DNA from: Alphaproteobacteria bacterium
GTDB lineage: Bacteria; Pseudomonadota; Alphaproteobacteria; Rhodospirillales; WMHbin7
NCBI GenBank assembly: GCA_015231795.1
Contig: JADGAX010000009.1
Coordinates: 1 to 64,000, forward strand
Direction of reading: 5' to 3'
Length of the DNA stretch: 64,000 nt
Shown here: piece by piece, positions 1 through 64,000 of the stretch
How positions within the stretch are numbered: position 1 is the first letter of the stretch
Layout: each line of letters opens with the position of its first letter
Program-made: the position numbers and the translations under genes
The notes under the pieces: model-generated
Told to the model about the DNA's origin: nothing
The model's database searches: none
The model's input: only the letters and a program-made list of their open reading frames with translations

Positions 1-66
1 GTCCGGCTCGCCCTGCTTCGCGCGGGCATCGTCAAAAATCTGCGACAGGGGATCACTGAAATACAT
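1..66 (-). CDS. N-terminal fragment of an unidentified protein, cut by the window edge
   Basis: Only the first 22 codons lie in the window, beginning MYFSDPLSQIFDDARAKQGE. The frame is open to base 1. A good ribosome site (AGAGAGG) precedes the ATG at 64-66 on the minus strand, and an AT-rich promoter-like region lies behind it at 80-115. Too little protein is present to assign a family. Confidence 0.6.
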   Translation of the reverse strand, partial: MYFSDPLSQIFDDARAKQGEPD

Positions 67-90
67 CAAAGAGACCTCTCTTAAAATTAT

Positions 91-108
91 TTACACTGAA
101 TAAATTCA
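91..108. promoter_or_regulatory. Palindromic element upstream of the partial gene
   Basis: TGAAT-AA-ATTCA forms an inverted repeat at 97-108. It is preceded by TTACACTGA (91-99), and the same nine bases recur at 608-616 upstream of the XRE gene. Position and sharing suggest an operator for the nearby XRE regulator; this is inference. Confidence 0.3.
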
Positions 109-201
109 ATAATGACCCTGCACGCGCTTTATGGCGCGATGGAGACATGCATCGACTTTTTAGGAATCTGTAGGCGGCCCTTGATGGCCGTATCAGCGCC
201 T

Positions 202-546
202 TTAGCGTTGATTGCCCTTGGCCAGAACGGCGATTTGCTCGAGCGCTATGCGCAGGCTTTGTTTGTCGAGCGAGCGGGCGATGTCGTTCAGGCGTGCTTC
301 CAACTCGATCCGCTCGGGATCCGTGGTCCCGTCATCTCCCAAGCTCTCGGTCAGTTCCTTGGCCGGAATCCCCAGCTTGTCAGCCAGGCGGCCCAGGGTT
401 TCGTAACTGGGCAGGCTGATGCCACGCTCCATGTTGGAAACCGCATCAACTGAACGGTCGATCATCTCGGCCAGTTCCTCCTGGGTGAGGCCTCGTTGTT
501 TGCGGATGGCCCTCAACTGGGTGCCGAATCGGATTTTCTTGTCCAT
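202..546 (-). CDS. XRE-family HTH transcriptional regulator
   Basis: A 114-residue protein with an N-terminal Cro/CI-type helix-turn-helix at about residues 8-62 (RKQRGLTQEELAEMIDRSVD, then a recognition helix and SLPSYETLGRLADKLGI). A short charged helical tail at 75-114 may serve for dimerisation. The ATG at 546 (MDKKIRFG) is preferred over the upstream 591 start because the HTH begins immediately after it, as is usual in the family. It faces an inverted repeat at 592-616 and a partial gene at 1-66. It probably autoregulates and may control that neighbour. No phage or toxin partner is visible. Confidence 0.85.
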   Translation of the reverse strand: MDKKIRFGTQLRAIRKQRGLTQEELAEMIDRSVDAVSNMERGISLPSYETLGRLADKLGIPAKELTESLGDDGTTDPERIELEARLNDIARSLDKQSLRIALEQIAVLAKGNQR

Positions 547-591
547 ACCCGGAGTTTCAGCCGGGCAAACACCCTTGACCACCGAGCGCAC

Positions 592-616
592 TCAGTGATA
601 ATCGTCATTACACTGA
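592..616. promoter_or_regulatory. Inverted repeat upstream of the XRE gene
   Basis: TCAGTG (592-597) and CACTGA (611-616) form perfect 6-bp arms separated by 13 bp, 45 bp upstream of the XRE start. The right half, TTACACTGA, is repeated exactly at 91-99. It is a plausible operator for autoregulation. Confidence 0.4.
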
Positions 617-720
617 TAGTATGCGGCGATACTGGCCGGAACCCGTGGTTTTATCAGGGTGGGGCCTGAATTTGGGCGATTGGGTGAACAGGGGCTTTCC
701 TGCTTTCTTGAGGGGGTAAA

Positions 721-1368
721 ATGCGCTTTCTCTTGGCTACCGCCGTCATGCTGGCCGTTCTTGCCTGTTCGCAGAAAACGGCCTTTTCGCAGTACGTCGA
801 TTGCGGAACTGCACCATATCCACCAAGCCCACCGCACAAGCCTGAATTCACGTCTTGTACAGATGCGGGTTCGGGCGACCGTAACGCCAGATGCCAAGCG
901 AGACTGCAGAAAACCCAGGATAGATACCGGGAAAAAATGGACGAGTATCAAGCCGACACGGCAATATTCCAGGACAAGAGCGCCGCTTTCGCCAAGTGCA
1001 TCGCAGCCAATGACGCAACGAAAAAGCAGAATGCCGAAGCAAGGCAACGGGAATTCGAGCAAAAAAAGGCCGAAGACACGGCCAGGAAAAACGAATTGGA
1101 GCGTCAGATCGGCCCTGCCGTTCAGGCCGTCGTCGACAAGTTTTCGGCCCGGGGCCAGGTCCAGTTGCAGGCGAACTACAGCGCTTTCTGGCTTGTGGCC
1201 ACAAAATCAGACGACATGCTGGGCGATCTGCAAACTATCTGCAAAATCCTCGCTCGGCACGACTATGTCGCGAAATACCGGCAATATAGTCCGTCCGGCC
1301 CGAAAGTTCGCGCCGTCATCAATGTCGGCAGCATATTGGGCCCGCGCCAGGAAATTAGCTGCGAATGA
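721..1368 (+). CDS. Hypothetical exported protein
   Basis: 215 residues. The N-terminus is a signal peptide (basic MRFLL, hydrophobic to about residue 15), and Cys16 in VLAC could serve as a weak lipobox. The mature part has scattered cysteines (YVDCG, FTSCTD, ISCE), which fits a periplasmic disulfide protein. Its middle (about 95-140) is highly charged and probably coiled coil. A ribosome site GAGGGGG lies about 5 bases upstream of the ATG. I do not recognise the family. It begins a run of small exported or membrane proteins on the plus strand (721-4071) that may be a poorly conserved accessory cluster. Confidence 0.7.
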   Translation: MRFLLATAVMLAVLACSQKTAFSQYVDCGTAPYPPSPPHKPEFTSCTDAGSGDRNARCQARLQKTQDRYREKMDEYQADTAIFQDKSAAFAKCIAANDATKKQNAEARQREFEQKKAEDTARKNELERQIGPAVQAVVDKFSARGQVQLQANYSAFWLVATKSDDMLGDLQTICKILARHDYVAKYRQYSPSGPKVRAVINVGSILGPRQEISCE

Positions 1369-1487
1369 AGATGACCTGGCGCCTTTCTGGTCAGGATGGT
1401 GGATCAGCATGCGTTGCGGCCATCTTCCGCACCCTCGATCATCAGTCTTTTTCCGTCTCGAACAGCCCAACCAGCAAGGAGGCATAA

Positions 1488-1757
1488 ATGGCCACAGCAC
1501 CCAAACCGCAGGCAGGAACCACCGTCATCATTCAGAACGCTCCCAGCAACGCCCTTGGCATTGCGTCTTTCGTGTTCGGGCTTATCAGCATTTTCTTCCT
1601 GTCGATCCTGTTCTCGCCGCTTTCCCTGCTGTTGGGAACCATCGCCGTCATCAAAAGGCAATTCGTCTGGGGCGGCATCGGGATCGTATGCGCCTTCATA
1701 GGTCTTATGACCTCGCCGATCTTCCTGGGGATGGTGGGGGCCTCGGCTCTGCACTGA
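1488..1757 (+). CDS. Small membrane protein, DUF4190-like
   Basis: 89 residues with two predicted membrane spans (about 23-53 and 60-83) linked by a short cytoplasmic loop containing IKRQF. The pattern NALGIASFVFGLIS followed by LGTIAVIKRQF resembles DUF4190-type two-helix proteins, in which the first helix starts with an A-x-x-S-x-x-x-G pattern. A strong AAGGAGG ribosome site sits about 5 bases before the ATG. Function unknown. The assignment to DUF4190 rests on pattern memory. Confidence 0.7.
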   Translation: MATAPKPQAGTTVIIQNAPSNALGIASFVFGLISIFFLSILFSPLSLLLGTIAVIKRQFVWGGIGIVCAFIGLMTSPIFLGMVGASALH

Positions 1758-1818
1758 TCCGGTGTCCATTCGCGGTCAAGCTTTATGGGCATGGCATGGA
1801 TATGAAGGACGGGTCGGC

Positions 1819-2469
1819 ATGATCGCGCCAACACAGATGCACCTACATGCGTGGGCAAAGCGTTTGGCTGTTACCCTGTTGCTATGCCTGATGCCCCTCT
1901 CCGGCGCCAATGCCGGGCCGTTTGAAGACGGAACTGCTGCCTATGAGAAAGGAGATTTCCTGACTGCGCGCCAGCTATGGCTGCCCCTGGCCGAGCAGGG
2001 AAATGTCCTAGCCCAGGCGAATCTTGGCACACTCTATTTTTATGGCCAGGGGGTTCCCAAGAATCTGAGCGAATACGTCAATTGGTGTAAGAAGGCCGCC
2101 GTACAGGGTGATCGGCAGTCTCAATACCATCTTGGAGTGGCTTACGAATATGGCCAGGGCGTTGGCCAGGATCATGCCGAGGCCGCCAGTTGGTATCTGA
2201 AAGCCGCGGACCAGGACCACACGGCGTCCCAGAACAACCTGGGAATTCTCTATGAAGCGGGAAAGGGGGTGAAGAAGAACAAGGTTCTTGCCCTCAAATG
2301 GTACGCGATCGCAGCGCAAAGAGGCTACACGTCAGCCGATTCCGCCACGACTCTCGCCGCTGTCAAAAACAAAGCAAGCCTGAAGGCGGAATTGACATCA
2401 TCGGAAATTGCCTCGGCGGAAAACATGGCAAGGCTGTGGCGGCCGATGTCGGGGATGAGCCAGCAGTGA
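1819..2469 (+). CDS. Secreted Sel1/TPR-like repeat protein
   Basis: 216 residues from the ATG at 1819, which places a signal peptide right at the N-terminus (hydrophobic LAVTLLLCLMPLSGANA). The 1762 start would add 19 unlikely residues. The mature protein contains Sel1-like repeats with the A-x-x-x-LG-x-x-Y-x-x-G-x-GV signature: LAQANLGTLYFYGQGV, SQYHLGVAYEYGQGV, SQNNLGILYEAGKGV. Such repeats act as protein-interaction scaffolds in the periplasm. The stop codon overlaps the next start (TGATG at 2467-2471), so the two genes are probably translationally coupled. Confidence 0.85.
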   Translation: MIAPTQMHLHAWAKRLAVTLLLCLMPLSGANAGPFEDGTAAYEKGDFLTARQLWLPLAEQGNVLAQANLGTLYFYGQGVPKNLSEYVNWCKKAAVQGDRQSQYHLGVAYEYGQGVGQDHAEAASWYLKAADQDHTASQNNLGILYEAGKGVKKNKVLALKWYAIAAQRGYTSADSATTLAAVKNKASLKAELTSSEIASAENMARLWRPMSGMSQQ

Positions 2470-3020
2470 TGGCTAGAATGCGCCATGTCTTCCTTATCGC
2501 CTCTCTTGCTGTCGGCGCCCTGCTGTCAGACGCGCAAACGGCAACGGCGGCGCCCAAAAGAAGCTCGAAAGAAAGAATGCCGCCGTCGCAGCTTGTCATC
2601 GTCGAGAAATACAACCTTCGTCCCATCATTCAAATCCTGAACGGCGAGTTGGACGAATATCTCGATCTGGTTCAGATTTCCGATGAGGACATAGCCAAGT
2701 TCAAAGACAGGTGCATCGGCATCATAGTGAAGAGCCGCAAGATCGAAAAAGACAAGATCCCGGGTGCTTGCGACTATTTCTACCGATATGCCGTCCAACC
2801 CCAGATTCTGGTAAACCGGCGCGTCGTTGAATATATGAACCGGCTGTTCAAGCTATCGGAATCAAGGCCGGTAACGGGCGAAGATGCGAAGGAAGCCATT
2901 GGAAATTGTGGTCTCGATCTTAGGAAAGAAGAGGCCTTCAGGAACACAGGGAGCCTGCGCGGCGAGTTGTGCGAATACACGATGCTGGTTTGGTACAATG
3001 AATATTTTGGTCAGAAGTGA
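2469..3020 (+). CDS. Hypothetical exported protein coupled to the Sel1 gene
   Basis: 183 residues from the ATG at 2469, which overlaps the Sel1 stop by one base. An alternative ATG lies at 2478. The N-terminus is a classical signal peptide (hydrophobic core FLIASLAVGALL, cleavage near ATAA). The mature part is alpha-helical and charged with four cysteines (RCIGI, GACDY, NCGL, LCEY), suggesting two disulfides. No family recognised. The much longer frame from 2298 only reads through the Sel1 gene out of frame. Confidence 0.75.
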   Translation: MARMRHVFLIASLAVGALLSDAQTATAAPKRSSKERMPPSQLVIVEKYNLRPIIQILNGELDEYLDLVQISDEDIAKFKDRCIGIIVKSRKIEKDKIPGACDYFYRYAVQPQILVNRRVVEYMNRLFKLSESRPVTGEDAKEAIGNCGLDLRKEEAFRNTGSLRGELCEYTMLVWYNEYFGQK

Positions 3021-3156
3021 TGCAGTTGGATTCCGGCGGCTCTATGAGGTTGAGGCTATCGGTACGCAATTCAGCATGAACTGTGGGCAGGCAATCCTGC
3101 CGACAATTAAGTGAAGTCATATGGGAGATGCGGGTTAACGCATGGGGGTGTCTGCA

Positions 3157-4071
3157 ATGTGGGTCCAGATCAAACCGCTCCGCTATCTGCTTGTAATGTT
3201 CCTATTCATTTCGCTTTCGCTCCTGGCAGGAAACCTTCAAGCCCAAACATTAGAAAGCCAAAGCGACCATTCTACAGGCAAAGAAGCGATAGACAAGCTT
3301 GACACGGGGCTTGCTGCCTATGGTGGTTCATCTTATGTAACTTCTGTATCAAGGCTCGTTCTCAATCAATTCAAAGGGAAAAGGCTGAATGTCAGGCTGC
3401 TTATCACCGCAGCAAGCTTTCTTGCGTTGCTAACCTTCCTTTCCCATTTGGCCAAGAAAGCCGCAACAGGACTGTACATTCCTGACAACGAGACGAAGCA
3501 TTTTATCCAACTTGAGAAGTTGCTTCGCAGTAGGATAATAGCAATCACATCAATAATTACGTTCATATTTGTTTTCGCAATGAGTCTTGAATTTCTGCTG
3601 ATTTTCTCTGCGAACACCGAGAAAGAGATGGCCGATTATGGAAATTTGTTTATCAACTTCGATCGCTATGAAGGATATGTCTATGGCCTTGGCGGCATCG
3701 CCGTTGCTGCCACATACATTATCTATATCGGCAAATGCGCACGCCATTGGGGCGGTCTATTTGCTCTCTCGATTGTTATTCCCTCGGCAATCATCATGCT
3801 GTCGGTTGGCACAGTTTCCGCCTTGATTGCGTCAATTCTGGCGTTTGCAGTAATTGTGCTTTTCTACATCTCCATCGCGCTGTTGATAATTTCAGCCGTC
3901 CTGCTAGCAGTCTCCTTCGTTCTCAAGGCATTTCTGGCGGGCAGAACGTCTTCGGTCGCTGCTTCTGTTGGTAGCTTGATTGACCCAAAACCATCAGCAC
4001 AAGATATAGAATGGCAGGCATATCACAAGGGGCGACGGGAAAAAGAAGCAGAAATTGAACGGGGTTGGTAA
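3157..4071 (+). CDS. Multi-pass membrane protein of unknown function
   Basis: About 304 residues from the ATG at 3157, with GGGGGTG upstream. The 3142 ATG is a possible alternative. A leading signal peptide or first span (LLVMFLFISLSLLAGNLQAQ) is followed by a soluble loop and about five or six hydrophobic helices between residues 75 and 270. The C-terminus is charged (YHKGRREKEAEIERGW) and probably cytoplasmic. The gene is clearly AT-richer than its neighbours, which suggests horizontal acquisition. It ends convergently against the 4191-4891 operon. No recognised family. Confidence 0.7.
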   Translation: MWVQIKPLRYLLVMFLFISLSLLAGNLQAQTLESQSDHSTGKEAIDKLDTGLAAYGGSSYVTSVSRLVLNQFKGKRLNVRLLITAASFLALLTFLSHLAKKAATGLYIPDNETKHFIQLEKLLRSRIIAITSIITFIFVFAMSLEFLLIFSANTEKEMADYGNLFINFDRYEGYVYGLGGIAVAATYIIYIGKCARHWGGLFALSIVIPSAIIMLSVGTVSALIASILAFAVIVLFYISIALLIISAVLLAVSFVLKAFLAGRTSSVAASVGSLIDPKPSAQDIEWQAYHKGRREKEAEIERGW

Positions 4072-4190
4072 CCAGCTTTTGGACCTGCACACCGGCGCCC
4101 GATTTAACGGCAAAGAGAATGCGCACATTCTCCGTTTGCTCGATCTCGTCCAGCAGCGCCAAAACGCGATTGCGAATGTCGTCGTTAAAA

Positions 4191-4496
4191 TCAGCGGTCA
4201 CTGTACAGTAACTCCAATCGAGCGAGTTTCTGTCCGTACTCGGGGATGGCGGCGGGCCAGCGCGGATTGCAGCCATGGCAAATGTCCACCTCGGTGACGG
4301 TGATTTCCGGCTGCTTCTGAAACGGCAACAGCGACCAGACAAAGGCGATCAGCCAAGTATAGCCCGTCCAGAATGTCAGAACGCAAAGCAGGCCGATCCA
4401 ACCGCGTGCCGGGTGCTTTCTGGCATAGGCAATCCAAATCGGCAATGAAACTACAGATACAACGGCAACGAAAATCAGCAAGGCTATGGCGTCCAT
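4191..4496 (-). CDS. Superinfection immunity-like membrane protein (Imm_superinfect family)
   Basis: 101 residues. Two hydrophobic helices (about 5-22 and 32-57) flank the basic loop YARKHPARGWIGLL, followed by LTFWTGYTWLIAFVWSL. This is the hallmark arrangement of the superinfection immunity family related to phage T4 Imm, whose members block DNA entry of a second phage. Most bacterial homologues are unstudied small inner-membrane proteins, so an anti-phage role is only suggested. The start overlaps the stop of the upstream gene (TAATG), so the two are one operon, behind a candidate WYL operator at 4915-4929. Confidence 0.75.
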   Translation of the reverse strand: MDAIALLIFVAVVSVVSLPIWIAYARKHPARGWIGLLCVLTFWTGYTWLIAFVWSLLPFQKQPEITVTEVDICHGCNPRWPAAIPEYGQKLARLELLYSDR

Positions 4497-4891
4497 TATC
4501 TTCTCCTGTCGTGTTTATGATGAGGTGAGTTCGAGTTCCAGTGGGTCAGCAACTTCTGCCACTGAGTTTGTCCGCGCCCGGCTGCCAGGCGGCGCACATA
4601 GGTTGGGATCAGGCTGAAATAGGCGGCCTTCATGGCGCGCTCTTCATACCAGCGGTCGGTGTGTTCACCGTCCGGCTCAAGCCACACGCCAAGTTTCCCT
4701 AGGAACGGCGTGATCGGGCAGAAGGGATGCCAATCGCCGTCTTGCTCGATCCAGGCACCGAATTGTTGATCCCATCGCCCATAGGCAACCTGTCCGAACG
4801 TTTCTTGTCCCACCAGGGCCGCCGCCGTCATGCGCCAGCAAGGTTCGGCCTGGCGTATGACAAATGGGGCAAATCGTGGCAGAGCGTTCAT
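4496..4891 (-). CDS. Hypothetical protein, first gene of the Imm operon
   Basis: 131 residues, cytoplasmic, rich in Trp and aromatic residues (GRWDQQFGAWIEQDGDWHPFC). No signal peptide, membrane helix or recognisable domain. The C-terminal tail is basic and His-rich (NSNSPHHKHDRRR). Its stop overlaps the start of the superinfection-immunity-like gene, so the two are co-transcribed. The start codon lies 24 bp downstream of the 15-bp motif at 4915-4929 that recurs upstream of the PcfJ-HIRAN, nuclease and WYL genes. Confidence 0.7.
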   Translation of the reverse strand: MNALPRFAPFVIRQAEPCWRMTAAALVGQETFGQVAYGRWDQQFGAWIEQDGDWHPFCPITPFLGKLGVWLEPDGEHTDRWYEERAMKAAYFSLIPTYVRRLAAGRGQTQWQKLLTHWNSNSPHHKHDRRR

Positions 4892-4914
4892 GCTGAAAGG
4901 CTAGACGCCCTGCA

Positions 4915-4929
4915 TGACAATTCCGGTCA
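4915..4929 (-). promoter_or_regulatory. Candidate WYL operator, site 1
   Basis: TGACAATTCCGGTCA matches the shared consensus TGnC(A/C)nnnn(T/C)GGTCA. It lies in the short gap between the PcfJ-HIRAN stop (4949) and the start of the 4496-4891 gene (4891). Confidence 0.45.
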
Positions 4930-4948
4930 CCGTTTGTTCCTGTCAGGC

Positions 4949-6418
4949 TTATGCCGCCCGGCAAGTTGCCGATGCCTCTTCCTCGACAATCGAGACCGAC
5001 AGGTTGTCGCCATTCCGCTCGTCGTTCTTGATGACGATGGAGGAGGCTTTTCCCTGGTCGAGCTGTTCGATCAGCATGGCCGCCTCAACCTTTGGCAAAT
5101 ATCCCAACTTCGCCCCACCCGGCAGGTAAAGCGCAATAGTTTGCGACTTGCCCTGCGGGCATGGTTCGCGCCGATATTCAAGCTGCGTGTTCCAGCGAAT
5201 GTTCGACCGTTCTTCAAGCGACAACCAGAAACCGGCCCCAGCCACATAGGTGTCGATGGGCGGCGGCAACAGTTGCTCGGCCAGCACGGCATTGATCGCC
5301 GCCAGTGTCTCAGGCTTGAGCGCCTGATTGTGATGGCCCAGCGCGTTGCACAGCTTCCAGCGCCTTGTCGGGAAGTGCGGGAACAGCTCGACGGTCGCCC
5401 GTTCCTCGCCCAGCCATCTGTAGAAATAGCTTCGGCCATCCATCGCCTGTGACACATAGGTGTCGTTCCCCACGCAATGGCACATCTGCTGACCTTCCTT
5501 TTGAAGCTCATGGATGCTTCTGATGGGGCGCAGCAGGGCGGTGCCGAGAATTGGCGGCTTGCGGAATCGGCTGTCGGGCTCCAGCTTTTCCTGCCATCGG
5601 AACAAGCGCTCTTCGACGTCATCCCAATTCTTGGCCGTCGAAAGTGAACGCACAATCCTTTCCCGCATCACTTCGTGACAGTCGCGAATCTCCGGCGAGA
5701 TGATTTCCTCGCCCTCAATTCCACCGATATTGTCATTGACCATGATTCGCGCCAGAGCGGGATGCAGCAGCCAAGGCGGAATGCTAACCAGACCATATAA
5801 ATGCCATGCGGAAATCCAAGGCAAAGGCAGGACCGCCTTGCGCGCCATTGGATTTGCGGCCAAGCCAACCATATTTTGAATGAACTCGGCATCAATATCT
5901 ACGGCATCCGCCTTCATAATCAGTTTCAGCGCCGCCCGATCAAAATCCTCGCTTGCCATAAGATCGCGCAGCAGTGAAACCCGATCCTCACGCATCATAC
6001 GATTGTTAAGTCGCGTGCGGGCGGCATCGGACAATCGGCTCGCTTCCCCAAGCTCCCAAACAGCAAGAATGAAATTGATTCCCGGGCCTGTGAACTCCTG
6101 CGCCAGGAATTTGTCGAAGCCCGGTACGTGGCGCATGGCATCTAATGCCAGCCACTGATGACCGATGCATCTCGCCGCCAATTTGCAGACCTTTTCCGGA
6201 ATGCGGACGAACAAATCCTGCAAAGCCCAGTCCAGGCTTGTGAGCAGTTCTCCATATTCATCAAAATAGTCCTCGTCGGGAACATGGCTGTGGGCTATGG
6301 CGTAATCGCCCTTGGACAGAATCCAGCAATGAAACCCCACCTCCCAATCGCATTGATGGATGGTCTGGGCTTCATCGTAAATGACCACTTCAAGGTCCAG
6401 GCGCTCGTATCGGGCCAT
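4949..6418 (-). CDS. PcfJ-domain protein with C-terminal HIRAN-like domain
   Basis: 489 residues. The N-terminal 290 residues are helical and unassigned. Residues about 295-380 carry a PcfJ-type core: the motif MCHCVGN (312-318), then YVSQAMDGRSYFYRW, RATVELFP and HHNQALKPE. PcfJ proteins come from conjugative plasmids, phages and mobile elements; their biochemical role is unresolved. Residues about 390-467 fit the HIRAN pattern, with REPCPQGKSQTIALYLPGGAKLGYLP resembling the REP-NPxDxxAI ... KxGYLP signature. HIRAN domains bind DNA 3' ends or lesions in helicases such as HLTF. The pairing suggests a DNA-end-recognising protein. A perfect palindromic copy of the local operator motif lies 37 bp upstream of the start. 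Confidence 0.75.
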   Translation of the reverse strand: MARYERLDLEVVIYDEAQTIHQCDWEVGFHCWILSKGDYAIAHSHVPDEDYFDEYGELLTSLDWALQDLFVRIPEKVCKLAARCIGHQWLALDAMRHVPGFDKFLAQEFTGPGINFILAVWELGEASRLSDAARTRLNNRMMREDRVSLLRDLMASEDFDRAALKLIMKADAVDIDAEFIQNMVGLAANPMARKAVLPLPWISAWHLYGLVSIPPWLLHPALARIMVNDNIGGIEGEEIISPEIRDCHEVMRERIVRSLSTAKNWDDVEERLFRWQEKLEPDSRFRKPPILGTALLRPIRSIHELQKEGQQMCHCVGNDTYVSQAMDGRSYFYRWLGEERATVELFPHFPTRRWKLCNALGHHNQALKPETLAAINAVLAEQLLPPPIDTYVAGAGFWLSLEERSNIRWNTQLEYRREPCPQGKSQTIALYLPGGAKLGYLPKVEAAMLIEQLDQGKASSIVIKNDERNGDNLSVSIVEEEASATCRAA

Positions 6419-6454
6419 GTCTTCTCCTTCAGGCTCTATTGAAAACCTGAAAGG

Positions 6455-6469
6455 TGACCATTTTGGTCA
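6455..6469 (-). promoter_or_regulatory. Candidate WYL operator, site 2 (perfect palindrome)
   Basis: TGACCA-TTT-TGGTCA is a perfect 6-3-6 inverted repeat in the gap between the PcfJ-HIRAN start (6418) and the thermonuclease stop (6479). It is the most symmetrical of the related sites in this region. Confidence 0.55.
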
Positions 6470-6478
6470 TGTTGGCCG

Positions 6479-6973
6479 CTATGGGCGCTTGCTGGCCTTG
6501 CGCCAATCCCAGGGATTCGTGAAAGCGCCCTTCCAGACGCCATTACCGTTGGCCTTGGCCCATTCTTCCTGGGGCAGATAGGCGTTGCTGTAATGCCGAT
6601 AGGCCAAGGCCCAACCCTGGCCGACCATCCAGGCACCTATATCTTCTGCGCCGATCTCGCATGTCGCGATCACGCGCTTGTAGCGGTCGCGCCCATGTTC
6701 GGTGCAGGTGACAGACTTTCCTTCAAGGCGGTTGGACAGCTCCAGCAACGCCACCTGCCCGCAAGGCCAATCGCCATTGTCCGACTGGCAGTTTTGGCGC
6801 TTCTCAGGTGCGTCGATGCCAAACAAGCGGATGCGTGTATGGGCGACCTCGATCGTATCGCCGTCGATCACGGTGGGTGTGCCCTCAACCGTTCCCGCCT
6901 GGGCAGGCTGGGAAAGGGCAAGGCAGAAACAAGCGAATAAGATGGAATTTCTCACAACAGCCCTCGGTTGCAT
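6479..6973 (-). CDS. Secreted thermonuclease (SNase/TNase family)
   Basis: 164 residues. A signal peptide (ILFACFCLALSQPAQAG) is followed by an SNase OB-fold domain: VIDGDTIEVAHTRIRLFGID (the DGDT and RLxGIDAPE motifs), then VALLELSNRLEGK, DRYKRVIATCEIG with the catalytic Arg, and the AYRHYSNAYLPQEEWAKANG signature. This is the YncB-like secreted nuclease family, which cuts DNA or RNA outside the cytoplasm. The ATG at 6973 is listed, but a GTG at 6955 has the better ribosome site (GAGGG, 5-6 bases). The gene is divergent from the WYL regulator and shares the operator motif at 7001-7015, so coordinated control is likely. Confidence 0.9.
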   Translation of the reverse strand: MQPRAVVRNSILFACFCLALSQPAQAGTVEGTPTVIDGDTIEVAHTRIRLFGIDAPEKRQNCQSDNGDWPCGQVALLELSNRLEGKSVTCTEHGRDRYKRVIATCEIGAEDIGAWMVGQGWALAYRHYSNAYLPQEEWAKANGNGVWKGAFTNPWDWRKASKRP

Positions 6974-7000
6974 TCCAGGCTTTATCCAACCACGGAACTG

Positions 7001-7015
7001 TGTCAGAATTGGTCA
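7001..7015 (+). promoter_or_regulatory. Candidate WYL operator, site 3 (divergent nuclease/WYL promoter)
   Basis: TGTCAGAATTGGTCA lies between the divergent thermonuclease (start 6973) and WYL regulator (start 7043) genes, 28 bp from each start. With the following C it matches 14 of 16 bases of the site at 8491. Confidence 0.6.
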
Positions 7016-7042
7016 CACATTACGGCGACAAGGGGGCATGGG

Positions 7043-8032
7043 GTGCGTTACGAAAAGGCCGACAATCTACTGCAACTGGCCATGGAGATGCAGGCGGCGC
7101 GCACCGGGCTGACGCTGGGAGATATCGAAAGCCGCTTTGGCGTGGGGCGGCGCACCGCCATGCGAATGCGCGATGCGGTTTTGCGCACCTTCCCCCAGGC
7201 CGAGGAAGTCGACAGCGACGAGCGCACCAAGCGCTGGCGCATTCCGCCGGGCACGCTGGATCGGCTGGCCACCTGCACGGCCGAGGAATTGGCAGCACTT
7301 GAGGCGGCGGTTCAATTGATGGAGCGCGACAACCGCGAGGACGAAGCGGCGGAATTGGCGACCCTGGCCGCCAAGCTGAAGGCGCTATTGAAGCCCGAGG
7401 TTGCGAGACGGGTTGAGCCCGACCTCGAAGCCCTGTTGGAGGCCGAGGGACTCGCCATGCGGCCAGGGCCGCGCCCCAATATCGCGCCCATGGTCATCGA
7501 GGATTTGCGCCAAGCCATCAAGGCCTGCCGGAAGGTAACGCTCGCCTACCGCAACCGGACGACGGGCCGCGTCAACAAGCGGCTCGTGCATCCCTATGGA
7601 TTCTTGCATGGGCATCGGCATTATCTGGTGGCGTGGCACGAAAACCCCAAGGCCAACAAGGTCGCCCTGTTCAGCCTAGCCCATATCGAAGAAGTGACGA
7701 TCGAGGCCGAGCCGTTCACCCGCGATCCTGCGTTCAACTTGAAGGACTTCGCGGCGCGCTCTTTCGGTCTCTTCCAAGGCGACGAACCGTTCGAGGTGGT
7801 CTGGCGATTCAAGCCCGAAGCCGCCCCTTTCGCTGAAGATTTTGTTTTCCACCCCAACCAAACCGTCGAGCGTAAAAAGGACGGCAGCCTTGTCGTCCGC
7901 TTTACCGCCGGCAGCGACCTTGAAATGGCTTGGCATCTGTATGCCTGGGGCGACAAGGTCGATGTGCTGGCGCCCAAGCGGCTGGCTGATCTCGTTCATC
8001 CCAGGCGCGTAAGCTGGCCTGCGTTGCCGTGA
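7043..8032 (+). CDS. WYL-domain transcriptional regulator (YafY/DeoR-like HTH)
   Basis: 329 residues from a GTG start at 7043, chosen because AGGGGG lies 6-7 bases upstream and homologues begin (M/V)RYEKAENLLRLALEMQ. An N-terminal winged HTH spans about 1-70 (LTLGDIESRFGVGRRTAMRM). A WYL domain spans about 170-250, with KVTLAYRNRTTGRVNKRLVH, YGFLHGHRHYLVAWHE and ALFSLAHIEEV. A C-terminal WCX region covers 255-325. WYL regulators sense nucleic-acid ligands and repress or activate defence and DNA-repair genes (CapW, BrxR, PafBC types). Six copies of a TGnC...GGTCA motif lie upstream of nearby genes including this one, which makes it the probable regulator of the cluster. A hypothetical gene overlaps its 3' end antisense. 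Confidence 0.9.
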   Translation: MRYEKADNLLQLAMEMQAARTGLTLGDIESRFGVGRRTAMRMRDAVLRTFPQAEEVDSDERTKRWRIPPGTLDRLATCTAEELAALEAAVQLMERDNREDEAAELATLAAKLKALLKPEVARRVEPDLEALLEAEGLAMRPGPRPNIAPMVIEDLRQAIKACRKVTLAYRNRTTGRVNKRLVHPYGFLHGHRHYLVAWHENPKANKVALFSLAHIEEVTIEAEPFTRDPAFNLKDFAARSFGLFQGDEPFEVVWRFKPEAAPFAEDFVFHPNQTVERKKDGSLVVRFTAGSDLEMAWHLYAWGDKVDVLAPKRLADLVHPRRVSWPALP

Positions 8033-8467
8033 ACTGTCGGCGGCGCAGAAGCTGAGCATGTTTATGAGGGCAATAAGGCAAATAAAGATGAGTAGCCACA
8101 GCCACCTGTCTGACTCATCCTCGATGGCTGGACTCACTATCTTCTCGCCAATGCGTCCGATGGCGATGTTTTCCAGAATCGCCATGACCGCCGGGTTCGA
8201 ATATCTGGGCGCCGCATTATCCCATCTGGCCTCAACCCAAAGAATGATGGCGCTTTTGACAAGCTGGTCCATCCCCTCGCTTTGGCGTGCCGAGACAGGC
8301 AGCAGATACTTCGCCAGCATGCGCACCTGATAGATCGACAGCAGCGACATAGCCGCATCGGCAGCCTCCTGGGCTGCTTGGCGCAGCATCCGCTTGCGCT
8401 CGAACGGTTTGGAGATGTCTGCAAAGCCGTCCGTTTGAACAGCTTGGAGGTAGAGGCTTTGGGTCAT
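7676..8467 (-). CDS. Hypothetical membrane-anchored protein overlapping the WYL gene antisense
   Basis: A minus-strand frame with coding-like sequence in its first 140 residues: helical, with a predicted membrane span (WLWLLIFICLIALINMLSF) near residue 130. It contains no stop until 7676, so the last 120 or so residues run antisense through the certain WYL gene. The true C-terminus may have been moved by a frameshift. The ATG at 8467 (MTQSLYLQ) is preferred over 8491 because the motif at 8491-8505 then lies 24 bp upstream, as at other sites here. No family recognised. Confidence 0.4.
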   Translation of the reverse strand: MTQSLYLQAVQTDGFADISKPFERKRMLRQAAQEAADAAMSLLSIYQVRMLAKYLLPVSARQSEGMDQLVKSAIILWVEARWDNAAPRYSNPAVMAILENIAIGRIGEKIVSPAIEDESDRWLWLLIFICLIALINMLSFCAADSSRQRRPAYAPGMNEISQPLGRQHIDLVAPGIQMPSHFKVAAGGKADDKAAVLFTLDGLVGVENKIFSERGGFGLESPDHLERFVALEETERARREVLQVERRIAGERLGLDRHFFDMG

Positions 8468-8490
8468 ATGCAATGCATATGGCAGCAACA

Positions 8491-8505
8491 TGTCAAATTT
8501 GGTCA
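8491..8505 (-). promoter_or_regulatory. Candidate WYL operator, site 4
   Basis: TGTCAAATTTGGTCA. With the following C it differs from the WYL promoter site at only 2 of 16 positions. It lies 24 bp upstream of the minus-strand ATG at 8467. Confidence 0.55.
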
Positions 8506-8534
8506 CTTGGCAAAGTGGCTCATGAATTTGAATG

Positions 8535-8549
8535 TGACCAGTTCTGGCA
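8535..8549 (+). promoter_or_regulatory. Candidate WYL operator, site 5
   Basis: Read on the minus strand this is TGCCAGAACTGGTCA, 13 of 15 identical to the WYL promoter site. It lies 64 bp upstream of the plus-strand lipoprotein gene at 8613, back to back with site 4. Confidence 0.5.
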
Positions 8550-8612
8550 TGTGCACGCGTCATCATCCTTCGGAAAAGGCATGTAATCCGACGCAAACAG
8601 AGGGTGTCGTCC

Positions 8613-8987
8613 ATGGCGTATAACCTGGTGCCAAGGCAGATACTTGTTGCCGCCCTGATAGGCGGATTGCTGGGCGGCTGCGCCTCGTTTGAGCCAAAGG
8701 ATGATACTGCCTCGGCTGTGGAAAAATTCGAAATAGATAAACGCGACTGCCGCGAGTTGGCCGACAGACTGAATGGCTCGGCAGGCAACAATGCCCTTGC
8801 GGGCTTGTTTGTCGGCTCCATCCTTGGGGCAGGCGAAGGTGCCGTGGCAGGAGCGCATCAAGGCGCGGCAGGTGACGGTGCTTGGATTGGTGCGGCCGCA
8901 GGCGCAGGTCTGGGGCTGTTTATTGGTCTCGGCAAATCTGTTGCCGATTACAACGCGTCCTATCGGCAGTGCATGGAGGGACGGTAA
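8613..8987 (+). CDS. Glycine-zipper lipoprotein
   Basis: 124 residues from the ATG at 8613, with AGAGGG about 7 bases upstream. The GTG at 8604 is less likely. Signal peptide II with lipobox LLGGC, Cys at about residue 23. Residues 60-110 are rich in Gly and Ala (GLFVGSILGAGEGAVAGAHQ, then GAAAGAGLGLFIGLG), a glycine-zipper hairpin as in the SlyB/OmpA-like membrane-spanning families. A conserved CRELADRL segment precedes it and Cys recurs near the C-terminus (YRQCMEGR). Likely outer-membrane anchored. It is divergent from the 8467 gene with two candidate WYL sites between them. Confidence 0.8.
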   Translation: MAYNLVPRQILVAALIGGLLGGCASFEPKDDTASAVEKFEIDKRDCRELADRLNGSAGNNALAGLFVGSILGAGEGAVAGAHQGAAGDGAWIGAAAGAGLGLFIGLGKSVADYNASYRQCMEGR

Positions 8988-9102
8988 TATGTTCAATAAC
9001 TCATCAAAGTCTGCAAACAATGACAAACTATTTGATAGCGTGAAGTGCTTTCAATGACAGTTATGTTGATAGCGGATGACAAAACAATATTGTTGATGGC
9101 GT

Positions 9103-9504
9103 ATGGAAGACGACTATATCGACATTCAATCTCGTCCAGAGATTCAAAACGCCTTGGCGAGAATTCTTCACCATGCCTTTGTAATTATGAGGTGCCAAGC
9201 GAGCCATCTTTGCGCTGCTGATCTTCCTGTTGTAGTGTTGGAGATCGGTGATGCACTTCATAATGTTCCGCTATACATGAAGAGCAATGCCGAGGTTCAG
9301 AGGGATAGAGCGTCGTCGTTTAGCCCATCGATTTTTCTGAATAAATGCCTGAGGCACCTGGACCGTGGAATATGTAGCTGTAATGGAACGGGCAAGGCGG
9401 CTCTTGAATCCATGAGACAAGTCATTTTGATTGAGATGGAGAGCTGCGGATTTTCATACTCGCCATATAAGGCGGATAGCAACAAGGGGAAGGGCAATGA
9501 ATAA
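9103..9504 (+). CDS. Hypothetical protein, AT-rich block
   Basis: 133 residues, no signal peptide. Helical with six cysteines (MRCQASHLCAA, NKCLRH, ICSCNG, ESCGF). Residues 1-75 resemble a small helical bundle (NALARILHHAFVIMR, VVLEIGDALHNVPLYM). No family recognised. Its stop overlaps the next start by 8 bases (ATGAATAA), so it leads the three-gene operon 9103-10739. The whole block is AT-richer than its surroundings, a sign of horizontal transfer. Confidence 0.65.
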   Translation: MEDDYIDIQSRPEIQNALARILHHAFVIMRCQASHLCAADLPVVVLEIGDALHNVPLYMKSNAEVQRDRASSFSPSIFLNKCLRHLDRGICSCNGTGKAALESMRQVILIEMESCGFSYSPYKADSNKGKGNE

Positions 9505-9793
9505 TCTTGCTTCAATAATCGAATTCGTTCGATCCAACGAAAGGGTTTGCCCGCAACCCGATTTCTGGAACAGGCTATACAAGCTACTTCCAAATCGACA
9601 GCAGCTTTCATCTGGTGGATGGGAGCCTTCTTTACCGCTTATTTTGGCCGCTTGGTGGGAAACAACCGACGAGCAAAAGCAGGAACGACTCATCTCTCAT
9701 ATTCACTGGGCTGAAAAGCATGGGGGGCTCGGTAACGTTGAAGCTTTCATAAAGGAGATGCAAGAATCTGATTGGCATCACAGGGGGGACTAA
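9497..9793 (+). CDS. Hypothetical protein, middle gene of the Mrr-like operon
   Basis: 98 residues from the ATG at 9497, which overlaps the previous stop. An earlier in-frame start at 9431 would only add out-of-frame translation of the upstream gene. Cytoplasmic and Trp-rich (WNRLYKLLP, LAAWWETTDEQKQERLISHI, HWAEKHGG). It looks like an immunity- or accessory-sized protein. No recognised domain. One base separates it from the nuclease-like gene. Confidence 0.65.
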   Translation: MNNLASIIEFVRSNERVCPQPDFWNRLYKLLPNRQQLSSGGWEPSLPLILAAWWETTDEQKQERLISHIHWAEKHGGLGNVEAFIKEMQESDWHHRGD

Positions 9794-9794
9794 C

Positions 9795-10739
9795 ATGGTC
9801 ACGGCATCTCGCGTTCGCTACATCAAGCTGGGCTCAGGTGGTATGTGGGAGAAAGAGTGCTTTGAAAAGGGCGTTATTCGTTTGGGATTCAGCACCGAAA
9901 CGCATTTTGATATTTGCATGAATGGCGATTGGAAAGCCCTTACTGAGAAATTCCATGCCTCAGGGAAGACAAAAGGCGTAGCTACGAATTTCAGCAATCA
10001 AGTGAAGGCCTTTTTTGAAGATGATGGGATTCTTTGGATAACATTTTATGACAATAAACTTTGGTGGGCGTTTGCAGATATAGAAGAACAAATTTGCCGC
10101 CACCCTGATGGAGACGGCACCTTTCGCAAGGTAAGGGAACGCTGGAGCGATTGCGAGGAACGTTGGAGCGATTGCTACATAAATCGCCAGACATTAAACA
10201 TGGATGACATCTCTGGTCGAATTACGCGGCTAGCAGGTTTTCGAGGGGCCTGTGCAGAAATTAGAGATAAAGAGGATATAGAATACATTATCCGCCGGAT
10301 TAACGGCTTGCGACTAAAGGCAGCTGAGGAGGCAGAGCGATTATCCCACGATTTGTGCGGCAATATTGTTTTGATGTTGCAAAAGCTGACCCCTAAGGAT
10401 TTTGAGCTGCTGGTTGACCTTGTTTTCTCGGGCAGTGGCTGGCGCAGGCAAAGTGTTGTCGGAGAAACACAGAAAACTGTCGACATGGTGCTTCAGCTTC
10501 CAACTACTGGGGAACGCGCTTTTGTTCAGGTAAAAAGCAGCGCCAACCAGAAAAACTTCAATGAGGAATACCTGGAAGCATTTCAGAACATGGGGCAGTT
10601 TGGGCGCATGTTCTTCGTATATCACACAGGAGCAATTTCTTGTGCCGATCCCAGCGTAACGATAATTGGCCCTGAGAAGTTTGCACAAATGGTGCTTGAT
10701 GCAGGTCTAACGAGCTGGCTGATAAACCGTGTTTCATAA
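9795..10739 (+). CDS. Mrr-like restriction endonuclease-fold protein
   Basis: 314 residues. The N-terminal half (1-175) is unassigned. It starts RYIKLGSGGMWEKECFEKGV and contains WITFYDNKLWWAF, a layout reminiscent of small-ligand or EVE-like modules that precede nuclease domains. Residues about 195-280 fit an Mrr_cat PD-(D/E)XK domain: LTPKDFELLVDLVFSGSGW (the conserved helix), then VDMVLQL and AFVQVKSSA, giving the D...QxK catalytic pattern. Mrr-type enzymes cut modified or foreign DNA. It ends a tightly packed AT-rich operon with two hypothetical genes, so this is a candidate restriction or defence unit. Confidence 0.7.
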   Translation: MVTASRVRYIKLGSGGMWEKECFEKGVIRLGFSTETHFDICMNGDWKALTEKFHASGKTKGVATNFSNQVKAFFEDDGILWITFYDNKLWWAFADIEEQICRHPDGDGTFRKVRERWSDCEERWSDCYINRQTLNMDDISGRITRLAGFRGACAEIRDKEDIEYIIRRINGLRLKAAEEAERLSHDLCGNIVLMLQKLTPKDFELLVDLVFSGSGWRRQSVVGETQKTVDMVLQLPTTGERAFVQVKSSANQKNFNEEYLEAFQNMGQFGRMFFVYHTGAISCADPSVTIIGPEKFAQMVLDAGLTSWLINRVS

Positions 10740-10799
10740 CACACAAGAAAGCATTAGTAACAGAAATGCGCTGGTGACATTGCTTGGCAGGGAAACGAC

Positions 10800-11165
10800 A
10801 TGCATCGAGTTGATGGATATGATCTCGAATTCACTGCGCGCACCAGTTGGATGGCGCGTGTTCACAAAAATGGCCAGGAGCTTGCCGAGGTTCCCGTGGC
10901 TTGGGCGGATCAAATGACATGGGACCGAGCAGCTAAAGCTCCTGGTGAATTTTTGGTCTGGCTAACGACAGCTAAGAAAGCCGAAGAGTGGCTTAAAATG
11001 GGTGAAACGATTATTGCAGTAGCTCAAGCCATTGATCCCTGCGAAAAGCCACGCAGGTTCAAACAATTTTCACGTTTATATAGGGTTCTCCCAGTTTCCA
11101 AAACAGATGATCCGCTGGCTGTTCGAGCTCTCTATGTTAGCCTGGTCACATCAGATGGCTTTTAA
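10800..11165 (+). CDS. Hypothetical protein
   Basis: 121 residues, preceded by AGGGA about 7 bases upstream of the ATG. Cytoplasmic and mixed alpha/beta (DGYDLEFTARTSWMARVHKN, then AKKAEEWLKMGETIIAVAQA). No domain recognised. Composition is AT-rich like the Mrr-like operon 60 bp upstream, so it may be part of the same acquired block. Confidence 0.6.
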   Translation: MHRVDGYDLEFTARTSWMARVHKNGQELAEVPVAWADQMTWDRAAKAPGEFLVWLTTAKKAEEWLKMGETIIAVAQAIDPCEKPRRFKQFSRLYRVLPVSKTDDPLAVRALYVSLVTSDGF

Positions 11166-11269
11166 CTGAGCTGCAAAACGATGCATAAGAATGGCATCAA
11201 CGATGGATGCCCGAATCTGACACATAGCCCTGCCTAAATGATGATGTTCTTTCAGCAAGGGGGGCCATC

Positions 11270-11875
11270 ATGGTTCGCAAACATCGTCTTCTGCCCACAC
11301 TCGCTCTTGGCCTGGCTCTGCCCGGCTGCGCCAGCATCGTCAGCGACAATAATTCCGGCACCTATATCGAGACCGATCCCGAAAAGGCGCGTTGCGAACT
11401 GCATGGCCAGGATTTCACACGCGTGGTCGAAACGCCCAACAGCGTCATGCTGCCGTCGTCGGCGGCCCCTGTCACCATCGCCTGCAAAGCCAATGGCTAC
11501 AAGAACACGACGGCGGTTCTGGACACCAAGCTGGATGGCTGGATTTTCGGCAATCTTCTGTTTGGCGGAATCATCGGTGTCGCCGTCGATGCCGCACGCG
11601 GCGCCGGGCAGAAATTCCCGCCACGCTTCTCGCTGGTGCTGGAGCCCGAGAGGTTCTCAAGCCTTGGCGAACGTGACCAATATTACGATGGCAGGCGCAA
11701 GGCGACCGAAGACAAATGGGCGCGCATCCAGTCCGATCTGCAAACCCAATGCGGTTCCGGAGCCGATGCCGGACGTCCCGACTGCTCGCAGCGCGTGGAC
11801 CAAGCCAAAATCGAACGCGACAAGGAAATGGCCCAGATCGAAGACATGCGGGCCAAGGCGAAAATCGGGGGATAG
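11270..11875 (+). CDS. Outer-membrane lipoprotein, PEGA-like
   Basis: 201 residues with a signal peptide II and lipobox ALPGC (Cys20). After the lipid anchor, residues 25-95 form a beta-rich segment (PEKARCELHGQDFTRVVETP, PVTIACKANGYKNTTAVLD) resembling PEGA-type or YceK-like surface domains. A hydrophobic GNLLFGGIIGVAVDAARGAG stretch follows, with a charged helical tail (150-201). A GGGGGG ribosome site lies about 4 bases before the ATG. GC content returns to backbone values here. Role unknown, probably envelope. Confidence 0.75.
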   Translation: MVRKHRLLPTLALGLALPGCASIVSDNNSGTYIETDPEKARCELHGQDFTRVVETPNSVMLPSSAAPVTIACKANGYKNTTAVLDTKLDGWIFGNLLFGGIIGVAVDAARGAGQKFPPRFSLVLEPERFSSLGERDQYYDGRRKATEDKWARIQSDLQTQCGSGADAGRPDCSQRVDQAKIERDKEMAQIEDMRAKAKIGG

Positions 11876-11921
11876 GGCAAGCGCTCTGTCAATTCATGCC
11901 GCAGAAAGCTAAGATCGACCC

Positions 11922-13400
11922 ATGACATCCAAGACGCCATATCTGACCAAATCGCGCTACGTTCAGGGGCTGACATGTCCGAAATGGCTGTGGCTTGGCT
12001 GGCATGATCCGGCGCCCTATGCGGACCCCGAGCCGGGAACGCCGGCTTATGTCGGCATTGAAGTGGGCAAGAAGGCGCATCTGCTTTTTCCCGGCGGCGT
12101 GTTGGTCAATAGCGCGCCCTGGCAGCATGCCGAGGCTGTTCAGCGAACCCGGGCGCTGATGGCCGATCCCGCTGTTCCTGCCATTTTTGAAGCGGCACTT
12201 GAGCATCAAGGCGTTCGCATTCGAGTCGATATTTTGGAGCGCCTGCCCAAAGGGGGGTGGGGTATCCGGGAAGTCAAATCAAGCAGCGGCGTCAAGGATG
12301 ATTACATCCACGATCTGGCCGTTCAGGTCTATGTGCTATCGGGCTGCGGGCTTGACCTGCGCTCGATCGAACTGATCCATATCGACACGTCATATGTTCG
12401 CGGGTCTGGCGGTATCGATTGGGCATCGTTTTTTGCCCGCAAAGATCTGTCCAAGGCCGTGAAGGAATTGTTGCCGGACATTCCGGGGCAGACGGCAAAG
12501 TTGTTTGGCATTCTGGCAAGCCAGACCCATCCTGATATTCCGTCCGGCAAACACTGCCCGGATTACTGCCCCTTCTGGGACCGCTGCACCGAGGGTAAAC
12601 CGGAAGACTGGGTTCTTACTCTGCCGCGTATTACCGAGGGTCAGCTTGAGAAGTTGGCAGCACTTGGCATCGAAAGCATTCGCAATATTCCCGACGACTT
12701 CGGCTTGAACGAAACGCAGGCCAGGGTCCGGAACGTTCTGAAATCTGGCAAGCCCTGGCTGTCGCCTGACTTGGCCAAGGCCTTGCGCAGTTTCGGCCCT
12801 CCGGCTGACTATCTCGATTTTGAAACCGTGGGTCCAGCGATTCCACTGTATGAAGGAACGCGCCCATTCCAGCCACTTCCTTTTCAATGGTCACTGCACA
12901 GGCTTGGGGCTGACGGCAATCTGACCCACGCTGAATTTCTGGCCCTCGGCGATGTTGATCCCAGGCGCGCATTCACCGAAGCACTAATCGCGGCCTTGGA
13001 CGGTTCCAACGATCCGATCGTTGTCTATTCCTCCTTCGAGCATCGCATCATCCGCGAGATGGCGTCCCTTTTCCCGGAACATGCTAAGGCTCTTGATCGG
13101 ATTGCCAAACGTCTGGCCGACCTGCTGCCGGTCGTACGCAGCTATGTCTATTTTCCAAAATTCGAAGGGTCGTTTTCGATCAAGAAAGTTGGCCCCGCGC
13201 TCACAAAGAATATCGATTATGGGGCACTCGACATCATCGCCGATGGCCAGGCCGCTCAATCGGCCTTCGAGCGCATCGCATCCGGGAACCTAAGGCCGGG
13301 CGAACATGCCGCCTCAATCCGCGCTGCCCTGCTTCGCTATTGCGAAATGGATACCCTGGCGATGGTCGAGGTGCATAAGTCAATTCGACGACTTATATAA
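11922..13400 (+). CDS. Cas4-like/DUF2779 double nuclease
   Basis: 492 residues. The N-terminal half is a PD-(D/E)XK nuclease: IRVDIL (Asp) and GIREVKSSS (ExK, about residues 118-120). Four cysteines fit an AddB/Cas4-type 4Fe-4S site: Cys19 in GLTCPKW and Cys212, 216 and 222 in CPDYCPFWDRC. The C-terminal half is DUF2779, an RNase H/DnaQ-like 3'-5' exonuclease: YLDFETVGPAIPLYEGTRPF (DxE), VYSSFEHRII, and ALLRYCEMDTLAMV with the final Asp. Such proteins are widespread and linked by neighbourhood to DNA repair and defence. This one lies directly left of the mobile element's left repeat. Confidence 0.88.
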   Translation: MTSKTPYLTKSRYVQGLTCPKWLWLGWHDPAPYADPEPGTPAYVGIEVGKKAHLLFPGGVLVNSAPWQHAEAVQRTRALMADPAVPAIFEAALEHQGVRIRVDILERLPKGGWGIREVKSSSGVKDDYIHDLAVQVYVLSGCGLDLRSIELIHIDTSYVRGSGGIDWASFFARKDLSKAVKELLPDIPGQTAKLFGILASQTHPDIPSGKHCPDYCPFWDRCTEGKPEDWVLTLPRITEGQLEKLAALGIESIRNIPDDFGLNETQARVRNVLKSGKPWLSPDLAKALRSFGPPADYLDFETVGPAIPLYEGTRPFQPLPFQWSLHRLGADGNLTHAEFLALGDVDPRRAFTEALIAALDGSNDPIVVYSSFEHRIIREMASLFPEHAKALDRIAKRLADLLPVVRSYVYFPKFEGSFSIKKVGPALTKNIDYGALDIIADGQAAQSAFERIASGNLRPGEHAASIRAALLRYCEMDTLAMVEVHKSIRRLI

Positions 13401-13473
13401 TCTCGTTTTGAAATGCGACAGCCAAACAACGAAATAGCCGCGTTTCCAATTCAGAAAAATATGCACGATATTT

Positions 13474-13493
13474 TAGGATAAGGCATTCTAGCG
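13474..13493 (+). repeat. Left oriT/att-like direct repeat
   Basis: TAGGATAAGGCA then TT and CTAGCG. It matches 27500-27519 at 18 of 20 positions in the same orientation and lies in an AT-rich non-coding stretch 98 bp before the mobilization-type gene at 13591. Confidence 0.6.
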
Positions 13494-13544
13494 TAAGATA
13501 GGGAATCGAACGTTCTCCTTGAAAAGACAAGATAATTCGGCTGA

Positions 13545-13577
13545 GATGGTTTAGCGGCAGGAGGCCGCTAAACCATC
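13545..13577 (+). promoter_or_regulatory. Perfect stem-loop in the leader of the 13591 gene
   Basis: A 14-bp perfect stem (13545-13558 with 13564-13577) encloses the loop AGGAG. It ends one base before the ribosome site AAGGAG (13579-13584). It has no T-run, so it is not a terminator. It may be an RNA or DNA operator controlling the downstream gene. Confidence 0.55.
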
Positions 13578-13590
13578 GAAGGAGCTCAAC

Positions 13591-14001
13591 GTGAAACCAA
13601 AAAGCAAACTTGCGCCAAACGAAACCAGCATCAAGCTGCGTGAAGCCCGAATCCGCAAACTGTTAGATCGCGCAAAACTGCTGAAGAGCGTTAATAAGAC
13701 CGCCGAAAGAAAGCTACTACAGCGGATGAAATTCATCTGTGGGCATCTGGTGATCAGATCGATGCGCTTAGATCCAAAATTGCGAAATTGTGTGCGAGAC
13801 ATTTTACTAGCTGAACAGTTCGCTTGGTTCGATCGCGACCCTGCGGTAGAGCTGATGAAGGCCTGCTATGGGGATCCTGCAACGCTGGAGATTAATCCCC
13901 CGCCCAGCAACGACAATGACGACCCAACGCCCCTGCCATCGCCAGCCCCTGAACCGACGGGTCCGAGCGGCGTCAGCGGTGGAGTAGCGGTTAAGGTCTA
14001 A
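13591..14001 (+). CDS. Small basic protein, possible mobilization accessory (MobC/TraD-like)
   Basis: 136 residues from a GTG start with a strong AAGGAG 6 bases upstream. The N-terminal 60 residues are basic and helical (KLREARIRKLLDRAKLLKSV, NKTAERKLLQRMKFICGHLV), similar in size and character to accessory proteins that sit divergent from MobA-type relaxases. Residues 65-100 hold a short helical module with DPKLRNCVRDILLAEQF. The C-terminus is Pro-rich and acidic. Assignment to MobC/TraD is by context and composition, not by a confirmed motif. It has its own stem-loop leader and a terminator immediately after the stop. Confidence 0.6.
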   Translation: MKPKSKLAPNETSIKLREARIRKLLDRAKLLKSVNKTAERKLLQRMKFICGHLVIRSMRLDPKLRNCVRDILLAEQFAWFDRDPAVELMKACYGDPATLEINPPPSNDNDDPTPLPSPAPEPTGPSGVSGGVAVKV

Positions 14002-14021
14002 AATTCCGCAACACCGCAAAG

Positions 14022-14047
14022 CCCCCGCCCCAAAGGCGGGGGTTTTT
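14022..14047 (+). terminator. Rho-independent terminator after the 13591 gene
   Basis: CCCCCGCC (14022-14029), loop CCAAA, GGCGGGGG (14035-14042), then TTTTT. It separates the mob-type gene from the defence operon promoter. Confidence 0.9.
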
Positions 14048-14073
14048 CCTTGCGTGATCAAAGCGCGCACATA

Positions 14074-14121
14074 TGACCAAAACGGGCACATAATTGATCG
14101 ATAGTGGATATCGGGGATAAA
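14074..14121 (+). promoter_or_regulatory. Likely promoter of the defence operon, with a weak WYL-type site
   Basis: TTGATC (14094-14099) and GATAAA (14116-14121) with 16-bp spacing make a reasonable sigma-70 promoter. Directly upstream, 14074-14088 read on the minus strand is TGCCCGTTTTGGTCA, which fits the regional WYL motif (11 of 15 with the WYL promoter site). This would connect the operon to the WYL gene 7 kb away, but chance is not excluded. Confidence 0.4.
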
Positions 14122-14265
14122 ATCGGCGACAACAATCAGCAACCAATATTGAGAATATTCCCGACGGTCCAAGCTTGTGTAGCTCCCCCGGCTTGTCGTA
14201 TTCTTGTGGAATTCAACGCTTGGTCGTGGGGCGGCCAGAGCAGAAAAGAGGGGCAATTTCAGGTC

Positions 14266-17145
14266 ATGATCACGGAATATCATGCCAAGCTCTTTGCGCA
14301 CGAGCTGTGCAAGCGGCATTCGGTTTCGGATGCCGAGAAGCTGGCCAGCGCGCTGCTCGATGCTCAGGTCGATCTGAATCCCCACCAGGTCGAAGCGGCG
14401 CTATTCGCCTTCAAATCCCCCCTTTCCAAAGGAGCGGTGCTGGCCGATGAAGTGGGCCTTGGCAAGACGATCGAGGCTGGACTGGTTCTGGCCCAGAAAT
14501 GGACCGAGGGCAAACGGCGCATCCTGATCATCTCGCCCGCCAACCTGCGCAAACAATGGTCGCAAGAAGTCGAGGAGAAGTTCTTTCTCCCTACATTGAT
14601 TCTGGAGGCCAAGAACTACGCCAAAATGCGAAAGGAAGGACAACGCCATCCTTTCGAGCAAAAGTCTCTCGTCATATGTTCTTTCCAGTTTGCGGCGCGC
14701 CATGCCGATGAGTTGATGATCACCCCCTGGGACTTGGTGGTCGTTGACGAGGCGCATCGGCTGCGCAACGTCTATCGGCCCGACAACCGCATCGGGCGCG
14801 CGCTTAAACTGGCGTTGGCAAACGCGCCCAAGGTCCTGCTGACCGCTACGCCCCTACAGAACTCGCTGATGGAGCTGTACGGCCTGGTCAGCCTGATCGA
14901 CGACTTCGCGTTCGGCGATGCCAAGAGCTTTCGCGCCCAATATGCCCGACTAAGCGGCGACGGCCAGTTCGACGAGTTGAAGACCCGACTCAAGGATGTC
15001 TGCCACCGTACCCTGCGCCGCCAGGTGCTGGAATATATCCGCTATACCAATCGTATTCCGATTACGCAGGAGTTCGTCCCCACACCAGACGAACAGTCGC
15101 TCTACGACATGGTGTCGGACTATCTGCGCCGCCCGTCCCTTCAAGCCCTACCCACCAGCCAGCGGACACTGATGACGCTGATCATGCGAAAGCTGCTGGC
15201 CTCATCCACCTTCGCCATTGCCGGCGCGCTTGATTCATTGGCTAACAAGCTGGAGCGGCAGTTAAAAGATGACACCGCGCTGCGCACCAACCTGGAAGAG
15301 GATGGCGGGGAAAACGGCTCGCCAATGGAAGAGATAACCCGTGACTTCGACGGCTTCTCCGAAGAGGCCGAGGAATGGGTGGACGACGAAGATAGCGATG
15401 GCCTTTTGTCCGGCGAAGACATTGCCGCCATAGAACATGAAATTTCTGACCTGCGGTCCTTCCGCGATCTGGCCGTCTCTATTTCCGAGAACGCCAAAGG
15501 TCAGTCGTTGCTCAGCGCCCTTCGGGCAGGGTTTGACAAAGCGCGCGAATTGGGCGGGCCGGAGAAGGCCATCATCTTCACCGAATCCCGCCGTACGCAG
15601 GACTATCTTCTGAAGTTGCTCTCCCGTAACGGCTACGAGGGCCAACTAGTCCTGTTCAACGGCTCCAACGCCGACCCGCAATCCAAGGCCATCTATAACG
15701 ATTGGGCCTATCGCCATAAGAACAGTGATAAGGTCACAGGATCGCGCAGCGCCGACATGCGGGCCGCCCTGGTCGAACACTTCAAGGAACGCGCCTCGAT
15801 CATGATCGCCACCGAGGCGGCGGCCGAGGGCATCAACCTGCAATTCTGCTCGATGGTGGTGAATTACGACCTGCCCTGGAATCCGCAACGCATCGAACAG
15901 CGCATCGGTCGCTGCCACCGCTATGGCCAGCGCTTTGACGTCGTGGTGGTCAACTTTCTGAACAAGAACAACGCCGCCGATCAGCGAGTGTACGAGCTGC
16001 TTTCCGAGAAGTTCCAGCTTTTCTCGGGCGTCTTTGGCGCTTCTGACGAGGTGCTGGGCGCCATCGAATCGGGCGTTGAATTTGAAAAGCGCATTGTCTC
16101 CATCTATCAGAACTGCCGCTCGACCGAGGACATCGAGGCCGAATTCGAGAACCTTCGCAAGGAAATGGACGAGACGATCAGCACCACGATGGAGGACACA
16201 AGGCGCAAGCTGCTGGAGAATTTCGACGCCGAGGTTCACGACCGCTTGAAGATCAATATGGAGCAAAGCCAGGAATATCTGGACAAGTACACCCACATGC
16301 TGTGGGCGGTGACTAAGCACGAGTTAGGCAAGCAAGCCAAGTTCGACGAAAGCTATCTGACCTTCGCGCTGAAAACACCGCCCAAGGGTGTGCAGACGCC
16401 TGCTGGGCATTATTATCTGGGCAAGCAGGGGATCGATGGCCACCGCTACCGTCTGGGCCATCCGCTGGCCCAGCATGTTCTGGCCGAGGCAGCCGGCCGC
16501 CCCCTGAATGGGGCGGAATTGGTGTTCGATTATTCCAGCTGGCAAAAAAAGGCGGTGGCGGTTGAAACGCTGCTTGGCAAAACAGGCTCGCTTCTGGCCC
16601 ACAAGCTTTCAGTGCGGGGTGCCGACGACCAGGACCATATTATCCTGGCTGGCGTGACTGACGAAGGGCAACAACTGGATCCCGGGGTCGCCCTGCGCCT
16701 GTTCGACCTGCCGGTAAGGAAAAACGGGGCGGATAGCGTTGCCGTGCCCGAGTCGCTGGGAAAAATGGTCGAGTCGCGCCGCCAGGAGATATTGGAGGCC
16801 ATTTCCGTAAAGCAATCGGTCTGGTTTGACGAGGAGATGGAAAAACTCGACAATTGGGCCGAGGATAAGCGGGCGGGGCTGAAGGCGGACCTCAAGGATC
16901 TTGACGAGCAGATCAAGGACTTGAAGAAGAGAATTCGGCAAACCGGCAACCTGCCGGACAAGTTGGCTTTGCAGCGCGAAGCCAAGGGGCTGGAGGCCAA
17001 GCGCGACGAGGCCTGGCGCAACTACGACGCGGCGGCCAAAAGCGTCGAGACCGAGAAGGATGGTCTCCTCGATCAGGTGGAAGCCAGGCTTGGCCAGCAA
17101 TTGTCCGACGAGCCATTGTTCGCAATTAAATTCAGGGTCGAGTAA
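14266..17145 (+). CDS. SNF2-family helicase, first gene of the defence operon
   Basis: 959 residues from the ATG at 14266 (MITEYHAKLFAHEL, typical for the family). The in-frame GTG at 14104 would add 54 unlikely residues. SNF2/RapA-type motifs: Walker A DEVGLGKTIEAG near residue 62, DEAH box VVVDEAHRLRN near 165, TATPLQN, and in the second lobe TEAAAEGINLQF and NPQRIEQRIGRCHRYGQ (motifs V and VI, near 540). An acidic insertion lies at about 345-380. The C-terminus (850-935) is a long charged coiled coil. It translocates on double-stranded DNA and may supply the motor for surveillance. The mod start follows 11 bases after its stop. Confidence 0.93.
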   Translation: MITEYHAKLFAHELCKRHSVSDAEKLASALLDAQVDLNPHQVEAALFAFKSPLSKGAVLADEVGLGKTIEAGLVLAQKWTEGKRRILIISPANLRKQWSQEVEEKFFLPTLILEAKNYAKMRKEGQRHPFEQKSLVICSFQFAARHADELMITPWDLVVVDEAHRLRNVYRPDNRIGRALKLALANAPKVLLTATPLQNSLMELYGLVSLIDDFAFGDAKSFRAQYARLSGDGQFDELKTRLKDVCHRTLRRQVLEYIRYTNRIPITQEFVPTPDEQSLYDMVSDYLRRPSLQALPTSQRTLMTLIMRKLLASSTFAIAGALDSLANKLERQLKDDTALRTNLEEDGGENGSPMEEITRDFDGFSEEAEEWVDDEDSDGLLSGEDIAAIEHEISDLRSFRDLAVSISENAKGQSLLSALRAGFDKARELGGPEKAIIFTESRRTQDYLLKLLSRNGYEGQLVLFNGSNADPQSKAIYNDWAYRHKNSDKVTGSRSADMRAALVEHFKERASIMIATEAAAEGINLQFCSMVVNYDLPWNPQRIEQRIGRCHRYGQRFDVVVVNFLNKNNAADQRVYELLSEKFQLFSGVFGASDEVLGAIESGVEFEKRIVSIYQNCRSTEDIEAEFENLRKEMDETISTTMEDTRRKLLENFDAEVHDRLKINMEQSQEYLDKYTHMLWAVTKHELGKQAKFDESYLTFALKTPPKGVQTPAGHYYLGKQGIDGHRYRLGHPLAQHVLAEAAGRPLNGAELVFDYSSWQKKAVAVETLLGKTGSLLAHKLSVRGADDQDHIILAGVTDEGQQLDPGVALRLFDLPVRKNGADSVAVPESLGKMVESRRQEILEAISVKQSVWFDEEMEKLDNWAEDKRAGLKADLKDLDEQIKDLKKRIRQTGNLPDKLALQREAKGLEAKRDEAWRNYDAAAKSVETEKDGLLDQVEARLGQQLSDEPLFAIKFRVE

Positions 17146-17155
17146 GGGAAGCAGA

Positions 17156-19051
17156 ATGACAGAGCCGGAAAAGATGGACCTTCGGTCGATGGATGTGGCG
17201 GCTGAGAAGCGGGATGAGCTGAAACACTGCCTGGGCCAGGTCTTTCCGGAAGTGTTCGCCGAGGGCAAGATCGATTTTGACCAGCTAAAGCGCGTTCTTG
17301 GCGAATGGGTCGAACCTGGCAAGGAGCGTTTCGGCCTGAACTGGCCCGGCAAGGCTGAGTGTATGAAGATCATCCAGCAGCCCAGCGTGGCGACGCTGAA
17401 GCCGGTGCGCGAAGAGTCGGTCAATTTCGATGAAACCGAAAACCTGTTTATCGAGGGCGATAACCTGGAGGTGCTTAAGCTTCTCCAGAAGGCCTATTTC
17501 GGCAAGATCAAAATGATCTATATCGACCCGCCCTACAACACGGGCGGCGACTTTATTTATCCAGATAACTTCTCAGAGACTTTGGAAACTTACCTAAGGT
17601 ATACAAGCCAAATTGACGAATACGGCAACCCAATGTCATCTAATGTTGATACCTCAGGAAGATACCATTCCCGATGGCTTAGCATGATGTATCCAAGGCT
17701 ATACCTTGCCCATTCATTGTTAAGTGAGTTTGGATGTGTCTTTATTTCGATTGATGATACAGAGGCATATTCGCTAAAGCACATGATGGATGACATTTTC
17801 GGGGAAGAAAATTTCGTAGCAAACATTGCATGGCAAAAGGTCTTTGCGAAGAAAAATAAGGCCCTTATTTCGGGGAGCCATGATCACGTTCTCGTCTACG
17901 TAAAGAACATTGAATTTTGGGTTAGAAATTTGCTGCCAAGAACGGATGAACAGTTAGCAGCTTTCAAGAATATGGACAATGATCCCAGAGGTAAGTGGCA
18001 GAGCGTATCGTTTTCCGTCCAGAGTGAGGATGCGGAAAAAAGAGCCCCGTACAGGTATAAGATTACTCTTCCATCGGGAAGGGAGGTTCTTCCGCCAGTC
18101 GGGCGACATTGGAATGGCCTGCCAGACAAGTTTAATGAGTTAACCTCCGACAACCGAATCTGGTTCGGAACGGACGGTGATAGCCCCCCACGGGTAAAAG
18201 TTTTTTTGTCAGAAGTGCAAGAAGGAATTGTCCCTGACACATGGTGGTCGCATGACGAAACAGGAAACAACCAAGAGGCAAAAAAAGAAATCATAGAGCT
18301 TTTTGGAGAAGGCGAGCCGTTCTCAACGCCAAAACCAACACGGCTAATTTCACGAATGCTAAAAATTGCGACGTCAAATGATGGCGGCGATTTAGTATTG
18401 GATTTCTTTAGTGGGTCATGCACTACAGCTCATTCCGTCTTAAAAGAAAATCTACAAGATAACGGGAACCGTAAATTCATTATGGTTCAACTCCCTGAGC
18501 CAACATTGCGACCAGATTTTAAGACAATCGCCGACATCGGAATGGCAAGAATACGCAAGGCAGCGAAGCAGATTGAGAGCGACTGTTCGGTGGAATTAAA
18601 CCTTAGAGAAATATATAACCTTGATCTTGGCTTCAAAGCCTTCAAGCTCGACCGCTCGAATTTTAAGGTTTGGGATGGCAATGCCGAGACGTTCGATGAA
18701 AGCGGCAAGCAGCTAGAGTTGCATGTCGACCACCTGTCGCCCGCCAGCAGCGCCGAAGACATTCTCTACGAATTGCTTCTGAAAGCGGGCTTTCCGCTCA
18801 CGACCAAGGTGACCACGGTCGAGATGGCCGGCAAGCAGGTCTTCTCCGTTCAGGATGGAAATCTGCTGATCTGCCTTGAAAAGGAACTGACGTCGGAACT
18901 GATCGACGCCTTGGCAGAAGCCAACCCCTCGCAGGTCATTTGCCTGGACGAGGGCTTTAAGGGCAACGACCAGCTCAAGACCAACGCCGTGCAAACCTTC
19001 AAATCCCGCGCCCAGTCCAAAGAAACCGAAATTGTGTTCCGAACGGTGTGA
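17156..19051 (+). CDS. mod: Type III restriction-modification DNA methyltransferase (Mod)
   Basis: 631 residues from the ATG at 17156. N6-adenine or N4-cytosine methyltransferase of the beta class: DPPYNTG (124-130, catalytic motif IV) precedes the AdoMet motif DFFSGSCTTAHSV (near 416, motif I). This order and the central target-recognition domain are those of type III Mod. The ends are GC-rich like the helicase, but about 17550-18640, covering the recognition domain, is AT-rich, which suggests a swapped specificity domain. Its last 87 bases are duplicated at 19776-19864. It should pair with the Res at 23131-26142, with seven genes inserted between the two. Confidence 0.95.
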   Translation: MTEPEKMDLRSMDVAAEKRDELKHCLGQVFPEVFAEGKIDFDQLKRVLGEWVEPGKERFGLNWPGKAECMKIIQQPSVATLKPVREESVNFDETENLFIEGDNLEVLKLLQKAYFGKIKMIYIDPPYNTGGDFIYPDNFSETLETYLRYTSQIDEYGNPMSSNVDTSGRYHSRWLSMMYPRLYLAHSLLSEFGCVFISIDDTEAYSLKHMMDDIFGEENFVANIAWQKVFAKKNKALISGSHDHVLVYVKNIEFWVRNLLPRTDEQLAAFKNMDNDPRGKWQSVSFSVQSEDAEKRAPYRYKITLPSGREVLPPVGRHWNGLPDKFNELTSDNRIWFGTDGDSPPRVKVFLSEVQEGIVPDTWWSHDETGNNQEAKKEIIELFGEGEPFSTPKPTRLISRMLKIATSNDGGDLVLDFFSGSCTTAHSVLKENLQDNGNRKFIMVQLPEPTLRPDFKTIADIGMARIRKAAKQIESDCSVELNLREIYNLDLGFKAFKLDRSNFKVWDGNAETFDESGKQLELHVDHLSPASSAEDILYELLLKAGFPLTTKVTTVEMAGKQVFSVQDGNLLICLEKELTSELIDALAEANPSQVICLDEGFKGNDQLKTNAVQTFKSRAQSKETEIVFRTV

Positions 19052-19053
19052 GG
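18965..19053 (+). repeat. Direct repeat A (mod 3' end)
   Basis: 89 bp comprising the last codons of mod and its stop. It matches 19776-19864 at 81 of 89 positions by eye. The two copies flank the HEPN gene. Confidence 0.9.
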
Positions 19054-19065
19054 GAGATAGATACA

Positions 19066-19686
19066 ATGATCCCCTCCCGCTTCGTTGTTGAATATCCGCA
19101 AAGATGCAGTGATCTGTTGTGCATGCTTGAGGCTGACGCCAGAAAGGCGGACCTGCTTGGTTCCTTCTCTGTGCTTGTTGCATCAGCTGCATTTACAATC
19201 CCATTTTCTAGAATCGTTGAGCCAAAGCATCCATTAGGGCATCACGAAGACAGGTTGAGTAAAGCAATTAAAAAACTAAAGAAGGTCCCCTTTCAAAGGG
19301 CGCCATTCTTTCATGAGAAATCGCAAATCTTTTTCCGCTATGCACTTATCGCAACGAATCCAGAATGTACTCAAAGCTGGCGAAATAGCTCTGGAGTTCA
19401 TCCTATCGACTCAACAGAGGAAAAGGACGGGAACACAATTTTACGAGCCATTCGCAACGCACTCGCACACGGTAATGTCGTTTATCTTGACAAATGGGGA
19501 CATGAAACTCCCGGTGAGAAATTAACTTACCTAGGCTTCATAAGCAAACATGAAAGCAAACAAGGGAACTATCGAGTTGCCATTTTTGATGGAGAGGGCT
19601 TTCTTGAGTTTTTGAAAGGCTGGATTAAGTGGATTGCCTCATTCCCCGCCGAAACAAAATTTGAATTTCAGGAGGCTGCAGAATGA
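19066..19686 (+). CDS. HEPN-domain protein, putative RNase effector
   Basis: 206 residues from the ATG at 19066, with GGAG about 9 bases upstream; a GTG start at 19048 overlaps mod. All-helical. The C-terminal half contains RAIRNALAHGN (127-137), an Rx4-6H motif (Arg130 to His135) of HEPN RNases, which act as toxins or abortive-infection effectors in many defence loci. An N-terminal hydrophobic helix (LLGSFSVLVASAAFTIPF) is probably buried rather than membrane-inserted. It sits between two copies of the mod 3' end, so it looks like an inserted cassette. Its stop overlaps the next start (ATGA). Confidence 0.7.
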   Translation: MIPSRFVVEYPQRCSDLLCMLEADARKADLLGSFSVLVASAAFTIPFSRIVEPKHPLGHHEDRLSKAIKKLKKVPFQRAPFFHEKSQIFFRYALIATNPECTQSWRNSSGVHPIDSTEEKDGNTILRAIRNALAHGNVVYLDKWGHETPGEKLTYLGFISKHESKQGNYRVAIFDGEGFLEFLKGWIKWIASFPAETKFEFQEAAE

Positions 19687-19862
19687 ACAAGCAATATGAG
19701 CTTCTTGCTGAAGATGGTTTGTGCTGTTGCCGTGAGCAAGTAGGGATGGCCAAGTTTGAACAGCCTCTGTTGAGTAACGACCAGCTAAAAACCAACGGCG
19801 TGCAAACCTTCAAATCTCGCGCCCAGCCCAAAGAAACCAAAATCGTGTTCAGAACGGTGTGA
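19683..19862 (+). CDS. 59-residue protein ending in a duplicated Mod C-terminus
   Basis: The ATG overlaps the HEPN stop. The first 31 residues are unique and contain a Cys cluster (GLCCCREQ). The last 28 residues repeat the Mod C-terminus almost exactly (NDQLKTNGVQTFKSRAQ, then KIVFRTV). It is either a functional small partner carrying the Mod tail or a remnant of a second mod gene replaced by the HEPN cassette. It is translationally coupled to the HEPN gene. A remnant is the simpler explanation. Confidence 0.5.
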   Translation: MNKQYELLAEDGLCCCREQVGMAKFEQPLLSNDQLKTNGVQTFKSRAQPKETKIVFRTV

Positions 19863-19864
19863 GG
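19776..19864 (+). repeat. Direct repeat B (second copy of the mod 3' end)
   Basis: Same length (89 bp) and frame as 18965-19053, with 8 mismatches. It ends in the same GTGTGAGG around the stop codon. Confidence 0.9.
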
Positions 19865-19872
19865 CACGAACC

Positions 19873-20298
19873 ATGTCCGACGATCTGGCCCAACAGGAGC
19901 ATATGGAAAAAAACGTTGCTTACTATGAGACGTTCCTGTCCGCCTGGGTGGATAGCCGGATGGAGAAAGATAAGCAGATACTCACGCTCTCAGCTTTGGC
20001 CATTGGTCTGCTAGTTACCTTCAAAGATGGCTTGAATGATGTCGTTTCCTTCTGCGTATGGCTTGGGGCGAGCAGTTCATTTGTTGCTGCCATCGTCATC
20101 ATTCTCATGATCTTTACCCAGAACAGCGAATATATCGAGCGGTTGATCCGCGAAGACCTTCCCGCCGAGAAATACGCCATCGAGAGATCGCTACAGCGAA
20201 GAACCGTGTGGGCATTCTGGTTGTTCGTGGTTGGTGTGACATTGACAATGCTGCTGGCCGTCTATGGCGCCGGATTCAAAATCGTCAAAGGAGTCTGA
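19873..20298 (+). CDS. Three-span membrane protein of the defence operon
   Basis: 141 residues. A cytoplasmic N-terminal helix (AQQEHMEKNVAYYETFLSAW) is followed by predicted spans at about 38-55, 58-83 and 115-137. The charged loop between the second and third carries YIERLIREDLPAEKYAIERS. The overall plan resembles small SLATT-like or other membrane effectors found in defence operons, but I recognise no family. It begins 10 bases after the 59-residue gene. Its last codons carry the ribosome site of the next gene. Confidence 0.7.
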   Translation: MSDDLAQQEHMEKNVAYYETFLSAWVDSRMEKDKQILTLSALAIGLLVTFKDGLNDVVSFCVWLGASSSFVAAIVIILMIFTQNSEYIERLIREDLPAEKYAIERSLQRRTVWAFWLFVVGVTLTMLLAVYGAGFKIVKGV

Positions 20299-20299
20299 T

Positions 20300-20485
20300 A
20301 TGTCGGATCAAAAGAATCAGTCTGTCCCATTACGAGAGGGTCTAGGTGGTGCGGATATGCTCAGGCCCCTGCCTGGGCAAGTTAACAATGGGCTTGCCGG
20401 TGCCGGCGGTCTCAAACCTCAGACCCCGACTTCAAATGGCGGCTCAAGTGGGACCGGCCAGTCTAAAACAAGTGAGAAAGGTTAG
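20300..20485 (+). CDS. 61-residue Gly/Pro-rich protein
   Basis: Starts at the ATG at 20300 with AAAGGAG 6 bases upstream, which makes translation likely. The 20264 frame start is upstream of this signal. It is predicted to be disordered: LREGLGGADMLRPLPGQV, then a Gly/Ser/Thr-rich tail. No homology recognised. It sits between two membrane-protein genes in the same operon. Similar short disordered proteins often act as adaptors or antitoxins, but nothing in this sequence proves that. Confidence 0.55.
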   Translation: MSDQKNQSVPLREGLGGADMLRPLPGQVNNGLAGAGGLKPQTPTSNGGSSGTGQSKTSEKG

Positions 20486-20520
20486 CGGCTTGGCCGAAAG
20501 CATATTGAAGCGGTGCGAGA

Positions 20521-21270
20521 ATGGCCCCGAAATCCAATAGCGGATTAAGGCACTTATGGGATGGGTTGCGCCTGCTGTTTTCCAGTGTTTTGTTCTGGTT
20601 TGTCGTTAATGCATCCCTTCTAGCGCTTCTTCTTTTGGCGCATTTTGGATGTGCAGTAGTTAGGGGATACGCGTGGTGGGGCGACGTTTACAATGTTGCC
20701 TTGTCGCTGTTATCGGGTGGAGTGATCTCCTTCCTCTTCTATTTCCTGGTGGTGTTTCTGCCGGAGAAGAGAAAGAAGACCTTTATCAAACAGAACTTAC
20801 GAAAGGTCTATGCCGAAATCAAAGAGGCCATCTTGTATATGGTTGTCTTTGCCAGTCAGAAAGGTGGGCGGTCAGATCTGTCAACCGATGTCGATTTTAT
20901 CAAAGGCTTGATGAGTCCTGAAGGATTCCGAGCCGTTTTTGAAGGGGGAAGAGAATCGACGGAAGGCTTCTATGCATTTCGCAATTACATGAGTGGCGAC
21001 GTTTTCGAATACCGTGAAATCATCCTGAACTTGCACCTGTTGGCAAAGCAAATCGACTTTGTTCTACACAACTACCCGATTGCTGACCAAAAACTTTTCG
21101 ATTTCTTCAAGCGCTTGGAAATGTACCTGATTAGAATTGAGAGAAAGGGGCCTGGCGCATTGGAAGAGAAGGAGCTTTCGCTTCTCATTTGGGAAATGTT
21201 TGGCGGCTGGAATTATGCTGATGGGTTCTGCGGTTATGATGTCATTGAAAGAATGATCGAGGAGATTTGA
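20521..21270 (+). CDS. Two-span membrane protein of the defence operon
   Basis: 249 residues. Two strong hydrophobic helices (about 18-43 and 57-81) are followed by a cytoplasmic helical domain starting PEKRKKTFIKQNLRKVYAEI. The cytoplasmic part contains FIKGLMSPEGFRAVF and REIILNLHLLAKQIDFVLH. No family recognised. The stop is directly followed by the GTG of the next gene, whose ribosome site (GGAG) lies inside this gene. The combination of membrane anchor and cytoplasmic helical domain suits a defence effector; this is inference from context. Confidence 0.7.
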   Translation: MAPKSNSGLRHLWDGLRLLFSSVLFWFVVNASLLALLLLAHFGCAVVRGYAWWGDVYNVALSLLSGGVISFLFYFLVVFLPEKRKKTFIKQNLRKVYAEIKEAILYMVVFASQKGGRSDLSTDVDFIKGLMSPEGFRAVFEGGRESTEGFYAFRNYMSGDVFEYREIILNLHLLAKQIDFVLHNYPIADQKLFDFFKRLEMYLIRIERKGPGALEEKELSLLIWEMFGGWNYADGFCGYDVIERMIEEI

Positions 21271-22071
21271 GTGCAGCACCAAACGCCGAACATTAAGAGC
21301 GATGCACAAGAGAAGCGGGAGGCAATCGACTTCATTGCCACCCTTGGCTTGGTTGCCGATGAAATTCCAGAGAAAAGAAAGCAAAAAAGGCCTGATCTTA
21401 TTGTAACAGGCGATTTCCGCGAATACCTTGTTGAAATCAAGGCCGCCGACGATAGCAACCAGTGGAAGGCGGATATCGCCAACGCGAAACCGGCTTCAGC
21501 ACAAGTCCCCGTCGGAATCGGCAGGAAAGCTTTTGTCCTGGCCGAAGATGCACTCGATCAGCTTAAGACCTATGACCCGCAACATAATCGTTTTTGGGTG
21601 CTTTGGCTTACGACGCGCCGTTTGAGCTTGAGGGGGCCAGCCACTATTTCGATCATGGATAGCCTATTTGGGGTGCAATATTTTTACGTTTCAGAAGGAG
21701 GTACCACTACGGAACTACCTTGTTTACCTTGTTTAAATGCTTGCGAGTCCGTCTTTACGAAGCACAAGGAAATTGTTGGCGCTGTGGTTGCGGGTGATGA
21801 ATGGGGGCTGTTTGTAAACGACGAAGCGCCAGACATTGATCTTTTCAGGCAGTCGAAACTATACAAAGGTTTTGAGAAGCGGGGGCCTGTCAACTCGATA
21901 TCAACACTGTCCTCAAAAGCAGGCTTTCTTCTATACGATGGCGACTTAGCATTGTGCCCACAGCCAGAAAGAGTGCGTGAGTTTCTAATTGGCAAGTATG
22001 GCTTTACGGGCATTCATGACTCGCAGATGCAAGTTTACAGTGCAAGCGCTTTGGTGACGAATGACCGATAA
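21271..22071 (+). CDS. PD-(D/E)XK nuclease-like protein
   Basis: 266 residues from a GTG start immediately after the upstream stop. Residues 20-60 fit the nuclease core: AIDFIATLGL (helix), KRPDLIVTGDFREYLVEIKA (PDxn...ExK, with Asp41 and EIK near 52-54), then a helix. The remainder (100-266) resembles a substrate-recognition region and contains GPATISIMDSLFGVQYF and a PCLPCL pair. It may be a second restriction nuclease or a homing-type accessory. Its end overlaps the rhuM start by 11 bases. Confidence 0.65.
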   Translation: MQHQTPNIKSDAQEKREAIDFIATLGLVADEIPEKRKQKRPDLIVTGDFREYLVEIKAADDSNQWKADIANAKPASAQVPVGIGRKAFVLAEDALDQLKTYDPQHNRFWVLWLTTRRLSLRGPATISIMDSLFGVQYFYVSEGGTTTELPCLPCLNACESVFTKHKEIVGAVVAGDEWGLFVNDEAPDIDLFRQSKLYKGFEKRGPVNSISTLSSKAGFLLYDGDLALCPQPERVREFLIGKYGFTGIHDSQMQVYSASALVTNDR

Positions 22072-23134
22072 GCCCGCCTCCCCCATTGGCGAGTTGATCC
22101 TCTACGAAACAGAGGATGGCAGGACCCGTGTCGAGTGCCGATTTGCCGATGAGACCCTGTGGCTCTCCCAGGCCCTGATTGCCGAGTTGTTTGGCATTTC
22201 GGTCAAGACCGCCAACGAGCACTTGGTTAATATCTACGAAGATAAAGAGTTAGTGCCCGAGGCAACTATCCGGAAATTCCGGATAGTTCGCCAGGAAGGG
22301 GAGCGGCAGGTTGCCCGAAACATCGACCATTATAACCTTGAGGCCATTCTGGCCGTCGGTTACCGGGTAAGATCGCCCCGAGGCGTCCAGTTCCGCCGCT
22401 GGGCAACCGAGCGTTTGCAGGAATATCTCGTCAAGGGCTTCACCATGGACGATGTGCGGCTGAAGAACCCGCCCGTCGCAGGAAGTGGTACCCCCGACTA
22501 TTTTGAAGAACTGCTTGAGCGCATCCGCGACATTCGGGCCAGCGAGGCTAGAATGTATCTGCGGGTGCGAGAAATTTTCGCCCTGGCAGCGGATTACCGC
22601 GCAAACGATGCCGACACGGTGAAATTCTTCAAGGTCATGCAGAACAAGCTGCATTTCGCAGCTACCGGCATGACGGCAGCTGAACTGATCAAGGCCCGCG
22701 CCAACCACAGTTTACCCTATATGGGACTGACAAATTTCAAGGGCGGCGAAGTGCGCAAGGCAGACGTCGGCATTGCCAAGAACTATCTGTCCGAAGGCGA
22801 AATCTCGGAACTGAACCGTATCGTCAGTATGTGGCTCGACTATGCCGATGACCAGGCTAGGCGTCGCCAGCAAATCCACATGAAGGACTGGGAAGAGAAG
22901 CTGGATGGCTTCCTTGCCTTCAACGAGCGTGATGTGCTGAAGAACGCCGGCCAAGTCAGTCATGAGCGTGCTGTTCGTCACGCTGAGGGTGAATACGAGT
23001 ACTACGCCGCCGAGCGGCGCACACTTCTTGAGGCCGAAGGGGCGAGGGACGCAGAACAGGCCCTGGAAGACGCTGCCCGCACCATCGCGCATATAAAGAA
23101 AATACCGCCTGCCAAGCCAGGGAAGCCGAAATGA
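22061..23134 (+). CDS. rhuM: RhuM-family protein
   Basis: 357 residues, close to full length for the family. Hallmark features: GELILYETEDGRTRVECRF at the N-terminus, an HTH-like segment TLWLSQALIAELFGISVKTA, the conserved KFRIVRQEGERQV and NLEAILAVGYRVRSPRGVQF blocks, and the C-terminal FAATGMTAAELIKARA region. RhuM was first noted on a Salmonella pathogenicity island and is often encoded inside restriction-modification operons; its activity is unknown. It overlaps the upstream gene and shares ATGA with res (23131-23134), so it is translated with the restriction subunit. Confidence 0.92.
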   Translation: MTDKPASPIGELILYETEDGRTRVECRFADETLWLSQALIAELFGISVKTANEHLVNIYEDKELVPEATIRKFRIVRQEGERQVARNIDHYNLEAILAVGYRVRSPRGVQFRRWATERLQEYLVKGFTMDDVRLKNPPVAGSGTPDYFEELLERIRDIRASEARMYLRVREIFALAADYRANDADTVKFFKVMQNKLHFAATGMTAAELIKARANHSLPYMGLTNFKGGEVRKADVGIAKNYLSEGEISELNRIVSMWLDYADDQARRRQQIHMKDWEEKLDGFLAFNERDVLKNAGQVSHERAVRHAEGEYEYYAAERRTLLEAEGARDAEQALEDAARTIAHIKKIPPAKPGKPK

Positions 23135-26100
23135 AGCTGAAATTCGATCCCTCCCTTCAATACCAGCAGGATGCCATCGATGCCGTCGTTAAGGCATTCG
23201 AAGGCCAACCCTTCGTGCAGACGGGGGCCATGGCTTTCCAGTCGCTGCAAATCGGCGGGCTGTTCCAGGCAGAATTGGGGCTGGGCAACCGTCTTATGCT
23301 GGAAGACGAGGATTTGGTCAAAAACGTTCATGCGGTGCAGGAGGCCAATGGCATTGAACGGGCCCCAGTGATAACGGAGCATTTCAGGGCTGGAGCAACG
23401 TCCGCTGGCAGGCCGCTTGGTTGGCCAGCTCTTCAGCACGGCAAGGAATTCTCGATCGAGATGGAAACCGGAACCGGCAAGACCTATGTCTATTTGCGTA
23501 CGCTCTTCGAGCTGAACAAGGTCTATGGCTTCAGGAAGTTCATCATCGTTGTGCCCAGCGTGGCCATTCGCGAGGGTGTTCTGAAAAGCATCGATTTGAT
23601 GAAGGAGCACTTTGAGGCTCTATATGAGCGAACTCCCTTTGATTTCTTCGTCTATGACTCAAAGCGGCTGGGAAAGGTGCGCCAGTTTGCCACCAGCAAC
23701 CAGATACAGATCATGATTATCAACATCCAGTCCTTCCAGAAGGATGTTGCCGACAAAGACTTGTCAGAAATGACGGATGACGAGCTTAAAAAGCTGAACG
23801 TTATTAACCGTGAAAACGACCGCATGTCGGGCCGCCGTCCGATCGAGTTCATTCAAGCTGCGAAGCCAATAGTCATTATCGATGAACCACAGAGCGTGGA
23901 CAACACCGAGAAGTCCCGCCGCGCCATCGCAAACCTAAGTCCTATGGCGACGCTCCGCTATAGCGCAACACATCGCAATCCGTACAATTTGCTCTATAAG
24001 CTTGACCCAATAAAGGCTTATGACCTGCGGCTTGTGAAGCGAATCGAGGTTGCCTCTGTTCGATCCGGAGACAGTTTTAATGATGCCTATGTGAAACTCC
24101 TGAAGACAGACAACAAGAATGGCATCAAGGCCCTGGTGGAAATTCATAAGGAAGGCCGGGATGGCCCAAAGCCGACCAAGTTGTGGGTCAAACAAGGAGA
24201 TGACTTGTATATCAAGTCTGGCCAGCGTGACACCTATCAGAACGGCTATATCGTCCAGAATATCGACTGCACGCCTAGCGCCGAATATGTCGAATTCAAC
24301 CAAGGGCGTTTTCTGACGCTGGGCCAGGAAATAGGCGGTTTAGGTGAAGACCTGATGAAGGCCCAAGTTTTTGAGACGGTCGAGCAGCACCTTAAGAAGG
24401 AGCGCATGCTGAAAGGTCGGGGCATCAAGGTACTCTCCCTTTTCTTTATTGATCGCGTCTCCAATTATCGCATCTATAACGATGACGGTTCATATTCACT
24501 CGGCAAAATCGGTCGGTGGTTCGAGGAAGCCTTCACCCAGCTGACTGCCAAGCCGATTTTTAAGGATGTTATGCCTTACGATGCGTCCCAGGTCCATGGC
24601 GGATATTTCAGCCAGGACAAAGACAAGAAGCTCAAGGATACGCGTGGCAACACGGCAGATGACGAGGACACCTATAGCCTAATCATGAAGGATAAGGAGC
24701 GCTTGCTGGATCCGGAAGTTCCGCTGCGCTTTATCTTCTCCCACTCAGCACTACGCGAAGGCTGGGATAACCCCAATGTCTTCCAGATTTGTACACTGAA
24801 CGAATCACAGTCCGTCGAGAAGAAACGCCAGGAAATCGGCCGCGGTCTTCGCTTACCCGTAAATGCCCAGGGTGAGCGAGTCCATGATGAAACGGTCAAT
24901 CGGTTAACCATTATTGCCAACGAGTCCTACGAGGATTTTGCCAAGGCCCTTCAAACCGAATTCGAGGAGGACTTCGGAATCAAGTTCGGATGTGTCGAGA
25001 AGATTGCCTTTGCAAAGTTGTTAAGACGTGCGGCGGATGGCTCGGAGGTTCCGCTTGGCCAGAACGCTTCACAGGCTATCTGGCAAGAGCTGGTACGGAA
25101 CGGTTATATTGACGACAGTGGTGCCATTCTTGGCAAGTTCGACCCCAAGAACCCTCATTTCGAGCTGAAAATCTCAGATGAATATTCAGACCTGAGGCCA
25201 GAGATTGTTGACGAGATCAATCGCAAGATATTTGCCAATAGGATTAAGAATAAGCGTGATGAGCACACACTGGTCTTCAACAAGAATGTTCAACTGAGCG
25301 AGGAATTCAGGTTTCTTTGGGATCAAATCAGTCAGAAGACCCGATATCGTGTTGAATTTGGTACGCCAGATCTCATCCAAATAGCTGTTGATCGCATCAG
25401 GAAGATCGAGCCGATAAAAGCGCCACATATATCGACCAATCTTGTCGAGGTGGAGCTGTCTGAGGCAGGAGTGGCGGCAGACAAACTGCTGGCCTCGCAT
25501 GCTCGCGACGTAGGAGCGATAAATGTCTTGCCTGATATCTTGAGCTTTCTTCAGAAAGAAACGGAGCTTACACGTCATACCCTGGCTGAAATTCTCAAGC
25601 GATCTGGTCGTCTTGGTGAGTTCAAGCTAAACCCGCAAGCGTTTATGTCCGCTTTGGCGAAAGAGATTTCACGAGCCCTTCACGATCTTATGCTGGGCGG
25701 CATTCAGTATGAAAAGGTGGCGGGTCGCTATTGGGAAATGAGCCGTATTGATGAGGAGGGTGACAAAGAGATCGTACGCTTTCTAAGCAATCTTTATCAC
25801 GTTCAGAACAAGGACAAGTCACTTTTTGACGCTATTGAATATGAGTCTGAAGTCGAGCGACAATTTGCCCGCGATTTAGACAACAACGAAGATGTAAGGC
25901 TTTTCGTAAAGCTGCCTCGCTGGTTTGAGATATCGACGCCAATTGGCCCATACAATCCAGATTGGGCATTTGTCACGGAACGGGAAGAGCGACTATACTT
26001 CGTACGCGAGACGAAGAGCACACTTGATTCTGAAGAGCGCCGTACGAAAGAAAACCAGAAGATCGTTTGTGGCCGCCGACATTTCGATGTACTGGGTGTC

Positions 26101-26142
26101 GACTACGACGTCGTAACATCGTTGTCCGAAGTGAAATTCTAA
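23131..26142 (+). CDS. res: Type III restriction endonuclease subunit (Res)
   Basis: 1003 residues. Superfamily 2 helicase: IEMETGTGKTYVYLRTLFEL (Walker A, near 115), VIIDEPQS (DEPQ instead of DEAD, usual in Res), RYSATHRN (motif III), LREGWDNPNVFQICTLNES and QEIGRGLRLPV (motifs V and VI, near 550-570). The C-terminal nuclease has YNPDWAFV followed by YFVRETKST, the D...ExK pattern, near 945-965. It forms the cleavage complex with Mod. It is the last gene of the operon and converges on the relaxase gene 13 bases away. Confidence 0.95.
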   Translation: MKLKFDPSLQYQQDAIDAVVKAFEGQPFVQTGAMAFQSLQIGGLFQAELGLGNRLMLEDEDLVKNVHAVQEANGIERAPVITEHFRAGATSAGRPLGWPALQHGKEFSIEMETGTGKTYVYLRTLFELNKVYGFRKFIIVVPSVAIREGVLKSIDLMKEHFEALYERTPFDFFVYDSKRLGKVRQFATSNQIQIMIINIQSFQKDVADKDLSEMTDDELKKLNVINRENDRMSGRRPIEFIQAAKPIVIIDEPQSVDNTEKSRRAIANLSPMATLRYSATHRNPYNLLYKLDPIKAYDLRLVKRIEVASVRSGDSFNDAYVKLLKTDNKNGIKALVEIHKEGRDGPKPTKLWVKQGDDLYIKSGQRDTYQNGYIVQNIDCTPSAEYVEFNQGRFLTLGQEIGGLGEDLMKAQVFETVEQHLKKERMLKGRGIKVLSLFFIDRVSNYRIYNDDGSYSLGKIGRWFEEAFTQLTAKPIFKDVMPYDASQVHGGYFSQDKDKKLKDTRGNTADDEDTYSLIMKDKERLLDPEVPLRFIFSHSALREGWDNPNVFQICTLNESQSVEKKRQEIGRGLRLPVNAQGERVHDETVNRLTIIANESYEDFAKALQTEFEEDFGIKFGCVEKIAFAKLLRRAADGSEVPLGQNASQAIWQELVRNGYIDDSGAILGKFDPKNPHFELKISDEYSDLRPEIVDEINRKIFANRIKNKRDEHTLVFNKNVQLSEEFRFLWDQISQKTRYRVEFGTPDLIQIAVDRIRKIEPIKAPHISTNLVEVELSEAGVAADKLLASHARDVGAINVLPDILSFLQKETELTRHTLAEILKRSGRLGEFKLNPQAFMSALAKEISRALHDLMLGGIQYEKVAGRYWEMSRIDEEGDKEIVRFLSNLYHVQNKDKSLFDAIEYESEVERQFARDLDNNEDVRLFVKLPRWFEISTPIGPYNPDWAFVTEREERLYFVRETKSTLDSEERRTKENQKIVCGRRHFDVLGVDYDVVTSLSEVKF

Positions 26143-26155
26143 CTAAATGCCATAG

Positions 26156-27340
26156 CTATCGGCTATCAAATCCTTTGTTCGCGCGAGCTAAGCAGTGGAT
26201 GTCAACGGATGGTTTTGCAGGGGCCTTTCCAACCGGTGCAGAATCAGCCGGGGCCGACACGGGATTGGGATTTCCAGAAGCACTGTTTTCCTTAGTTGCC
26301 TCCTTGGAATTCGCATTGCTAAATGCAGCATAAGCGTCCTTCGCACTCCCGACAGCCGCCGCCTTCTGGCGAAACTGCTTCAACTCATCAGCGAAGCGGA
26401 TTCCCGACGTCTTGTGCATCCTGTTGAGCGTTGCGCTTCTGGCAAGTACGGACTTCGCTGCCTTAGAAGCCTTTGCTTCGCGCTCTTCAATATCACGGTC
26501 CAGCAATTCTGCATCTGCAAGGTATTCATCCAAAATCGCCTGAGCCCGCAAGCTTGCCAAATGCCTTTCATGACGGGATGCTTCAACTCTTGGGTCGGAA
26601 CCCATGTCATTACGATATTTTTTCGAACGCCGCACCTTTCCCGAAACTCTGTAGTTGAGCGATTCAAGGGCTGCCACTGCGCGGACGCGACGTGCGTGTG
26701 AGGCTTTCTCGTCCTCTATAATCGAAATGGCGTCCTTCCGTCGCTCAAAGTTTGAACGATGATCAACGCGACCTTCTATGCCCAGCAAACTGAGAACGGA
26801 GTTTATCTTGTCGGCCCAGGATTTTCTCCAGTGGAACAGTTCCCGCTTTTTGTCAAGCTCACGAATCTTCCTTGAAGACCAGGATTTTGAAGTTGTGATT
26901 GACCGAAAGGGCACTGCAACATGAGCATGCCAATCAGAGTGAACAGAAATTTGAGCCGGAAGATTCCAACGATCCACAAACTCGCTCGAAACCCATTCCT
27001 CAACAATTCTAGCATGAAGCTGTTGGGGAATCTCGTTGGGGAATGAAAGCTGGATTTCCTTCATGAGCGTGGCATCGCACCGTCTTTCATTTATCTGCAC
27101 AGATCGACAGAGGTGAGACGGATTTCTTAAATAATCAGGCATCCAGGCTGGGCCAATCGCAAGATTCTCGACGCTGTCATTCTTATACGAATAATCAAAG
27201 TAGCAATCGTTTTCTTGGTCAAAAATGCGCCCGCGCGTTATATAGGACATAAATGCAACGACGTTGTCGTTCTTCCCCTTAGAAAGGGTTCTGGCCGAGA
27301 GGCGATAAAACAGCGAAGCGGAGTTGGAAGATGAATTCAT
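26156..27340 (-). CDS. MobA/MobL-family relaxase
   Basis: About 394 residues from the ATG at 27340 (MNSSSNSASLFYRLSARTLS), which matches the usual family N-terminus. ATGs at 27379 and 27424 would extend it by 13 and 28 residues. Family features: RLSARTLSKG, INERRCDATLMKEIQLSFPN (the ExxLPxE-type block), EWVSSEFVDR, and ISVHSDWHAHVAVPFR supplying the metal-binding histidines. The C-terminal half is a charged coiled coil with a Pro/Ala-rich tail and no primase or helicase domain. It would nick at oriT; the repeat at 27500 lies directly upstream, as expected. It is convergent with res. Confidence 0.85.
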   Translation of the reverse strand: MNSSSNSASLFYRLSARTLSKGKNDNVVAFMSYITRGRIFDQENDCYFDYSYKNDSVENLAIGPAWMPDYLRNPSHLCRSVQINERRCDATLMKEIQLSFPNEIPQQLHARIVEEWVSSEFVDRWNLPAQISVHSDWHAHVAVPFRSITTSKSWSSRKIRELDKKRELFHWRKSWADKINSVLSLLGIEGRVDHRSNFERRKDAISIIEDEKASHARRVRAVAALESLNYRVSGKVRRSKKYRNDMGSDPRVEASRHERHLASLRAQAILDEYLADAELLDRDIEEREAKASKAAKSVLARSATLNRMHKTSGIRFADELKQFRQKAAAVGSAKDAYAAFSNANSKEATKENSASGNPNPVSAPADSAPVGKAPAKPSVDIHCLARANKGFDSR

Positions 27341-27499
27341 AGAACGGGGTCCAGGGGCTTTGCCCTTGGCCCGCGGCATTGCCCTGCAATGCCTAAGCGG
27401 GCTGACGGGTATTTCCAAATTCACTATGGAACCAAGAACCTGTTAGATTGCGATGTCAACGGCTGAGATTCTGTGACCGGCTTCAAAAAAACAAAAAAA

Positions 27500-27519
27500 T
27501 AGGATAAGGCACGCTAGCG
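27500..27519 (+). repeat. Right oriT/att-like direct repeat
   Basis: TAGGATAAGGCA then CG and CTAGCG, 160 bp upstream of the relaxase start and preceded by an A-rich tract. It is the direct-repeat partner of 13474-13493. The position fits an oriT nick region. Confidence 0.6.
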
Positions 27520-27980
27520 AAGCATAAGAAGCGTTTTTGCCCGTGCGTGGAACGATGTATCCGCGCGCTTTTCAGCCAGATAGGTGATAAATCGGTTCCC
27601 CAAGGGCATCAATCTGTGACCATCTGATAGTCGTATCGTCTGTTGACTATCTGCGATGTGTGGTCACGGCCTGGGCGTCCGCCATTTTGTTGGGGGTTAC
27701 TGCCAGGCGCGATTGGTTGGCGATGCGCTCCAGATGCTGGACTTGTTGATCATGATGCTGTGTTGCGCGCTGCTGATCCAAGAACCAGTAATGTCTTTTG
27801 GAGGTTCTTTGGAGATGGGCCCTTTCCGCGTTGTTCCCATTGACCTGAGACCCAAGTTTCATCCGGCCCCCGGTAGAGTCCCAATGGCACTTGAGCTTGC
27901 CCCCAACCTTGGACCAGGCTGGCCTGGAAGAATCCGGCACACCTGAAACGCATTGACGGGGCGCTATGCGGTCAATACGA
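27520..27980. other. Region without a recognisable gene
   Basis: About 460 bases between the right repeat and the response-regulator stop. Frames of up to about 125 codons exist on the minus strand (27647-28024) and about 96 on the plus strand (27656-27946), but neither shows a convincing domain or ribosome site. The minus frame overlaps the response-regulator gene. It might be a degraded insertion sequence or chromosomal scar at the element boundary. Confidence 0.4.
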
Positions 27981-28712
27981 CTAATCCCAAACAACCGTCG
28001 CCGCCAGGATATATCCCGCTCCATAAACGGTTTTTATCAGGCGTGGATGGTGGGGATCGTCCCCCAGCTTGCGGCGCAAACGCGAGATGCGAACATCGAT
28101 GCTGCGGTCGAAAGGGGCATCGCTGCGCTCACCCAACAGTTGGTCGCGCGACAAGATGCGATTGGGCGAACGAAGAAGGCCTACCAGCAGAGCCGCCTCA
28201 GATGCGCTCAGATCGACTTGTTCGCCCTTGAGAGAGCAAAGACGGTTCATGTCGGCATCGAAAATCCAGTCGGCAAACCGCGCCCTTCCGAGGTTCTGTT
28301 GCAATTCCCTGGCAGGAACCCGGTGCCAACGGCGCAGAATGCTGCGCACCCTTGCCACGAGTTCGCGCGGCTCGAAGGGTTTGATCATATAGTCATCGGC
28401 ACCAAGCTCCAGTCCCAGTACGCGGTCGCTGACGCCCTGGCGTCCGGTCAGGATAAGAATGGCGCAATCATGACGTTCTTCTATCTCGCGCACTACCTGG
28501 ATGCCATCAATATCCGGAAGGCCGAGATCGACAATGCACAAGGCTGGCTCCTCGCGCTTGAGCTGCTTTAACAGCTCGCCTCCGGTGCGAAAATGCCTGG
28601 TTGTAAATTCGAACTCGTCCAACGATCTGCAAATCAGGCGGCCCACGTCGGAATCATCCTCGACGACGAACACCGCCTGTTTGATCGGGAAATTCATCGC
28701 CCTAACATTCAT
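27981..28712 (-). CDS. OmpR-family response regulator
   Basis: 243 residues. Receiver domain at 10-125: acidic pair VVEDDSD, phosphoacceptor Asp in CIVDLGLPDIDG (near 62), the Thr of LILTGR, and the Lys of YMIKPFEPREL. The C-terminal winged HTH at 145-240 is of OmpR/PhoB type (LSASEAALLVGLLRSPNRIL, SIDVRISRLRRKLGDDP, IKTVYGAGYIL). The start overlaps the kinase stop by 4 bases (ATGA), with GAGG 7 bases before the ATG. It is the partner of the hybrid kinase upstream. The targets are not evident. Confidence 0.95.
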   Translation of the reverse strand: MNVRAMNFPIKQAVFVVEDDSDVGRLICRSLDEFEFTTRHFRTGGELLKQLKREEPALCIVDLGLPDIDGIQVVREIEERHDCAILILTGRQGVSDRVLGLELGADDYMIKPFEPRELVARVRSILRRWHRVPARELQQNLGRARFADWIFDADMNRLCSLKGEQVDLSASEAALLVGLLRSPNRILSRDQLLGERSDAPFDRSIDVRISRLRRKLGDDPHHPRLIKTVYGAGYILAATVVWD

Positions 28713-30379
28713 GGTGCCGCCTCGATCGCCGCAGCGATTTCTTCTTTGCTGAAGGGCTTGCGCAACATTGGCACGTCGAGGGATTCGACCTCTGCTCCCT
28801 CCAACCCTGCTGCATAGCCGCTAATCAGAATGATGCCAATGCCGGGATGATGGGCTTTGACATGTTTGGCCAAAGCCAATCCTCCCATCCCCCCCGGCAT
28901 GACCACATCGCTGACCAAAACGGAAATGCCGGAGATCGCGTCTAACATTCCAGACGCTTCGTCACCGGTGCTGGCCTCGACTACCTGATAACCCAACTCG
29001 ACCAACTGGCGGCAGATAATCTTTCTTACCTCGTCCTCGTCCTCGACCAACAGAATCAGCCGACCCGAAGACGACTTGGCAGGTGCATCAATGATTTGCG
29101 GCTCGACCGCGACAACGGGCGCGTCGCAAGCCGGCAATAGAAGAGTGACCGTCGTTCCACAATCCGGCTGGCTGTCAATGCGAATGCCGCCGCCCGACTG
29201 GCGCACGAAACCATAAACCATGCTGAGCCCCAGCCCGCTGCCCTTACCGAATTCCTTGCCGGTGAAGAAGGGCTCGAAAACCCGGGACTGGGTTTCAGCA
29301 TCCATGCCCATGCCGCTATCGGCAACACGGAAGGCCACATATTTGCCCGGCGGCACCTGATAGGCAAGCGCCTGCTCCTCGGTGGGCGTCATGGCGGTGA
29401 GGACGAATCGCAACTGGCCGCCCCTGGGCATGGCGTCCCTGGCGTTGAGGGCCAGATTCAGCAGCGCCCCTTCCAACTGATTGGCGTCGGCAAGGGCGAA
29501 AAGAGGTTGCTCGGGCTCGTCCAGCGTGATGCCGATGATTTCGGGTAAGGAACGCAGGAGCAATCGAATGAAATCTCTCACCAACTTGCCGACATCAACG
29601 GGCCTGGGCTCCAGCGGCTGCTGGCGCGCGAAGGCCAACAGGCGGCGAACCAGATCGACGCCGCGCCGCGAAGCCTGATAGGCCGGCTCGGCGAATTCCA
29701 TCACTTCGCCAATATTGGCGCAGCGTTCCTGGAGGGCGGCCAGATTGCCGACGATGATGGTTAACAAATTATTGAAATCATGGGCAAGGCCGCCCGTGAG
29801 TTGGCCGACCGCCTCCATCTTCTGGGCATGAAGCAGGGCCTGGGCCATGCGCTCGCGCGCGGCGTTGGCGCGCACCAAATCTGCATTGGCGGACTCCAGT
29901 TCCGAAGTCCGCTCGCGAACACGACGATCCAACTCCTCGTTCTGCTCGCGAATCAGACGTTCGTAATAGCGTTGCTCGGTGATGTCGGCATAGGTGGTCA
30001 CGAAACCAAGATCGGGCAAGGGCTCTCCCCGCACCGCGATAACCGTGCCGTCGGGACGCGACCTTTCAAAATAATGGGGCTGAAAACTTGCCGCCATCTG
30101 AACTCTCTCGGCTACCAGTTCCTCGACATCCCCCGGGCCGTATTCTCCTCGCAAAGCGTTGAAGCGCATGAAATCGGCGAAAGGAGTTCCGTAGCGGGCC
30201 ATGCTCATCGGGAAATCGAGCAATGTGAAAAACCGACGGTTCCAGCCCACCAGCTTGAGATCGGCATCGATGATCGTGAAACCCTGTCCGATGTGATCGA
30301 GGCCGGCTTGGAGCAAAGCGAACCGGTGTCCCGGATCGGCGGAGATGGATTCCTTTTTCTTGGCGCTGGCCTTGCTCAT
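28709..30379 (-). CDS. PAS-containing hybrid sensor histidine kinase
   Basis: About 556 residues from the ATG at 30379 (MSKASAKKKESI); the 30439 start is less likely. Soluble, with no membrane span. A PAS-7-type domain (GLDHIGQGFTIIDADLKLVG) is followed by a coiled coil (REQNEELDRRVRERTSELES), a HisKA domain with LTGGLAHDFNNLL (H box of the HWE/PAS-kinase style), N and G boxes (ALLNLALNARDAMP, GSGLGLSMVYGFV), and a C-terminal receiver with VLVSDVVMPGG. It is predicted to sense a cytoplasmic cue and act through its own receiver and the adjacent OmpR-type regulator. Confidence 0.93.
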   Translation of the reverse strand: MSKASAKKKESISADPGHRFALLQAGLDHIGQGFTIIDADLKLVGWNRRFFTLLDFPMSMARYGTPFADFMRFNALRGEYGPGDVEELVAERVQMAASFQPHYFERSRPDGTVIAVRGEPLPDLGFVTTYADITEQRYYERLIREQNEELDRRVRERTSELESANADLVRANAARERMAQALLHAQKMEAVGQLTGGLAHDFNNLLTIIVGNLAALQERCANIGEVMEFAEPAYQASRRGVDLVRRLLAFARQQPLEPRPVDVGKLVRDFIRLLLRSLPEIIGITLDEPEQPLFALADANQLEGALLNLALNARDAMPRGGQLRFVLTAMTPTEEQALAYQVPPGKYVAFRVADSGMGMDAETQSRVFEPFFTGKEFGKGSGLGLSMVYGFVRQSGGGIRIDSQPDCGTTVTLLLPACDAPVVAVEPQIIDAPAKSSSGRLILLVEDEDEVRKIICRQLVELGYQVVEASTGDEASGMLDAISGISVLVSDVVMPGGMGGLALAKHVKAHHPGIGIILISGYAAGLEGAEVESLDVPMLRKPFSKEEIAAAIEAAP

Positions 30380-30449
30380 GATCGACGGCGTTCCGGCTCC
30401 AGGCTCTCTTCTTGTAATTCTAAACGATATTGCAAACAAGGAAAGGGGA

Positions 30450-31247
30450 TCAGCAGGCCATCAGGACCGGCAGGGTCATGTGGCGCAAGATATGGCGTGT
30501 TCCTGCTCCTCTTAGAAATGGCAGGTGATATCCCCCGTGCGCCCCCATGACCAGCAGATTGGCGCCAAGATCGAAGCTGCGGGACAGAATCAGGTCCATG
30601 ACCCCGATATCCTCCCCAGCCAGGCGTTCGTTGATCGCCGCGATGCCGTGAGAGCCAAGGTGATCGCGAAGGCTCGCGGGCAGTGGCGAGGCCGTACAGC
30701 CGGCTTGGGCTTGAATCATTAATATTTCTACGCATTCGGCTCCCTTGATCAAGGCAAGCGAGTCATGCAAGGCCCGCGTCGCCTCGCGTCCGCCATTCCA
30801 GGCGATAAGAACATTGGTGCCCACGACCGGATAGGCGCCTACCGCCGGCACGACCAGGCAGGGCCGCCCGGATTGTAAAATGACCTGTTCGACGAACTCG
30901 TCTTGCTGGGGCGCCCCCTGGACAAATTGCCCCAACACGACCAGATCGAAGAAGCGCGCTGCAAAAACGGTTTCGGCCAGCGTGGCGCTGGGGTCGCTGC
31001 ATTTTAACCTCCAAAAGCGGCCTTCCACCTTTTCCTGTCCGACGGCGGCAATGAAAACGCGTTCCGCCTGTTCGGCCGGATCGCCAAATTCGCGCTCTTT
31101 ATGGCGTAGAGGAAAGCGTCCCGTCGGACAGGAAAACAGGGCGGTCAGCCTGGCCTCGAAGCGCCTGGCGAGTCCAAGCGTCAGATGGAGCAGCATGACG
31201 TCACGCTCGCCACCATCTTGGTGAACCAGAATATCCTTGGGCTTCAT
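30450..31247 (-). CDS. Universal stress protein, tandem UspA type
   Basis: 265 residues, the size of two UspA folds. The N-terminal half (1-140) is degenerate, while the C-terminal half keeps the ATP-binding signature: VLIAWNGGREATRALHDSLA and, at the end, LLVMGAHGGYHLPFLRGAGT (G-2x-G-9x-G-(S/T) type). It lies 15 bases downstream of the livM stop on the same strand, so it is probably the last gene of the acyl-CoA synthetase/liv operon. In related bacteria Usp genes often close transporter operons under stress control. Confidence 0.85.
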   Translation of the reverse strand: MKPKDILVHQDGGERDVMLLHLTLGLARRFEARLTALFSCPTGRFPLRHKEREFGDPAEQAERVFIAAVGQEKVEGRFWRLKCSDPSATLAETVFAARFFDLVVLGQFVQGAPQQDEFVEQVILQSGRPCLVVPAVGAYPVVGTNVLIAWNGGREATRALHDSLALIKGAECVEILMIQAQAGCTASPLPASLRDHLGSHGIAAINERLAGEDIGVMDLILSRSFDLGANLLVMGAHGGYHLPFLRGAGTRHILRHMTLPVLMAC

Positions 31248-31262
31248 CGCCCCTCCTTTCGC

Positions 31263-32228
31263 TCAGACATCTATGCCGCGCTTTTTCATCATCGGAGCCA
31301 ACATGCCGACCATGCCGCTACGGAACATCAGCACGCAGAGAATGAAGATGACACCCTGAATAATGGTGACCCAAGAGCCGGTTTCCGAAAGATAGTTCTG
31401 AATCGCCGCCACCAGGAAGGCGCCGACCATGGGTCCGAACACCGTGCCCACGCCGCCCAACAGTGTCATCAACACGACTTCACCGGAGGCATGCCAGTGC
31501 ACGTCGGCCAGGGAAGCCAATTGGAAGACTATGCTCTTCATCGATCCTGCGAGACCGGCCAGCGAGGCCGACAGCACGAAGGCCAGCAGCTTATATTTTT
31601 CCACCTCGTAACCGAGGGATATTGCCCTGGGCTCGTTGTCGCGGATGGCTTTCAGCACTTGGCCGAAAGGCGAAGTGACGATGCGCTGGATGAACAGGAG
31701 CGAGGCGACAAACACCGCCAAAACAAAATAATACATGGAAAGCGAGTCGTTGAGATCGATAAAGCCCAACAGACTGCCTCGCGGCACGCCCTGGATGCCG
31801 TCCTCGCCATGGGTGAAAGGCGCTTGGATGGCGACAAAGAACATCATTTGCGAGAAGGCCAGCGTTACCATGGCAAAATAGATGCCCGAGCGGCGGATGG
31901 CCAGCCATCCGGTGACCAGCCCAAGAACGGCGGCGGTGGCGACTCCCGCCAGGATCGCCAGCTCGGGGGAAAAACCCCATTCCTTGGCGGCATGCGCGGT
32001 GACATAGGCGGCAAAGCCAAAGAACATCGCATGGCCGAAGGACAGCAGGCCGACATAGCCCAGCAACAGGTTGAATGCGGCGGCAAAGAGGGCGAAGCAC
32101 AGGCCCTTCATCAGGAAGATGGGATAGATGCCGAAGGGTGCCGCCAGGGCCAGCAGCAAAAGCGCCAGCACCAGCAGGCGTTGAGGGGTTATGGCTCGGC
32201 TCCTGACGGAAATGGCTTCCTGGTTCAT
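31263..32228 (-). CDS. livM: Branched-chain-type ABC transporter permease (LivM)
   Basis: 321 residues with about nine hydrophobic segments. Typical LivM sequence: LLLALAAPFGIYPIFLMKGL, the NLLLGYVGLLSFGHAMFFG motif, and the cytoplasmic EAA-like loop SPFGQVLKAIRDNEPRAISL. It pairs with LivH 4 bases upstream to form the membrane channel of a HAAT-family importer. Given the acyl-CoA synthetase in the same operon, the substrate may be a carboxylate (aromatic or short to medium chain acid) rather than an amino acid. Confidence 0.93.
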   Translation of the reverse strand: MNQEAISVRSRAITPQRLLVLALLLLALAAPFGIYPIFLMKGLCFALFAAAFNLLLGYVGLLSFGHAMFFGFAAYVTAHAAKEWGFSPELAILAGVATAAVLGLVTGWLAIRRSGIYFAMVTLAFSQMMFFVAIQAPFTHGEDGIQGVPRGSLLGFIDLNDSLSMYYFVLAVFVASLLFIQRIVTSPFGQVLKAIRDNEPRAISLGYEVEKYKLLAFVLSASLAGLAGSMKSIVFQLASLADVHWHASGEVVLMTLLGGVGTVFGPMVGAFLVAAIQNYLSETGSWVTIIQGVIFILCVLMFRSGMVGMLAPMMKKRGIDV

Positions 32229-32232
32229 GGCG

Positions 32233-33120
32233 TCAGCTCCCCTTTCCGAACAGGCCTTGGGGCTTGATCATCAAGACGATGGCCATGACCACGAAGATCA
32301 CCGTGCTGGCCGCCTCGGGATAGAAGACCTTGGTCAGACCTTCCAAGAGGCCCAGCATGAAACCGGTAACGATGGCGCCTAGGATCGACCCCATGCCGCC
32401 AATCACGACGACGGCGAAGACGACGATGATGATATTGGAACCCATCAGCGGATTGACGGAATAGATCGGGGCCGCCATCACGCCGGCAATGGCGGCCAAG
32501 GCCACGCCAAACCCATAGGTCAAGGTTACCAGCACCGGCACGTTGACCCCGAAAGCCTGTACCAATTGCGGATTCTCGGTGGCGGCGCGCAGATAGCTTC
32601 CCAACTTGGTTTTCTCAATCAAAAGCCAGGTGCCCAGACACAGGAACAACGAGGCCAAGACAACCCAACCGCGATAGATGGGCAGATACATAAAGCCAAG
32701 ATTCCAGCCGCCCTGCAGTTCTTCGGGCACCGCGTAGGGCGCTCCGGAAATGCCGTAAAGCTGGCGGAATCCCCCTTCTATCACCAGGGCGAGGCCGAAT
32801 GTGAGCAAGAGGCCGTAAAGATGGTCAAGCTTGTAGAGCCTTGAGAGCATGGTTCGTTCGATCAGAATGCCGAGCGCACCAACCAGCAACGGCGCCAGCA
32901 AAAGAGCGGCCCAGTATCCAAGGCCAGCATGACTGAGGACCAGCCAGGCGACGAAAGCCCCCATCATGTATTGGGCGCCATGGGTGAAATTGATAATGTT
33001 GAGAAGGCCGAAGATCAGGGCCAGACCCAGGCTAAGCATGGCATAGAAGGCGCCGTTGATCAGGCCCAGCAGTAGCTGGCCGAACAAGGCCTGGATCGGG
33101 ATGCCGAACAATAGGGTCAT
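32233..33120 (-). CDS. livH: Branched-chain-type ABC transporter permease (LivH)
   Basis: 295 residues, about eight membrane spans. LivH signatures: LLLGLINGAFYAMLSLGLAL, GLLNIINFTHGAQYMMGAF, and the loop LGSYLRAATENPQLVQAFGV that contacts the ATPases. The spacing of 4 bases to livM shows translational coupling. It lies downstream of the binding-protein gene in an operon of seven genes. Confidence 0.93.
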   Translation of the reverse strand: MTLLFGIPIQALFGQLLLGLINGAFYAMLSLGLALIFGLLNIINFTHGAQYMMGAFVAWLVLSHAGLGYWAALLLAPLLVGALGILIERTMLSRLYKLDHLYGLLLTFGLALVIEGGFRQLYGISGAPYAVPEELQGGWNLGFMYLPIYRGWVVLASLFLCLGTWLLIEKTKLGSYLRAATENPQLVQAFGVNVPVLVTLTYGFGVALAAIAGVMAAPIYSVNPLMGSNIIIVVFAVVVIGGMGSILGAIVTGFMLGLLEGLTKVFYPEAASTVIFVVMAIVLMIKPQGLFGKGS

Positions 33121-33194
33121 GGTGCGCCTTCATTCCTTGCCGCCATCGGTTGGCGGTGCCGGGGCGCCGGCATGGCGTCGGCGCCCCCTTGCGG

Positions 33195-34403
33195 TTATTT
33201 CTTAGTCAAAGGACAGGTGCTTTCGCTCATAGGCTGGAAAGCCTCGTCGCCGGGAATGGTGCGCAGAATCTTGTAATAGTCCCACGGACCCTTCGATTCC
33301 GCAGGTGTCTTGACCTGGGCCAGATACATGTCATGCACCATGCGACCATTGGGGCGCAGCTTGCCGTTCTTGGCGAAGAAATCCTTGATCGGCAGTTCGC
33401 GCATCTTGTCGGCAACCTTGACGCCCTCGTCGGTCTTGGCGGCCTGAATGCTCTTGAGATAATGGCTAACCGCCGAATAGACGCCGGCCTGAACCATGCT
33501 GGGCATGCGACCGTTCATCTTGGCGGCGAACCGCTTGGCGAAGGCGCGGGTCTGGTCATCGATGTCCCAGTAAAAGCCCGTGGTCAGCATCATTCCCTGG
33601 GCGGTTTCCAGACCCAGAGAGTGAATGTCGGAGATAAAGATCAAGAGGCCGACCAGATTCTGGTTTTTTGTAATGCCAAACTCCTTGGCCTGCTTGATGG
33701 CATTGATGGTGTCGGCGCCGGCATTGGCCAGGCCGATGATCTTTGCCCCCGACGCCTGTGCCTGCAACAGGAACGAAGAAAAATCGGCGTTGGGGAAGGG
33801 GTGGCGGACGCTGCCCTTGATCTCGCCGCCGTTGGCCTTGATGGCCCTCTCGGATTGCGCTTGCAAATCGTGACCGAAAGCGTAATCGGCGGTCAGAAAA
33901 AACCAACTGCTTCCACCCTGCTTAGTGACGCTGGCGGCGGTGCCGGCTCCTGTCGCGAAGTTGTCATAGGTCCAATGGAAGCCGGTAGGCGAGCACCAAT
34001 CATTGGTCAGCGGCAGCGAGGCCGCCCCTGAAATGAGGTCGATTTTGCCCTTTTCCTTGGAGATTTCGCGCACGGCACGCGCCGCTGCGGTGGTAACCAG
34101 ATCGGCAATGGCATCGACACCTTCGTTCTCATACCATTTGCGGGCGATGGACGAGGCGATATCGGCCTTATTCTGGTGATCGGCAGAGACGATCTCGATG
34201 GGCATGCCGTTGATTTTCCCCCCGGCGTCCTCAGCCGCCATCTGGGCGGCAACGACATTGCCTTGACCTGCAAGATCGGAATAGGTACCCGACAGATCGG
34301 TCAGCACGCCGATCTTGATCTTGCCATCGCTGTACTGGGCGTGTGCCAGGCCTGTCGATAGGGCCAATGCGGCAACGCTCATAAGAAGCCTTTTGATAAT
34401 CAT
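33195..34403 (-). CDS. Periplasmic substrate-binding protein of the liv-type importer
   Basis: 402 residues with a Sec signal peptide (LLMSVAALALSTGLAHA). Leu/Ile/Val-binding fold (PBP type 1): KIKIGVLTDLSGTYSDLAGQ, GMPIEIVSADHQNKADIASS, and the central WFFLTADYAFGHDLQAQSER. The group with ADYAFGHD tends to bind aromatic or short organic acids rather than leucine, which fits the neighbouring acyl-CoA synthetase. Placed between livF and livH, as usual. Confidence 0.9.
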   Translation of the reverse strand: MIIKRLLMSVAALALSTGLAHAQYSDGKIKIGVLTDLSGTYSDLAGQGNVVAAQMAAEDAGGKINGMPIEIVSADHQNKADIASSIARKWYENEGVDAIADLVTTAAARAVREISKEKGKIDLISGAASLPLTNDWCSPTGFHWTYDNFATGAGTAASVTKQGGSSWFFLTADYAFGHDLQAQSERAIKANGGEIKGSVRHPFPNADFSSFLLQAQASGAKIIGLANAGADTINAIKQAKEFGITKNQNLVGLLIFISDIHSLGLETAQGMMLTTGFYWDIDDQTRAFAKRFAAKMNGRMPSMVQAGVYSAVSHYLKSIQAAKTDEGVKVADKMRELPIKDFFAKNGKLRPNGRMVHDMYLAQVKTPAESKGPWDYYKILRTIPGDEAFQPMSESTCPLTKK

Positions 34404-34435
34404 GGTGACGTCCTCCCTTTCGTTATCCTGGCCGA

Positions 34436-35146
34436 TCAGACCCCCAGGTAGGCCTTGAGCTTGTCCTTGCTAGCAGCCAGTTCGTCGTTGCGCATCATGT
34501 CGATGACCCTACCGTGTTCGACCACGTAATGACGATCGGCGACGGTGGCGGCGAAATGGAAGTTCTGTTCGACCAGCAGAATGGTGAAACCCTTCTGCTT
34601 CAGGTTGCGGATGATGGCGCCGATATGCTGGACGATGACCGGGGCCAATCCCTCGGTGGGTTCGTCGAGCAGCAGTAGCCTGGCCCCCGTGCGCAGGATC
34701 CTGGCTATGGCCAGCATTTGCTGCTCGCCGCCCGACAATTTCGTGCCCTGGCTGGAAGCCCTTTCCTGCAGGCGTGGGAACAGCTCTTGCACCTCGGCAA
34801 GCGACAAGCCGCCCGCCCTGACCACCGGTGGCAGCAACAGATTCTCGGCGACGGTCAAGGAGGCGAAAATGCCACGCTCCTCCGGACAAAAGGCGAGGCC
34901 CAGGCGGGCGATGCGGTTGGAAGGCCAATCAATCAGTTCGTGTCCTTCGTAGCGGATCGATCCTGAACGCTTGGCCACGATGCCCATGATTGAGCGCAGG
35001 GTTGTTGTCTTGCCCACCCCGTTGCGTCCCAGCAAGGTCACGACCTCGCCCTCCGGAATCTCGAAGCTCATGCCGTGGAGGACGTGCGATTCGCCATAGT
35101 GGGCGTGGAGATCCGAAACCGTCAGGAGGGCGGGATGGCTATCCAT
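34436..35146 (-). CDS. livF: ABC transporter ATP-binding protein (LivF)
   Basis: 236 residues from the ATG at 35146 (MDSHPALLTVSDLHAHYGES); the 35221 start would extend it into LivG. Walker A LLGRNGVGKTTTL, signature KLSGGEQQMLAIARIL, Walker B RLLLLDEPTEGLAP, H-loop ILLVEQNFHF. LivF type by length and the QNFHFAATVADRHYVVEHGR end. Overlaps livG by 8 bases. Confidence 0.93.
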   Translation of the reverse strand: MDSHPALLTVSDLHAHYGESHVLHGMSFEIPEGEVVTLLGRNGVGKTTTLRSIMGIVAKRSGSIRYEGHELIDWPSNRIARLGLAFCPEERGIFASLTVAENLLLPPVVRAGGLSLAEVQELFPRLQERASSQGTKLSGGEQQMLAIARILRTGARLLLLDEPTEGLAPVIVQHIGAIIRNLKQKGFTILLVEQNFHFAATVADRHYVVEHGRVIDMMRNDELAASKDKLKAYLGV

Positions 35147-35906
35147 GGCCGGCCCCCATATAGGCGTCGATGACCTCTGGATTTGCGGAAATTTCCCGAT
35201 AGGGTCCTTCAGCCAGCACACGTCCCAGTTTCAGAACGGTGATGGTGTCGGACAGATCCGCCACAACGGAAAGATTATGTTCGACCATCAGCACGGTGCG
35301 GTTTGTGGCGACGCGCCTAATCAGATCGGAAGTGCGCACGACGTCCTCGACCCCCATCCCGGCCATCGGTTCGTCGAGCAGCAGCATTTCGGGCTCGAGA
35401 GCCAGGGTGGTGGCGATTTCCAACGCCCGCTTACGGCCATAGGAGAGTTCACCCGCCGGTGTATCCCGGTATTCAACGATGCCGACCGCCTCGATCAGAT
35501 CCATGGCGCGATCATTCAGCGTTTCCAGCGAACGGCCCGAGCGCCAGAAATGGAAAGACGTTCCTTGCACGCGCTGTAGAGCGACGCGGACATTCTCCAG
35601 CACGGACAGATGGCCGAACACGGCGGAAATCTGGAACGAGCGCACCATGCCCCGGCGGGCAATGGCAGCTGACTTTTCATGGGTAATATCGCGCTTGTTG
35701 TAGAATATCTGGCCGCTCGATGGGGCCAGAAACTTGGTCAGAAGATTGAAGCAGGTGGTTTTTCCGGCCCCATTGGGACCGATCAAGGCGTGGATCGTGT
35801 GGCGGCGCACTTTGAGATTGACGTCGGCAACGGCGACAAAACCACGGAACTCCTTGCTCAGGTCCCTGGTTTCGATGATGTAATCACCGTTCGCCTGGTT
35901 CGCCAT
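35139..35906 (-). CDS. livG: ABC transporter ATP-binding protein (LivG)
   Basis: 255 residues. Walker A LIGPNGAGKTTCFNLLTKFL, signature LSYGRKRALEIATTLALEP (the SYG variant is common in LivG), Walker B MLLLDEPMAGMGVEDV, H-loop VLMVEHNLSVV. LivG-specific features are the KSAAIARRGMVRSFQISAVF segment and the EYRDTPAGELSYG block. It follows the acyl-CoA synthetase by 4 bases, which ties import and CoA activation together. Confidence 0.93.
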   Translation of the reverse strand: MANQANGDYIIETRDLSKEFRGFVAVADVNLKVRRHTIHALIGPNGAGKTTCFNLLTKFLAPSSGQIFYNKRDITHEKSAAIARRGMVRSFQISAVFGHLSVLENVRVALQRVQGTSFHFWRSGRSLETLNDRAMDLIEAVGIVEYRDTPAGELSYGRKRALEIATTLALEPEMLLLDEPMAGMGVEDVVRTSDLIRRVATNRTVLMVEHNLSVVADLSDTITVLKLGRVLAEGPYREISANPEVIDAYMGAGHG

Positions 35907-35910
35907 GACG

Positions 35911-37545
35911 TTACACGCGTTCCGGCAGCAGATTCATGACCCGCTTCCTAAGCTCGAATTTCTGGATCTTGCCGGTCGAGGTCTTGGGCAGCGCAGAGAA
36001 GATTACTGTGCGCGGGCATTTGAACTTGGCCAGATGTTCGCGGCAGAAAGCGATCACTTCCTGCTCGCTGGTCGTTGCGCCTTCACGAAGGGTGACGAAG
36101 GCGCAAGGCGTCTCGCCCCAGGTGTCGTCGGGCTTGGCCACCACGGCGGCTTCCAGGATGTCGGGATGTCGGTAGAGGATCTCCTCGACTTCGACCGAAG
36201 AAATATTCTCGCCCCCCGAAATGATGATGTCCTTTGAGCGGTCCTTGAGCTGAATGTAACCGTCGGCATGCATCACCCCCAGATCGCCGGAATGGAACCA
36301 GCCGCCGACAAAGGATTCTTCCGTGGCCTTGGGGTTTTTGAAGTAGCCCTTCATCACCAAATTGCCGCGAAACATGATCTCTCCCATGGTCTCGCCGTCC
36401 CAGGGCACCGGCCGCATGGTCTGGGGATCGAGAACCTGAAGATCCTCTTCGACCGTGTAGGGTACGCCTTGGCGGGCCTTGAGCCGTGCTCTCTCGGGTA
36501 GCGGCAGATCGTCCCATTCGCTCTTCCAGGCGCAGACGGCGGCAGGGCCATAAACCTCGGTTAGGCCGTAGACATGCTCAATCAGGAAGCCGCGCTCAGT
36601 CATGGCGGCGATGACGGCGGCAGGTGGAGCAGCCCCCGCCGTCATCACCTTGACCGGCTGTGGGGCCGGTCGTATTTCGTCAGGTTTGGCATGGATGATG
36701 AAGGTAAGCACGGTGGGGGCGGCGCATAGATGGTTGGCCCCGTGCTCGGCGATGGCGTCATAGATGCCCTTGGCCGATACCTTGCGCAGGCAGATATTGA
36801 CGCCCGCCGTCGCCGCCATCGTCCAGGGGAAACACCAGCCGTTGCAGTGGAACATCGGAAGCGTCCACAGATAACGGGGATGCAGTCCCATCTGCCAGTC
36901 GAGCCCATTGCACAGCGCATTGAGATAGGCACCGCGGTGATGCGTCACCACCCCCTTGGGATTGCCGGTAGTGCCCGATGTGTAGCTGAGGGCGATGGCC
37001 TGCCACTCGTCGGCAGGCAGTTGCCAGTCAAAATCAGGATCGCCGCCAGACAGGAATCGTTCGTATTCCGATGCCGGGTCGGCACCTTCCTCATCGATCA
37101 CCACCAGCGGCGGCCTGACCGTGGCCAAGGCCAGAGCCTGGCGTGCCAATTCCAGAAAATCGGCCGAGACAAGCAGAAACTTGGCCTCGGCATGGTCGAG
37201 AATGAAGCCGATGGCGACGGCATCGAGGCGGGTGTTGATGGTATTGAGCACCGCCCCGGCCATGGGAACACCGAAATGCGCCTCGAACATCGCAGGAATA
37301 TTGGAACTGATGACCGACACCGAATCGTTAAGACCGATGCCGCGCTTGGAAAGCGCCGAAGCCAATCTCCGGCAGCGGATATAGCTTTCTGCCCAGGTGA
37401 AGCGCAAATCGCCGTGTATGACCGAAAGATAGTCGGGATAAATGCGCGCCGCCCGGCGCATGAGGCTAAGAGGCGACAGCGGCACATAATTGGCGTCGTT
37501 GCGATCAAGACCCTGCAAATAGGGGCTATCGGCCTTTGCGGACAT
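35911..37545 (-). CDS. Acyl-CoA synthetase (AMP-forming), DmdB-like
   Basis: 544 residues from the ATG at 37545 (MSAKADSPYLQGLDRNDANY). ANL-superfamily motifs: SYTSGTTGNPKGVVTHHRGA (A3), YGLTEVYGPA (A5), GYIQLKDRSKDIIISGGENI (A7/A8), and the catalytic Lys in LPKTSTGKIQKFELR (A10). The GVPMAGAVLNTINTRLD segment groups it with short to medium-chain and methylmercaptopropionate ligases. It activates a carboxylic acid with CoA and ATP. It is the first gene of the operon, followed 4 bases later by livG, so it probably processes the imported substrate. It is divergent from the LysR gene. Confidence 0.92.
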   Translation of the reverse strand: MSAKADSPYLQGLDRNDANYVPLSPLSLMRRAARIYPDYLSVIHGDLRFTWAESYIRCRRLASALSKRGIGLNDSVSVISSNIPAMFEAHFGVPMAGAVLNTINTRLDAVAIGFILDHAEAKFLLVSADFLELARQALALATVRPPLVVIDEEGADPASEYERFLSGGDPDFDWQLPADEWQAIALSYTSGTTGNPKGVVTHHRGAYLNALCNGLDWQMGLHPRYLWTLPMFHCNGWCFPWTMAATAGVNICLRKVSAKGIYDAIAEHGANHLCAAPTVLTFIIHAKPDEIRPAPQPVKVMTAGAAPPAAVIAAMTERGFLIEHVYGLTEVYGPAAVCAWKSEWDDLPLPERARLKARQGVPYTVEEDLQVLDPQTMRPVPWDGETMGEIMFRGNLVMKGYFKNPKATEESFVGGWFHSGDLGVMHADGYIQLKDRSKDIIISGGENISSVEVEEILYRHPDILEAAVVAKPDDTWGETPCAFVTLREGATTSEQEVIAFCREHLAKFKCPRTVIFSALPKTSTGKIQKFELRKRVMNLLPERV

Positions 37546-37722
37546 TGTTCTCTCTCCCTGGAACTGGCCGCCTTTATGAGGCCGGCGGCATTGTTCTGGG
37601 CAAGAATCTGCCTGCAAAGTTTTGCAGAACTATTCTTGGATTGTAACGAATTGTATCATTCCATTGAGCTTGCCGCTAACGTTGCATCGTGGCTTGGAGA
37701 ATCGGGGCGGGGATAAGAAACA

Positions 37723-38715
37723 ATGCCGGACAGAACAGGACAAAGAGGTCCGACACTTGACTTGAAAAGCCTTGAGGTTTTTCTGGCGATCATGGAGTCC
37801 GGCTCGATCACCCGCGCCGCCCAAAGCCTGGGCATGACTCAGTCCGCGGCATCGCAGATCCTTTCCCGCCTGGAAGCGGGTCTGGGCAGCAATCTGTTCG
37901 ATCGGGTATCGCGGCCCCTGCGTCCAACCCGGGCGGGTGAGATTCTCCAGCAGCGGGCCCGAATCTTGATGGGCGAGGCCGAACGGACCGTCGCCCTGGT
38001 CAGGGAGGCGGATTTCTCGGTCATTCCCATCATCCGTGCCGGACTCGTTGATTCCTTCGCGACCACGGTCGGGCCGCATCTGGTCAAGGGGTTGCGCGGC
38101 CATGCCGATCAACTGCGCATCTGGTCGGGCATCGCCCCCAACCTCAGCCGCGATCTCTTGAACCGTTCGCTCGATCTGGTGATTGGCAGCGATCCGATGG
38201 AAGACCTGGTCGGGCTTGAGCGGCATCGCCTATTCGTTGAGCCCCTAGTTTTGATCATGCCCAAGAGCCAGGCCAAGAGTTGGAGCCGTCTGCCACTTGC
38301 TGAATTGGCGGCCAGTGTTCCCATGGTTCGCTATTCCATCCGCTCGGGTCTCGGCTCGCAGATTGACCGCCATCTGCGTCGCATGAAGATCGAGGTGCCT
38401 CCTGCCCTGGAGTTCGACGCCACGGAAGCTGTCTTCGCCATGGTTGGCGCCGGAATCGGCTGGGCAATCACCACACCTCTTTGCCTTCTCCAGGGACGCA
38501 GCATTATTCCGGAACTATCTATCATGCCCCTGCCCGGTCCGGCGGTGGCGCGCAGTCTTTACCTTGTCCTGCGCGGCGGCGAGTTGACGGTCTTGGCCGA
38601 AAGGATTGCCGACATTTCCTGCAAGACTTTAAAAAACCTAACAAAGAAGGAACTACTACCTCTTGCTCCATGGCTGTCGAAGCACATCCGGGTCGGAGAA
38701 GGAAAGGTAGAATAA
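37723..38715 (+). CDS. LysR-family regulator of the lyase operon
   Basis: 330 residues. HTH at 14-75 (LDLKSLEVFLAIMESGSITR, AAQSLGMTQSAASQILSRLE). The effector domain (95-310) is of the LysR substrate-binding fold, and the IWSGIAPNLSRDLLNRSLDL region forms one lobe. It is transcribed in the same direction as the lyase operon, with a 97-bp gap holding two inverted repeats, and is divergent from the acyl-CoA synthetase. Control of the downstream catabolic operon is the most likely role. Control of the synthetase operon through the 37546-37722 gap is also possible. Confidence 0.9.
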   Translation: MPDRTGQRGPTLDLKSLEVFLAIMESGSITRAAQSLGMTQSAASQILSRLEAGLGSNLFDRVSRPLRPTRAGEILQQRARILMGEAERTVALVREADFSVIPIIRAGLVDSFATTVGPHLVKGLRGHADQLRIWSGIAPNLSRDLLNRSLDLVIGSDPMEDLVGLERHRLFVEPLVLIMPKSQAKSWSRLPLAELAASVPMVRYSIRSGLGSQIDRHLRRMKIEVPPALEFDATEAVFAMVGAGIGWAITTPLCLLQGRSIIPELSIMPLPGPAVARSLYLVLRGGELTVLAERIADISCKTLKNLTKKELLPLAPWLSKHIRVGEGKVE

Positions 38716-38751
38716 TAAGCGACACTTATTATATACATTATGTTTCATAAT
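38713..38751. promoter_or_regulatory. Two inverted repeats before the lyase operon (LysR box candidates)
   Basis: TAATAAG-CGACA-CTTATTA (38713-38731, 7-bp arms) and ATTATG-TTT-CATAAT (38737-38751, 6-bp arms). The second contains the LysR T-N11-A form with dyad symmetry. AT-rich surroundings (TTATATACATTATG) could supply a -10 element. Confidence 0.55.
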
Positions 38752-38812
38752 AACATTGCCCCCCCATCAGGCTTGCCCGACCATCGCCACAGGTTACTTC
38801 TGGAGCTGGGCC

Positions 38813-40222
38813 TTGGATCAAACTCTCTCACATTCACGCATCGAGAAGGACGCGCTGGGCTCCTGCGAACTGCCTGACGACGCGCTTTATGGTATTCATG
38901 CCTTTCGGGGAGCAGCGAATTTCGCTGTGTCGGGTCGCCTGCTGGCGGACGAACCCGCCCTGCTGTCCGCACTGGTGCAAGTCAAGAAGGCGGCGGCGCT
39001 GGCCAATGGCAAACTTGGCGCCCTGGGTCAGCGGGAAATGAACGCGCTGGTCGGCGCCTGCGACGAGATACTGGCGGGAAAACACTCAAAAAACTTTATC
39101 GTTGACCTCTTCGAGGGCTCGGGTGGCACCTCGCTCAACATGAACGTCAATGAGGTCCTGGCCAATCGCGCCTTGGAGCTGTTGGGCCAGAAGCCGGGCA
39201 ATTACGATCTGGTCCATCCGAACGACCACGTAAATCTTGGGCAATCGACCAACGATGTGTTGCCAACGGCACTGAAGTTGGCGGCCTACGCCGCCAGCGG
39301 ACCGACCCTGGATTCCCTCATGGCCCTGGCCGACAGCCTGGATAACAAGCGCCACCAGTTTGCTGAGGTGCTGCGCCTGGGGCGCACCTGTCTTCAGGAT
39401 GCGCAACCGATGATGCTGGGTCAGGCCTTTGGCGGTTATGCGGCGGCGGTCAGGCGCAGCCATGCCCATCTGACGGACTTGCGCGAGGAATTGCTGGAGG
39501 TCCCTATAGGCGGCACCGCCATCGGGACCGGTCTGGGGGCGCGGCCTGGCTATCGCCATTGTGTGTTGAAACACTTGTCGGAGCTGGTGGGAGCGGAAGT
39601 CAAGGCGCCGCGAGATTTCTTCGACGCCATGCAGAATCTGGATGAAGCGGCGCGCCTGTCGGCAGAGCTGCGAACAGCAGCCAACATTTTGTGGAAAATT
39701 GCCAATGACCTGATCCTTCTGTCCTCTGGACCCGATGGCGGCATTGGAGAAATCGTCCTGCCCGCCTTGCAGGCTGGCTCTTCGATCATGCCGGGAAAGG
39801 TCAATCCCGTGCTGCCGATGATGGTTTGCCAGGTGGCCTTCGTCATCGCCGGCAACGATGCCGCCATCGCCCAGGCCACTCAGCAGGGACAGTTGGAAAT
39901 CAATCATTTCGAGCCTGTGGTTGGCGTCAAATTACTGGAATCACTGCGGCTGCTTCAGGCGACCAGCAGTCTGTTCGCAAGTCGCTGCATCGACGGGATC
40001 GAAGCCAATGCCGAGCGAAGCCTTGCGCATCTGCTGGCATCCAGCGCTCCGGCGACGGCCTTGGTGCCGCGCCTGGGCTATGCCCGCGTCAGCGATTTGG
40101 TGAGGCGGGCATCGGTCGCCGGACGGCCTTTCCTGGAACTGGCAGAGGCCGAGGGACATATCGACCGTCAGCAGACGCTGGATCTGTTGAGAAATTGTAG
40201 CGAAGGACGAATGGAAATCTAA
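38813..40222 (+). CDS. Aspartase/fumarase-superfamily C-N lyase
   Basis: 469 residues from a TTG at 38813 (LDQTLSHSRIEKDALGSCEL). GGAG lies about 7 bases upstream, and aspartases start at this point; the 38756 TTG adds 19 residues without homology. Signature GSSIMPGKVNP (near 330), substrate loops FEGSGGTSLNMNVNEVLANR and HPNDHVNLGQSTNDV, and the GTAIGTGLGA block, all as in AspA. It makes fumarate by amine elimination from aspartate or an N-substituted aspartate. Context (ABC importer plus MmgE/PrpD protein) favours the N-substituted substrate. Confidence 0.9.
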   Translation: MDQTLSHSRIEKDALGSCELPDDALYGIHAFRGAANFAVSGRLLADEPALLSALVQVKKAAALANGKLGALGQREMNALVGACDEILAGKHSKNFIVDLFEGSGGTSLNMNVNEVLANRALELLGQKPGNYDLVHPNDHVNLGQSTNDVLPTALKLAAYAASGPTLDSLMALADSLDNKRHQFAEVLRLGRTCLQDAQPMMLGQAFGGYAAAVRRSHAHLTDLREELLEVPIGGTAIGTGLGARPGYRHCVLKHLSELVGAEVKAPRDFFDAMQNLDEAARLSAELRTAANILWKIANDLILLSSGPDGGIGEIVLPALQAGSSIMPGKVNPVLPMMVCQVAFVIAGNDAAIAQATQQGQLEINHFEPVVGVKLLESLRLLQATSSLFASRCIDGIEANAERSLAHLLASSAPATALVPRLGYARVSDLVRRASVAGRPFLELAEAEGHIDRQQTLDLLRNCSEGRMEI

Positions 40223-40258
40223 AATACGGGCAAGACCCGACAACAAGGGAGAAACAAC

Positions 40259-41086
40259 ATGAAAAGACAATTGATAAAGGGTGTGGCGCTATTGTCGCTG
40301 GCGTGGGGATTGGTGGCTGGAGCGGTGGTTCCAACCCTGGCCGACACCTTGGACAGAATCAAGGAACGCGGCAAATTGGTGGTTGGCGTCAAGTCAGATT
40401 ACAAGCCCTGGGGCTTCATCGATGCCGCTGGCAATCTGGCTGGCATGGAAATCGACATGGCCCATGACGTTGCCCAGCGGCTGGGCGTTAAGCTAGAGTT
40501 GATCCCCGTTCAGACTGCCAACCGCATCGAGTTCCTGCAGCAGGGCAAGATCGACCTCATCATCGCCACCATGTCCGACAATCCCAAACGGCGCGAAACT
40601 GTGGGCATCATCGAGCCCCTGTACTATGCGGGCGGCACCAATGCCTTGCTGCGCAAGGGTGCGGGTATTTCAAGCTGGCAGGATGTGCGCGGCAAGAAGC
40701 TGTGCGGCACCCAAGGCGCCTATTACAATAAGCGTGTGGCGGAATTGTACGGCGCCGAGATCATCGCCTTCGCAGGGAATCCCGAAGCCATGAATGCATT
40801 GCTTGGCGGCAATTGTATCGGCTTTGTGCAAGACAGCACTTTCATCGGCTCGACCTTGGCCAGCGGCGACGCCAAATGGGCCGACTATGAAATGACGCTG
40901 CCGACGGAAGACGAGCAGGGTTGGGGCATCGCTGTGCCGCTGGCCGAACTGAATGGTCCCTACGGTGATTTCATGCGCAAGATGGTGACGGATTGGCACC
41001 GATCGGGCAAACTGATCGACATCGAACGCAAATGGGGCATCAAGCCCAGCCCCTTCCTGCAAACCATGAATAAGATGTATCGTTGA
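40259..41086 (+). CDS. Periplasmic polar amino-acid binding protein (PAAT family)
   Basis: 275 residues with signal peptide ending near TLADT. Family 3 binding protein: ERGKLVVGVKSDYKPWGFID, AGMEIDMAHDVAQRLGVKLE, and the IDLIIATMSDNPKRRETVGI hinge motif. It is the first transporter gene of the operon, 36 bases after the lyase. It delivers the substrate to the two permeases that follow. Confidence 0.92.
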   Translation: MKRQLIKGVALLSLAWGLVAGAVVPTLADTLDRIKERGKLVVGVKSDYKPWGFIDAAGNLAGMEIDMAHDVAQRLGVKLELIPVQTANRIEFLQQGKIDLIIATMSDNPKRRETVGIIEPLYYAGGTNALLRKGAGISSWQDVRGKKLCGTQGAYYNKRVAELYGAEIIAFAGNPEAMNALLGGNCIGFVQDSTFIGSTLASGDAKWADYEMTLPTEDEQGWGIAVPLAELNGPYGDFMRKMVTDWHRSGKLIDIERKWGIKPSPFLQTMNKMYR

Positions 41087-41115
41087 CTTGAACCCCTTTA
41101 AAGGGCCCCTGATCG

Positions 41116-41862
41116 ATGGAAACGGTGTGGGAATGGTTCCGCTGGCTTGACAAGGCGCACGGAATCGACCTGTCGGTGTTTTACGACGCCGGTGACCGGC
41201 ACCGTTTCCTGATGGGCTTTCTGACGACCATCCTGCTTTCCATGACCTGTCTGGTTTCCAGCCTGGCCATCGGCTTTATCGGCGCCTGGGCGCAGCAGTC
41301 GCGCTTCCGGCCGGCGCGTCTTGCCGTTGGCGCTTTCATTCAATTCTTCCGCAATACGCCGCCTTTGGTGCAGCTATATTTCTTCTATTTTGCCATTGGC
41401 GGAATGCTGCCGAAATTGGCCGATGCTTCCGGCATGGCCAGCCCAATGTTTGGCAGTTTCTTTTGGGCGGCGGTTTCGCTATCGCTGTTCGGGGGCGCCT
41501 TCAACATCGAAATTTTCAGGGCGGGCATCGAGGCCGTTCCCCGCGCCACCATCGAGGCCGCCGAATCCCTGGGCTTCAGCAAGGGCCAGATCTTTCGGCT
41601 GGTCGCCTTTCCCCTGGCTCTGCGCTTCAGCCTGCGGGCGCTGAACAACAACATGGTCAATCTGGTCAAGACCACATCGCTGGCCTATGCCATAGGTGTG
41701 CCCGAGCTTCTTTACGTTTCAGCGCAAATCTGGTCGGATCAGTTGAATACCCGCGAAATGATGACCCTGCTGTTGTTCAGCTATGTTGGACTGGTCGGAG
41801 CAATGGTGTGGGGCATGCATCGTTTGGAACGGGCCTTGCGCATGCCGGGATACGGCCAATGA
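41116..41862 (+). CDS. Polar amino-acid ABC transporter permease 1
   Basis: 248 residues, HisM/GltJ type. About five membrane spans, with the EAA loop EAVPRATIEAAESLGFSKGQ and QFFRNTPPLVQLYFFYFAIG, typical of PAAT permeases. Its stop shares ATGA with the next permease start, so the two are made together as a heterodimer. Confidence 0.92.
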   Translation: METVWEWFRWLDKAHGIDLSVFYDAGDRHRFLMGFLTTILLSMTCLVSSLAIGFIGAWAQQSRFRPARLAVGAFIQFFRNTPPLVQLYFFYFAIGGMLPKLADASGMASPMFGSFFWAAVSLSLFGGAFNIEIFRAGIEAVPRATIEAAESLGFSKGQIFRLVAFPLALRFSLRALNNNMVNLVKTTSLAYAIGVPELLYVSAQIWSDQLNTREMMTLLLFSYVGLVGAMVWGMHRLERALRMPGYGQ

Positions 41863-42635
41863 TTCTGTCACCTTCCCGCCGTTGGCTTCTATTCTTGCTG
41901 CTAGCATCGTTTGCTTTGTCCTTGCCACACGAGGCGCTGGCGGCACCCGGCCAGCCGGGAATTCTTGCCAGCTTGCTCAAATGGACACCACTGATTTTCA
42001 AAGGGTTCTTGCTGAACCTGTTGGCCAGTGTGCTGTCGATGGCACTTGGCTCCTTGCTAGGCGCTTTCCTAGGCTTGGCCCAAATATCGCCGAATCGCTT
42101 CGTCGCCAAGTCGGCCTGGGCGGTCACGCAGTTTTTTCGCAATGCGCCCTGGCTGGTTCTGCTGTTCTACACCGTTCTGCTGATTCCCTTCGAGATCAGA
42201 ATAAGTGGCGGCTCGATTCCCTTGCCCGATACGGCAAAGGCCATTTTGGGTTTGGCCCTTCCGGTCATGGGAAATGTGTCGGAAATCGTGCGCGGCGCCG
42301 TGCAGTCGGTTCCATCGGGCCAGTGGGAGTCGGCGCAGGCGCTGGCCTTCACGCGCCGCCAAACGCTATGGATGATTATCCTGCCGCAATGTTTGAAACG
42401 CATGCTGCCGCCTTGGATGAATCTCTATGCCGTTCTGACCATGGCAACACCCTTGATTTCCATTGTCGGCGTCGAGGAGGCCATGACCATGACCCGCGCC
42501 GCCCTGGCCGCCGAGAACCGCAGCGAGCTTCTGGTGCCAATGTACGGCATGTTGCTGGTTTGGTTTTATCTGTATTGCGCCCCCATCGCCGCCTGGACCA
42601 AGCGTCTGGAAAAGCGTTTTGGCGTCAAAGCCTAG
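41859..42635 (+). CDS. Polar amino-acid ABC transporter permease 2
   Basis: 258 residues from the ATG at 41859 overlapping the previous stop. GltK/HisQ type: QFFRNAPWLVLLFYTVLLIP, EIVRGAVQSVPSGQWESAQA (EAA loop), and ILPQCLKRMLPPWMNLY. Preceded by a hydrophobic leader segment (LLFLLLASFALSLPHEALAA). Forms the membrane part with permease 1. Confidence 0.92.
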   Translation: MILSPSRRWLLFLLLASFALSLPHEALAAPGQPGILASLLKWTPLIFKGFLLNLLASVLSMALGSLLGAFLGLAQISPNRFVAKSAWAVTQFFRNAPWLVLLFYTVLLIPFEIRISGGSIPLPDTAKAILGLALPVMGNVSEIVRGAVQSVPSGQWESAQALAFTRRQTLWMIILPQCLKRMLPPWMNLYAVLTMATPLISIVGVEEAMTMTRAALAAENRSELLVPMYGMLLVWFYLYCAPIAAWTKRLEKRFGVKA

Positions 42636-42645
42636 GAGATTGCGC

Positions 42646-43392
42646 ATGACCTGGACGCCCGAGCAACCGATTGTGAAAATCACCGACGTTCATAAGTCGT
42701 TCGGCAAGACGGAAGTATTGAAAGGGGTATCGATGAATGTCGCCGCGGGTGAGGTGGTGTGCATCATCGGCCCGTCCGGTTCCGGCAAGTCGACGCTGCT
42801 TCGTTGCATCAACGCCCTTGCGGTCATCGACCAGGGGTCGGTGCAGGTTGAAGGACAAGAGGTTCACGACCCTGACCTCGACCAACTGGCCCTGCGCCGA
42901 AAGGTCGGAATGGTGTTTCAGCAATATAATCTGTTCCCGCACAAGACTGCTTTGCAAAATGTGATGATGGCGCCCATTCATGTGCTGGGCGAGAAACGCG
43001 ATGACGTTGAAGCGCTGGCGCGCGAGCTGATGCGCAAGGTTCGCCTGGCGGGCAAGGAAAACCATTATCCGGGCGAGTTGTCGGGCGGCCAGCAGCAACG
43101 CGTCGCCATTGCCCGCTCGCTGGCCATGCGACCCGATATCATGCTGTTCGACGAGGTGACGGCGGCCTTGGATCCCGAGACGGTCAAGGAAGTGCTGGTC
43201 ACAATCCGCGACCTGGCCCTGGAGGGCATGACCTGCCTTCTGGTAACACACGAGATGGGCTTTGCCCGCGAGGTTGCCGACCATGTCTATTTCACCGATC
43301 ATGGCGTGATCGTCGAGCATGGGCCGCCGGAGACTTTCTTTTCAGAAGCGAGAGACCCCAGAACGCGCGAGTTTCTAAGCCATGTCCTTTAA
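42646..43392 (+). CDS. Polar amino-acid ABC transporter ATP-binding protein
   Basis: 248 residues from the ATG at 42646, with TAGGAGAT upstream; the 42619 start overlaps the permease. GlnQ-type: Walker A IIGPSGSGKSTLLRCINAL, Q-loop MVFQQYNLFPHKTALQNVMM, signature LSGGQQQRVAIARSLAMRP, Walker B IMLFDEVTAALDPETV, H-loop LLVTHEMGFAREV. Overlaps the MmgE/PrpD gene by 11 bases. Confidence 0.94.
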   Translation: MTWTPEQPIVKITDVHKSFGKTEVLKGVSMNVAAGEVVCIIGPSGSGKSTLLRCINALAVIDQGSVQVEGQEVHDPDLDQLALRRKVGMVFQQYNLFPHKTALQNVMMAPIHVLGEKRDDVEALARELMRKVRLAGKENHYPGELSGGQQQRVAIARSLAMRPDIMLFDEVTAALDPETVKEVLVTIRDLALEGMTCLLVTHEMGFAREVADHVYFTDHGVIVEHGPPETFFSEARDPRTREFLSHVL

Positions 43393-44806
43393 GAGTGATG
43401 CCGCCTACCATTTGGGTTCTTGGGCGTCCAGCCTAAGGCTGGACGATCTGCCGGGCGAGGTTCGGCTGGCTGCCAGGCACTGTCTGATGGATGTGATCGG
43501 CGTCGCCCTGGCGGCCAGCAACCATCCCACCGTGTCCATGGCAGGCCGCCATGCCGGGAATGTCTTTGCCTCAGGCAAGGCGCAAACCGTGCTGGGAGGC
43601 TTGCCGTTGTCAGCACCTGGAGCAGCCCTGGTCAATGCCACGGCGGCTCATGTGCTGGATTTCGACGATACCTGCTTTGACGGCATCGTCCATGCCTCGG
43701 CGGCGGTCTGGCCCGCCGTTCAGGCGGTGGCGGACATGACGAACAGCTCGGGTGCTGAATTGCTGGCGGCTTTCATAGCGGGCGTCGAAGTGGAATATGC
43801 CATCGGTAGGGCCCTGACCGAGGACCTATATTATCGCGGCTGGTGGAATTCGGGATTGCTGGGCACGATCGGCGCGGCGGCTGGTGTCGCCCGCGTCCTT
43901 GGGTTGGATGCGCCAACATCTGCCCATGCGCTACGCCTAGCAGCCGGCATGTCGGGCGGCATCAGGTCCGTCTTCGGTGCGTCATCCAAACCCGTTGGCT
44001 TGGGCCGAGCTTCAAGGGCCGGGGTCGAGGCGGCGCTTCTTGCTCAGGGTGGCTTTGTCAGTTCGTACGGCTTGTTCGAGTCACCCAATGGCGGGTTTGC
44101 CGCCACCCTGAATGGCGGGAACTGGAAACAGGAAGAGATTTTGAAGATTGGAAGACACTTCTCGCTAGTCAGTCCGGGAATCGCCTTCAAATCCTATCCG
44201 GCCTGCTCGGCAAACCAGGCCGCCGTCGAGGCAACCCTGTTATTGCTGAACGAGGCCGCCTGTGACGGCGCCAGTGTCGTTGCAGCGGCCTGCACCGTAA
44301 CGCCGTTAGTCGCCGCCTGCCTGACCTACAACCGTCCATCTTGCATTGAGGAAGCCCAGTTCAGCCTACCTTTCGCCGTCGGCACGGCGCTGGCCAAGGG
44401 TCAGTTCGACGTCTCGTGCTTGAACGAGCATTGGCTTATGGATACCGGGCTGCAAGCTGCGATGCAGAAGGTCACGATGACAGCAGATGTGTCTCTTTCG
44501 GGGGGTAATTCAAACTATCCGGAGGCGGCCGAAGTTGCCTTGACCTTTGCAAACGGGTCGCTGCTCAAGAAATTCCTGGGCGCCGCGACCGGAATGCCGA
44601 CAAGGCCCATGTCGCAAGACAAGCTCGTGGCCAAATTCAAATCCTGCACCCAGCCGTTGTTGGGGGACCATAGTGAAACTTTGCTGTGGCAGATTCTTGA
44701 AATCGAGCGGCAGCCAATCGCCTCGAATTTGTGGAACTTGCGCGCCGAACGTCATCTAAGCCCCCCTTCGCAGGCTATCGGTCAGCTACACCGGTCTGGC
44801 CGATAA
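43382..44806 (+). CDS. MmgE/PrpD-family protein, possible iminodisuccinate epimerase-like
   Basis: 474 residues. Family motifs: VRLAARHCLMDVIGVALAAS, HVLDFDDTCFDGIVHASAAV, GVEVEYAIGRALTEDLYYRG, and AFKSYPACSANQAAVEATLL. The family contains 2-methylcitrate dehydratase and, from established work on Agrobacterium, iminodisuccinate epimerase. The operon partner is an aspartase-type C-N lyase with an amino-acid importer rather than the prp genes, so epimerisation or dehydration of an N-substituted aspartate is favoured over propionate metabolism. Overlaps the ATPase gene by 11 bases. Last gene before the terminator at 44965. Confidence 0.88.
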   Translation: MSFKSDAAYHLGSWASSLRLDDLPGEVRLAARHCLMDVIGVALAASNHPTVSMAGRHAGNVFASGKAQTVLGGLPLSAPGAALVNATAAHVLDFDDTCFDGIVHASAAVWPAVQAVADMTNSSGAELLAAFIAGVEVEYAIGRALTEDLYYRGWWNSGLLGTIGAAAGVARVLGLDAPTSAHALRLAAGMSGGIRSVFGASSKPVGLGRASRAGVEAALLAQGGFVSSYGLFESPNGGFAATLNGGNWKQEEILKIGRHFSLVSPGIAFKSYPACSANQAAVEATLLLLNEAACDGASVVAAACTVTPLVAACLTYNRPSCIEEAQFSLPFAVGTALAKGQFDVSCLNEHWLMDTGLQAAMQKVTMTADVSLSGGNSNYPEAAEVALTFANGSLLKKFLGAATGMPTRPMSQDKLVAKFKSCTQPLLGDHSETLLWQILEIERQPIASNLWNLRAERHLSPPSQAIGQLHRSGR

Positions 44807-44948
44807 GAAGCTGCTTTGACAGCATGGCGTGACCCTCTAATTCAAGACCCTTGCCGAGGCCACCAAACTGGGACAAAGTGTCGGAGAGAGGCCGTTCGAT
44901 ATGTGCCGTAACGTACTGTGATTCAAGAGTTATTTGGAGCGGATTGGA

Positions 44949-44968
44949 GATTCCCTCTCTCTCCGCCA
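44949..44968 (+). other. tRNA-Ser 3'-end-like sequence
   Basis: GATTCCCTCTCTCTCCGCCA resembles the T-arm and acceptor 3' end of a serine tRNA. GGAGAGAG occurs 85 bases upstream at 44883, where an acceptor 5' strand would be, but D, anticodon and T arms do not fold properly between them. A looser copy, CAATCCCTCTCTCAGCGCCA, lies at 45091-45110. Possibly remnants of tRNA-targeted integration; this is inference. Confidence 0.3.
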
Positions 44969-45004
44969 TTAAAAAAGCCCCCATTCGGGGGCTTTTTTAA
45001 TGGC
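44965..45004. terminator. Strong bidirectional terminator
   Basis: A perfect 18-bp stem, 44965-44982 with 44987-45004, with the four-base loop ATTC. The stem carries a T-run on either strand (GCCCCC then TTTTTT). It ends the lyase operon. Confidence 0.9.
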
Positions 45005-45449
45005 CTGAGGGAGCGGTGAGCGGACCCTTGTTCGACCCCGAGCGCGCGACTTGACTCGCGCGAGGGGCGGGGAGGGGCAAAGCCCCGACCCAATCCCTCT
45101 CTCAGCGCCAATTTCTTCACGAAATCAATTCTCTGTCTTCGGATGAGCGCCTGAAACTTAGGCTTTCCGGGCCGTTATGGCGTCAAAGCTGTTGACCTTG
45201 TAGGCCGACGGAGATCGATTTCGCCGCCAATCCCTTTTCTCTCCTTTGCGATATTCTCTGAACGCTGTTGACCTTGAACCAGATGAAGGTACGAGTTTTG
45301 GCATAGAGAAGCATTGTGAGGCGGAAAATTTATACGCTGCCACCAGAATCTACGAATCGCGCGCCCAAACGGCTATTCCGGCGAAGTTTTCTATGGTGAC
45401 CAGTGATTTTTCCCTTGGCAGTTGCTTGCAATTCAGTCATCACAAATTA
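45005..45449. other. Non-coding region after the terminator
   Basis: No convincing gene. It contains the GC-rich hairpin GGGGCAAAGCCCC near 45074 and the second tRNA-like tail at 45091-45110. An in-frame ORF from 45246 reads into the membrane-protein gene, but residues before 45450 show no recognisable protein character. Confidence 0.5.
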
Positions 45450-46085
45450 ATGACTGACCGTACATTGACGCCTATCTTCTTGGGAGTCTTAGCTCTCCTG
45501 ATTGGGGTGCTTGCTATCGGATTCCCTCTTGTCATAATCGGCGTCAGGGGATGGAACGACGGAGTTTGGAGTTATCTCGGCAGCTTGCTCGGTTCGTTCC
45601 TCGGTTTATTGGCGCTACTTGCGGGCGCCTTCTACAACGCAGAACTCAACCGAGTCCGCGATGACCGACTGCGCGATGAAGAACGCAAGGGACTGGCAGG
45701 GGCCTTGTTGGCTGAAACAGCGACCATCTGGAAGCAAACCGATAGCTTGCAGAATCATTTTGGTCCTGGTCGCCGAGATCCGTTGGCGAATGCTGTCATA
45801 ATGCAAACTCTAGCGCCTGATAGGTCTGTCACTTGGGAGGCCAATGCCCATCGCGTTGGGCTATTTGACAGCCAACTCGCCGTTGATCTGTCAGAGTTTT
45901 TCTCAAGAGTAGCCTTATTTCGGAGAGCGGTGGATCAGATCAAACCATCTGATGACTACACCGAGATAGTGAGTGTTGCTCCACGTCTTGCCGACACGGC
46001 CGAGAGCCTCATTTCTCGCCTAGCCGCAACCGCGCAGGTTCCCCCTCCGAGATTTGCTTCAGCGAGCACTGAGCCGGATATCTAG
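45450..46085 (+). CDS. Two-span membrane protein
   Basis: 211 residues from the ATG at 45450 (MTDRTLTPIFLGVLALLIGV). The starts at 45246 and 45393 cannot be excluded because no start has a clear ribosome site. Two hydrophobic helices (about 7-31 and 38-58) are followed by a cytoplasmic helical region with RVRDDRLRDEERKGLAGALL. The layout resembles small membrane proteins with a helical signalling tail. No family recognised. It lies between possible integration scars and a toxin-antitoxin pair, so it is accessory DNA. Confidence 0.6.
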   Translation: MTDRTLTPIFLGVLALLIGVLAIGFPLVIIGVRGWNDGVWSYLGSLLGSFLGLLALLAGAFYNAELNRVRDDRLRDEERKGLAGALLAETATIWKQTDSLQNHFGPGRRDPLANAVIMQTLAPDRSVTWEANAHRVGLFDSQLAVDLSEFFSRVALFRRAVDQIKPSDDYTEIVSVAPRLADTAESLISRLAATAQVPPPRFASASTEPDI

Positions 46086-46156
46086 ATCCGGTCTCAGGAC
46101 GAGGCGTAAAAATTGGGGGCAGTGTCTTTTTAGAATTCTCGCTCTCACCCATCCCC

Positions 46157-46690
46157 TCACCCACCCACCAACGCCCGCACAGTCTCAATCGGCATAAGCA
46201 TGACGCGCTCGCCGAGCGGCGACAAAATGAACCCGCGATCCAAGTAGAAAGTGACGGCGGCATCGTCGATGGCGTGGGCGACGACGGCGCGCACGCCCGC
46301 GATTTGGGAGGCGGCAAGGCACCGTTTGAGAGCGTCCGCCAGCAACGCCGTGCCCAGGCCTTTGCCGCGCCATGCCTCATCCGCGGCAAGCCTGCCGATC
46401 AACAGCAGCTGCACCTGATCGGGGCCGCCTTTGCGCAATTTCGCTGAGGGAAGAAGCTGGCGCTGCTCAAGCGCCGTGGAAATCGAGAAATATCCAACAA
46501 CGTGGGCAGGATTGTTCATCGGACAGACAACGTAGGTGCGAGCAGACAATCCCTTGCTTGCCCGTGCGCGTTCGCGCAGCCAGTTATCTAGGGAAGGGTG
46601 TGCGCCATTCGAGAAGTGCTCAACGTCATGCCTTGGCCCCAGGGGTTCGGGCGCCAGCAACAAAGGCGCTGCGGCGCCTACTTTTCCCAA
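46157..46690 (-). CDS. GNAT toxin of a TacAT-type toxin-antitoxin pair
   Basis: 177 residues. GNAT fold: LAPEPLGPRHDVEHFSNGAH (family N-terminus), SLDNWLRERARASKG, the acetyl-CoA loop LAADEAWRGKGLGTALLADA (RxGxG/A type), and the C-terminal FYLDRGFILSPLGERVMLMP. Toxins of this group acetylate the amino group of charged tRNA and stop translation. It overlaps the upstream DUF1778 antitoxin by 13 bases, as is standard for the pair. A promoter lies ahead of the antitoxin at 46987-47014. Confidence 0.92.
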   Translation of the reverse strand: MGKVGAAAPLLLAPEPLGPRHDVEHFSNGAHPSLDNWLRERARASKGLSARTYVVCPMNNPAHVVGYFSISTALEQRQLLPSAKLRKGGPDQVQLLLIGRLAADEAWRGKGLGTALLADALKRCLAASQIAGVRAVVAHAIDDAAVTFYLDRGFILSPLGERVMLMPIETVRALVGG

Positions 46691-46959
46691 GGGGCCTTCC
46701 GGCTCAAGAGTGCTTTGGCCTTGGCAGAAGGTGGCGGCGGTGCATCAAGCAGTTTAAGAAAGCGCGCATGCGACTCGGCATCCTGGAAGAAGGTGCGCTG
46801 GTCGAGAAGGGTCTCTTCGGCCTGTTGGCGAGCGCTTTCCAACATGAACTCGGACAGCTTTTGTCCCCGCATGGCGGCTGCGCGAACGAACAGCGCCTTG
46901 GCGTCAGCCGAAGCGCGAATTTGAATGACATCGTCCTTGGCGCGGGCGGTTGCTGACAT
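46678..46959 (-). CDS. DUF1778 (TacA-like) antitoxin
   Basis: 93 residues. N-terminal ribbon-helix-helix DNA-binding part (DDVIQIRASADAKALFVRAA, RGQKLSEFMLESARQQAEET) and a C-terminal tail (FLKLLDAPPPPSAKAKALLS) that wraps around the toxin. It neutralises the acetyltransferase and represses the operon. First gene of the pair. Confidence 0.93.
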   Translation of the reverse strand: MSATARAKDDVIQIRASADAKALFVRAAAMRGQKLSEFMLESARQQAEETLLDQRTFFQDAESHARFLKLLDAPPPPSAKAKALLSRKAPWEK

Positions 46960-46986
46960 GAAAGTCTCCTGAACTTTATCGAGCCA

Positions 46987-47014
46987 AGCCTAGCAAATGT
47001 AACGACATTGTCAA
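46987..47014 (-). promoter_or_regulatory. Promoter of the toxin-antitoxin operon
   Basis: On the minus strand, TTGACA (47014-47009) and TAGGCT (46992-46987) with 16-bp spacing, 28 bp before the antitoxin start. The surrounding TGTAACGACATTGTCA may be the antitoxin binding site. Confidence 0.6.
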
Positions 47015-47257
47015 TACACTGGTCACCAAGCAGGCGGCCTCGCCCTTCCTGTCTTCCACCGGCGCATTGTTTAGCCGCACTGGCGAGTGAATAGGGTGGT
47101 GCCCTAAGGGGTCTGATTCCGCCCTGCCAAGACTGACAAATGTGATCAAAATCGACATGCGTCATGGTGGGATTTGGGATGACGTGCCGCTAATTAAAAG
47201 GTAATAACCTTATCTCCGCTGAGGCTTTGCGGCCCTGGCAGGATCAGGACATTAGGC

Positions 47258-49876
47258 ATGAAAATTCGGCATATTCAGGTTTCCAAGGGCGTTCACTGGG
47301 TCGAGGTTCAAGACCGCGATCTCAGGATTCTATGCGGCTGTCCTGCAGATTCGGTCAAACATCTGATCAAGCGGGGCCTGATCGTTCCCCAGGCGGTCAA
47401 GGGCGTCGATTGCGAGACCGGCCCCAATACGATCCTATTGTCCGACCTGCCCTTGCAGAATGGCGAATTCGCCAATTTGGCCGAGTTTCCCGTTCTGCAG
47501 ATGCTTTACAAGCAGGGCATGATTTTGCCCAATCATCCCAACAATACCGGCAAACGCCCGATGCTGATCGGTCTGCCCGAGCAGGTGTCGGCGCAGATGC
47601 GCTACATTTACCGCGGCAATTACGGTCTGATCTCGAAGGAAGAGATCATGCAGGCCGGCTTCGGCGCCCAGCAAGCCGAAGCGATGATGCGCCTTAAGCT
47701 GAAATTCGCCTTCGGGCGCATCCGCCCGACCGAGGAATTCCTGGAATGGCGCATGCTGGACGACGACCCGGTCGAATTGGCCGAAGGCGTTGTCTTAAAG
47801 CGCCTGCGTTCCAACCTGTTCGAATTTTCCTTCGCAGACGAGAAGGTCGTCATCGACTTGAATCTCTCGCCCGAGGAAAGCTACGAGTCGGCGTATCCAT
47901 TGGGGTTTAGACGCTACTCGCCGGAATATTTCGCCGTCATCCATTCCGGCGAAGGCGACGGCTGGGACGTCAGCCGCCCCAGCATGTCGAGCATCATCAC
48001 CTATCAAGGGCGGCTGTACTTGATCGATGCCGGTCCCAACCTGTCGCACATTCTGGCCGCCCTGGGCATCGGCATCGATCAGATTGACGGCATCTTCCAC
48101 ACGCACGCCCATGACGACCACTTCGCGGGCCTGACCACCTTGATGCGCTCGGGGCACCGCATCCGCTATTTCTCGACGCCCCTGGTGCGCAGCACGGTGG
48201 CCAAGAAACTGGCCGCCCTGCTGGACACGGAAGAAGACCGCATCCTGCACGATTATTTCAAGGTGCATGATCTGGTCTTCGACCAGTGGAACGACATCGA
48301 TGGGCTTGAGGTCAAGCCGATCTTCTCGCCGCATCCGGTGGAAACCAACATCTTCATTTTCCGCTCCCTGTGGGGCGATAGCTATCGCAGCTACGCGCAT
48401 TTCGCCGACATCGTCTCCTTCGACGTGCTTGCGGGAATGGTTGCCGACGACGAGACGGCGCCCGGCCTAAGTCCCGCGGATTTCGAAGCCGTCAAGCAGG
48501 CCTATCTGACGCCCGCAGACGTCAAGAAAATCGACATCGGCGGCGGTCTTATCCATGGCGCCGCCAAGGATTTCAAGGCCGACCGGTCGGGGCGCATTCT
48601 GCTGGCGCACCGCTCGGGCGATCTGACGCCCGAAGAAAAGGAGATCGGCTCCAGCGCCGCTTTCGGCACGTCGGACGTGCTGATCGAAGGTCAGTCGGAA
48701 GGGTTGCGCCGCTTCGCCTATTCGCTGATGGAAAAGCATTTGGAAGGCGTTCCCGTCCATCATCTGAGAACGCTGCTGAACCACCCTGTAACCGATTTCA
48801 ATCCCGGCGCCATCTTCCTCAAGGAAGGTGACATGCCCGACGACATCATCCTGGTGCTTTCTGGAACGGTCGAAAAAATCCGCACCAAGGACGATGTGTA
48901 CGCCTTGCTATCGGCGGGTGCGCTGATCGGCGGCATGGCGGCCCTGACCAAGCGGCCGTCGCAGCACACTTACCGCGCGGTTTCCTTCGTGCAGGCGCTG
49001 CGCTTTCCCTTGGGTCTTTACGTCAGCGTGGTGCGCCACAACAAGCTGCTGGACAAGATGCAGGGCACGTTCGACCTGCGCAGCTTTCTGGAATCGACAA
49101 GCCTGTTCGGCGAGGGCATTCCCGCCGTCGTCATGAACCGCATGATCGAAGAGTCGAAGATCCACCATTTCAAGTCTGGCGAGATCATTCCCAGCGAGGA
49201 CATGGATGTCTTGAACCTGATCCGCAAGGGACGCGTCGAACGTTCGGCGGGCGGCGAGGTCATCGAGATGCTGGAGCGGCGCTCGCACTTTGGCGAGGAA
49301 GAGGCCATCTTCAAGGCCCCAGGGCAATTCCGCTTGAAGGCGGTCGAGGAAACGCAAGTCGTGCAGTTCCCCGGCGATTTGCTGGCCGATGTGCCGATCG
49401 TGCGCTGGAAACTGTTCGAGGGTTGGCAAAGGCGGGCCAAGCAGGCGGCGCACCAGTTAAGCCACAAGGGCAGCTTCATCAATTGGCGCGACACTTTCTC
49501 GGTGCGCATCGCCCACATGGACATGCATCACAAACGCCTGATCTCGATTGGCAACGCAGTGCTTGAGAATCTGCGCACCGACGGGCGGGGCGCCGCCCTC
49601 ATCAAAGCCGCCGAGGCGCTGGCCGATTACGTCGATTACCACTTTCAGGCAGAAGAAGATCTGATGGCGCTGTATGATTATCCGGGCATTGCCGAGCACA
49701 AGATCCGCCATCAAGATCTACGCCAGCAAGTGTCGCGCCTGACCAAGGAAATTCAGTCAGGCGCGCGGCCCAGCGAAAAGGATTTCAAACACCTGTTTGA
49801 ATCTTGGATCATCCATCATGTCCTGGGCGAGGACAAAGCCTATGGCGCCTTCCTGAATTCCAAGGGCATTTACTAG
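47258..49876 (+). CDS. Metallo-beta-lactamase, cyclic-nucleotide-binding and hemerythrin fusion protein
   Basis: 872 residues. Residues about 200-460 form a metallo-beta-lactamase fold with the metal motif HTHAHDDHFAGL (281-292). Two cNMP-binding-like beta rolls follow at about 505-600 (FNPGAIFLKEGDMPDDIILV) and 615-710 (IHHFKSGEIIPSEDMD). The C-terminal hemerythrin at 745-865 keeps the di-iron ligands in AHMDMHHKRL, VDYHFQAEEDLM, EHKIRHQDL and WIIHHVLGED. Soluble. It probably senses or binds oxygen through the hemerythrin and relays this to the hydrolase fold. Neighbours are OxyR and the rubrerythrin operon. Its stop overlaps the oxyR stop by 4 bases. Confidence 0.92.
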   Translation: MKIRHIQVSKGVHWVEVQDRDLRILCGCPADSVKHLIKRGLIVPQAVKGVDCETGPNTILLSDLPLQNGEFANLAEFPVLQMLYKQGMILPNHPNNTGKRPMLIGLPEQVSAQMRYIYRGNYGLISKEEIMQAGFGAQQAEAMMRLKLKFAFGRIRPTEEFLEWRMLDDDPVELAEGVVLKRLRSNLFEFSFADEKVVIDLNLSPEESYESAYPLGFRRYSPEYFAVIHSGEGDGWDVSRPSMSSIITYQGRLYLIDAGPNLSHILAALGIGIDQIDGIFHTHAHDDHFAGLTTLMRSGHRIRYFSTPLVRSTVAKKLAALLDTEEDRILHDYFKVHDLVFDQWNDIDGLEVKPIFSPHPVETNIFIFRSLWGDSYRSYAHFADIVSFDVLAGMVADDETAPGLSPADFEAVKQAYLTPADVKKIDIGGGLIHGAAKDFKADRSGRILLAHRSGDLTPEEKEIGSSAAFGTSDVLIEGQSEGLRRFAYSLMEKHLEGVPVHHLRTLLNHPVTDFNPGAIFLKEGDMPDDIILVLSGTVEKIRTKDDVYALLSAGALIGGMAALTKRPSQHTYRAVSFVQALRFPLGLYVSVVRHNKLLDKMQGTFDLRSFLESTSLFGEGIPAVVMNRMIEESKIHHFKSGEIIPSEDMDVLNLIRKGRVERSAGGEVIEMLERRSHFGEEEAIFKAPGQFRLKAVEETQVVQFPGDLLADVPIVRWKLFEGWQRRAKQAAHQLSHKGSFINWRDTFSVRIAHMDMHHKRLISIGNAVLENLRTDGRGAALIKAAEALADYVDYHFQAEEDLMALYDYPGIAEHKIRHQDLRQQVSRLTKEIQSGARPSEKDFKHLFESWIIHHVLGEDKAYGAFLNSKGIY

Positions 49877-50781
49877 CTCTTGCCCGCCAGAATATCGGTC
49901 AGGGTTTTTCCCAACAGCTTGAATTCGGCGCGTCTGCCCGAGGTGCGCCGCCAAGCCAGACCGATCTCCCTGGCCGTCTCCTTGCCGCTTAAGGGGCGGA
50001 TGGCCAATTGCGACGATCCGATCAGGTGCGATTCCTTGGCCATGTCGGGAACCAAGGTCAGGCCCAAACCGCTGGCGGTCATCTCGACCAGCGTGTGCAG
50101 GCTGGTTCCCTGAAAGCGGTTGGCGCGCATGCGTCCCGGCAATTTGCAGGCGGCCAGGGCGTGCTCGCGCAGGCAATGGCCGTCTTCCAGCAGCAGCAGC
50201 TCGTCGGCGGGGATGTCTTCAGGCGACACGGATTTCTTGGCCGCCAGCGGGTGGCTGGCTGGGCAGACCAGCCAGAAGGGATCACGCCCGATCATCATGG
50301 TTTCAGCCCCCGGCGTGTCCATGGGAAAGGCCAAAATCAGCACGTCCAACTCGCCGGACGCCAGTTGATCCAGCAGATGCGCCGTCTGGTCTTCGCGCAA
50401 GAACAGCTTCAAATCGGGAAAGCGGTCGCGAATTTGGGGAAGAACGCGGGGCAACAAATAGGGGCCGATGGTGGGAATGATCCCCAAGCGCAGATCGCTG
50501 CACAGCGGTTTGGCTCCGGCCTTGGCCGCCTCGACCAGCCCCTCGGCCTCTTCCAGGGTGCGCCTGGCCCGTTTGGCGATCTCGAGTCCGACCGGCGTTG
50601 TGACCACGCGCCGCTTGGTTCGTTCCAGCAGGCGCACGCCCAGTCCCTCTTCAAGTTCCTGGATGCCCGAAGACAGGGTTGATTGCGTGACGTTGCAGGC
50701 CTGGGCGGCGCGACCGAAATGGCGACATTCCACCAGTTCGACCAGATAACGCAATTGGCGCAGGGTAGGCAGGTTTATCAT
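49873..50781 (-). CDS. oxyR: OxyR, peroxide-sensing LysR regulator
   Basis: 302 residues. LysR HTH at 4-60 (LRQLRYLVELVECRHFGRAA). The redox pair is present: Cys in LLLLEDGHCLREHAL and a second Cys eight residues later in AACKL (near 206 and 214), in the same spacing as E. coli OxyR. Divergent from rubrerythrin with a 128-bp gap that is AT-rich near the oxyR start. It most likely controls the rubrerythrin operon. Confidence 0.93.
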   Translation of the reverse strand: MINLPTLRQLRYLVELVECRHFGRAAQACNVTQSTLSSGIQELEEGLGVRLLERTKRRVVTTPVGLEIAKRARRTLEEAEGLVEAAKAGAKPLCSDLRLGIIPTIGPYLLPRVLPQIRDRFPDLKLFLREDQTAHLLDQLASGELDVLILAFPMDTPGAETMMIGRDPFWLVCPASHPLAAKKSVSPEDIPADELLLLEDGHCLREHALAACKLPGRMRANRFQGTSLHTLVEMTASGLGLTLVPDMAKESHLIGSSQLAIRPLSGKETAREIGLAWRRTSGRRAEFKLLGKTLTDILAGKS

Positions 50782-50909
50782 CGAACACCTCGATTAATAA
50801 ATTCATATAAACCAATTGGAACGATTTTAGTCAAGGGCGTATCTTGATGCTGTCAGACCAGCCGCAACCGGCATGGCCTAAGCAACGTCCTTAAATCGAG
50901 GAGAGAACC

Positions 50910-51329
50910 ATGGCACAGCTCAAAGGCTCAAAGACGGAAGCCAATCTCAAGGCGGCCTTTGCGGGCGAATCGCAGGCCAATCGTCGATATCTCTATTTCG
51001 CGCAGAAAGCCGACATCGAAGGCTACAATGATGCGGCGGCGGTGTTCCGTTCGACGGCGGAGGGCGAGACCGGGCATGCGCACGGCCATCTCGAATTCAT
51101 GGAAGCGGTGGGCGATCCGGCCACCGGCCTGCCCATCGGGCCGACGTCGGACAATCTGAAGGCGGCGATTGCCGGTGAAACCCACGAATATACCGACATG
51201 TATCCGGGCATGGCCAAACAGGCCCGCGAGGAAGGGTTCGACGAAATCGCCGACTGGTTCGAAACGCTGGCCAAGGCGGAAAAATCGCATGCCGGACGTT
51301 TCCAGCGTTCGCTGACCGAACTGGGCTGA
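50910..51329 (+). CDS. Rubrerythrin (erythrin, without rubredoxin domain)
   Basis: 139 residues. Di-iron four-helix protein: [20 protein letters not shown] (ExxH-type helix), [23 protein letters not shown], and [14 protein letters not shown] supplying Glu and His ligands. The usual C-terminal rubredoxin is missing, so electrons must come from another protein, possibly the iron-sulfur protein encoded next. Peroxide reductase, cytoplasmic. RBS GAGGAGAG upstream of the ATG. First gene of a three-gene operon divergent from oxyR. Confidence 0.95.
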
Positions 51330-51400
51330 GAGGACCTTGAAAGGCCGGGAAGCAAGTCTTCCCGGCCTCTCCTTCAACGCATACGGAAAGAGGAAGCCAC

Positions 51401-52753
51401 ATGTCCGAAGGCAGCTTGCAACGGCCGTTTCGAAAGCCGATTCCCTGGCGGGACGCCGATTTCACCGATCCCGTGAAACTGGACCTTGAATTGCGCCGCC
51501 AGTTCGACATCTGCCACGGTTGCAGGCGTTGCTTCAATCTGTGCGAGAGCTTCCCCAAGCTGTTCGACCTGATAGATGCCGCGAAAACCGGCGAGCTGGA
51601 CAGTGTGGACAGCCAAGATTTCAAGCCAGTCGTCGATGCCTGCACCCTGTGCGACATGTGCTTCATGACCAAATGCCCCTATGTGCCGCCGCACGAATTC
51701 GACATCGACATACCGCATTTGATGTTGCGCTATCGGGTGGCTCAGGCCAAGGCGGGCGAGATCGGATTTGCGCATCGCCAGCTGACCGAGACCGACCGCA
51801 ACGGCAAGCTGAACAGCGGCGCCTTGTCGGGCGTGGTGAACTGGGCCTCGTCATGCAAGAACCATGTGACGCGTCCTGCGATGCAAGCAGCGCTTGGCGT
51901 CGACAAAAAGGCGGATCTGCCGAAATTCACCAACAGAACGCTGGTCAGGCAAGCCGCCGAGGAGCCGCTTCAGGTCAATCGCGACGCCCCGGCCTTTGGC
52001 CGCAAGGCGGTGATCTACGCCACCTGTTTCGCCAATTACAATCAGCCCGAGATCGGTCTGGCGGCCAGGCAGGTGCTGGCCGTCAACGGCGTCGAGACCA
52101 AGGTCGTCTACCCTGAATGCTGCGGCATGCCGCAACTGGAAACCGGACAGATCGAGCGCGTGGCTGAAAAGGCCAAGCGCGTCGCCGCAGAGATGGGCCA
52201 ATATATCGACCAGGGCTGGGATATCGTGGCGTTGGTGCCGTCATGCGCGCTGATGCTGAAATTCGAATGGCCCCTCATCGTGCCTGGCGACCCTGCGGTC
52301 GAGAAACTGGCGGCCTCCACCTTCGACATTCCGCAATATGTGATGGCGATTGCCCGCAAGGAAGGCATGGCGCCCGGGCTGAAGCCGGTTGTTGGCGGCG
52401 TTACGGTGCATATCGCCTGTCACGCCAGGGCGCAGAATATGGGCCGCAAGGCCGAAGAGATGTTGAAGCTGATCCCCGAAACCGACGTGTCGGTCATCGA
52501 GCGTTGCTCGGGCCATGGCGGTGCCTGGGGCATCATGAAAGGCAATTTCGACGTGGCGCTCAAGGTCGGCAAGCCGGTGGCCAAGCAGGCCAAGGAAAAG
52601 GGCAACGGCATCGTCGTTTCGGAATGTCCCCTGGCCAGATCGCACATTCTTCAGGGGATCGAGCAAGAAGGCGGCGAAACGGGGGCGATCTTGAACTTCA
52701 CGCATCCGATTCAAATTCTGGCGCATGCTTATGGAATGCAGGGAGGAAAGTAA
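51401..52753 (+). CDS. Heterodisulfide-reductase-related iron-sulfur protein (CCG domains)
   Basis: 450 residues. The N-terminal ferredoxin-like module has two 4Fe-4S motifs: CHGCRRCFNLC and CTLCDMCFMTKCP. Two CCG-type domains follow: YPECCGMPQLETG, and HIACHARAQNMGRKAEEM with ERCSGHGG. This is the GlpC/HdrB-like group that regularly accompanies rubrerythrin and DUF3501 genes. A role as electron donor to the rubredoxin-less rubrerythrin is plausible by context, not proven. Confidence 0.92.
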   Translation: MSEGSLQRPFRKPIPWRDADFTDPVKLDLELRRQFDICHGCRRCFNLCESFPKLFDLIDAAKTGELDSVDSQDFKPVVDACTLCDMCFMTKCPYVPPHEFDIDIPHLMLRYRVAQAKAGEIGFAHRQLTETDRNGKLNSGALSGVVNWASSCKNHVTRPAMQAALGVDKKADLPKFTNRTLVRQAAEEPLQVNRDAPAFGRKAVIYATCFANYNQPEIGLAARQVLAVNGVETKVVYPECCGMPQLETGQIERVAEKAKRVAAEMGQYIDQGWDIVALVPSCALMLKFEWPLIVPGDPAVEKLAASTFDIPQYVMAIARKEGMAPGLKPVVGGVTVHIACHARAQNMGRKAEEMLKLIPETDVSVIERCSGHGGAWGIMKGNFDVALKVGKPVAKQAKEKGNGIVVSECPLARSHILQGIEQEGGETGAILNFTHPIQILAHAYGMQGGK

Positions 52754-52754
52754 G

Positions 52755-53342
52755 ATGGCGAAAAAGCAGATCACAGCCGCCGACATCTTGCCGCTCGAGG
52801 CCTATGGAAGCCAGCGCAAGCAGCACAGAGCGAGCATGGTCGACATGAAGAAGAGCCGCCGCCTAGCCGTAGGTCCGCACGCTACCTTCCATTTCGAGAA
52901 TTTCGACACCATGCTCTATCAGGTCCATGAAATGCTGTGGACCGAGAAGGGCGGGGCGGAACAGTTGAAGGACGAGCTTGCAGCCTATAATCCTCTGGTG
53001 CCCAATGGCGCCGAACTGGTGGCGACCTTCATGCTGGAATACGAGGATCCGGACAGGCGGGCGCAGGCCCTGTTGGGGCTGGGCGGCATCGAAGAGACGA
53101 TCTCGCTGCAAATCGCCGAGCAGCGCATCGCGGCCAGTTGGGAACAAGAGGTGGAGCGCACGACGCCGGATGGCAAAACGTCGTCCATCCATTTTCTGCA
53201 TTTTTCCATGTCGCCGGAAGCCCGTCGCCTGTTCAAGACGCCGGGCGCCAAGGCGGTTCTGGCGGTCGAGCACCCGAACTACGCCCATATGGCGGTGATT
53301 CCCGAACATGTGCGGGCGGCGCTGGCGGGCGATCTTGAATGA
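52755..53342 (+). CDS. DUF3501 family protein
   Basis: 195 residues from the ATG at 52755, one base after the upstream stop. Family sequence: ADILPLEAYGSQRKQHRASM, VGPHATFHFENFDTMLYQVH, EMLWTEKGGAEQLKDELAAY, and HPNYAHMAVIPEHVRAAL. Function unknown, but the trio rubrerythrin, CCG protein, DUF3501 is conserved in many bacteria, so it is probably part of the peroxide-reduction complex. Confidence 0.92.
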   Translation: MAKKQITAADILPLEAYGSQRKQHRASMVDMKKSRRLAVGPHATFHFENFDTMLYQVHEMLWTEKGGAEQLKDELAAYNPLVPNGAELVATFMLEYEDPDRRAQALLGLGGIEETISLQIAEQRIAASWEQEVERTTPDGKTSSIHFLHFSMSPEARRLFKTPGAKAVLAVEHPNYAHMAVIPEHVRAALAGDLE

Positions 53343-53344
53343 AA

Positions 53345-53368
53345 AAGGGCCGGGAAAACCCGGCCCTT
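53345..53368. terminator. Convergent terminator between DUF3501 and rne
   Basis: AAGGGCCGGG-AAAA-CCCGGCCCTT, a perfect 10-bp stem. On the minus strand it runs into TTTTT, so it serves rne well; in the plus direction the T tract is short. Confidence 0.85.
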
Positions 53369-53390
53369 CCTCAATTCTTGAAGCCTTCAA

Positions 53391-55625
53391 TCAGCCCAAA
53401 AGTTGGTTCCACCAACCCTTGCGCTTGGGTTTGGCGTCGCCTTCAGGCTCGATCGTCACGGGCGGCAGAGCCTCCTCGATCACCGCTGGCGGCGGCGGGG
53501 TCTGGCGAACCACCGGCATGATCGGCTCGTCGCGCACAACCGGCAGGGCGGCTGGTTCGAACGCAGCGCCTTCGGTTGGCTGAGCATTCGGCTCGGCGGC
53601 CATCGCTTCGCCATTCTCGCCGCCTTCACGGCCGCGCCTGCGTCGACCGCCTCTGCGGCCGCGCCTGCGCTTCTTGCGGGCGCCATCGTCGTCGCCTGCC
53701 GGGTCAGACGAGGCTTCGGTCTCTTCGCCCTCGCCGCCCTCTTCCTCGCCGTCGGCCCCTTCCTGGGCCTGGGCGTCGGCAGCCGGGCGATTTTCGCCGG
53801 TGCGCTCGCCATGGCGCGGCTTGCGCCTGCGCCGCTTGCGTCCCCGCTTGTCCGATCCCTCGCCCTCAGAAGCCTGACGCTCGGGCGTCTCTTCGGCTTC
53901 CTCTTCGACGTCGGGCTCGTCCTCTTCCTCGATCTCGGGATCGTCCTCGATCACGATGGGAGCATGGGTTTCCGAGGAAACGGGACGGGCGACGCCCTCT
54001 TCTTCCTTGGGCTTTTCCTTGGTGCGCTCGATGCGGTATTGCGGCGAGATCAGGCTTTCATCGCCCGTTACCATCACCCTAAAACCGTGTCTGGCCTCGA
54101 TATCTGTCAGCGCCTGGCGCTTCTGGTTCAGGATGTACAGCGCCACCAAGACCGGCACAAATACCGTGATCTCGGCCGAACGGCGCTTGGCGCCCTCCTC
54201 CTCGATGGCGCGCAGCACATGCACGGCGGTCGATTCCGTCGAACGCACATGACCGGCGCCTCCACATTGCGGACAGGGCAGGAAGCTGGTCTCCATCAGG
54301 CTGGGACGCAGGCGCTGGCGCGACATTTCCAGCAGACCGAAGGGGCTGATGCGCCCGATCTGAATGCGCGCCCGATCGCCGCGCAGCGCATCTTTCAAAC
54401 GCCGTTCGACATTCTGGTTGTTGCGCCGCTCTTCCATGTCGATGAAGTCGATGACGATCAGGCCGGCCAGATCGCGCAGGCGCAATTGGCGGGCGATCTC
54501 GTCGGCGGCTTCCAGATTGGTCTTGTAGGCGGTCTCTTCGATATGGCGTTCGCGGGTGGCGCGGCCAGAATTGACGTCGATCGAGACCAGGGCTTCGGTG
54601 GGATTGATGACGATATAGCCGCCGCTGCGCAGCTGCGCGGTGGCGCTGTGCATGGCGTCCAACTGGTTTTCCACCTGGAAACGCTGGAACAAGGGCATCG
54701 CCGGGTCTTTGTAGGGCTGGACCTTCTTGGCATGGCTGGGCGTCAGCATGCGCATGAAATCCTTGGCCATGCGGTAGCCTTCGTCGCCATCGACCAGAAC
54801 TTCGTCGATGTCCCTGGCGTACAAGTCGCGGATCGAGCGCTTGATCAGGTTGGCTTCTTCATAGATCAGCGCGGGCGCCGTCGATTTCAGGGTCAGCTCC
54901 CGGATCGAATCCCAGGTGCGCAACAAATACTCGTAATCGCGCTTCAGCTCGGCCTTCGAACGCTCGGACCCAGCCGTGCGCACGATGACCGCCATGCCTT
55001 CCGGGATTTCCATGTCGGTCACGATCTTCTTCAATCGCTTCCTGTCGGCCATGTTGGTGATCTTGCGCGAAACGCCGCCGCCCCTAGGCGAGTTGGGCAT
55101 CAGCACGCAATAGCGGCCCGCCAGCGACAGATAGGTGGTCAGCGCCGCACCCTTGCCGCCGCGCTCTTCCTTGACCACCTGGATCAGCATGATCTGGCGG
55201 CGCTTGATCACTTCTTGAATCTTGTATTGGCGGGTCAGGCGCTGGCGGCGTCGGCGCTCGGCCTCTTCCACGCCGTCCTCGCCGCTCAAGGTATCGAGCG
55301 ATTCCTCGCTCTCGCCGTCATGGTTGGACTCGTGCGCCTCGGCCTGCTGAAGCGCTATCAGCTTCTCGCGGTCGGCGACCGGGATTTGGTAATAGTCGGG
55401 ATGGATTTCCCCGAAGGCCAGGAAGCCATGGCGGTTGCCGCCATATTCGACAAAGGCCGCCTGCAGCGACGGCTCTACGCGAACCACCTTGGCGAGATAG
55501 ATATTGCCCTTGATCTGCTTCTTGGTTGACGTCTCGACGTCGAACTCTTCAAGTCTGGTTCCATTCACCACCACCACCCGGGTCTCCTCGGGATGCGTGG
55601 CATCGATCAGCATGCGTTTTGCCAT
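53391..55625 (-). CDS. rne: Ribonuclease E
   Basis: 744 residues. S1 domain at the N-terminus (KGNIYLAKVVRVEPSLQAAF) with an acidic Arg-rich insertion near 95-130, the catalytic DNase I-like core (VSIDVNSGRATRERHIEETA and GLIVIDFIDMEERRN carry the two catalytic Asp), Zn-link CPQCGGAGHV, and a long disordered C-terminal scaffold (about 560-744) with Glu-rich and Arg-rich (KRRRKPRHGERTGEN) stretches. It processes rRNA and degrades mRNA, and the tail assembles the degradosome. The large open frame on the other strand is antisense shadow. Confidence 0.96.
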   Translation of the reverse strand: MAKRMLIDATHPEETRVVVVNGTRLEEFDVETSTKKQIKGNIYLAKVVRVEPSLQAAFVEYGGNRHGFLAFGEIHPDYYQIPVADREKLIALQQAEAHESNHDGESEESLDTLSGEDGVEEAERRRRQRLTRQYKIQEVIKRRQIMLIQVVKEERGGKGAALTTYLSLAGRYCVLMPNSPRGGGVSRKITNMADRKRLKKIVTDMEIPEGMAVIVRTAGSERSKAELKRDYEYLLRTWDSIRELTLKSTAPALIYEEANLIKRSIRDLYARDIDEVLVDGDEGYRMAKDFMRMLTPSHAKKVQPYKDPAMPLFQRFQVENQLDAMHSATAQLRSGGYIVINPTEALVSIDVNSGRATRERHIEETAYKTNLEAADEIARQLRLRDLAGLIVIDFIDMEERRNNQNVERRLKDALRGDRARIQIGRISPFGLLEMSRQRLRPSLMETSFLPCPQCGGAGHVRSTESTAVHVLRAIEEEGAKRRSAEITVFVPVLVALYILNQKRQALTDIEARHGFRVMVTGDESLISPQYRIERTKEKPKEEEGVARPVSSETHAPIVIEDDPEIEEEDEPDVEEEAEETPERQASEGEGSDKRGRKRRRRKPRHGERTGENRPAADAQAQEGADGEEEGGEGEETEASSDPAGDDDGARKKRRRGRRGGRRRRGREGGENGEAMAAEPNAQPTEGAAFEPAALPVVRDEPIMPVVRQTPPPPAVIEEALPPVTIEPEGDAKPKRKGWWNQLLG

Positions 55626-56044
55626 TAAAAGGGAATCTCCAATAGTCCGGCAGGCAGGCGTTGACGCCCGCGCGCACGGCGGTTGTTCTGGTTTGGCCCC
55701 GGCGCGCGCCCAAAGCTCCGCCGATCCGCGTCATGTCGCTGGATGGCAAGTTTGTTGGGAAGGGCGGCAATTGAGGCCTCGAAAAATCAATGATGTCACA
55801 CGCTCTACCCTTAAGTTTTGCGCAAGACCGGAATTCACGTTGCAGATCCGGGCCTGGGCCGGGGCGGCACGCCTGCGGCTTTGGACGTATCCAAAGCGGG
55901 GGCAGCCCCACTTTCGGGCAGTAACGGGAGGTAACATATCGTTCTTGCCCGCAAACGGCAACTTTCTTTTATTTGAGCGGGGATCGGGGTTGTGGGAAGG
56001 GGTTGGGCGGGGGTATATCTGCGCCCAAGGTAGGTTTGGCAGGC
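55626..56044. other. Long divergent intergenic region between rne and amiC
   Basis: About 420 bases. No gene recognised. Part of it should be the long 5' leader through which RNase E autoregulates in other proteobacteria, but I could not identify a defined structure by eye. Confidence 0.5.
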
Positions 56045-57301
56045 ATGAGTCGTAAGCGTTTCCGTTTTCAGTCCTTTCTGACGGGCTTTCTGGCCGGGTT
56101 GGTTCTGACGCTAAAGGTCGGCGCCGCCCTGGCGGGTCCGGCGGCCTTGGGATTCCGGGCGGGCGAACATGGGGATACGACCAGGATCGTTCTCGATCTG
56201 AGCGAGGAGGCGCCCTATCAGGTCCGCCAACTGACGGGTCCCGACCGCATCGCCATCGACTTCCCTGGACTGGAATGGCGGATGAAGTCGGCCCTGCCCA
56301 GCAGGGGCGTTGGATTGGCCAAGATGGTGCGAGCCGAGGGCGTGAGCACCTTGGTCATCGAGCTGGCGCGCCCTGCCAAGCCTGCAAAAGTATTCTATCT
56401 GGCCCCCGGGGGCGGCAATTCCTGGCGTTTCGTGATGGACTTGGTCCCCGCCAAGCCGGGCGAGCGCGAGAAAACCGCCCTGGCCAAGCCGGCGGCCCAG
56501 CCGCCCGCCGCCGCCAAGCCGCCTGCGCCTGCGCGTCCGGGCAAGCAACCCGCCACCGCCAAAGCGCCCCCTCCGGCGGCCGAGCCTGCGCCCGCTCCGG
56601 TCAAGCCCAAGCCGGTGATCGTGATCGATCCCGGTCATGGCGGCGTCGATCCCGGCGCGGTCGGCGCATCCGGCGTCTATGAAAAGAACATCGTGCTGGC
56701 GATGGCGCGCGAATTGAAAGAGCAGCTTGACGCCACGGGCCGCTTCAAGGTGGTGCTGACCCGCGACCGCGACGTTTTCTTGAAGCTGCGCGACCGCGTG
56801 GCCAAGGCCAGGGCGGCGGGTGGGGACCTGTTTCTTTCGCTGCATGCCGACTCGCATCCCAATCTTCAACTGTCTGGCCTGTCGGTCTACACGCTTTCCG
56901 AAAAGGCGTCTGACGCCGAGGCCGAGCAATTGGCCGAAAGCGAAAACAAGGCCGACTTGATCGCTGGCATCGATCTGTCGAACGAAGCGCCGGAAGTCGC
57001 CAACATCCTGATCGATCTGGCCCAGCGCGAAACCATGAACCTGTCGGCCAATTTCGCGGGCAAGGCGGTGGGCGGGCTGGGGCGCGAGGTCAAGCTGCTG
57101 TCGAACACGCATCGCTTCGCGGGTTTCGCGGTCTTGAAGGCGCCCGACGTGCCTTCGGTGCTGGTCGAACTTGGCTATCTGTCCAATCCGAAGGAAGAAC
57201 AGCTTTTGAAGACCGAAGCCTATCGCGGCAAGCTGGCCAAGGCCTTGGCGCATGCCGCCACGGAATATTTTGACAATCTGCGCAAGGCGGCCAGCCCGTG
57301 A
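56045..57301 (+). CDS. amiC: N-acetylmuramoyl-L-alanine amidase (AmiC-type)
   Basis: 418 residues from the ATG at 56045. Signal peptide (FLTGFLAGLVLTLKVGAALA), an AMIN domain at about 30-135 (ALGFRAGEHGDTTRIVLDLS), a long Ala/Pro-rich linker (about 140-190), then the Amidase_3 domain at 190-410. Zinc and catalytic residues are in IDPGHGGVDPGA, GVYEKNIVL (Glu), SLHADS (His) and VELGYLSNPKEE (Glu). It cleaves peptidoglycan in septum separation. Overlaps PBP1A by 4 bases (GTGA). Confidence 0.95.
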   Translation: MSRKRFRFQSFLTGFLAGLVLTLKVGAALAGPAALGFRAGEHGDTTRIVLDLSEEAPYQVRQLTGPDRIAIDFPGLEWRMKSALPSRGVGLAKMVRAEGVSTLVIELARPAKPAKVFYLAPGGGNSWRFVMDLVPAKPGEREKTALAKPAAQPPAAAKPPAPARPGKQPATAKAPPPAAEPAPAPVKPKPVIVIDPGHGGVDPGAVGASGVYEKNIVLAMARELKEQLDATGRFKVVLTRDRDVFLKLRDRVAKARAAGGDLFLSLHADSHPNLQLSGLSVYTLSEKASDAEAEQLAESENKADLIAGIDLSNEAPEVANILIDLAQRETMNLSANFAGKAVGGLGREVKLLSNTHRFAGFAVLKAPDVPSVLVELGYLSNPKEEQLLKTEAYRGKLAKALAHAATEYFDNLRKAASP

Positions 57302-59748
57302 CCAGATTGTTGCGCTTTTTCGGCATTCTTCTTTTGTTGGCGCTGCTGGGCGGACTGGCGGCGGCGGCGGGCGGCTTGGCCCTGTTCTACCATTATGGCC
57401 GGGGACTGCCCGACTTCTCGCAGTTGGCCAATTACCAACCTCCGATCTCGACGCGCATCCATGCGGGTGATGGGCGGCTGCTGACCGAATTCGCCATCGA
57501 GAAGCGGGCCTTCGTGCCCATCAACGCCATTCCCAAGCGGGTGATCGACGCTTTTCTGTCCGCCGAGGATAAATCCTTTTACACCCACACGGGCGTCGAT
57601 CCCTTGGGCATCCTGCGCGCCGTGGTGACGAATCTGAAAAATATGGGCGGCTCGCGCAGGCCCGTGGGCGCGTCCACCATCACCCAGCAGGTGGCCAAGA
57701 ATTTTCTTCTGACCAACGAAGTGTCCATCGAGCGCAAGGTCAAGGAGATGATCCTGGCCTTCCGTCTCGAGCGGGCCTTTACGAAGGACCATATCCTCGA
57801 GCTTTACCTGAACGAAATCTATCTGGGCATTGGCGCTTACGGCGTCGCTGCGGCTACGACGCACTATTTTGACAAGTCGCTCGATGAATTGTCGATTGCC
57901 GAAGCGGCTTTCCTGGCCGCCCTGCCCAAGGCCCCCAACAACTATCATCCGCAGCGTTTTCCCGAAGCGGCCAAGTCGCGGCGCGATTGGGTTCTGGAAC
58001 GCATGGCCGAGGATGGGGTGATCAGCCAGGCGGAAGCCGACGCCGCCAAGGCCGAGCCTTTGTTCATGCGCCCCAGGCCTGACAGCATCTATGTGCGCGG
58101 TGCCGATTGGTTCGCCGAAGAGGTGCGCCGTCGTCTGGCCAAAAGTTACGGCGAGGAAACGCTTTACAAGGGCGGCCTTTCGGTGCGCACCAGCCTGGAC
58201 CCGCGCTTGCAGGAACTTGCCGACCGCGTGCTGCGCCAGGGATTGCTGGCCTATGATCGCCGCCATGGATGGCGCGGCCCCATCGGCCGGGTCGAACTGA
58301 GCGCGGATTGGACGACCCAACTGGCGCAGGTTCAGCCGCCGGGCGGCATCGATCCTTGGGAAACGGCGCTGGTCCTGGCGGTGGGTGAGAATTTCGCCGA
58401 TATCGGTCTGATCGACGGCAGCCGGGGCCGCATTCCCTGGACTGAACTGTCCTGGGCGCGCCCCACGCTGGAAGAACAAGAAGTGGGGCCTTCGCCCAAG
58501 CGGGCTTCTGATGTCGTAAAGCCCGGCGATGTGGTGGCGGTTCAGCCGGTGAAGGCGAATTCCGAGGGCGTGGCCTATCCCGCCCACAGCTACGCGCTTC
58601 GCCAGCCGCCCAAGATCGAAGGCGCTTTGGTGGCGATGGATCCGCATACGGGACGCGTATTGGCCCTGTCCGGCGGATTCTCCTATGCGCGCAGCCAGTT
58701 CAACCGGGCGACCCAGGCCATGCGTCAGCCCGGCTCGGCCTTCAAGCCCTTCATCTATCTTGCCGCCCTCGATGCGGGCTACACGCCCTCGTCGCTGATC
58801 TTGGACGCGCCTTTCGTGATGGAACAGGGACCGGGCCTGCCGAAATGGAAGCCGCAGAATTACAGCGGCGAATTCTACGGCCCATCGACCATGCGCCTTG
58901 GCATCGAGAAATCGCGCAATCTGATGACCGTGCGCCTGGCCCAGGCCATCGGCATGGACAAGGTGGCCGATTACGCTCAGCGATTCAACATTACGCCGAA
59001 TCTGCAGCCGGTGCTGTCGATGGCGCTGGGGGCGGGCGAGACGACGGTTCTCAACCTGACCAGCGCCTATTCGATGATCGTCAATGGCGGGCGCAAGGTA
59101 ACGCCTTCGCTGATCGACCGCGTGCAGGACCGCAACGGCAAGACCGTGTACCGTCACGACATGCGCCCTTGCCCGACCTGCACGGCCGCCTTCTGGACCA
59201 ACCAGTCGCCCCCGGTGGTGCCGGATACGCGCGAATACGTCACCGATCCCTTAAGCGCCTATCAGATGACCTCGATGCTGCAAGGCGTGGTCGAGCGCGG
59301 CACCGGCGCCATCATCGCCAGCGTCGGCAAGCCGCTGGCGGGCAAGACCGGCACCTCCAACGACTTTCGCGACGCCTGGTTCGTGGGCTTCTCGCCCGAT
59401 TTCGTGGTCGGCGTCTTCACCGGCTTCGACGATCCCCTGACGCTGGGCAAGAAGGAAACCGGTTCGGCGGTGGCGGCCCCCATCTTTCGCGATTTCATGA
59501 AGGAAGCGCTGGCCGACAAGCCCGCAACGCCCTTTCGCATTCCGCCGGGCATTCGCCTAGTGCGGGTCGATCAGCAGATGGGCCGCCCGGCCGGACCCAA
59601 CGACAAGAACGCCATCCTTGAAGCCTACAAGCCCGATCAAATGCCGGGCGACGGCGGCGTGCTTGAAGGCTTTGGCGGCATGCAAGACGACAATGGCGTG
59701 ACTCCCCAGGGCGGGCCTTCCGCGCCGTCGGCGGGCGGGTTGTATTAA
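57298..59748 (+). CDS. mrcA: Penicillin-binding protein 1A, bifunctional
   Basis: 816 residues from a GTG that overlaps the amidase stop. One membrane anchor (FFGILLLLALLGGLAAAAGG). GT51 transglycosylase motifs: EDKSFYTHTGVDPLGILRA and GASTITQQVAKNFLL. An OB-like insert follows, then the transpeptidase with the active serine in GSAFKPF, KSRNLM (SxN) and KTGTS. It polymerises and cross-links peptidoglycan. Together with the amidase it forms a cell-wall operon. Confidence 0.96.
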   Translation: MTRLLRFFGILLLLALLGGLAAAAGGLALFYHYGRGLPDFSQLANYQPPISTRIHAGDGRLLTEFAIEKRAFVPINAIPKRVIDAFLSAEDKSFYTHTGVDPLGILRAVVTNLKNMGGSRRPVGASTITQQVAKNFLLTNEVSIERKVKEMILAFRLERAFTKDHILELYLNEIYLGIGAYGVAAATTHYFDKSLDELSIAEAAFLAALPKAPNNYHPQRFPEAAKSRRDWVLERMAEDGVISQAEADAAKAEPLFMRPRPDSIYVRGADWFAEEVRRRLAKSYGEETLYKGGLSVRTSLDPRLQELADRVLRQGLLAYDRRHGWRGPIGRVELSADWTTQLAQVQPPGGIDPWETALVLAVGENFADIGLIDGSRGRIPWTELSWARPTLEEQEVGPSPKRASDVVKPGDVVAVQPVKANSEGVAYPAHSYALRQPPKIEGALVAMDPHTGRVLALSGGFSYARSQFNRATQAMRQPGSAFKPFIYLAALDAGYTPSSLILDAPFVMEQGPGLPKWKPQNYSGEFYGPSTMRLGIEKSRNLMTVRLAQAIGMDKVADYAQRFNITPNLQPVLSMALGAGETTVLNLTSAYSMIVNGGRKVTPSLIDRVQDRNGKTVYRHDMRPCPTCTAAFWTNQSPPVVPDTREYVTDPLSAYQMTSMLQGVVERGTGAIIASVGKPLAGKTGTSNDFRDAWFVGFSPDFVVGVFTGFDDPLTLGKKETGSAVAAPIFRDFMKEALADKPATPFRIPPGIRLVRVDQQMGRPAGPNDKNAILEAYKPDQMPGDGGVLEGFGGMQDDNGVTPQGGPSAPSAGGLY

Positions 59749-59798
59749 GACATGGTTTGCGTTAAAGAGCTTGGCCGGAACGTGAAGGAAGACAGGAA

Positions 59799-60912
59799 AT
59801 GAAAGCCGAAACCGAGGCCTTGGCCCAAAAGATCCAGCAGTCGATGGCGCTGCTGAGGAGGCATCTTTGACTGGGATCAGGCCGTTCGCCGTCTGGAAGA
59901 GCTGAACGCTTCCGCCGAAAATCCCGAACTTTGGAACAATCCCGCCAAGGCGCAGAAAATCCTGCGCGAGCGCACGCGCCTTGAAACCTCGATCAACGCC
60001 TGCCTGTCCATCGAACGCGATCTGGCCGATCAGTTGGGCATGATCGAACTGGCCGAAGCCGAGAACGATTCGGCCATGGTGGCCGATGCCGAGGCGCAAT
60101 TGGCCGCTTTGGCCGAGATGGCCCGCCAGAAGGAGCTGGAAGCCCTGCTGTCCGGCGAGGCCGACGGCAACGACTGCTATCTGGAAGTCCATGCCGGAGC
60201 GGGCGGCACCGAGGCTCAGGACTGGGCGGAAATCCTGGCCCGCATGTATACGCGCTGGGCCGAGAAGCACGGCTACAAAGCGGAATGGATCGAGGAAAGC
60301 CAGGGCGAGGAAGCGGGCTTGAAATCGGCGACCATTCAGATATCGGGTCCCAATGCCTATGGCTGGCTGAAGACGGAATCGGGCGTTCACCGTTTGGTGC
60401 GCATCAGCCCCTTCGATTCCAATGCAAGGCGGCACACCAGCTTTTCCTCGATCTGGGTCTATCCCGTCATCGACGACACGATCGAGGTCGATATTCAGGA
60501 AAAGGATTGCCGCATCGACACCTACCGCGCCTCGGGCGCGGGCGGCCAGCACGTCAACAAAACCGATTCCGCGATCCGCATCACCCATATGCCGACCGGC
60601 ATCGTGGTCAGTTGTCAGGTCGATCGCTCGCAGCACCGCAACCGGGCCATGGCCTGGGACATGCTGCGCGCCCGCATCTACGAGCAGGAACTGCAAAAGC
60701 GCGAAGCGGCGGCGCAAGCCGAGGCCGACGCCAAAAGCGACATCGGCTGGGGGCACCAAATCCGCTCCTATGTGTTGCAGCCCTACCAGATGGTCAAGGA
60801 CCTGCGCACCAACGTCGAGACCAGCGACACGGCGGGCGTGCTGGATGGCGATCTGGATCGCTTCATGGCGGCCTCGCTGGCCAGCCGCCTGGGCAGTGGC
60901 AACGACGCATGA
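59799..60912 (+). CDS. prfB: Peptide chain release factor 2, with programmed +1 frameshift
   Basis: Translation begins at the ATG at 59799, runs 23 codons to an in-frame TGA at 59868, shifts +1 and continues from GAC at 59869 to the stop at 60910-60912, giving 370 residues, close to the usual 365. A frame start at 60034 alone would lose the N-terminal domain. The protein has the SPF tripeptide in [10 protein letters not shown] that reads stop codons and GGQ in [14 protein letters not shown] for peptidyl-tRNA hydrolysis. It overlaps the hydrolase start (ATGA). Confidence 0.97.
59856..59871 (+). promoter_or_regulatory. prfB +1 frameshift signal
   Basis: AGGAGG (internal Shine-Dalgarno), then CAT, then the slippery CTT-TGA-C. 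This is the conserved autoregulatory frameshift site: low RF2 lets the ribosome pause at TGA and shift. Confidence 0.97.
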
Positions 60913-61688
60913 TGGCCCCGCTCGGCCACCGTGTTTTCGGTTCCGGGCGCAAGACGGCGATCTTCTTGCATGAATGGCTGGGTCATCACGACAACTGGCT
61001 GCCCGTCCTGCCCTATCTGTCCAAGGACAAGGCGCGTTGGGTGCTGGCCGATCTGCGCGGCTATGGTTGGTCGCGCCGCATCAAGGGCGATTTCAGCCTG
61101 GACGAAGCCGCCAGCGACGTGCTGGCCCTGGCCGATCATCTAAAGGCGGGCCGGTTCCATCTGGTCGGCCATTCCATGGGCGGATTGGTGGCGCAGGCGG
61201 TGGCCGTCGCAGCACCCCGACGCATCGCCTCGCTGTCTCTGGTTTGCCCCGTTCCCGCCAGCGGCTTTGCTGCCGACAAGGCGGCGCTGGCGCGCATGCA
61301 AAAGGTTCTGACAAACGACAAGGCGTTGCGCGACGCCATCCATGCGCGCACGGGCAATCGTTTGGGCGAAGGATGGATCGCCAGGAAATCGGCCATCGCC
61401 CGTCAGGCGGGAACCAGGGCTGCGCAGAAGGGCTATCTTGAGATGTTCACCGGCTCGGACATTTCGGGTCTTGTGAAAGGCCAAGACATGCCGGTGCGCC
61501 TGATCGCGGGCAAGCATGATCTGCCCTTTTACGGCATGGCGGCGCAGAAAAAGCGCTTTTCCAAATGGTATCCCAATCTCGATTTCGTCGAGATACTGGA
61601 AGCCGGGCATTATCCGATGCTGGAAACGCCCGCCCGGCTGGCGGGCCTGATCGAAGATTGGGTCAGCCTTCCCAGCCGCAGGCCCTAA
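60909..61688 (+). CDS. Alpha/beta hydrolase
   Basis: 259 residues from the ATG at 60909, overlapping the prfB stop. Nucleophile elbow GHSMGG (Ser near 89), Asp in [11 protein letters not shown], and catalytic His in [11 protein letters not shown]. An oxyanion-region sequence [11 protein letters not shown] is present. Soluble. The substrate cannot be deduced. Convergent with the pseudouridine synthase, overlapping by 26 bases at the 3' ends. Confidence 0.9.
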
Positions 61689-62355
61689 GCGCTGCTTGCA
61701 TATGATCGGGGGCGGGCGCTTCCACTTCCACCGGCGGCGCTTCCGACTTGAAGGGAATCACCACCTTTCTGGCATGCAGATGCAAGGGCAGCGACGGCTT
61801 GGGGACAAGCCCGTAAATCGGATCGCCCAGAACCGGGCAGCCCAGATGCTGGGCATGGATGCGGATTTGGTGCGTGCGCCCGGTGCGAGGCTTGAATTCG
61901 ATCCAGCTGATCGGACCAACGCCTTCAATCTCGCCCTTGCCCAGCAGGCGCCAATCGGACACGGCCTGTTGGCCGTGCTTTTCGTCGACCACCATCTTCC
62001 AGCCCTGTTTGGGCGTTTGCTTGGCCAGCGGGGCGTCGACGGTGCCGGAGTCTGCGGGCGGCGCACCCTGCACGATGGCCCAATAGGTTTTGCCGATTCG
62101 GCCCTGCTGGAACAGCTTGCCCAGTTTGGCCAGCGTCTTCCTGTGCCTGCCCAGGATCAGGCAACCCGACGTGTCGCGGTCAAGCCGGTGCGCCAGTGCT
62201 GGCGGCCTGGGCAGGCCGAAGGTCAGCAGGGGGAAGAAGTGCTCGATGCAAACGCCGCCCCCGGGTCCCGGATGAACGGGCAGACCGGCTGGCTTGTTCA
62301 GCACGATGAAGCTGGTGTCGCGGTACAGGACGCGGGCAAGGATGTCGTCGCTCAT
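61663..62355 (-). CDS. RluA-family pseudouridine synthase
   Basis: 230 residues. Catalytic Asp in AHRLDRDTSGCLIL (motif II, RluA/TruC type), start YRDTSFIVLNKPAGLPVHPG, and the C-terminal GRTHQIRIHAQHLGCPVLGD. No S4 domain, as in RluA or TruC subgroups. It modifies uridine in rRNA or tRNA; the target is not evident. Confidence 0.93.
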   Translation of the reverse strand: MSDDILARVLYRDTSFIVLNKPAGLPVHPGPGGGVCIEHFFPLLTFGLPRPPALAHRLDRDTSGCLILGRHRKTLAKLGKLFQQGRIGKTYWAIVQGAPPADSGTVDAPLAKQTPKQGWKMVVDEKHGQQAVSDWRLLGKGEIEGVGPISWIEFKPRTGRTHQIRIHAQHLGCPVLGDPIYGLVPKPSLPLHLHARKVVIPFKSEAPPVEVEAPAPDHMQAALRACGWEG

Positions 62356-62399
62356 GATGATCCATGATATATCATGAGAAGCATGGAGGGAGGCAAGCC

Positions 62400-62816
62400 A
62401 TGGCGTGTGTCTATGTCGCGAAAAGCAAAAGTCTTTGCGAATGGGGGGGCGATGTCGGGCTGACCCAGCATCTTTACAAGCTGGGCGTGTTCGAGGGCGA
62501 AGCCGAAGAGATCGCCGCCGCCCTGAATGGCGATAAACTGTGCGGGCGCGACGATTGGGTGCTTTTGAAAAGCGAAAGCCCGGAAGACCTGCCCGACGAA
62601 GCGGCCTTGATCGAACGCTTGGCCCGCAAGGAAAAGCTGGTCGATCCCAAGATATATCCGGGCATTCGCGGCGCCGTCGGCATTTTCAAGATCAAGATCG
62701 CCAATGTCGAGAACAGCATTCTGGTCAAGGAAGCGCTGGAAGGCAGGCCCACCAAGATCAAAAAGGCCAAACCGGCCGAGATCGGGGCCTATCTTATTTC
62801 TAATGCTCTGAGATAG
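62400..62816 (+). CDS. Conserved-looking hypothetical protein
   Basis: 138 residues from the ATG at 62400, with GGAGGGAGG about 6 bases upstream, much better than the ATG at 62364. Mixed alpha/beta, no membrane span. Starts MACVYVAKSKSLCEWGGDVG and contains EDLPDEAALIERLARKEKLV and PGIRGAVGIFKIKIANVENS. Family not recognised. Overlaps the end of the RND gene by 17 bases on the opposite strand. Confidence 0.75.
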   Translation: MACVYVAKSKSLCEWGGDVGLTQHLYKLGVFEGEAEEIAAALNGDKLCGRDDWVLLKSESPEDLPDEAALIERLARKEKLVDPKIYPGIRGAVGIFKIKIANVENSILVKEALEGRPTKIKKAKPAEIGAYLISNALR

Positions 62817-64000
62817 TTTGGCGTTCGGCAGCCACAAAACTATAGACCACCGGCAGCACGAACAGCGTGAACAAGGTGCCGATGCTCATGCCCGCCACGA
62901 TGACGATGGCGATAGACAGTCGGCTGGCCGCTCCCGCGCCGCTGGCGATCAGCAGGGGCGTCAATCCCACCACCATCGCCGCCGTGGTCATCAGAATGGG
63001 GCGCAGGCGCAACTGCGCCGCCGCCTGAACGGCCTCGATGCGGCTCATCCCCGCTTGCTGTTTTTCCTTGGCCACTTCGCAGATCAGAATGCCGTGCTTG
63101 CTGATCAGTCCGATCAGCGTGACCAGACCTACCTGCGTGTAGATGTTCATGCTGGTGACGCCGAGAGCCAGGGGAATCAAGGCCCCGCAGATCGACAGGG
63201 GAACGCTGACCAGAATCACCAAAGGATCGCGGAAACTTTCGAACTGAGCGGCCAACACCAGGAAGATCACGATCAGCGCAAAGAAGAAGGTGAACATCAA
63301 CGCGTTGCCTTCCTGATAATATTGACGCGACTGCCCGGCATAATCGACGCTCATCCCTTTGGGCAGAACCTCGTTGGCGGCTTGGCCCAGGAAGGCCAGC
63401 GCCGTGCCCAGCGAAACGCCCGGCATGGGGAAGGCTTGCAGCGTCACGGAATTCAATTGGTTGAACTGCGACAAGGCCACCGGGCGCACTTCATGCGACA
63501 GTTTCACCAAGCTGGACAGCGGGATGGCCGCTCCGCCCGCCGTTTTCACATGGATGCGGCCCTGCGCCTGCGGGTCGGTTCTAAAGTCGCGCGACACTTG
63601 CGGTATCACCTGATAGCTGCGCCCGTCCATGTTGATCAGGTTGACATAGTTGCCGCCGGTCATGGTGGCGAAAGCCTCGCCGATCGCCTGCATGGTGACG
63701 CCGTAGGCGCCCGCCTTGTCGCGATCGATTTCGACCACGGTTTGCGGGCTTTGCACCTTCAAGTCCAGATCGACATAGGCGAACATGCCGCTTTGACGGG
63801 CCTTGCCCAGCAGGCCTTGCGACACTTCCGACAAAACGCGCCAATTGGCGGTCGAGGTGATCACGAACTGGACTGGCAACCCGTCCGATCCCGGAAGCGG
63901 GGGCAAGCCGAAAGCCGATCCTTGGATGCCTGAAATGCCGTCGATGCCCGCCTGGATCACCGGCACCAATTCCTTCTGGCCCCGTTTGCGCTCGTCCCAG
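62800..64000 (-). CDS. RND multidrug efflux permease (AcrB/HAE1 type), C-terminal part
   Basis: The frame is open through the right edge of the window (WDERKRGQKELVPVIQAGID continues inward); 400 codons plus a stop codon are present. Porter-domain sequence (VQFVITSTANWRVLSEVSQG, DRDKAGAYGVTMQAIGEAFA, PQVSRDFRTDPQAQGRIHVK) is followed by the membrane half: LIVIFLVLAAQFESFRDPLV, ICGALIPLALG, TLIGLISKHGILICEVAKEK and RLRPILMTTAAMVVGLTPLL. Proton-driven efflux at the inner membrane, working with a periplasmic adaptor that should lie outside the window. Confidence 0.93.
   Translation of the reverse strand, partial: WDERKRGQKELVPVIQAGIDGISGIQGSAFGLPPLPGSDGLPVQFVITSTANWRVLSEVSQGLLGKARQSGMFAYVDLDLKVQSPQTVVEIDRDKAGAYGVTMQAIGEAFATMTGGNYVNLINMDGRSYQVIPQVSRDFRTDPQAQGRIHVKTAGGAAIPLSSLVKLSHEVRPVALSQFNQLNSVTLQAFPMPGVSLGTALAFLGQAANEVLPKGMSVDYAGQSRQYYQEGNALMFTFFFALIVIFLVLAAQFESFRDPLVILVSVPLSICGALIPLALGVTSMNIYTQVGLVTLIGLISKHGILICEVAKEKQQAGMSRIEAVQAAAQLRLRPILMTTAAMVVGLTPLLIASGAGAASRLSIAIVIVAGMSIGTLFTLFVLPVVYSFVAAERQTISEH

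Follow-up and report, generated by a model that had tools for sequence, protein, structure and literature searches.

A bacterial fusion of two metallo-β-lactamase-type halves, tandem cNMP-type rolls and hemerythrin as a candidate oxygen- or redox-gated phosphodiesterase

Introduction

Several described systems each resemble a part of the protein considered here. In Bhr-DGC, Bhr-HD-GYP and the chemoreceptor DcrH, a diiron hemerythrin with seven conserved ligands is fused to a signalling output (PMC9388753). Class II cyclic-nucleotide phosphodiesterases, such as Apyc1, YhfI and yeast PDE1, have a metallo-β-lactamase (MBL) fold with an HxHxDH motif, motifs III, IV and V and a GG-x-His element. 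In tRNase Z-long, the human representative of which is ELAC2, an inactive amino-terminal MBL half is fused to an active carboxy-terminal half, an arrangement reported from eukaryotes only (PMC3714273). Finally, the tandem cyclic-nucleotide-binding domains (CNBDs) of PKA and PKG consist of two consecutive cNMP-type rolls. Trypanosomatid PKA has lost the arginine that binds the cyclic phosphate and is controlled by nucleosides rather than cAMP, and CNBDs without this arginine can bind nucleosides (PMC10959531).

Here we describe a gene in a 64,000-nucleotide stretch of DNA from an alphaproteobacterium of the Rhodospirillales (the window), the product of which shares features with all of these systems but departs from each. 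Whereas the outputs of Bhr-DGC, Bhr-HD-GYP and DcrH are c-di-GMP enzymes or chemoreceptors, the output attached to hemerythrin here is an MBL-type hydrolase. Apyc1 is a stand-alone homodimer, but in our structural model the partner is predicted to be a fused, metal-free pseudo-MBL, to which rolls and a sensor are added. Identity to tRNase Z-long is only ~13% and the active half is nearer to Apyc1, with scores for tRNase Z models far below their cut-off. Unlike those of PKA and PKG, the rolls lack the cyclic-phosphate arginine and are attached to a hydrolase, not to a kinase. A text search of the open-access literature returned no description of this fusion architecture, and the main text of reviews of hemerythrin architectures makes no mention of fusions to lactamase or cNMP domains.

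Results and Discussion

Domain architecture of the fusion protein

The open reading frame (47258..49876, plus strand, as are all features of the protein given below) is intact and encodes 872 residues from an ATG codon, arranged as a pseudo-MBL half, a catalytic MBL domain, two rolls and a hemerythrin. The original prediction, made from the sequence alone, described a fusion of four domains, an MBL followed by a pair of cNMP-type rolls and a hemerythrin. Pfam and NCBIfam models recovered all four in that order, with the two rolls lying between MBL and hemerythrin, but a fifth part, residues 1 to ~205, had been overlooked. The domain fusion is real and not a product of chance. AlphaFold2 modelled the full-length protein with a mean pLDDT of 88.8 and a pTM of 0.83, and residues 1-481 with values of 92.5 and 0.92, respectively. 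The anatomy was defined on an alignment of 28 sequences, and residue conservation was counted in 108 non-redundant relatives.

A constant core is combined with interchangeable sensor modules

The core, comprising the pseudo-MBL, the MBL and the two rolls, occurs in relatives alone, with a C-terminal hemerythrin, behind a receiver, with both receiver and hemerythrin (L076), or behind a periplasmic-type solute-binding domain (SBP_bac_3) and a transmembrane segment. Hemerythrin is present in 51 members of the 108-member set and no module was found in 36, while a scan of N-terminal extensions (n=31) found REC in 13 and SBP_bac_3 in 12. At five loci the receiver versions are encoded directly downstream of hybrid histidine kinases (L117, L121) or of REC-Hpt proteins (L135, L136, L137); in addition, L074 follows a HAMP-SpoIIE gene and CheW is encoded near L135. 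Mapping of module labels on the core tree required at least 18 changes, compared with a mean of 48 when labels were shuffled; a single origin is possible for the SBP form, and hemerythrin has switched several times. Since the inputs swap around a constant core, we regard the core as an output enzyme of signal transduction. As about half of the relatives are without hemerythrin, control by oxygen is not a property of the family.

Relatives were found in Rhodospirillales, Magnetococcales, Betaproteobacteria, Gammaproteobacteria, Desulfobacterales, Bacteriovoracales and Campylobacterota, together with one spirochaete and one Nitrospinia metagenome-assembled genome (MAG). The distribution is patchy: of the genomes sampled in the class, 5 of 289 have a relative, as do 4 of 247 in the phylum to which one Desulfobacteraceae relative belongs. 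In another phylum sample, which includes the Magnetococcales MAG of L033, recognised by its identical coordinates, 56 of 398 genomes carry the core, often in 2-4 copies and mostly within one group of families; the core is abundant in Magnetococcales. Complete matches cover both MBL halves, the shorter ones being fragments. No plasmid matched the fusion. One relative (97% identical) is from Rhodospirillaceae bacterium LM-1, and a second full-length copy with 50% identity and all hemerythrin ligands lies on another contig of the host genome (L002, G000:C19:5356-7956). The presence of this catalytic core behind different sensors in many bacteria points to a kind of signal-output enzyme that has drawn little notice.

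Some relatives have individual features. In L104, L107 and their relatives, fusion of periplasmic SBP_bac_3 and a transmembrane segment to the MBL core gives an apparent membrane sensor with a hydrolase output. The N-terminal extensions of L114, L132, L138 and L139 were assigned no domain, although those of L132 and L138 could be degenerate receivers, and L129 has a C-terminal tail beyond its hemerythrin. L024 owes its long open frame (1166 aa) to an upstream extension in which no domain was recognised.

The catalytic half resembles class II phosphodiesterases

The catalytic MBL domain (residues 224-477; 47927..48688) was delimited as class II phosphodiesterase-like by structural, profile and hhalign matches to Apyc1; the Pfam Lactamase_B match covers residues 241-298 (E 8e-11). 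Its proposed metal ligands had been predicted to be intact, with ligand loss in an alignment named as the sign that would speak against this, and no such loss was seen. The four ligands H283, H285, D287 and H288 of the HAHDDH motif (an HxHxDH motif, residues 283-288; 48104..48121), H359 of motif III (48332..48334), D384 of motif IV (48407..48409), H433 within GGGLIHG (48554..48556) and H451 of motif V (48608..48610) are invariant in all 108 relatives. The complete HxHxDH motif together with the motif III and V histidines and the motif IV aspartate identifies the domain as an MBL-fold hydrolase of the HxHxDH type, and all eight residues align with the corresponding Apyc1 motifs, H433 with GGVHA and H451 with FLMH.

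The best structural matches of this half were the Apyc1 entries 7u2r, 7u2s and 7t28, with Z-scores of ~25 in the full model (for 7u2r, 25.2 with an rmsd of 2.6 Å over 220 residues) and 23-24 in the model of residues 1-481. These were followed by the GMP/AMP-bound structures 3md7 and 3qh8, PhnP-family 6b9v, YhfI, PqqB and RNase Z, with RNase J also among the matches. Differences in Z of less than 1 were counted as ties, and Apyc1 leads the profile search too, with an E-value of 1e-7 to 7u2s and an hhalign value of 98.4% to the Apyc1 set. The score for the Apyc1 family PF23023, at 21.9 bits, missed the gathering score of 50 bits. With HxHxDH intact, class II phosphodiesterases as nearest structures and the hemerythrin ligands complete, the part of the original prediction that proposed an oxygen-gated hydrolase is plausible, in the form of gating by oxygen or redox state.

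The MBL fold is common to RNase Z, PqqB, PhnP and an arylsulfatase and does not, therefore, fix the substrate. Four class III nucleotide cyclases are encoded in the host genome, and hence cyclic nucleotides are probably made there. The same modular evidence (swaps of receiver, SBP and hemerythrin, and kinase-linked loci) would also suit a sensor-gated output acting on some other signalling phosphodiester, such as a cyclic dinucleotide, a cyclic ribose phosphate, an AMPylated protein or a further metabolite. The phosphodiesters accepted by MBLs, those of the PhnP type among them, are varied, and a 2025 paper describes RNase Z as a deAMPylase (PMC12663964). However, the closest matches and the GMP and AMP bound in 3md7 and 3qh8 point to mononucleotides, and we consider a different phosphodiester rather unlikely, although it is the strongest of the alternatives.

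The N-terminal half models as a degenerate MBL

Residues 1 to ~205 are conserved at least as strongly as the MBL domain, although no Pfam model matches anywhere in residues 1-240. In the structural model this region (residues 1-205; 47258..47872) appears as a degenerate second MBL, with a Foldseek query TM-score of 0.55 to 8rr1_E. Human ELAC2 aligns over model residues 1-477 (Z ~20, 368-380 residues). This exceeds by ~150 residues what the active half could contribute by itself, and the N-terminal region therefore sits where the inactive amino half of ELAC2 does. Comparison of sequences found no similarity of this half to MBLs, as hhalign to the active-half and Apyc1 sets gave a probability of <1% and its profile matched no PDB sequence; its kinship to MBLs is, therefore, a prediction of the structural model. 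Following the β4 strand in the model, the position of HxHxDH reads DLPLQN (residues 63-68; 47444..47461), a region without a metal-ligand pattern in which Q67 is invariant in the 108 relatives, and consequently no metal site is expected there.

In Apyc1 from SBSphiJ, E74 follows the sequence HADHIGGL and Y112 ends SLKGGLRY. The active half of the fusion lacks conserved features at these positions, which are occupied by a variable T/P293 and by KKLAAL. In the N-terminal half, on the other hand, N73 and E76 are invariant, as are G120, G123 and L124 of the conserved loop RGNYGL (residues 119-124; 47612..47629), with Y122 present in 104 of the 108 relatives. We propose, with an uncertainty of a few positions in the equivalence, that N73, E76 and RGNYGL lie at roughly the positions of Apyc1 E74 and Y112, the loop being the putative functional counterpart of KGGLRY. 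Because Apyc1-like features are conserved in the N-terminal half and absent from the active half, the N-terminal half may take over the role of the partner subunit. This role in trans is suggested by position along the chain, and the arrangement predicted from the model is an intramolecular pseudo-dimer in place of the class II phosphodiesterase homodimer.

The likeness to tRNase Z-long raises the alternative that the catalytic half is an RNA nuclease and that hemerythrin couples RNA processing to oxygen. Alignment of ELAC2 across both halves and the presence of RNase Z and RNase J among the structural matches would be consistent with this, and RNase Z models do match weakly. No RNase Z in the host genome scored over the cut-off, the best partial match being at C1:369013-369768, and because no complete RNase Z was recognised elsewhere in that genome, a tRNA role would still be conceivable. 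Against this, the tRNase Z model TIGR02651 reached 39 bits against a cut-off of 292.95 and matched only residues 240-298 around the HxHxDH motif, Apyc1 ranks above RNase Z, and sensor fusions and kinase-linked genes fit a small-molecule signal better. An RNA nuclease is therefore unlikely.

The tandem rolls lack the canonical cyclic-phosphate arginine

Pfam cNMP_binding matched twice (E 1.5e-17; PF00027, 63.8 bits against a cut-off of 27.5), and the top Foldseek matches of the rolls are tandem CNBDs of PKA and PKG, including trypanosomatid PKAR. Roll 1 (residues 500-612; 48755..49093) and roll 2 with its exit helix (residues 613-735; 49094..49462) were placed by Pfam, alignment to SthK and column counts, and for roll 2 also by the model. 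Gating by nucleotides, as originally predicted, is weakened by the state of the phosphate-binding cassettes. The arginine is replaced by S568 in roll 1 and by G689 in roll 2, being present in 8 and 10 of the 108 relatives, respectively, a departure from the canonical CNBD; the glutamate is replaced by G559 in roll 1 and kept as E680 in roll 2 (99 of 108 relatives). Since both rolls are without the arginine, canonical gating by cAMP or cGMP is unlikely, while the precedent of trypanosomatid PKA makes another ligand possible. We find it distinctly improbable that the rolls are working cyclic-nucleotide sensors, responding to cAMP or cGMP and providing, for example, feedback by the enzyme's own substrate. 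The fold, the retention of E680, the behaviour of arginine-less trypanosomatid CNBDs and the retention of the roll 1 arginine in Bacteriovoracales speak for it, but the arginine has gone from both rolls here and from >90% of relatives, and the roll 1 glutamate is lost too. In the Bacteriovoracales relatives L052, L053 and L055, roll 1 retains the canonical cassette arginine (EPRKKT), unlike most relatives, and these proteins may still bind cyclic nucleotides.

The hemerythrin retains a complete set of iron ligands

The C-terminal domain (residues 738-872; 49469..49873) passed the NCBIfam cut-offs for bacteriohemerythrin (NF033749, 108.7 bits against 84; TIGR02481, 98.7 against 51.75), with the Pfam Hemerythrin match at residues 751-863 (E 5e-12), and superposes on DcrH-Hr (2avk) with a Z-score of 19.4 and an rmsd of 1.7 Å over 132 residues. 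As predicted, its iron ligands are intact: H758, H795, E799, H814, H818, H854 and D859 make up the full complement of five histidines, one glutamate and one aspartate. All seven are kept in 46 of the 51 hemerythrin-bearing relatives, the other five having lost one or two. The suggestion of an oxidoreductase found no support, and an O2 or NO reductase of the flavodiiron/ODP type, for which one could cite the MBL fold, the diiron hemerythrin and a host genome rich in hemerythrins (~21 further matches beyond the fusion gene and its second copy), is highly improbable, because the motif is HxHxDH and not HxExDH, with histidine as second ligand in all 108 relatives, there is no flavodoxin or rubredoxin domain, neither Pfam nor NCBIfam gave a flavodiiron or ODP match, and the nearest structures are phosphodiesterases.

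A model for the fusion protein

The explanation that we favour, in which we place about even confidence, is that the fusion is an O2- or redox-gated enzyme with an Apyc1-like phosphodiesterase output and the pseudo-MBL as a built-in dimer partner. The protein would be a cytoplasmic output enzyme of signal transduction, the catalytic unit of which is a two-metal, class II-type phosphodiesterase. The degenerate N-terminal MBL, having lost its metal site, would serve as a fixed partner that replaces the homodimer and probably, by analogy with Apyc1 protomers, gives substrate-contacting residues in trans. The rolls may relay conformational change or bind a ligand other than a cyclic phosphate, and the diiron hemerythrin would bind O2 or switch redox state and thereby gate hydrolysis, the likeliest substrate being a cyclic mononucleotide or some other small phosphodiester. 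We infer the phosphodiesterase activity, the substrate, the residues in trans and the direction of oxygen control from the comparisons above.

More tentatively, and with less confidence than in the reading for this one protein, the family may represent an undescribed class of bacterial output enzyme, a one-chain pseudo-dimeric MBL phosphodiesterase of tRNase Z-long-like build in which a metal-free half donates catalytic residues and which degrades a second messenger under interchangeable hemerythrin, receiver or solute-binding sensors, with several copies per genome in magnetotactic Magnetococcales. If so, it would be a modular output used like GGDEF or HD-GYP but built on an MBL phosphodiesterase, and would form a direct biochemical link between an oxygen, phosphorelay or periplasmic input and the hydrolysis of a signal that may be a cyclic nucleotide. 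It would occur chiefly in microaerophilic and magnetotactic lineages, whose way of life depends on locating oxygen gradients, and would give bacteria a counterpart to the fusion of an inactive with an active half that has been described from eukaryotes only.

Genomic neighbourhood

The fusion gene does lie beside oxyR and rubrerythrin, as first noted, but oxyR is convergent to it, with a 4-bp tail-to-tail overlap. The adjacency of oxyR and rbr is common only to L009/L029 and L010, being absent in L030 and elsewhere. Because the arrangement is local to some members of the genus and oxyR is convergent, this neighbourhood says little on function. Clustering of neighbours over 30 loci revealed no widely conserved partner, and scans for promoters and terminators gave site numbers no higher than those in shuffled sequences. 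The oxyR product scored 244.8, below the cut-off of 329, and retains a GHC...C pair of the kind typical of OxyR. Divergent from oxyR, and conserved in L029, genes for rubrerythrin, a CCG-domain Fe-S protein (GlpC-like, below cut-off) and DUF3501 stand in a row (50910-53342, plus strand) and resemble an operon for oxidative stress. A GNAT acetyltransferase is encoded beside a TacA-type antitoxin (PF08681; 46157-46959, minus strand) immediately upstream of the fusion gene, a probable TacA-TacT toxin-antitoxin pair that was not seen in the flanking sequence covered for L029, the relative with 97% identity.
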